A stretch of DNA of 14,915 bases. Source: Gemmatimonadota bacterium (GTDB lineage Bacteria; Latescibacterota; UBA2968; UBA8231). The DNA lies in the NCBI GenBank assembly GCA_026706505.1, contig JAPOYQ010000492.1, positions 6,108-21,022 on the forward strand, given 5' to 3'. The translations under genes and the position numbers were made by a program. Below are positions 1 to 14,915 of this stretch, in pieces (positions within the stretch are counted from its first letter, which is position 1; every line of letters begins with the position of its first letter). The notes beneath the pieces were generated by a model, which was given only the letters and a program-made list of their open reading frames with translations, was not told the DNA's origin and ran no database searches.

Positions 1-973
1 TGCGGCGCCTGCCGCCGCTGAGGAGGTTGATGTCGAGGGTGGGACGAGTCCAGCGCCTTTCGAGGGTGGAGTACTCCTGCTCTCCCACCAGCGAGGGCAC
101 GCCCAAGGTGCGGCAATAGGCCTCCTCGTCAACCGCGAGGGCGGCGTAGAGGCTTTTTTCGCGGGCCGAGAGCGGCTGCACCCCCTCGTAGAAACCGGGC
201 ACAGTGATGCGTCCTTCGGCGTCGATGAGGCCGGACAAGGCGTTGACGAGAAGTTGATTGGGATTGTGGACAATGCCGCCGAAAAGGCCGGAATGCACGT
301 CCTGCACCGGCCCAAAAACCTCGACCTCGGTATAGACAATACCGCGCAGACCCACAGTCAGCGAGGGCTGGTTCGGCCCGTACATGCTGGTATCGGAAAT
401 CACTGTACAGAGCACCGGAGCAAATTCATCAAGCCCGCCTTCGGCCACAAACTGGCTCAACGCAGCGCTACCGCATTCCTCCTCGCCTTCGATCAGGAAG
501 ACCAGATTGAACGGAAGCTGATTTCCATTGGCGAAGACGACCTCGGTCGCCTTCAGATGCGCGAAACAAGGACCCTTATTGTCGCTGGCCCCCCGGGCGA
601 TTAGGAAGCCGTCCTGCTCCTCGGCGGCAAAGGGATCCACCTCCCAAGCCGAGCGCGGATTGTCCACTCCTTGGACATCGTAATGACCATAGATCAAGAC
701 GGTGGGTCGGTCCTGCGAGAACGCGGGGCTGCGAGCGAGAACCAAGGGATTGGTATCGGGCCTCACTTGGACCTTCTCGACCTCAAACCCCATTTGGTCG
801 AATTGGCCGACGAGGAAATCGGCCGCTTGGGCGAGGCCATCGCCTGTATCGTCATCGGCTCCAGCACTGACGCTGGAGATGCGGATAAAGGATTTCAGTT
901 GTTCGATGTAGGTCCGCTGCTGTTCATCGATGTACAGCAGCGCGTTTTCCAAGGCTATGCCTTCCTCTTGCAT
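1..973 (-). CDS. M20 family metallopeptidase (dipeptidase/carnosinase-like), 3' end beyond window
   Basis: The product is a zinc-type amidohydrolase predicted to cleave dipeptides or short peptides in the cytoplasm. Only the first 324 residues are visible, against about 450 for the family; the C-terminus and the last metal-ligand histidine lie past the left edge. Visible family motifs are YGHYDVQ (His97 ligand, Asp99), GASDNKGP (Asp131, the bridging ligand), EGEEECGS (Glu165 as likely general base, Glu166 as ligand) and ISDTSMYG (Asp195 ligand). The lid/dimerisation domain starts near SLTVGLRG and DVHSGLFGG. The start is the ATG complementary to 971-973, with purine-rich AGAGAAG just upstream and GGAGG further away. 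It is transcribed divergently from the GAPDH gene. The family call is firm; the exact substrate cannot be read from the sequence. Confidence 0.93.
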   Translation of the reverse strand, partial: MQEEGIALENALLYIDEQQRTYIEQLKSFIRISSVSAGADDDTGDGLAQAADFLVGQFDQMGFEVEKVQVRPDTNPLVLARSPAFSQDRPTVLIYGHYDVQGVDNPRSAWEVDPFAAEEQDGFLIARGASDNKGPCFAHLKATEVVFANGNQLPFNLVFLIEGEEECGSAALSQFVAEGGLDEFAPVLCTVISDTSMYGPNQPSLTVGLRGIVYTEVEVFGPVQDVHSGLFGGIVHNPNQLLVNALSGLIDAEGRITVPGFYEGVQPLSAREKSLYAALAVDEEAYCRTLGVPSLVGEQEYSTLERRWTRPTLDINLLSGGRRR

Positions 974-2289
<1,316 letters not shown>

Positions 2290-2337
2290 TTCAATACGAG
2301 GCCCTGCGCCTTAGGCAGAGACGGAAAGGCGAAATGT

Positions 2338-2823
2338 ATGTTTGAGGAAGTCTGGAGAGCTTACGAAGAAAACGAACTAAGCCACAGTGCGGCCCATCAC
2401 CTGATGGCGGTCCACGAACTGCGCGAGGCGCACGGCTACGCCCGCGTCTCGGATGTCGCCAAGCATCTGAGCATAACCAAAGGCAGCGTCTCGACAGCCA
2501 TGAAGCACCTCAAGGAGCGCGGCTATGTGCAAGAGGATCTCAATCGCTTCCTCGAACTTACCGAACAGGGCTTGAAAGTGGTGCAGGAGGTCGAGGAAAC
2601 GCGCTTGGTCGTACAGCGGTTCCTCAAAGATGCCCTCGGTATGGATGAGGACGACGCGATGATCGACGCCTGTAAGGTCGAACACCTAATCAGCACGGAA
2701 GCGCGGCTGCGGCTGGTCCATTTTCTGCGCGTGTTGTTTTCGGAAAAACCTGCGGCCAATGGGTTCCTCCAGATGTTCCGCGAAGATGCCCTAGAGTCTA
2801 GCAATGGCGACGTGAAAGCGTGA
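2338..2823 (+). CDS. DtxR/MntR-family metal-dependent transcriptional regulator, variant metal site
   Basis: This 161-residue protein has an N-terminal winged helix (about 14-80) with recognition region VSDVAKHLSITKGSVSTAMKHLKERG. A helical dimerisation/metal domain follows, carrying CKVEH (Cys112, Glu115, His116), which aligns with the DtxR primary-site ligands Cys102, Glu105 and His106. It has no C-terminal SH3-like domain, as in MntR. By hand alignment, the DtxR Met10 position is His20 here, inside SAAHHLMAVHEL. The ancillary-site positions His79, Glu83 and His98 become Arg89, Gln93 and Met108. Metal choice therefore cannot be assumed to be iron or manganese. The RBS GGAAAGG (2323-2329) has an 8-base spacer. 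It lies 48 bases after gap and just upstream of a transporter gene, a possible target. The family call is solid; target and metal are unknown. Confidence 0.85.
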   Translation: MFEEVWRAYEENELSHSAAHHLMAVHELREAHGYARVSDVAKHLSITKGSVSTAMKHLKERGYVQEDLNRFLELTEQGLKVVQEVEETRLVVQRFLKDALGMDEDDAMIDACKVEHLISTEARLRLVHFLRVLFSEKPAANGFLQMFREDALESSNGDVKA

Positions 2824-2825
2824 AA

Positions 2826-2870
2826 TCTCTGCGGCCTGTTATGGCTACCCCATGGTTGCCCTAGCAGAGA
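2826..2870 (+). promoter_or_regulatory. Structured RNA element between regulator and transporter (candidate attenuator leader)
   Basis: Just after the regulator stop codon, TCTCTGC (2826-2832) can pair with GCAGAGA (2864-2870). Inside it, GGCTACC (2843-2849) pairs with GGTTGCC (2854-2860) around a CCAT loop, with one T-T mismatch. CGGCCTG (2832-2838) is also an exact complement of CAGGCCG (2907-2913), part of the 5' arm of the terminator downstream. This allows a mutually exclusive antiterminator pairing. The pairings are seen by eye; the regulatory role is inference. I recognise no known riboswitch consensus here. Confidence 0.4.
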
Positions 2871-2907
2871 GCGAGTAGATTCTGAGAGGACATAGCTTCT
2901 ATCTATC

Positions 2908-2934
2908 AGGCCGGACGTCGTCCGGCCTTTTTTT
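2908..2934 (+). terminator. Intrinsic terminator after the gap-regulator pair
   Basis: AGGCCGGAC (2908-2916) and GTCCGGCCT (2920-2928) form a perfect 9-bp stem with a GTC loop, followed by T residues through 2934. It is the strongest hairpin in the left half. It ends only 9 bases before the transporter start codon, so a transcript from any promoter upstream of it would have to read through to express that gene. Confidence 0.92.
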
Positions 2935-2943
2935 GAGCGAACA

Positions 2944-3909
2944 ATGCTAGGTTTCCTTCTGCGACAATTTCTGCCCGTTGGTTTGTTGGTCGTGGCCGTG
3001 GTGGGTTTCTTCTTTCCCCGTCCAGGCCTCTACATGGCCGAACTGCCCACGCAGTACGTCGCGGTTGGCCTCATCTTTTTCTTGTCGGGGCTGATGCTGA
3101 AGACCGACGAAGTCCACGCCGCCCTCTCCGCGTGGAAGGCGACGTCTTGGGGGTGTGTTTCGATTCTCTTCGCCACGCCCTTTATAGGGGCCGCGATCGC
3201 GTTCCAGCTCCCGATGGAGCCTGCCTTCCAATTCGGTCTGGCCTTGTTCTGCTGCATGCCGACGACCCTGACTTCGGGCGTGGCGCTGACGGCGCAGGCC
3301 CGAGGCAACGTCGCCTTGGCCTTGCTTCTGACGGTGCTGACCAATATCGCCGGTATCTTCACGGTGCCCTTCGTGTTGGCGCATCTGCTGAGTTCCCTAG
3401 GCCAGGTCGAACTTTCGGCTAGCGATCTGTTCGCCAAACTCTGTCTTTCGATATTGCTGCCCTTGGGCGTCGGCAAGTACCTGCGGCGCTTCGCCGTCGA
3501 TTGGATCGACGCCCAACGCTCGCAGTTGACTTTGGCCAGCAATGCAGCGCTGATCTCGATTCCGTGGATGAAATTCAGCGAGTCTTCCGGGCGGCTAGCC
3601 CAGATAGAACCTGCGAGCTTGTTGATTCTGGTAGTGTCTGGATTGGCAATCCACGCACTCTACCTGCTGCTCAACGGCGGCGCTTGCGTGCTTTTGCAGC
3701 TCGAAGCGGCGGCGCGCAAGACCGTTGTGCTGATGGCCAGCCAAAAGACCTTGCCGGTGGCGATGACGGTGCTGGGATTTTTGCCGGATTCGGCAGTCTC
3801 GCCCGAGCAGAAGGGGTTGCTAGCAATACCTTGTATTGTGTTTCACCTAGGGCAGATTTTCATGGATGCAGTTATCGCGACGCGGTGGGGGAACCGTGCA
3901 GCAGGTTAG
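2944..3909 (+). CDS. SBF-like (bile acid:sodium symporter superfamily) membrane transporter
   Basis: This 321-residue polytopic membrane protein has about nine or ten hydrophobic segments and belongs to the SBF-like branch (PF13593 type, YfeH-like) of the bile acid:sodium symporter superfamily. Recognisable features are the N-terminal LRQFLPVGLL, FFLSGLMLKTDE after the second helix, the conserved CCMPTTLTSGVALTAQARGN loop near 100-119, and the late KTLPVAMTVLGF segment. Members are secondary transporters, usually sodium-coupled and for organic anions, but the substrate cannot be inferred. The start ATG has no clear Shine-Dalgarno (only GAGCGA) and lies 9 bases past a terminator, although the N-terminus matches the family. 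It could be the target of the metalloregulator encoded just upstream; that is inference. Confidence 0.88.
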   Translation: MLGFLLRQFLPVGLLVVAVVGFFFPRPGLYMAELPTQYVAVGLIFFLSGLMLKTDEVHAALSAWKATSWGCVSILFATPFIGAAIAFQLPMEPAFQFGLALFCCMPTTLTSGVALTAQARGNVALALLLTVLTNIAGIFTVPFVLAHLLSSLGQVELSASDLFAKLCLSILLPLGVGKYLRRFAVDWIDAQRSQLTLASNAALISIPWMKFSESSGRLAQIEPASLLILVVSGLAIHALYLLLNGGACVLLQLEAAARKTVVLMASQKTLPVAMTVLGFLPDSAVSPEQKGLLAIPCIVFHLGQIFMDAVIATRWGNRAAG

Positions 3910-3958
3910 GTGTTCTCACAGTGCAGGCTATGGCTCTCTTTTAACGGAGAGGAAGACT

Positions 3959-4363
3959 ATGCGATACTTGATTGCGGCGGCATGGATCGCCGTTTCCCTC
4001 CTTGCTTGTGGCGACTCGGACTCTGTTGTTGGAGACAACAATGGAGACCAGCGGACCGAGGAAGGCGACCGTACACAGCTAGCGGAAATGCGACGAGAAA
4101 TCGACGCGCTCATCGGCGACGCTGCGGGCGCGTCCATTGCGGACTGTCGCTACTCGGGCTTGGGCTCCAAGCCCTGCGGCGGCCCTTGGGAGTACGTAAT
4201 TTACTCCGCCTCGTCAACCGATTCGACGGCACTAGCCGAGCGGCTGACAGCGTATAACGCCTTTGAAGCTGAGATGAACGAGCGCTATGGGTTAGCTTCG
4301 GACTGCTCAGTGCCCAACGCGCCGGTGTTGGCGTATAGGGATGGACGGTGCGTCGCCGAGTGA
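3959..4363 (+). CDS. Small exported lipoprotein with four conserved-looking cysteines
   Basis: This 134-residue protein has a lipoprotein signal peptide: MRYL, a hydrophobic stretch and the lipobox SLLAC, with Cys17 as the lipidation site. An acidic, low-complexity linker (GDSDSVVGDNNGDQRTEEGD) follows. The C-terminal part has Cys residues in ADCRY, KPCGGPW, SDCSV and GRCVAE, suggesting two disulfides outside the cytoplasm. The segment GSKPCGGPWEYVIYS with a following YNAFEAEMN resembles a family of uncharacterised bacterial lipoproteins I cannot name. The start at 3959 is chosen because GGAGAGGAAG lies 4 to 12 bases upstream and the lipobox then sits at the usual distance. It follows the transporter by 49 bases and faces the oxidoreductase gene convergently. 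The function is unknown. Confidence 0.82.
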   Translation: MRYLIAAAWIAVSLLACGDSDSVVGDNNGDQRTEEGDRTQLAEMRREIDALIGDAAGASIADCRYSGLGSKPCGGPWEYVIYSASSTDSTALAERLTAYNAFEAEMNERYGLASDCSVPNAPVLAYRDGRCVAE

Positions 4364-4405
4364 CGCCATACCAGCAAGAGTTTTGATCCATTCTGACAGC
4401 GCTGC

Positions 4406-5413
4406 TCAAATCTGCGAGTGATAGATTGCGTCGACCAATTCCATGGTCTTGGTCGCGTCGTCGAAATTCGTTTCGGGATCTTTTCCCTTTAACATGCAAT
4501 CCACGAAGTGGCGGTTGATATCGTAGGGCCCGAAGGCTCGATAGTCCTCTGCGCTGCCTGCCAAGACGGAGGGGTCCAATTCGTCGATAGGCTCGGTCTT
4601 GTTGTCGGCGTAGAGCTGGCCGCCTTCTTCGGGATCGCCGAAGAAGGAGATGCCGGGAGAGTGGATCTCGACACTGAATATCCGCCGACCAGCCATGAAG
4701 TTGTTGAGCAAGAGTCCGGTGGCCCCGCTGCTGAAACGGACTAGGGCTAAATGGACATTCCAGTGGTCGGCGTCGAGGCGGCGCGAGTCGCTAGCGACGG
4801 ATTCAACTTCGCCGCCGCACAGGTAGCGCAAGGTGTCGACGGCGTGGATGCCATCGCAGGTAAGCATGTCCAACGCTCCGCGATAGTAGGGAGCGCCACC
4901 GACCCAGTTTTTGTAGAAGCTGGCGTGGGCGGTGTGCACAGTACCGCGTTTTTCGCACAGCGTTTTGCCGCGGCGAATGACGGGGGCAAAACGGCGTTGG
5001 AAGGCGACGCCGGTCAGGACTTTGTGGCGGCGGGCTAAAGCGGCGAGCTGGCGGATTTGCTCGGTGGTAATGGCGGGGGGTTTTTCGATAATGAGATGGC
5101 AGCCGTGTTCGATAACGGTGGCGCAGATGTCGAAAAGGTGGTGCGGCGGCATGATGGCGTAAACCGCGTCGGGTTTTTCGCGTTCGAGCATTTGGCGGTA
5201 GGCGCTGTAGCGGCCTTTGATGTCGTAGAGGTCACAGGTTTTGTGCAGGCGCTGTTCGTCGAGTTCGGCGACGGCGACTAGTTCGGCCTCGGGGATGTCG
5301 CGCAGTGAGGGATAGTGGGCCATTAGGGCGCGGCCACCGGCACCGATGAAGGCGATGCGGAGTTTCTTGCTGGCGCGACTTTTGTACTTGGGCCGCGTTT
5401 TGGTTTTGGCCAT
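4406..5413 (-). CDS. Gfo/Idh/MocA-family oxidoreductase (335 aa)
   Basis: This is an NAD(P)-dependent sugar- or inositol-type dehydrogenase or related enzyme of the cytoplasm. A Rossmann domain opens with IAFIGAGGRA (20-29). The family hallmark EKPP lies at 110-113. The C-terminal domain includes TCDGIHAVDTLRY (185-197), where His190 is the usual catalytic position. The N-terminus has a basic extension (MAKTKTRPKYKSRASKK) before the Rossmann strand. The start ATG has GGAG seven bases upstream. It is the last gene of the minus-strand run, 101 bases after another member of the same family to which it is only distantly similar. It is convergent with the lipoprotein gene, with 42 bases between and no visible terminator hairpin. 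The substrate cannot be predicted. Confidence 0.93.
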   Translation of the reverse strand: MAKTKTRPKYKSRASKKLRIAFIGAGGRALMAHYPSLRDIPEAELVAVAELDEQRLHKTCDLYDIKGRYSAYRQMLEREKPDAVYAIMPPHHLFDICATVIEHGCHLIIEKPPAITTEQIRQLAALARRHKVLTGVAFQRRFAPVIRRGKTLCEKRGTVHTAHASFYKNWVGGAPYYRGALDMLTCDGIHAVDTLRYLCGGEVESVASDSRRLDADHWNVHLALVRFSSGATGLLLNNFMAGRRIFSVEIHSPGISFFGDPEEGGQLYADNKTEPIDELDPSVLAGSAEDYRAFGPYDINRHFVDCMLKGKDPETNFDDATKTMELVDAIYHSQI

Positions 5414-5514
5414 GTCTATTCTCCGAACGCAGCTATGCGTGAAGATGCGCGGTCGCGTTGCCTGTCTGAACGGCTGCGGAGGTTACGCCGCGGCCGCAAG
5501 GTACTGCGGTCGGA

Positions 5515-6615
5515 CTACACTCGCTCCTTAAAATTCCCCGCCCGACGCAGCGCCTCGACGCCGGATTCGGCGAGTGAGATCGGAAAGTGAACGGGACGGT
5601 TGCCCTCTAGCTGCGACTGGTAGATGGCCATGACCATTTCCAACGAGCGGCGGCCCACGGTGCCGTCGCTGCGCAAGGTGCCGCGGCCTTCCAAAGCGTC
5701 GATCAACTCGGATAGTGCAGCGACGTACGTAGAGACCGAGGCAGGCCGTTCGACTTCGACTTCTTCGAGGCTGCTCCACTCAAAGCCGCTGTCGGGCTCA
5801 GACAGCGTGACCTTGGACTGAAAGAGGCGAACCTGCTCGAGGTCCATGCGGATCAGGCCGGTTGAGCCGCGCAGCTCGAAGGCGTTATCGTTGTACTGCG
5901 TCAGCTCGGCACCGCAGATTAGCCCAGTGCCCCCCCCTTTGAACTTGAGCATAGCGGCCGAAAAATCCTCGACCGCCCAGGGACGCATGCGCTGCTCAGC
6001 CATGCCGCACAGCCAATCCACCTCGCCGGCGTAGAGATCCATCAGGTCGAAATAGTGGGTGAAATCGTGCAGTAAGGGTCCTTCGTTCTCGCTGCGCCAC
6101 CAGGGGGCCGGCTTGCCCCCATCCATGTAGCAATAGATGTGGTTGAACTCGCCGATAGCTCCCGCGTCGAGGAGCGTTTTGGCGAGGACCCATTCGGAGT
6201 GCCAACGGCGGTTGTGGTTGATCTGCAAGAGCACGTCCTCCGCTTGGCAGGCCGCGATCATTTGGTCGCATTCCTCCAGCGAAAGGGCCATTGGCTTTTC
6301 GCAGATGATGGCTCGGGTCGAGGCGGCTTGGGCGCAGCTGGTGACCATTTCGGCGTGGAGTTCGGGGTGGGTGGCGACGATGCAGATGTCGGGCTGGACC
6401 TCGGCGAGCATTTGCCGATAGTCGTGGTAGAGCGCCTCGACGCCGAAGCGCTCGCCGAAAGCGTCGAGCTTTTCGCGCCCCCGATTGACGCCGGCGACCA
6501 ACTCGCAAGAGGGAGATTGAACAACGGCGGCGGCGTGATTGTCGGGCAGGTCGGAGAAACTGAACTGATAGCCGACGCGACCCGTGCCGATGATAGCAAT
6601 GCGATACGTGGACAT
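5515..6615 (-). CDS. Gfo/Idh/MocA-family oxidoreductase (366 aa)
   Basis: This is a second NAD(P)-dependent oxidoreductase of the family. It has the Rossmann motif IAIIGTGRVG (6-15), CEKPMAL with the EKP triad at 106-108, and GPLLHDFTHYFDLMD, with Asp184 and His187 at the catalytic positions. A start 45 bases upstream (6660) is open but overlaps the ogt gene. I chose 6615 because GGAGG precedes it by 6 bases, MSTYRIAIIG places the Rossmann strand normally, and it leaves a 13-base gap to ogt. Paired members of this family often sit in carbohydrate-derivative pathways, but no kinase, isomerase or transporter of that kind is near, so no pathway is claimed. Confidence 0.93.
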   Translation of the reverse strand: MSTYRIAIIGTGRVGYQFSFSDLPDNHAAAVVQSPSCELVAGVNRGREKLDAFGERFGVEALYHDYRQMLAEVQPDICIVATHPELHAEMVTSCAQAASTRAIICEKPMALSLEECDQMIAACQAEDVLLQINHNRRWHSEWVLAKTLLDAGAIGEFNHIYCYMDGGKPAPWWRSENEGPLLHDFTHYFDLMDLYAGEVDWLCGMAEQRMRPWAVEDFSAAMLKFKGGGTGLICGAELTQYNDNAFELRGSTGLIRMDLEQVRLFQSKVTLSEPDSGFEWSSLEEVEVERPASVSTYVAALSELIDALEGRGTLRSDGTVGRRSLEMVMAIYQSQLEGNRPVHFPISLAESGVEALRRAGNFKERV

Positions 6616-6628
6616 GAGACCTCCAGCC

Positions 6629-7129
6629 TTAGAAGAGATCGAGTTGAGGGGAAAGCGCACCTTCGAGGGCGAGCAACGCCCTTTTGATCGGCAGCCCTCC
6701 GGCGTAGCCGACTAGCGCGCCGTTGCTGCCAACGACGCGGTGACAAGGTACGACAATTGGCAAGGGGTTCCTGCCGTTGGCCAAACCGACGGCACGGACC
6801 GAGCTTGGGTTGCCGATGCGGCGAGCTAGCTCCAAGTAAGAGATCGTCTCGCTGTAGGGAATCTCCAAGAGTGCGGCCCAGACTTTGCGCTGAAACGCCG
6901 TTCCTTGAGGATGGAGCGGCAGATCGAAGCTGCGTAGATGACCGGCGAAGTAGGAATCGAGCTGGTCGGCGGCCGGGTAGGGTAGAGCAGCCACAGCTTG
7001 CCAATTCGGCGGCGGGGTAAAGTCGCGGCTTTTGAAATGGATGTGCCGCAGGCCCGTGGGGTCGCCGGCTAGGAGCAACTCGCCGATGGAACTGGACACG
7101 GTGGTGTAGAGCAGGTTTTCAGTGGGCAT
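6629..7129 (-). CDS. ogt: Methylated-DNA--[protein]-cysteine S-methyltransferase (Ogt/AdaB type)
   Basis: This suicide DNA-repair protein moves the alkyl group from O6-alkylguanine to its own cysteine. The 166-residue product has the active-site signature IVVPCHRVVG with acceptor Cys129. Ahead of it is the DNA-binding helix-turn-helix, with SSVRAVGLANGRNP carrying the arginine finger Arg112 and the hinge Asn118. The N-terminal RNase H-like domain begins at VSSSIGELLLAGD. A GTG start 30 bases upstream is possible, but the ATG at 7129 has AAGGA at good spacing. It lies 38 bases after the mechanosensitive channel gene and 13 bases before an oxidoreductase gene. No Ada-type regulatory domain is attached. 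Confidence 0.96.
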   Translation of the reverse strand: MPTENLLYTTVSSSIGELLLAGDPTGLRHIHFKSRDFTPPPNWQAVAALPYPAADQLDSYFAGHLRSFDLPLHPQGTAFQRKVWAALLEIPYSETISYLELARRIGNPSSVRAVGLANGRNPLPIVVPCHRVVGSNGALVGYAGGLPIKRALLALEGALSPQLDLF

Positions 7130-7167
7130 AGCGATATCCTTAATTTCTGACGGCAACACAGTTCCTC

Positions 7168-8418
7168 TTACTGCGATTCCCCCAGCGCCTGAAAGTCCGT
7201 CCCCGTCGGCTCCTGAAAAACCCGCAGATCAAAGGCGGGCACAATGGCGAAGATGTGGTCGAAAATGTCGGCCTGAATCGCCTCGTAATTGGCCCAGACG
7301 ATGTCTTTGCAAAAGACGTAAATTTCGAGGGGGAGCCCCTTGGAGGTCGGCGCTAGCTGACGCACCAGAAAGGTCATCTCTTGGTTGATCTGCGGATGGT
7401 TTTTCAGATAGGCCTGCACATAGGCGCGGAAGGTGCCGATGTTGGTCATGCGCCGGCCGTTTACCAGATGCGAGAGATCCACCTGGTTGAGCTTGTTGTA
7501 TTCGGCTAGCTCTTGCTTCTTGCGCTCGATGTGGGCGGTGATGTACTGGATTTTGGCAAAGCGGGCGAGCATTTCCTCGTTGCAAAACTTGATGGTGCTG
7601 ACATCGAGGTAGATCGCCCGCTTGATCCGCCGCCCGCCCGACTCCTGCATCCCGCGCCAGTTTTTGAACGACTCGCCAATCAGCGCGTACGTGGGAATGG
7701 TGGTGATGGTCTTGTCCCAGTTTTGCACCTTGACCGTCGTCAGCGTTATGTCGATCACGTCGCCGTCGGCTCCGTACTGGGGCATTTCAATCCAGTCGCC
7801 ATAGGCGACCATGCGATTTACCGAGATCTGGATGCCGGCGACCAACCCGAGGATCGAGTCGCGGAAAACCAAAAGCAGGACCGCGGTCATCGCCGTCAGG
7901 CCGCCGAGCAAGTAGAGCGGCGATTGGCCGATTAGGGTTGCGACGACGACGATGCTGCCGAGCAAAAAGAGGATGATCTTGAGGAACTGCACCGGCCCCT
8001 TGATGGAGATTTCGTGCGAGGTCCTAGTGCTGTTGTAGATGCGGACGCCCGCGCTTATCAACGCCTCGATGGCTAGTAAGCCGGAGAGCACCAGATAAAT
8101 ATGCGCCGCGGTCTGGATGATTTTGACGGAAACGGGGTGGCCTTCTAAGGCCATTGGCCCTAGGTGGTAGAAGATGAGGCCGGGGACTAAGTGAGCCAGC
8201 CGGTGCAAGACCCGGCACTCGATTAGGACATCGTCATAGGGAAAATCGGTGCGGTGAATGATGGCAGCGGAGCCTCGGAGTAGCGGTCCTCTGGCCAAAC
8301 GGTGGGCGAGCAAGGCGACGAAGGCCACCACAGCTAAGGCGACCAGTGCGGCGAGGTCTTCACTGAGGTCCTGGCCGAGACCCCATTCGAGAAATTGGCT
8401 ACGCAGTAAGTTGAGCAT
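7168..8418 (-). CDS. ybdG: MscS-family mechanosensitive ion channel, YbdG/MscM type
   Basis: The product is an inner-membrane channel that opens under membrane tension during osmotic downshift. Its 416 residues match the length of E. coli YbdG (about 415). About five hydrophobic segments precede the MscS core: near 21-42, 75-92, 105-126, 143-162 and 165-190. The last is the pore-lining region, PLYLLGGLTAMTAVLLLVF, followed by RDSILGLVAGIQI. The beta-domain carries the YbdG-like VAYGDWIEMPQYGADGDV, TVKVQNWDKTITTIPTYAL and FKNWRGMQESGGRRIKR. The start ATG has only a weak upstream GGATAGG. It lies 38 bases after uma2 and 38 before ogt, so it is probably part of one transcript. Confidence 0.95.
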   Translation of the reverse strand: MLNLLRSQFLEWGLGQDLSEDLAALVALAVVAFVALLAHRLARGPLLRGSAAIIHRTDFPYDDVLIECRVLHRLAHLVPGLIFYHLGPMALEGHPVSVKIIQTAAHIYLVLSGLLAIEALISAGVRIYNSTRTSHEISIKGPVQFLKIILFLLGSIVVVATLIGQSPLYLLGGLTAMTAVLLLVFRDSILGLVAGIQISVNRMVAYGDWIEMPQYGADGDVIDITLTTVKVQNWDKTITTIPTYALIGESFKNWRGMQESGGRRIKRAIYLDVSTIKFCNEEMLARFAKIQYITAHIERKKQELAEYNKLNQVDLSHLVNGRRMTNIGTFRAYVQAYLKNHPQINQEMTFLVRQLAPTSKGLPLEIYVFCKDIVWANYEAIQADIFDHIFAIVPAFDLRVFQEPTGTDFQALGESQ

Positions 8419-8456
8419 CTATTATCTGCCTATCCAAGGGCGGACATCATCGACCG

Positions 8457-9029
8457 TTACCAGATTTCGCTGAGATTCAATACAAATCCCGGCAAGGTAG
8501 GAGCGGCAGACAGGGCATTGAGGTTTTCCCGTACTTCAACAGATCGTTGCGGACGGTAGATTGCTACAGTCTTTTGCTCTGGCGCAATCAACCAGCCGAG
8601 GTGCGTACCGTTTTCAATGTACGCTTCCATTTTTTGCTGCAACGAGGGCAGGTAATCCGAGGGAGACTTAAGTTCGATAACGAATTCTGGACAAAGCGGC
8701 AAAAAGCGGTCCTTTTGCGCCTCCGTCAGGGCATCGTACCGCCAACGCGCAACCCACGCACCATCTGGCGAGCGGACGGAGCGGTCCGGTAGCACAAATC
8801 CGGTCGAGGAATCAAAGGTCACGCCGGTGCCATCTTGCTTAGCCCATAAGCGCAACTGCATGTTAAGCTCCGCGTTCCGATCGCCGGTTACTCCTCCCGT
8901 CGGTGGCATGACTAGGATTTCTCCTTTTGCATTGCGCTCGATGCGCACATCGCGATTGAGTTGACAAAATTCAAAGAATTGATCTTCGGTCAGCTCAATA
9001 ACGGGCTGGAAATTCAGTACGGCTTCCAT
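8457..9029 (-). CDS. Uma2-family protein (PD-(D/E)XK-like putative nuclease), 190 aa
   Basis: This protein belongs to the Uma2/DUF820 family, predicted restriction-endonuclease-like folds of unclear biological role that are often present in many copies. Visible motifs are VRSPDGAWV (the Asp of the catalytic core), CPEFVIELKSPSD (Glu-Leu-Lys) and QQKMEAYIENGTHLGWLI, with the usual late Tyr/Gly region. Reading can be extended upstream to a TTG near 9170, but those extra residues belong to a different family (see 9084-9170). I set the start at the ATG MEAVLNFQPV, preceded by AGAGGGG eight bases away. A CCTCT/AGAGG inverted repeat (9039-9055) lies over the leader. The downstream neighbour is ybdG, 38 bases away. 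Confidence 0.85.
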   Translation of the reverse strand: MEAVLNFQPVIELTEDQFFEFCQLNRDVRIERNAKGEILVMPPTGGVTGDRNAELNMQLRLWAKQDGTGVTFDSSTGFVLPDRSVRSPDGAWVARWRYDALTEAQKDRFLPLCPEFVIELKSPSDYLPSLQQKMEAYIENGTHLGWLIAPEQKTVAIYRPQRSVEVRENLNALSAAPTLPGFVLNLSEIW

Positions 9030-9083
9030 TGTTATACCCCTCTGATTATAAGAGGCCCTAACCAACCCCCTGCTAGCGTCGTT

Positions 9084-9170
9084 TTGCTGATGAGCGGCTA
9101 CGACCAAGTCCCGGCTAGGACGAGCAGCCAAATAGCTCGGAATCGTCGTTTCTAAGTAGGCCGTAGGCAA
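9084..9170 (-). pseudogene. VapC/PIN-domain toxin remnant (N-terminal fragment)
   Basis: The minus strand encodes about 29 residues, including YLETTIPSYLAARPSRDLV followed by VAAHQQ, the characteristic beginning of a VapC-family PIN-domain toxin (normally about 140-150 residues). After HQQ the similarity stops and the frame runs into the leader of the Uma2 gene. The original start is lost: the codon at 9170 is TTG directly after CTGTGTAACC. No antitoxin gene is next to it. I read it as a deletion relic between two uma2 genes. The alternative is that it is translated as a 47-residue N-terminal extension of the downstream Uma2 protein, which I think unlikely because that gene has its own RBS and start. 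Confidence 0.75.
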
Positions 9171-9180
9171 GGTTACACAG

Positions 9181-9663
9181 TTACTCTGGAACGGCTAAAG
9201 CTGAAGGAAAGTCGGCGAACAGGGCCGATGGTTCTTGTTCGCCGCCATAGGAGTAAAAGCTCAAACGACCTTCTTCGTCGACAAGCCAGAACTCTTGGGC
9301 ACCCCGAGCCAAGTACAGATCCTTCTTAGCCAGCATCTCGCCAATGGAGTTGGAGGGCGAGCGGATTTCGACGCATAGTTCCGGTGCTTGGAGATAGGGC
9401 GTATCCATCCCGTGGCAGGCGAAGAAAGCGTCCGAACCCCAGGCTACATCGGCGACTTTAACGCCTTGGCTGGTCTGGACCGAGCACTCGGTCAGCACGC
9501 GCCCGGCTATTTTCTGCTGCATCAGTGTGAAGGCGATGAGGACTTGGACATGGCCGCGTTTGTTTGAGGCCGGCGTCATGGTGATGTGTCCCCATTCGTT
9601 TAATTCGATCTTGAAGGGTAGGTCCTGCAGGGCCTTGTTTTGGCACACTTCGAGCCAGTTCAT
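9181..9663 (-). CDS. Uma2-family protein (putative nuclease fold), 160 aa
   Basis: This is a second, divergent Uma2/DUF820 member. Motifs in order are VKVADVAW (core Asp), APELCVEIRSPSNS (family PEL-x-VEI-x-SPSN, with Arg where the other copy has Lys), EMLAKKDLYLARGAQEFWLVDEEG and a final SFYSYGG strand. It is at the short end for the family but has no visible truncation. The start ATG is preceded by AAGGGAG at about 9 bases. It is the first gene of the minus-strand run. Its stop lies 10 bases before the VapC relic. The function is unknown, and the two Uma2 copies here are only weakly alike. Confidence 0.85.
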   Translation of the reverse strand: MNWLEVCQNKALQDLPFKIELNEWGHITMTPASNKRGHVQVLIAFTLMQQKIAGRVLTECSVQTSQGVKVADVAWGSDAFFACHGMDTPYLQAPELCVEIRSPSNSIGEMLAKKDLYLARGAQEFWLVDEEGRLSFYSYGGEQEPSALFADFPSALAVPE

Positions 9664-10027
9664 GGACGTGACTCCCTTATTGAGCTAGTTGACCAGTCAA
9701 GTTGATCATAGAGGAAGATAGCCTACTGACCTTGAGAGTTGTGCTGTGTGCGAACGGTTTCTAAGTAAACGATTCTCGCCCGATCCGCCCTTTCGGTGCG
9801 CTGGTAGCCCCAAGGCTCGCTATCGAAAAAGAGCTTTTTTATGAAAAGAATATAATGGAAAAGAGTCCGAGGCGTAATCTTTCCTCTCTAGTGCGATAGG
9901 ACGCCGTTGTCCCCGTAGCGAATGAGACTTAGGAAGTTGATAAATTAAATTAGCAACGGATGTTACGCTGTTTTGTCCTACCCCTGATCAGAGATGCAGA
10001 GCCTGCCCGCAGGCAGGGGGAGAAGGC
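9664..10027. other. Intergenic region between divergent uma2 and gntR genes
   Basis: I see no gene in this stretch. It must hold the promoter for the minus-strand run. A minus-strand TATGAT (9705-9710) has no matching -35. TTGAC-CA-GTCAA (9689-9700) is a short palindrome close to the uma2 start. An A/T-rich tract at 9826-9865 contains TATAAT (9851-9856), also without a -35 on the plus strand. CCTGCC (10002-10007) and GGCAGG (10012-10017) form a compact G+C-rich hairpin with a CGCA loop and no T-run, just ahead of the gntR promoter. Confidence 0.5.
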
Positions 10028-10056
10028 TTGACAAGACTCTTTCGTCACTGTATTAA
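10028..10056 (+). promoter_or_regulatory. Strong sigma70-type promoter of the gntR gene
   Basis: A consensus -35 TTGACA (10028-10033), a 17-base spacer and a -10 TATTAA (10051-10056) precede the gntR start codon by about 40 bases. This is the best promoter match in the window. The -10 hexamer lies inside the left arm of the inverted repeat described next, the arrangement expected of a self-repressing regulator. Confidence 0.85.
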
Positions 10057-10084
10057 TGATTTAGATCAGTAAACCATTAATACA
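10049..10084 (+). promoter_or_regulatory. Perfect 10+10 bp inverted repeat, candidate GntR operator
   Basis: TGTATTAATG (10049-10058) and CATTAATACA (10075-10084) are exact reverse complements separated by 16 bases. Inside the spacer, TTTA (10060-10063) and TAAA (10070-10073) continue the symmetry around GATCAG. The element covers the -10 box and the likely transcription start, and ends 11 bases before the regulator's ATG. YtrA-type GntR regulators commonly bind inverted repeats at their own promoter, so autorepression is the natural reading. That is inference. Confidence 0.75.
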
Positions 10085-10095
10085 CAGAGACACTT

Positions 10096-10533
10096 ATGAC
10101 TAAACTTGAGCTCGCACGTGGAGGGGATGCGCTGAATTTGCGTCTCGATAGAGCCGAAGGGATGCCGATCTACCTGCAACTAAGCAAGCAAATCAAGTAC
10201 CACATCGCCGTCGGCACCCTCAAAGCCGACGACGAGTTGCCCTCGGTGCGGGCCATGGCCAGTGCCCAGCAAATCAATTCGAACACGGTCGTCCGCGCCT
10301 ATTTGGAACTGGAGCGCGAAGGCGTCATCTACAAAAGACGCGGCATAGGAACGTACGTCGCCGAAAAGAGGGTCTCTATGGGCACTGAAGAGCGGCTGAA
10401 TATAGTGCGCAATCTAATAGAAGAAGCACTGGTGGAAGGGACGCGGCTTGGGCTGGACGCGGCGAGTTTGCGCGAGTGTTTTTCGCATCCCCAGGACGAC
10501 CGAGTAGTATTCCTCAAGGTCCGTGCTAAATAA
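10096..10533 (+). CDS. GntR-family transcriptional regulator, YtrA subfamily
   Basis: This 145-residue DNA-binding repressor has an N-terminal winged helix: GMPIYLQLSKQIKYHIAVG, DELPSVRAMASAQQINSNTV, and the wing VIYKRRGIGTYVAEK (about 22-91). It is followed by only about 50 residues of helical dimerisation region, which marks the YtrA subfamily rather than FadR, HutC or MocR types. YtrA members usually control adjacent ABC transporters, but none follows here; the next gene is a response regulator 94 bases downstream. The RBS is weak (CAGAGA). The promoter and a probable autoregulatory operator lie immediately upstream. Confidence 0.92.
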   Translation: MTKLELARGGDALNLRLDRAEGMPIYLQLSKQIKYHIAVGTLKADDELPSVRAMASAQQINSNTVVRAYLELEREGVIYKRRGIGTYVAEKRVSMGTEERLNIVRNLIEEALVEGTRLGLDAASLRECFSHPQDDRVVFLKVRAK

Positions 10534-10627
10534 CCAATGGTGCTAAGCAATTGGTTAAATATTGTGAATTGGTCACGACATTTCTCACGGGCCATATCCC
10601 CAAATAGGAAGGATTCAAGTATTAGTT

Positions 10628-11269
10628 ATGGGTACGCGGGTCTTGTTGGTAGAAGATCACGAGATTGTGCGCCAAGGGGTGCGCTTGCGGTTAGAGAAAG
10701 AAAGTGGCATTGAAGTGATCGCCGAGGCCGGGGACGGCCGCACAGCCGTCGCTTTGGTCTCCAGACACCTACCCGATATTGTGGTCATGGATATTGGTCT
10801 GCCCAACTTGAATGGCATTGAGGCGACGAGGCAGATATGCGATAGGGAGACTAGCGTGAAGGTGGTGGCACTGTCGGCACGTGCGGACAAACGTGTGTCT
10901 AGCATGTTTCAGGCGGGAGCTTCGGCCTATGTGCTGAAAACAGAGTCTGATCGCGAGCTTGTAAGAGCGATCCGGGAGGTGCAGGCCGGCCGCAAGTACG
11001 TGAGCCCGCAGTTGATTAACCCCCTCATCGCCGATTACGCGCAACGCCTCGCCGAGGGTGCCGAGCCGTCCTTCCTGACAGCCCGCGAGCGGGAAGTGCT
11101 GCAGCTTATTGCCGAGGGAAAAACGACCGTGCAAATAGCCGATCAGCTTGTGGTGAGCGAGAAAACCGTGAGCAATCATCGCCAGAATCTCATGAAGAAG
11201 CTCGGCCTGAACGGGGTGGCTGAATTGACCAAATACGCGATCCGAGAAGGAATTACGTCGCTGGAGTAA
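10628..11269 (+). CDS. NarL/FixJ-type (LuxR HTH) response regulator, orphan
   Basis: This 213-residue two-component regulator has a receiver domain (about 3-120) with the acidic pair Glu9-Asp10, phosphoacceptor Asp55 in VVMDIGLP, Ser83 and Lys104. A C-terminal LuxR helix-turn-helix begins at FLTAREREVLQLIAEGKT, with VSEKTVSNHRQNLMKKL as recognition region. No histidine kinase gene is in the window. AGGAAGGA (10606-10613) is 14 bases from the ATG, rather far. The gene sits directly ahead of the propeller-peptide modules, and a decayed copy of its 3' part recurs ahead of the second module (13053-13120). It has therefore been linked to the module since before the duplication, and a regulatory link is plausible. 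Confidence 0.95.
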   Translation: MGTRVLLVEDHEIVRQGVRLRLEKESGIEVIAEAGDGRTAVALVSRHLPDIVVMDIGLPNLNGIEATRQICDRETSVKVVALSARADKRVSSMFQAGASAYVLKTESDRELVRAIREVQAGRKYVSPQLINPLIADYAQRLAEGAEPSFLTAREREVLQLIAEGKTTVQIADQLVVSEKTVSNHRQNLMKKLGLNGVAELTKYAIREGITSLE

Positions 11270-11445
11270 GGAACCTCTGGGGTGCTTGGGTCGCAAAACC
11301 AGCTTTTTTGAAGGCGAGAATAGGGTGTTCTCTCTATATGAACGCGCCGAATCAATGGCTATGTTTAATCTGCGAAGGGTATTCCTGCCGACAGCGATTT
11401 GGATCCCGCGAGTAACTGTAAGCGTTGAGAAAGATTCGATTCATG
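11244..11445 (+). repeat. Leader repeat, copy 1 (response-regulator 3' end plus module 5' region)
   Basis: This block aligns almost base for base with 13095-13290. It includes the last codons of the response-regulator gene (GTCGCTGGAGTA in both), GTCGCAAAA, TTTTTGAAGGCG, ATAGGGTGTT, a 28-base exact match (11364-11391 with 13213-13240) and GCGTTGAGAAAGA. The small hairpin GCTTTTTTGAAGGC lies at 11302-11315. In this copy, the short frame opened by the ATG at 11355 (MAMFNLRRVFLP...) is out of frame with the propeller. It stops at 11495, at the propeller's ribosome binding site. No confident promoter was seen. Confidence 0.85.
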
Positions 11446-11505
11446 CTAGCCAGTGCTTTTACCTTATCTCCTTTCCAGTCGGAAGACGCCCATAAGGGGT
11501 GGCTT

Positions 11506-12687
11506 ATGAGTTGTGCCAGAAGGGTTGCTACTTGTTTGCTTGTTGGCGTGTTCCTCCTCGGCAGCACCGCTCAGCCGGCCGATGCTGGCTTGTGGGACGT
11601 AGTTAAGGAGTGGTACGTCAGCTTCCAGTTGGGAGAAGTAGATGAGGCCAACATTCCTCAAGTGCCGGTGGAGTACGTCGGCGAAGTCAGCTTACTCTTA
11701 AAAAATCAAGTCGAACTGGCCTTTGAGGAGGATACGCCGGGGATCGGCACATTACGCTGGATGGGTTTCTCCCCAGAGGGCACCCTGCTGATCACGGATA
11801 GAACCGTCGCGCAGGCCCTTGAATTCAGACGGACGGACGGAAAGTACGTGTACGTCCGCTCGTTTGGGAGACAGGGGAATGGGCCGGGGGAATATGCGTC
11901 TTCTGTGAATATGGCAGTAAGCCCCCAAGGCCAAGCGTACCTTCTTGATCTCGATTTTGGCCAAATCCTCCGATATGATCGGCAGGGGCCATACTTGGAT
12001 AAGATGCGATCATTCAATACTAGCCGACTTTTGACAGGTCTCAACGGGGAGGTGTTCCTACTAAAAACGAACCGCATGAAAATCATGGAGGTACAGCGGC
12101 TTGACCCTGAGACTTGGGAGCTCCTCTATCGTACTCCTGTTTCCACCGACAAACAGCGATTTATCTCCTACCGTATGGCGACGTTTGCTCATCTGTGCTA
12201 CGACTCGGCCCGGCATCGGCTGTATTATCTAGGCCCCAATGATTACTTGGTCAAAGAGATTGACGCCGAAACGGGGGCCATTCTCCGGCAGTTTGGTCGG
12301 CCACCCGAGGGATTCATGCCTTTACCCAAGTATTACCATAGCCTTGGACGAGGTTCCCGCGAGGATATGGCTGAATTGGAGATGACTGTCGTAAATAGCA
12401 TGATCTTAGTACAGGATCGGTATTTATGGATTTCTCACAAGATTGGTCGCCTCGGGCCAATAAGGTGGGTTCTTTATGACCTAACTGCTTCGGCCCGTAT
12501 TGATGCGTATGGCTTCAATAGCTCGGCTATAGAACGCCTCAAATCGTTTAGCAACATTACACCTTGGAAAAGTGTCACCGCTTGGCAGGGTCGCCTATAT
12601 ATGTGGATGCCTCCCCCGGAAGATGTAGCCGAGAAATCCAACGGCATAGTGGAGATCTATGAACTTTCCTTTTCTGCAAGCAGCTAG
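11506..12687 (+). CDS. Secreted six-bladed beta-propeller protein, module 1
   Basis: The 393-residue product has a Sec signal peptide (SCARR, then hydrophobic VATCLLVGVFLLGSTA, cleavage probably after PADA near residue 27) and no lipobox. The mature part begins with IPQVPVEYVGEV (50-61). It carries repeated propeller blades, including the hallmark SFGRQGNGPGEY (119-130), then VSPQGQAYLLDLDFGQILRYDRQG and LYYLGPNDYLVKEIDAETG. It ends PPPEDVAEKSNGIVEIYEL. This resembles the NHL/6-bladed propeller proteins of Bacteroidetes and related phyla, thought to act in binding at the cell surface or periplasm; no catalytic residues are evident. The start at 11506 is supported by AAGGGGTGG and the signal peptide. 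A short upstream frame ends at this RBS, suggesting translational coupling. The Cys-rich peptide gene follows after 49 bases. Confidence 0.85.
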   Translation: MSCARRVATCLLVGVFLLGSTAQPADAGLWDVVKEWYVSFQLGEVDEANIPQVPVEYVGEVSLLLKNQVELAFEEDTPGIGTLRWMGFSPEGTLLITDRTVAQALEFRRTDGKYVYVRSFGRQGNGPGEYASSVNMAVSPQGQAYLLDLDFGQILRYDRQGPYLDKMRSFNTSRLLTGLNGEVFLLKTNRMKIMEVQRLDPETWELLYRTPVSTDKQRFISYRMATFAHLCYDSARHRLYYLGPNDYLVKEIDAETGAILRQFGRPPEGFMPLPKYYHSLGRGSREDMAELEMTVVNSMILVQDRYLWISHKIGRLGPIRWVLYDLTASARIDAYGFNSSAIERLKSFSNITPWKSVTAWQGRLYMWMPPPEDVAEKSNGIVEIYELSFSASS

Positions 12688-12736
12688 TCACCCTTTTATG
12701 GGCCTTTTTCATCCATTTTATAGGAGGAGTAACCTC

Positions 12737-12952
12737 ATGGAAAAACTCATCAAGAAGTCCCTCGATAGACGTAATGCTCTGATCCAAACCTATGGAAATG
12801 AGTTGTTGGGGGGTAACGACTGGTATTATTCACACACAATAACAAAGGGGTCATGCACCTACGACGTATATAAGTGTAGATATGAACCGTGGGATCTTTG
12901 GGATTCCTGCGAGATAGGTGATGTAGAAGAACGGCTTGTAAGCTGCAGCTAG
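12737..12952 (+). CDS. Small Cys-rich peptide with Gly-Gly leader, module 1 (putative exported peptide)
   Basis: This 71-residue product has a strong RBS (GGAGGAG, 12723-12729, 7-base spacer). A charged N-terminal part (MEKLIKKSLDRRNALIQTYG) leads to NELLGG, with Gly-Gly at 25-26. A 45-residue C-terminal part rich in Trp/Tyr carries four Cys (40, 47, 58, 70). The layout matches peptides cleaved after a double glycine by C39-type exporters. It is homologous to the product at 14592-14831 in the leader (RRxxLIxTYGxE...GG(N/D)D) and shares its final C-x11-C spacing, while the core differs. It lies 49 bases after the propeller and just before a strong terminator, so the two form one transcript. 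Bacteriocin, signal or modified peptide are all possible; I do not recognise the family. Confidence 0.75.
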   Translation: MEKLIKKSLDRRNALIQTYGNELLGGNDWYYSHTITKGSCTYDVYKCRYEPWDLWDSCEIGDVEERLVSCS

Positions 12953-12983
12953 GACTCCGGACTCCTTAGCTCTCCTCTCTCCT

Positions 12984-13018
12984 AGGCCCTACGCTGCACG
13001 ATCAGCGTAGGGCCTTTT
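12984..13018 (+). terminator. Intrinsic terminator after module 1
   Basis: AGGCCCTACGCTG (12984-12996) and CAGCGTAGGGCCT (13003-13015) form a perfect 13-bp stem with loop CACGAT, followed by TTTTATAA. It closes the propeller-peptide transcript of module 1 and separates it from module 2, which must therefore have its own promoter. Confidence 0.94.
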
Positions 13019-13052
13019 ATAAGATCGAGTTCGTTAATTATCCGGTCCTGTG

Positions 13053-13120
13053 ATCGCCGAGGTAAAAACGGCTTCGCAAATAGCCGGTCAACTAGAGAAG
13101 AAATTGCGTCGCTGGAGTAG
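13053..13120 (+). pseudogene. Vestigial fragment of the response-regulator HTH region
   Basis: The plus strand reads IAEVKTASQIAGQL (13053-13094), matching IAEGKTTVQIADQL of the response regulator at 11108-11149. It then jumps to GAGAAGAAATTGCG and GTCGCTGGAGTAG, matching the gene's last codons (11244-11269). The 94 bases between (11150-11243) are missing, which breaks the frame. It is a non-functional relic left by the tandem duplication that created module 2. Confidence 0.85.
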
Positions 13121-13290
13121 GGAGTCTCCTGGGTGCCTAGGTCGCAAAATCAGCCTTTTTGAAGGCGGAAATAGGGTGTTTTCCCATAGGAGGATATCGA
13201 ATGATGGCTATCTTTAATCTGCGAAGGGTATTCCTGCCGATAGCGGTTGGGATTCCGCAGAACCCAGCGTTGAGAAAGAGTCGGTTCATG
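13095..13290 (+). repeat. Leader repeat, copy 2 (module 2 5' region)
   Basis: This is the second copy of the block at 11244-11445. Differences include GCCTTTTTGAAGGC (13153-13166), a cleaner inverted repeat than in copy 1, and CCCATAGGAGGATATCGAATG in place of the copy 1 segment that lacks an RBS. A net 4-base difference just before GCGTTGAGAAAG puts the short upstream reading frame in frame with the propeller here. Conservation runs up to the ATG at 13288 and then drops sharply. Confidence 0.85.
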
Positions 13291-14541
13291 AGTTTTAGTA
13301 CTTTCACCTTTAATAACGTCTTGCCCTTCTTCAGGGCCATGCTCATTACGTGGGTGGTAACAGGCTATGGCGGGGTCAAGTCTGTTGCGGCGCAGGAGCA
13401 GCTAGACGAGTCGAGTATTCCCAAAGTGCCTGTAGAATATGCCGGGGAGATGGGTCTTGAATTCAAGCGCACAGTTGAATTGATCTTTGATAAGGCAGCT
13501 CCAGGTATTGGCCAGATACGCTGGATGGGCATTACTCCTGATAGTTCCTTACTCCTTACAGATCGGATATCTCGTAGGGCGTACGAGTTCAGCCTGAACG
13601 ATGGCCAATATATACGGTCTTTCGGACGCACAGGGAAGGGGCCTGGAGAATATGGAGGTGCTGAGGCGATGGCTATGGATTCCAAGGGGGATGTCTATAT
13701 CATGGATCCTATATACGGCCAATTATTGCATTATAATCGACAAGGTCAGTACCGTGATAATAAGATGAGCTGGGTTGGATGTAGAGGTTTGTTGATCAAC
13801 CGAGATGATGCACTGATCGTTATGGAGAATAAACATGGTGGATCTATCATGCAGATACAGAAAATTACTGGCCTCGATAGGACAGTAGAATACACCACAC
13901 CTCTCTCTAGTAAGGCAGATCAGATCATCTCATGCTATCTGCGTAATCCAGCTCAACTATGCTATAATACTACGCAAAACCGTCTGTATTATCTAGAGGC
14001 CAATGACTACATGGTGAAAGAGATCGATGCCTCCACCGGTGATATCCTGCGGCAATTCGGTGCCCTTGTGCCTAGTTATAACGTCTTTACCCTTGAGAAG
14101 CAGCAGCCAGATTTCAAATTCTTACCGAGGGAGTATCACGGCCTAGATTGTGGATCAACAGATCGGGGTGATTTCTCCCTAATAATGAGTGAAATCAATC
14201 GGGCGACTAGCATGGTCCTGATAGATGATCGTTACCTATTAATCTCACACACTTCTCGTGAGAGACCACAGTCACCAAATGAATGGACGCTTTATGATTT
14301 AGTGCCTTCGGATTCGTCGGAATTGATTGAGGCATACTCGCTCAATGGTGCTGCATATCAATCTCTTGAAGGTATCAAAAAAGACTCTCAGGGAACTGTA
14401 GTTAAAGCTAAAGCAAGCAGGATAGGCGGAAGAATAGCATCTTGGAAGAGCCAGATTTATGTTTATAGGCCACCACCAGTAGAGGCAGCGGAGAAGTCCA
14501 ATGGCACAGTGGACATATATGAACTGTTCGTTAAAAGATAA
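13201..14541 (+). CDS. Secreted six-bladed beta-propeller protein, module 2
   Basis: The product has 446 residues from the ATG that follows AGGAGG (13188-13193) by 7 bases. Alternative starts are 13288 and 13339. The likely export signal is internal to the long form: the hydrophobic MLITWVVTGYGGVKSVAA at 47-64, cleaved before QEQ. That favours 13288 or 13339 as the working start, whereas the RBS favours 13201. The mature part parallels module 1: IPKVPVEYAGEM, GIGQIRWMGITPD, SFGRTGKGPGEY (140-151), LYYLEANDYMVKEIDASTG, and the ending PPPVEAAEKSNGTVDIYEL. Roughly half the residues in the N-terminal blades match by eye. Base composition is lower in G+C than module 1. A peptide gene follows after 50 bases. 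The role is presumably the same as its paralogue; the ligand is unknown. Confidence 0.83.
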   Translation: MMAIFNLRRVFLPIAVGIPQNPALRKSRFMSFSTFTFNNVLPFFRAMLITWVVTGYGGVKSVAAQEQLDESSIPKVPVEYAGEMGLEFKRTVELIFDKAAPGIGQIRWMGITPDSSLLLTDRISRRAYEFSLNDGQYIRSFGRTGKGPGEYGGAEAMAMDSKGDVYIMDPIYGQLLHYNRQGQYRDNKMSWVGCRGLLINRDDALIVMENKHGGSIMQIQKITGLDRTVEYTTPLSSKADQIISCYLRNPAQLCYNTTQNRLYYLEANDYMVKEIDASTGDILRQFGALVPSYNVFTLEKQQPDFKFLPREYHGLDCGSTDRGDFSLIMSEINRATSMVLIDDRYLLISHTSRERPQSPNEWTLYDLVPSDSSELIEAYSLNGAAYQSLEGIKKDSQGTVVKAKASRIGGRIASWKSQIYVYRPPPVEAAEKSNGTVDIYELFVKR

Positions 14542-14591
14542 ATTATAAGACAGGGAACACACCTCAATTCCTCAAACGAAAGGAATGCGTT

Positions 14592-14831
14592 ATGGTTAAT
14601 CTTACCAAGAATACCAAGAATACCTCGTACAGACGTACGGATCTCATTTGTACCTACGGTGCTGAAGGTGTTTGGGTAGGAGGAGATGATTTTGATTCTA
14701 AATACGAAAACGGATGTCTTACAATATGGTATGCTTGGAATTGGAAGTGTTTCTCTGGAAGCACTCATGATTGCACTCCATGTGATCGGGACAGCGGATC
14801 GTGGACCAAAGTATACTGCGACGACGACTGA
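14592..14831 (+). CDS. Small Cys-rich peptide with Gly-Gly leader, module 2 (putative exported peptide)
   Basis: This 79-residue product has the RBS AAAGGA seven bases before the ATG. Its leader NTSYRRTDLICTYGAEG ends in VWVGG (Gly30-Gly31) and aligns with the module 1 peptide: RR, LI, TYG, E, GG, then (N/D)D(W/F). The C-terminal part has five Cys (42, 53, 61, 64, 76) plus one in the leader (20), and many aromatic residues (LTIWYAWNWKCF). The last two Cys are 11 residues apart, as in module 1. The rest of the core is unrelated in sequence, as expected for a conserved leader on a diversifying core. It follows the propeller by 50 bases. No exporter or modifying enzyme is visible. An alternative is a plain secreted disulfide-rich protein of unknown role. 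Confidence 0.72.
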   Translation: MVNLTKNTKNTSYRRTDLICTYGAEGVWVGGDDFDSKYENGCLTIWYAWNWKCFSGSTHDCTPCDRDSGSWTKVYCDDD

Positions 14832-14834
14832 TGA

Positions 14835-14866
14835 GCCTTCATCTTTTTTGAAGGCATCTTAATTTA
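14835..14866 (+). terminator. Probable terminator after module 2
   Basis: GCCTTCA (14835-14841) pairs with TGAAGGC (14849-14855) around a T-rich loop, followed by ATCTTAATTTATTTTT. The stem is only 7 bp and the T-tract interrupted, so it is weaker than the module 1 terminator. The string TTTTTTGAAGGC also occurs in the leader block at 11303-11314, so this could alternatively be the degenerate beginning of another leader copy. Confidence 0.6.
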
Positions 14867-14915
14867 TTTTTGAGATTAGTCCCTGTCTTTTTTCAGCGGA
14901 CTCGATTAAAGAAAA

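Follow-up and report, generated by a model that had tools for sequence, protein, structure and literature searches.

What is produced by two adjacent gene pairs, each a propeller gene trailed by a small gene, in an uncultured Gemmatimonadota bacterium (GTDB lineage Bacteria; Latescibacterota; UBA2968; UBA8231)? The window, meaning the whole stretch of 14,915 nt analysed here (GCA_026706505.1, contig JAPOYQ010000492.1, positions 6,108 to 21,022 of the forward strand), contained the following features:

10096..10533, +, GntR-family regulator (PF00392, 44.5 bits)
10628..11269, +, LuxR-type response regulator (PF00072 and PF00196; 54% identity to the regulator heading the cluster of relative G001)
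11108..11465, +, 5' flank copy A, comprising the LuxR gene 3' end and the prA upstream region (repeat blocks D2-D5, 78-91% identity to copy B)
11506..12687, +, propeller prA (PF17170; likely start ATG at 11506, reading frame open from TTG at 11425; Sec signal by eye)
12737..12952, +, pep1, putative precursor peptide of 71 aa (open reading frame with ribosome binding site)
12737-12793, +, leader-like part of pep1, 19 aa ending in IQTY, followed by a core with 4 Cys
12984..13015, +, intrinsic terminator of pep1 (13-pair stem, -26.9 kcal/mol, z -6.2)
13053..13310, +, 5' flank copy B, with a remnant of the LuxR gene 3' end (repeat blocks D2-D5)
13204..14541, +, propeller prB (PF17170; alternative starts 13159, 13204 and 13288; Sec signal by eye)
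14592..14831, +, pep2, putative precursor peptide of 79 aa (homologues P0001-P0004 at 62-81%)
14592-14657, +, leader-like part of pep2, 22 aa ending in ICTY, followed by a core with 5 Cys and 5 Trp
14835..14855, +, terminator-like hairpin 3' of pep2 (region -13.6 kcal/mol, z -3.1)

Layout of the cassette and age of the duplication

The arrangement described in the first-pass annotation, two propeller genes each followed by a small gene with its own ribosome binding site and hairpin, was all present, with the Sec signals seen by eye only. Gaps of 49 bases (prA end at 12687 to pep1 ATG at 12737) and 50 bases (prB end at 14541 to pep2 ATG at 14592) separated the paired genes, and the ribosome binding sites read from the sequence were GGAGGAG and AAAGGA, each 7 bases 5' of pep1 and pep2, respectively. 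Pfam matches likewise confirmed the GntR and LuxR-type response regulators placed 5' of the cassette. An Rfam scan of the window gave no match at gathering thresholds, and no maturation proteins were encoded within it.

Both propellers exceeded the cut-off of the six-bladed propeller family PF17170, 22.9 bits (26.0 and 34.9 bits); prB, whose AF2 model (mean pLDDT 78.3) had an NHL domain as its best PDB match, is predicted to be an NHL-like propeller. The two shared 43% identity, while prB was 60-61% identical to one propeller of G001 and prA 61% identical to another. The LuxR gene 3' end and 5' flank (11108-11465 versus 13053-13310) consisted of repeat blocks that were 78-91% identical. The gene bodies, at 43% identity, were thus duplicated long ago, whereas the 5' flank, at 78-91%, was copied or homogenised later, which amends the tandem duplication first proposed.

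Relatives of pep1 and pep2

The two small genes are real, beyond chance, because pep2 had four database homologues at 62-81% identity across 97% of its length. A pep2 profile search returned 14 proteins at E <= 1e-3, among 24 listed at E <= 10, and a profile of pep1, pep2 and P0001-P0004 searched against 5722 open reading frames ranked two cluster peptides highest, those of L050 (the same locus as L001; E 9.8e-6) and L054 (E 5.7e-4). Viral contigs held no relatives of pep2 or prA. The small products had been described as sharing an N-terminal segment that ends in Gly-Gly and carrying Cys/Trp-rich C-termini. The common N-terminus (42% identity over 31 residues, E 5e-4) and the C-termini were as described, but the Gly-Gly boundary was not conserved: Gly-Gly was found in pep1, pep2 and P0001-P0003, with VGD at that position in P0004 and no Gly-Gly in the L001 peptide. 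Furthermore, the two ABC proteins scanned had no C39 domain, so neither feature of a double-glycine leader system (conserved Gly-Gly, C39 ABC exporter) was found in these sequences, and the leader protease is likely a subtilisin, not C39. In the AF2 model of pep2, residues 1-26 had pLDDT below 50, followed by weak strands at 28-39, 42-53 and 70-76. Alignment of 15 peptides of this class showed W28, C53 and C61 to be invariant.

Leader peptides, propellers and thioredoxins in maturation loci

A fusion of subtilisin (S8) with TIGR04066/DUF1611 was found in 35 of 64 genomes searched, and we surveyed 50 fetched loci of this maturation machinery (L100 and L101, without an S8 gene, were left out). 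Small genes with the leader motif M..L.K...[IV].[AGT]Y occurred in 28 of the 50 loci, with no leader gene detected in the other 22. All 34 leader genes (37 rows minus 3 second starts of the same gene) lay on the S8 strand, with none on the opposite strand and none in 10 separate control regions (14 non-maturation sources minus the window and minus L002-L004, which overlapped others); as the training set of the leader HMM overlapped the genes found, window included, these counts show specificity of strand and place, not independent discovery. An earlier pass of 31 leader matches, in which L096:11444 was the acyl carrier protein itself and L056:4433 was doubtful, was not used for counts. Acyl carrier proteins were present in 36/50 loci and ABC-type matches in 34/50.

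Every propeller-bearing maturation locus (12/12) also encoded both a leader peptide and a thioredoxin with a CxxC motif, and a propeller was found in 12 of 14 thioredoxin loci versus none of the remaining 36, counts in which related sequences are not independent of one another. The CxxC motif was intact in all 14 locus thioredoxins. The 12 loci support small genes composed of a leader and a variable core that travel with propellers, and across the wider family cores varied and leaders were conserved; such pairing also favours the earlier proposal of a cassette that multiplies and diversifies. Cys numbers were even in 28 of 33 cores and in 11 of 15 peptides from propeller loci plus window (pep2 is odd), the parity analysis leaving out P0005 and P0007 (duplicates), P0009, P0013, P0016 and P0022 (not propeller class) and P0025-P0026, and taking in other P proteins without sight of their genomic context. 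Peptides had been expected within about 100 bases 3' of propellers, and this held in part: the 11 measured gaps ranged from -7 to 520 bases, mostly within about 150, but for 14 of 29 related propellers no leader peptide could be detected at the locus.

When the leaders of the window, P0001-P0004 and L001 were withheld from the leader HMM, pep1 scored 0.7 bits (187/2000 shuffles as good) and pep2 -0.7 bits (453/2000), and two other starts in the window outscored both. The window leaders are thus recognised only via bridging sequences from close relatives.

Maturation cluster of relatives and proposed mechanism

Contigs C148 and C218 of G001 shared an exact 99-base end overlap found nowhere else in that genome, from which we derived a gene order of kinase, LuxR, rhodanese, prA-like, prB-like, peptide, propeller, membrane thioredoxin, ABC, rhodanese, subtilisin-TIGR04066/DUF1611 fusion, acyl carrier protein, U214, BtrH-like acyltransferase, MFP and RND. 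The S8 part of the fusion scored 152.2 bits against the QhpE model NF049966 (curated cut-off 165) and the C-terminal part 116.5 bits against TIGR04066 (curated cut-off 200), both under threshold, and MauE Pfam matches reached 2e-23 and 1e-24. As a separate, weak lead, U342 aligned to BtrH by hhalign with P 0.0027 and a probability of 11%. The first-pass suggestion of C39 exporters or modifying enzymes in the flanks was therefore right for exporter and enzymes, both found in relatives' flanks, but not for C39. The window's left block was conserved in 7 fetched relatives, in none of which were propellers or maturation proteins found at that block. The window's right flank is proposed to carry the machinery seen in relatives.

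Taken as a whole, it is probable (about 0.62) that pep1 and pep2 are ribosomal precursors of exported, Cys-rich disulfide peptides, with the propeller as a dedicated extracellular partner. The genes, their pairing with propellers and the gene neighbourhood in relatives are observed. The precursor would comprise a leader of about 19-26 residues and a Cys-rich core, the leader probably being removed in the cytoplasm by the subtilisin-TIGR04066/DUF1611 fusion encoded in relatives' clusters, whose ABC transporter would export the peptide. Outside the cytoplasm, the CxxC thioredoxin anchored in the membrane, joined at some loci by a MauE-like protein and a rhodanese, would probably form the core disulfides, and the peptide may be acylated by the BtrH-like acyltransferase together with the acyl carrier protein. 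Once folded, the peptide would be bound by the propeller, which is predicted to be either secreted or lipid-anchored.

Alternative roles

A possible but doubtful alternative is a bacteriocin-like system, in which the mature peptide would act against related bacteria, killing or inhibiting them, and the propeller would confer immunity by sequestering it. Conserved leaders with varying cores are consistent with this, as is the resemblance of the leader to CLI_3235 precursors, where the wider-family leader HMM was equalled by 4/5000 shuffles for P0025 and 1/5000 for P0026 (0/2000 each in a repeat). SacP23, a CLI_3235 member with ABC, TIGR04066, acyl carrier protein and subtilisin genes in its cluster, is reported to inhibit MRSA (PMC10731318). 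However, 16 of 28 leader loci of the wider family had no propeller, which is thus no general immunity, and propellers also occur without a peptide.

We consider it unlikely that the Cys/Trp-rich peptide becomes a permanent propeller subunit, comparable to the small subunit in quinohemoprotein amine dehydrogenase (QHNDH) or in methylamine dehydrogenase, and possibly carries a redox group derived from Cys/Trp. Propellers are also found in those enzymes, as QhpB and as the large subunit MauB, the membrane thioredoxin and MauE recall MauD/MauE, and the invariant W28, C53 and C61 would suit such a role. Yet no radical SAM gene was among the matches listed near clusters on propeller-cluster contigs in the fetched stretches (the nearest, in G039, was about 11 kb off), KPQR-class cores P0017 and P0019 lack W, and core variability is far above expectation for an enzyme subunit. 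In favour of the subunit reading, QhpC likewise starts out with a leader, is processed by QhpE and leaves the cell through an ABC transporter (PMC7876137). Similarly improbable is a combined pathway in which leader cleavage by the fusion, export and MauD/MauE-like oxidative folding would end in docking on the peptide's own propeller. A bacteriocin-type pathway would thereby provide a propeller at the cell surface with subunits that evolve fast and can be exchanged, perhaps bearing a group derived from Cys/Trp.

Signalling, in which the LuxR two-component system would sense the exported peptide either directly or with the propeller as intermediary, seems quite unlikely: a LuxR regulator precedes the window cassette and a PAS-protein kinase paired with LuxR precedes the G001 cluster, but a Pfam scan of that kinase predicted no sensor for a secreted peptide and AraC-type regulators replace LuxR at other propeller loci. 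That the small genes are chance or decayed reading frames is highly improbable given the homologues, ribosome binding sites, terminators and ordered cluster in relatives, even though Pfam and NCBIfam scans of the window peptides matched no family.

Comparison with known systems

NVEALA short peptides lie beside six-bladed propellers in Bacteroidetes, and the cassette resembles them in having a short peptide adjoining a PF17170-type propeller. Unlike those pairs, the peptides here matched no NVEALA model in Pfam or NCBIfam, in agreement with the first-pass annotation; a literature search, with most subscription journals outside its coverage, found no paper that names NVEALA. Among the candidate RiPP clusters that decRiPPter identified in Streptomyces, some have MauE beside Cys-rich precursors, and one family has MauD as well (PMC7794033). 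This likeness of MauE beside Cys-rich precursors was judged from gene content, not precursor or enzyme similarity, and the phylum differs. With QHNDH maturation (QhpC/QhpE/QhpF), compared by scoring the QhpE-like part alone, our loci share a leader-bearing small Cys/Trp peptide, a subtilisin leader protease and an ABC exporter, but the S8 part falls under the NF049966 cut-off and acyl carrier protein and TIGR04066 are added; the QHNDH system itself also includes the radical SAM protein QhpD and a heme subunit.

A described parallel in gene content is the CLI_3235/CcpM 'peptide maturation system' (TIGR04066, TIGR04068, TIGR04069), exemplified by SacP23 of Paenibacillus polymyxa and a Roseburia cluster. 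Relatives of the window likewise combine, in one cluster, a subtilisin, a protein of the TIGR04066 type, an acyl carrier protein and an ABC transporter, and the leader of the wider family (M..L.K...[IV].AY) resembles that of CLI_3235 in shape (M.KL.K...IEAF), whereas the window's own leaders were recognised only through their nearest kin. In contrast, subtilisin and TIGR04066 are fused into one protein here, a propeller and CxxC thioredoxin are added, accompanied at some loci by MauE and rhodanese, and radical SAM is missing among matches listed at propeller loci; the maturase TIGR04068 was above cut-off in 0/64 genomes. At one locus without a propeller (G051), a radical SAM match lay between the leader and S8 genes. 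NCBIfam precursor models matched none of 14 peptides, and no CLI_3235-type precursor family matched among 26 peptides in a Pfam copy without precursor model PF27803.

The locus had been put forward as an undescribed system, which is apt for the propeller-peptide pairing, with no description found in literature that excluded most subscription journals, but on the maturation side the CLI_3235 type is a relative already described. The pairs, lying beside peptide-maturation and export genes in relatives, point to a form of peptide production in bacteria that has received little study. Loci with both propeller and thioredoxin suggest that disulfide-rich peptides have an extracellular partner of their own, making the role of propellers beside short peptides directly testable by co-purification. 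The papers found gave no settled chemistry for the maturation genes of the CLI_3235 type, which encode TIGR04066, acyl carrier protein and subtilisin, and a second, widespread branch with very diverse precursors offers natural variants with which to work it out.

Gene content of the window and the G001 cluster

Inspection of the window bore out the first-pass annotation, which had described two propellers, each followed after 49 and 50 bases by a small gene with its own ribosome binding site and a hairpin behind it, and regulators upstream of the cassette. The likeness it had seen between the small products was also recovered: pep1 (71 aa) and pep2 (79 aa) shared 42% identity over their first ~31 residues (E 5e-4). 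Because pep2 had four database homologues (P0001-P0004, 62-81% identity), both are real genes. The predicted structure of pep2 was of low confidence (mean pLDDT 55.7). The two propellers, prA and prB, were strongly divergent. Their 5' flanks (11108-11465 and 13053-13310), which take in the 3' end of the LuxR gene, nevertheless matched in blocks at 78-91% identity, a pattern that recent copying, or gene conversion, of the 5' region may explain.

No maturation proteins were found within the window itself. Searching with prB retrieved five loci, one of them L001 in the relative G001. Behind the peptide and propellers of that locus came genes for membrane thioredoxin, ABC exporter, rhodanese and subtilisin-DUF1611 fusion, then those for acyl carrier protein, U214, BtrH-like protein and RND efflux. 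The fusion scored below cut-off against both QhpE (152.2 bits, cut-off 165) and TIGR04066 (116.5 bits, cut-off 200). As an exact 99-base end overlap, unique to that place in the genome, joined contigs C148 and C218 inside the prB-like gene, the head of the cluster could be assigned: PAS kinase first, then LuxR regulator (54% identity to that of the window), rhodanese, and prA-like (61%) and prB-like (60%) genes. Gene order was that of the window with two exceptions; unlike the window, G001 had no leader peptide between its two propellers and no GntR match. Where the window ends, G001 continued to a third propeller and the maturation genes.

Distribution of the cassette and its relatives

GAPDH sequences from G047, G050, G051 and G001 matched that of the window at 96%, 95%, 94% and 90% identity, respectively. 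Seven relatives kept the gene order of the left block, which comprises an M20 peptidase, GAPDH and adjoining genes (named by reading except for GAPDH-level matches); one of the seven regions was truncated at a contig end. Propellers were absent from all seven syntenic regions checked (L177-L179, L181-L184), and in G051 the syntenic place (L177 11787-12143) held the LuxR gene truncated to about its first 104 codons, after which came different genes; neither a propeller nor a maturation protein was present in 39.8 kb. Presence of the cassette therefore varies among close relatives.

At E <= 1e-20, 35 of the 64 genomes of the phylum carried the fusion. We fetched 52 regions and analyzed 50 (L050-L099), of which 49 contained the fusion; the other, L099, lay at the edge of a contig and carried thioredoxin, propeller and peptide genes. 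Matches to acyl carrier protein (36/50) and ABC-type proteins (34/50) were joined by U342 (8), rhodanese (7), MauE/DoxX-type proteins (6) and BtrH (5). The U342 family (L067 8435-9463 and relatives, eight loci) adjoined the fusion, had no Pfam match, and showed weak profile similarity to BtrH-like proteins around a His/Gly-Tyr-Asp stretch. Leader genes, called by leader HMM, ATG and ribosome binding site, numbered 34 (37 starts) in 28 of the 50 loci; all were on the strand of the fusion and none on the opposite strand, and the same procedure found none in 10 separate control regions. A stricter earlier pattern, counting matches with a binding site, gave 21 on the same strand vs 0 on the opposite one. 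Cores were highly diverse, being Cys-rich, acidic, or Ala/Gly-rich and hydrophobic, the last in four tandem leader genes (L087 16275-17812) reminiscent of circular or pore-forming bacteriocins.

A CxxC thioredoxin was encoded in 14 of the 50 loci (L055 gave a weaker match, in one search only). Twelve of these had a propeller, each with thioredoxin and leader peptide, and the remaining 36 loci had none; L052 and L061, with thioredoxin and no propeller, both start <1 kb before the thioredoxin. The distance from a peptide to its nearest propeller ORF, measured in eleven cases, ranged from -7 to 520 bases. Aligning 15 peptides of the propeller class showed W28, C53 and C61 to be invariant, but Trp was absent from some members with the KPQR leader (P0017, P0019). 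Of 33 cores, 28 had an even Cys count (one-sided binomial P 3e-5, the sequences not being independent), but only 11 of the 15 from the window and loci did. Two loci tested encoded a protein of the MauE family (E 2e-23 and 1e-24), some relatives' propellers carried a lipobox by eye, and subtilisin catalytic motifs were present in the nine propeller-locus proteins not cut by a contig end. Related propellers gave 29 matches in 12 of 64 genomes, 14 of them at loci without detectable leader peptide or fusion. At tandem arrays of three (L146, G003) and two (L147, G024) related propellers, neither a peptide nor a maturation gene was detected.

With the leaders of the window, P0001-P0004 and L001 withheld from its training, the leader HMM failed on pep1 (0.7 bits; 187/2000 shuffles as good) and pep2 (-0.7 bits; 453/2000), and two other window starts outscored both. 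The window is thus linked to the wider family through bridging peptides in L050 (E 9.8e-6) and L054 (E 5.7e-4), together with the syntenic propellers. In the window-peptide profile search that gave these E values, a small ORF (L055 3685-3939, E 0.23) with a leader-like start (IIKPARG...TIYTY) and hydrophobic core ranked fourth.

Proposed mechanism

Judging from the gene families and their neighborhoods, the most likely mechanism would begin with translation of a leader-core precursor, whose leader the subtilisin-TIGR04066 fusion would recognize and cleave. The carrier protein possibly mediates acylation, after which the peptide would leave through the ABC exporter, acquire disulfides from the thioredoxin (with MauE where present) and be bound outside by the propeller. 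Candidate roles for the product are antibacterial peptide, signal and propeller subunit.

Comparison with known systems

Clusters of the CLI_3235 type are described as combining a Cys-rich precursor, radical SAM enzyme, TIGR04066, acyl-carrier-related protein, subtilisin and ABC transporter (PMC10731318, PMC4573289). N-terminal sequencing of one product, SacP23, is described as unsuccessful (PMC10731318); we infer that an N-terminal acyl group would fit this resistance. The CLI_3235 precursors P0025 and P0026 were equaled by 4 and 1 of 5000 shuffles, respectively, with the wider-family leader HMM, and both beat all 2000 shuffles with the leave-out HMM. Among 1478 other ORF N-termini, only five, all of them leader genes, scored at least as high as P0026, and one unrelated ORF also passed the P0025 score. 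No TIGR04068 was found near propeller loci among the matches listed. An arrangement close to the CLI_3235 type occurred in G051, where leader gene, TIGR04068-like radical SAM gene and fusion were neighbors (L096 from 6603-6761 on; C1 698.6-702.2 kb). The QhpC leader is described as cut off by QhpE before export via an ABC transporter (PMC7876137), and MauE/MauD genes as occurring alongside Cys-rich precursors in candidate RiPP clusters (PMC7794033). The system is best called a variant of TIGR04066/subtilisin/ACP peptide maturation that has a propeller and thiol-redox branch.
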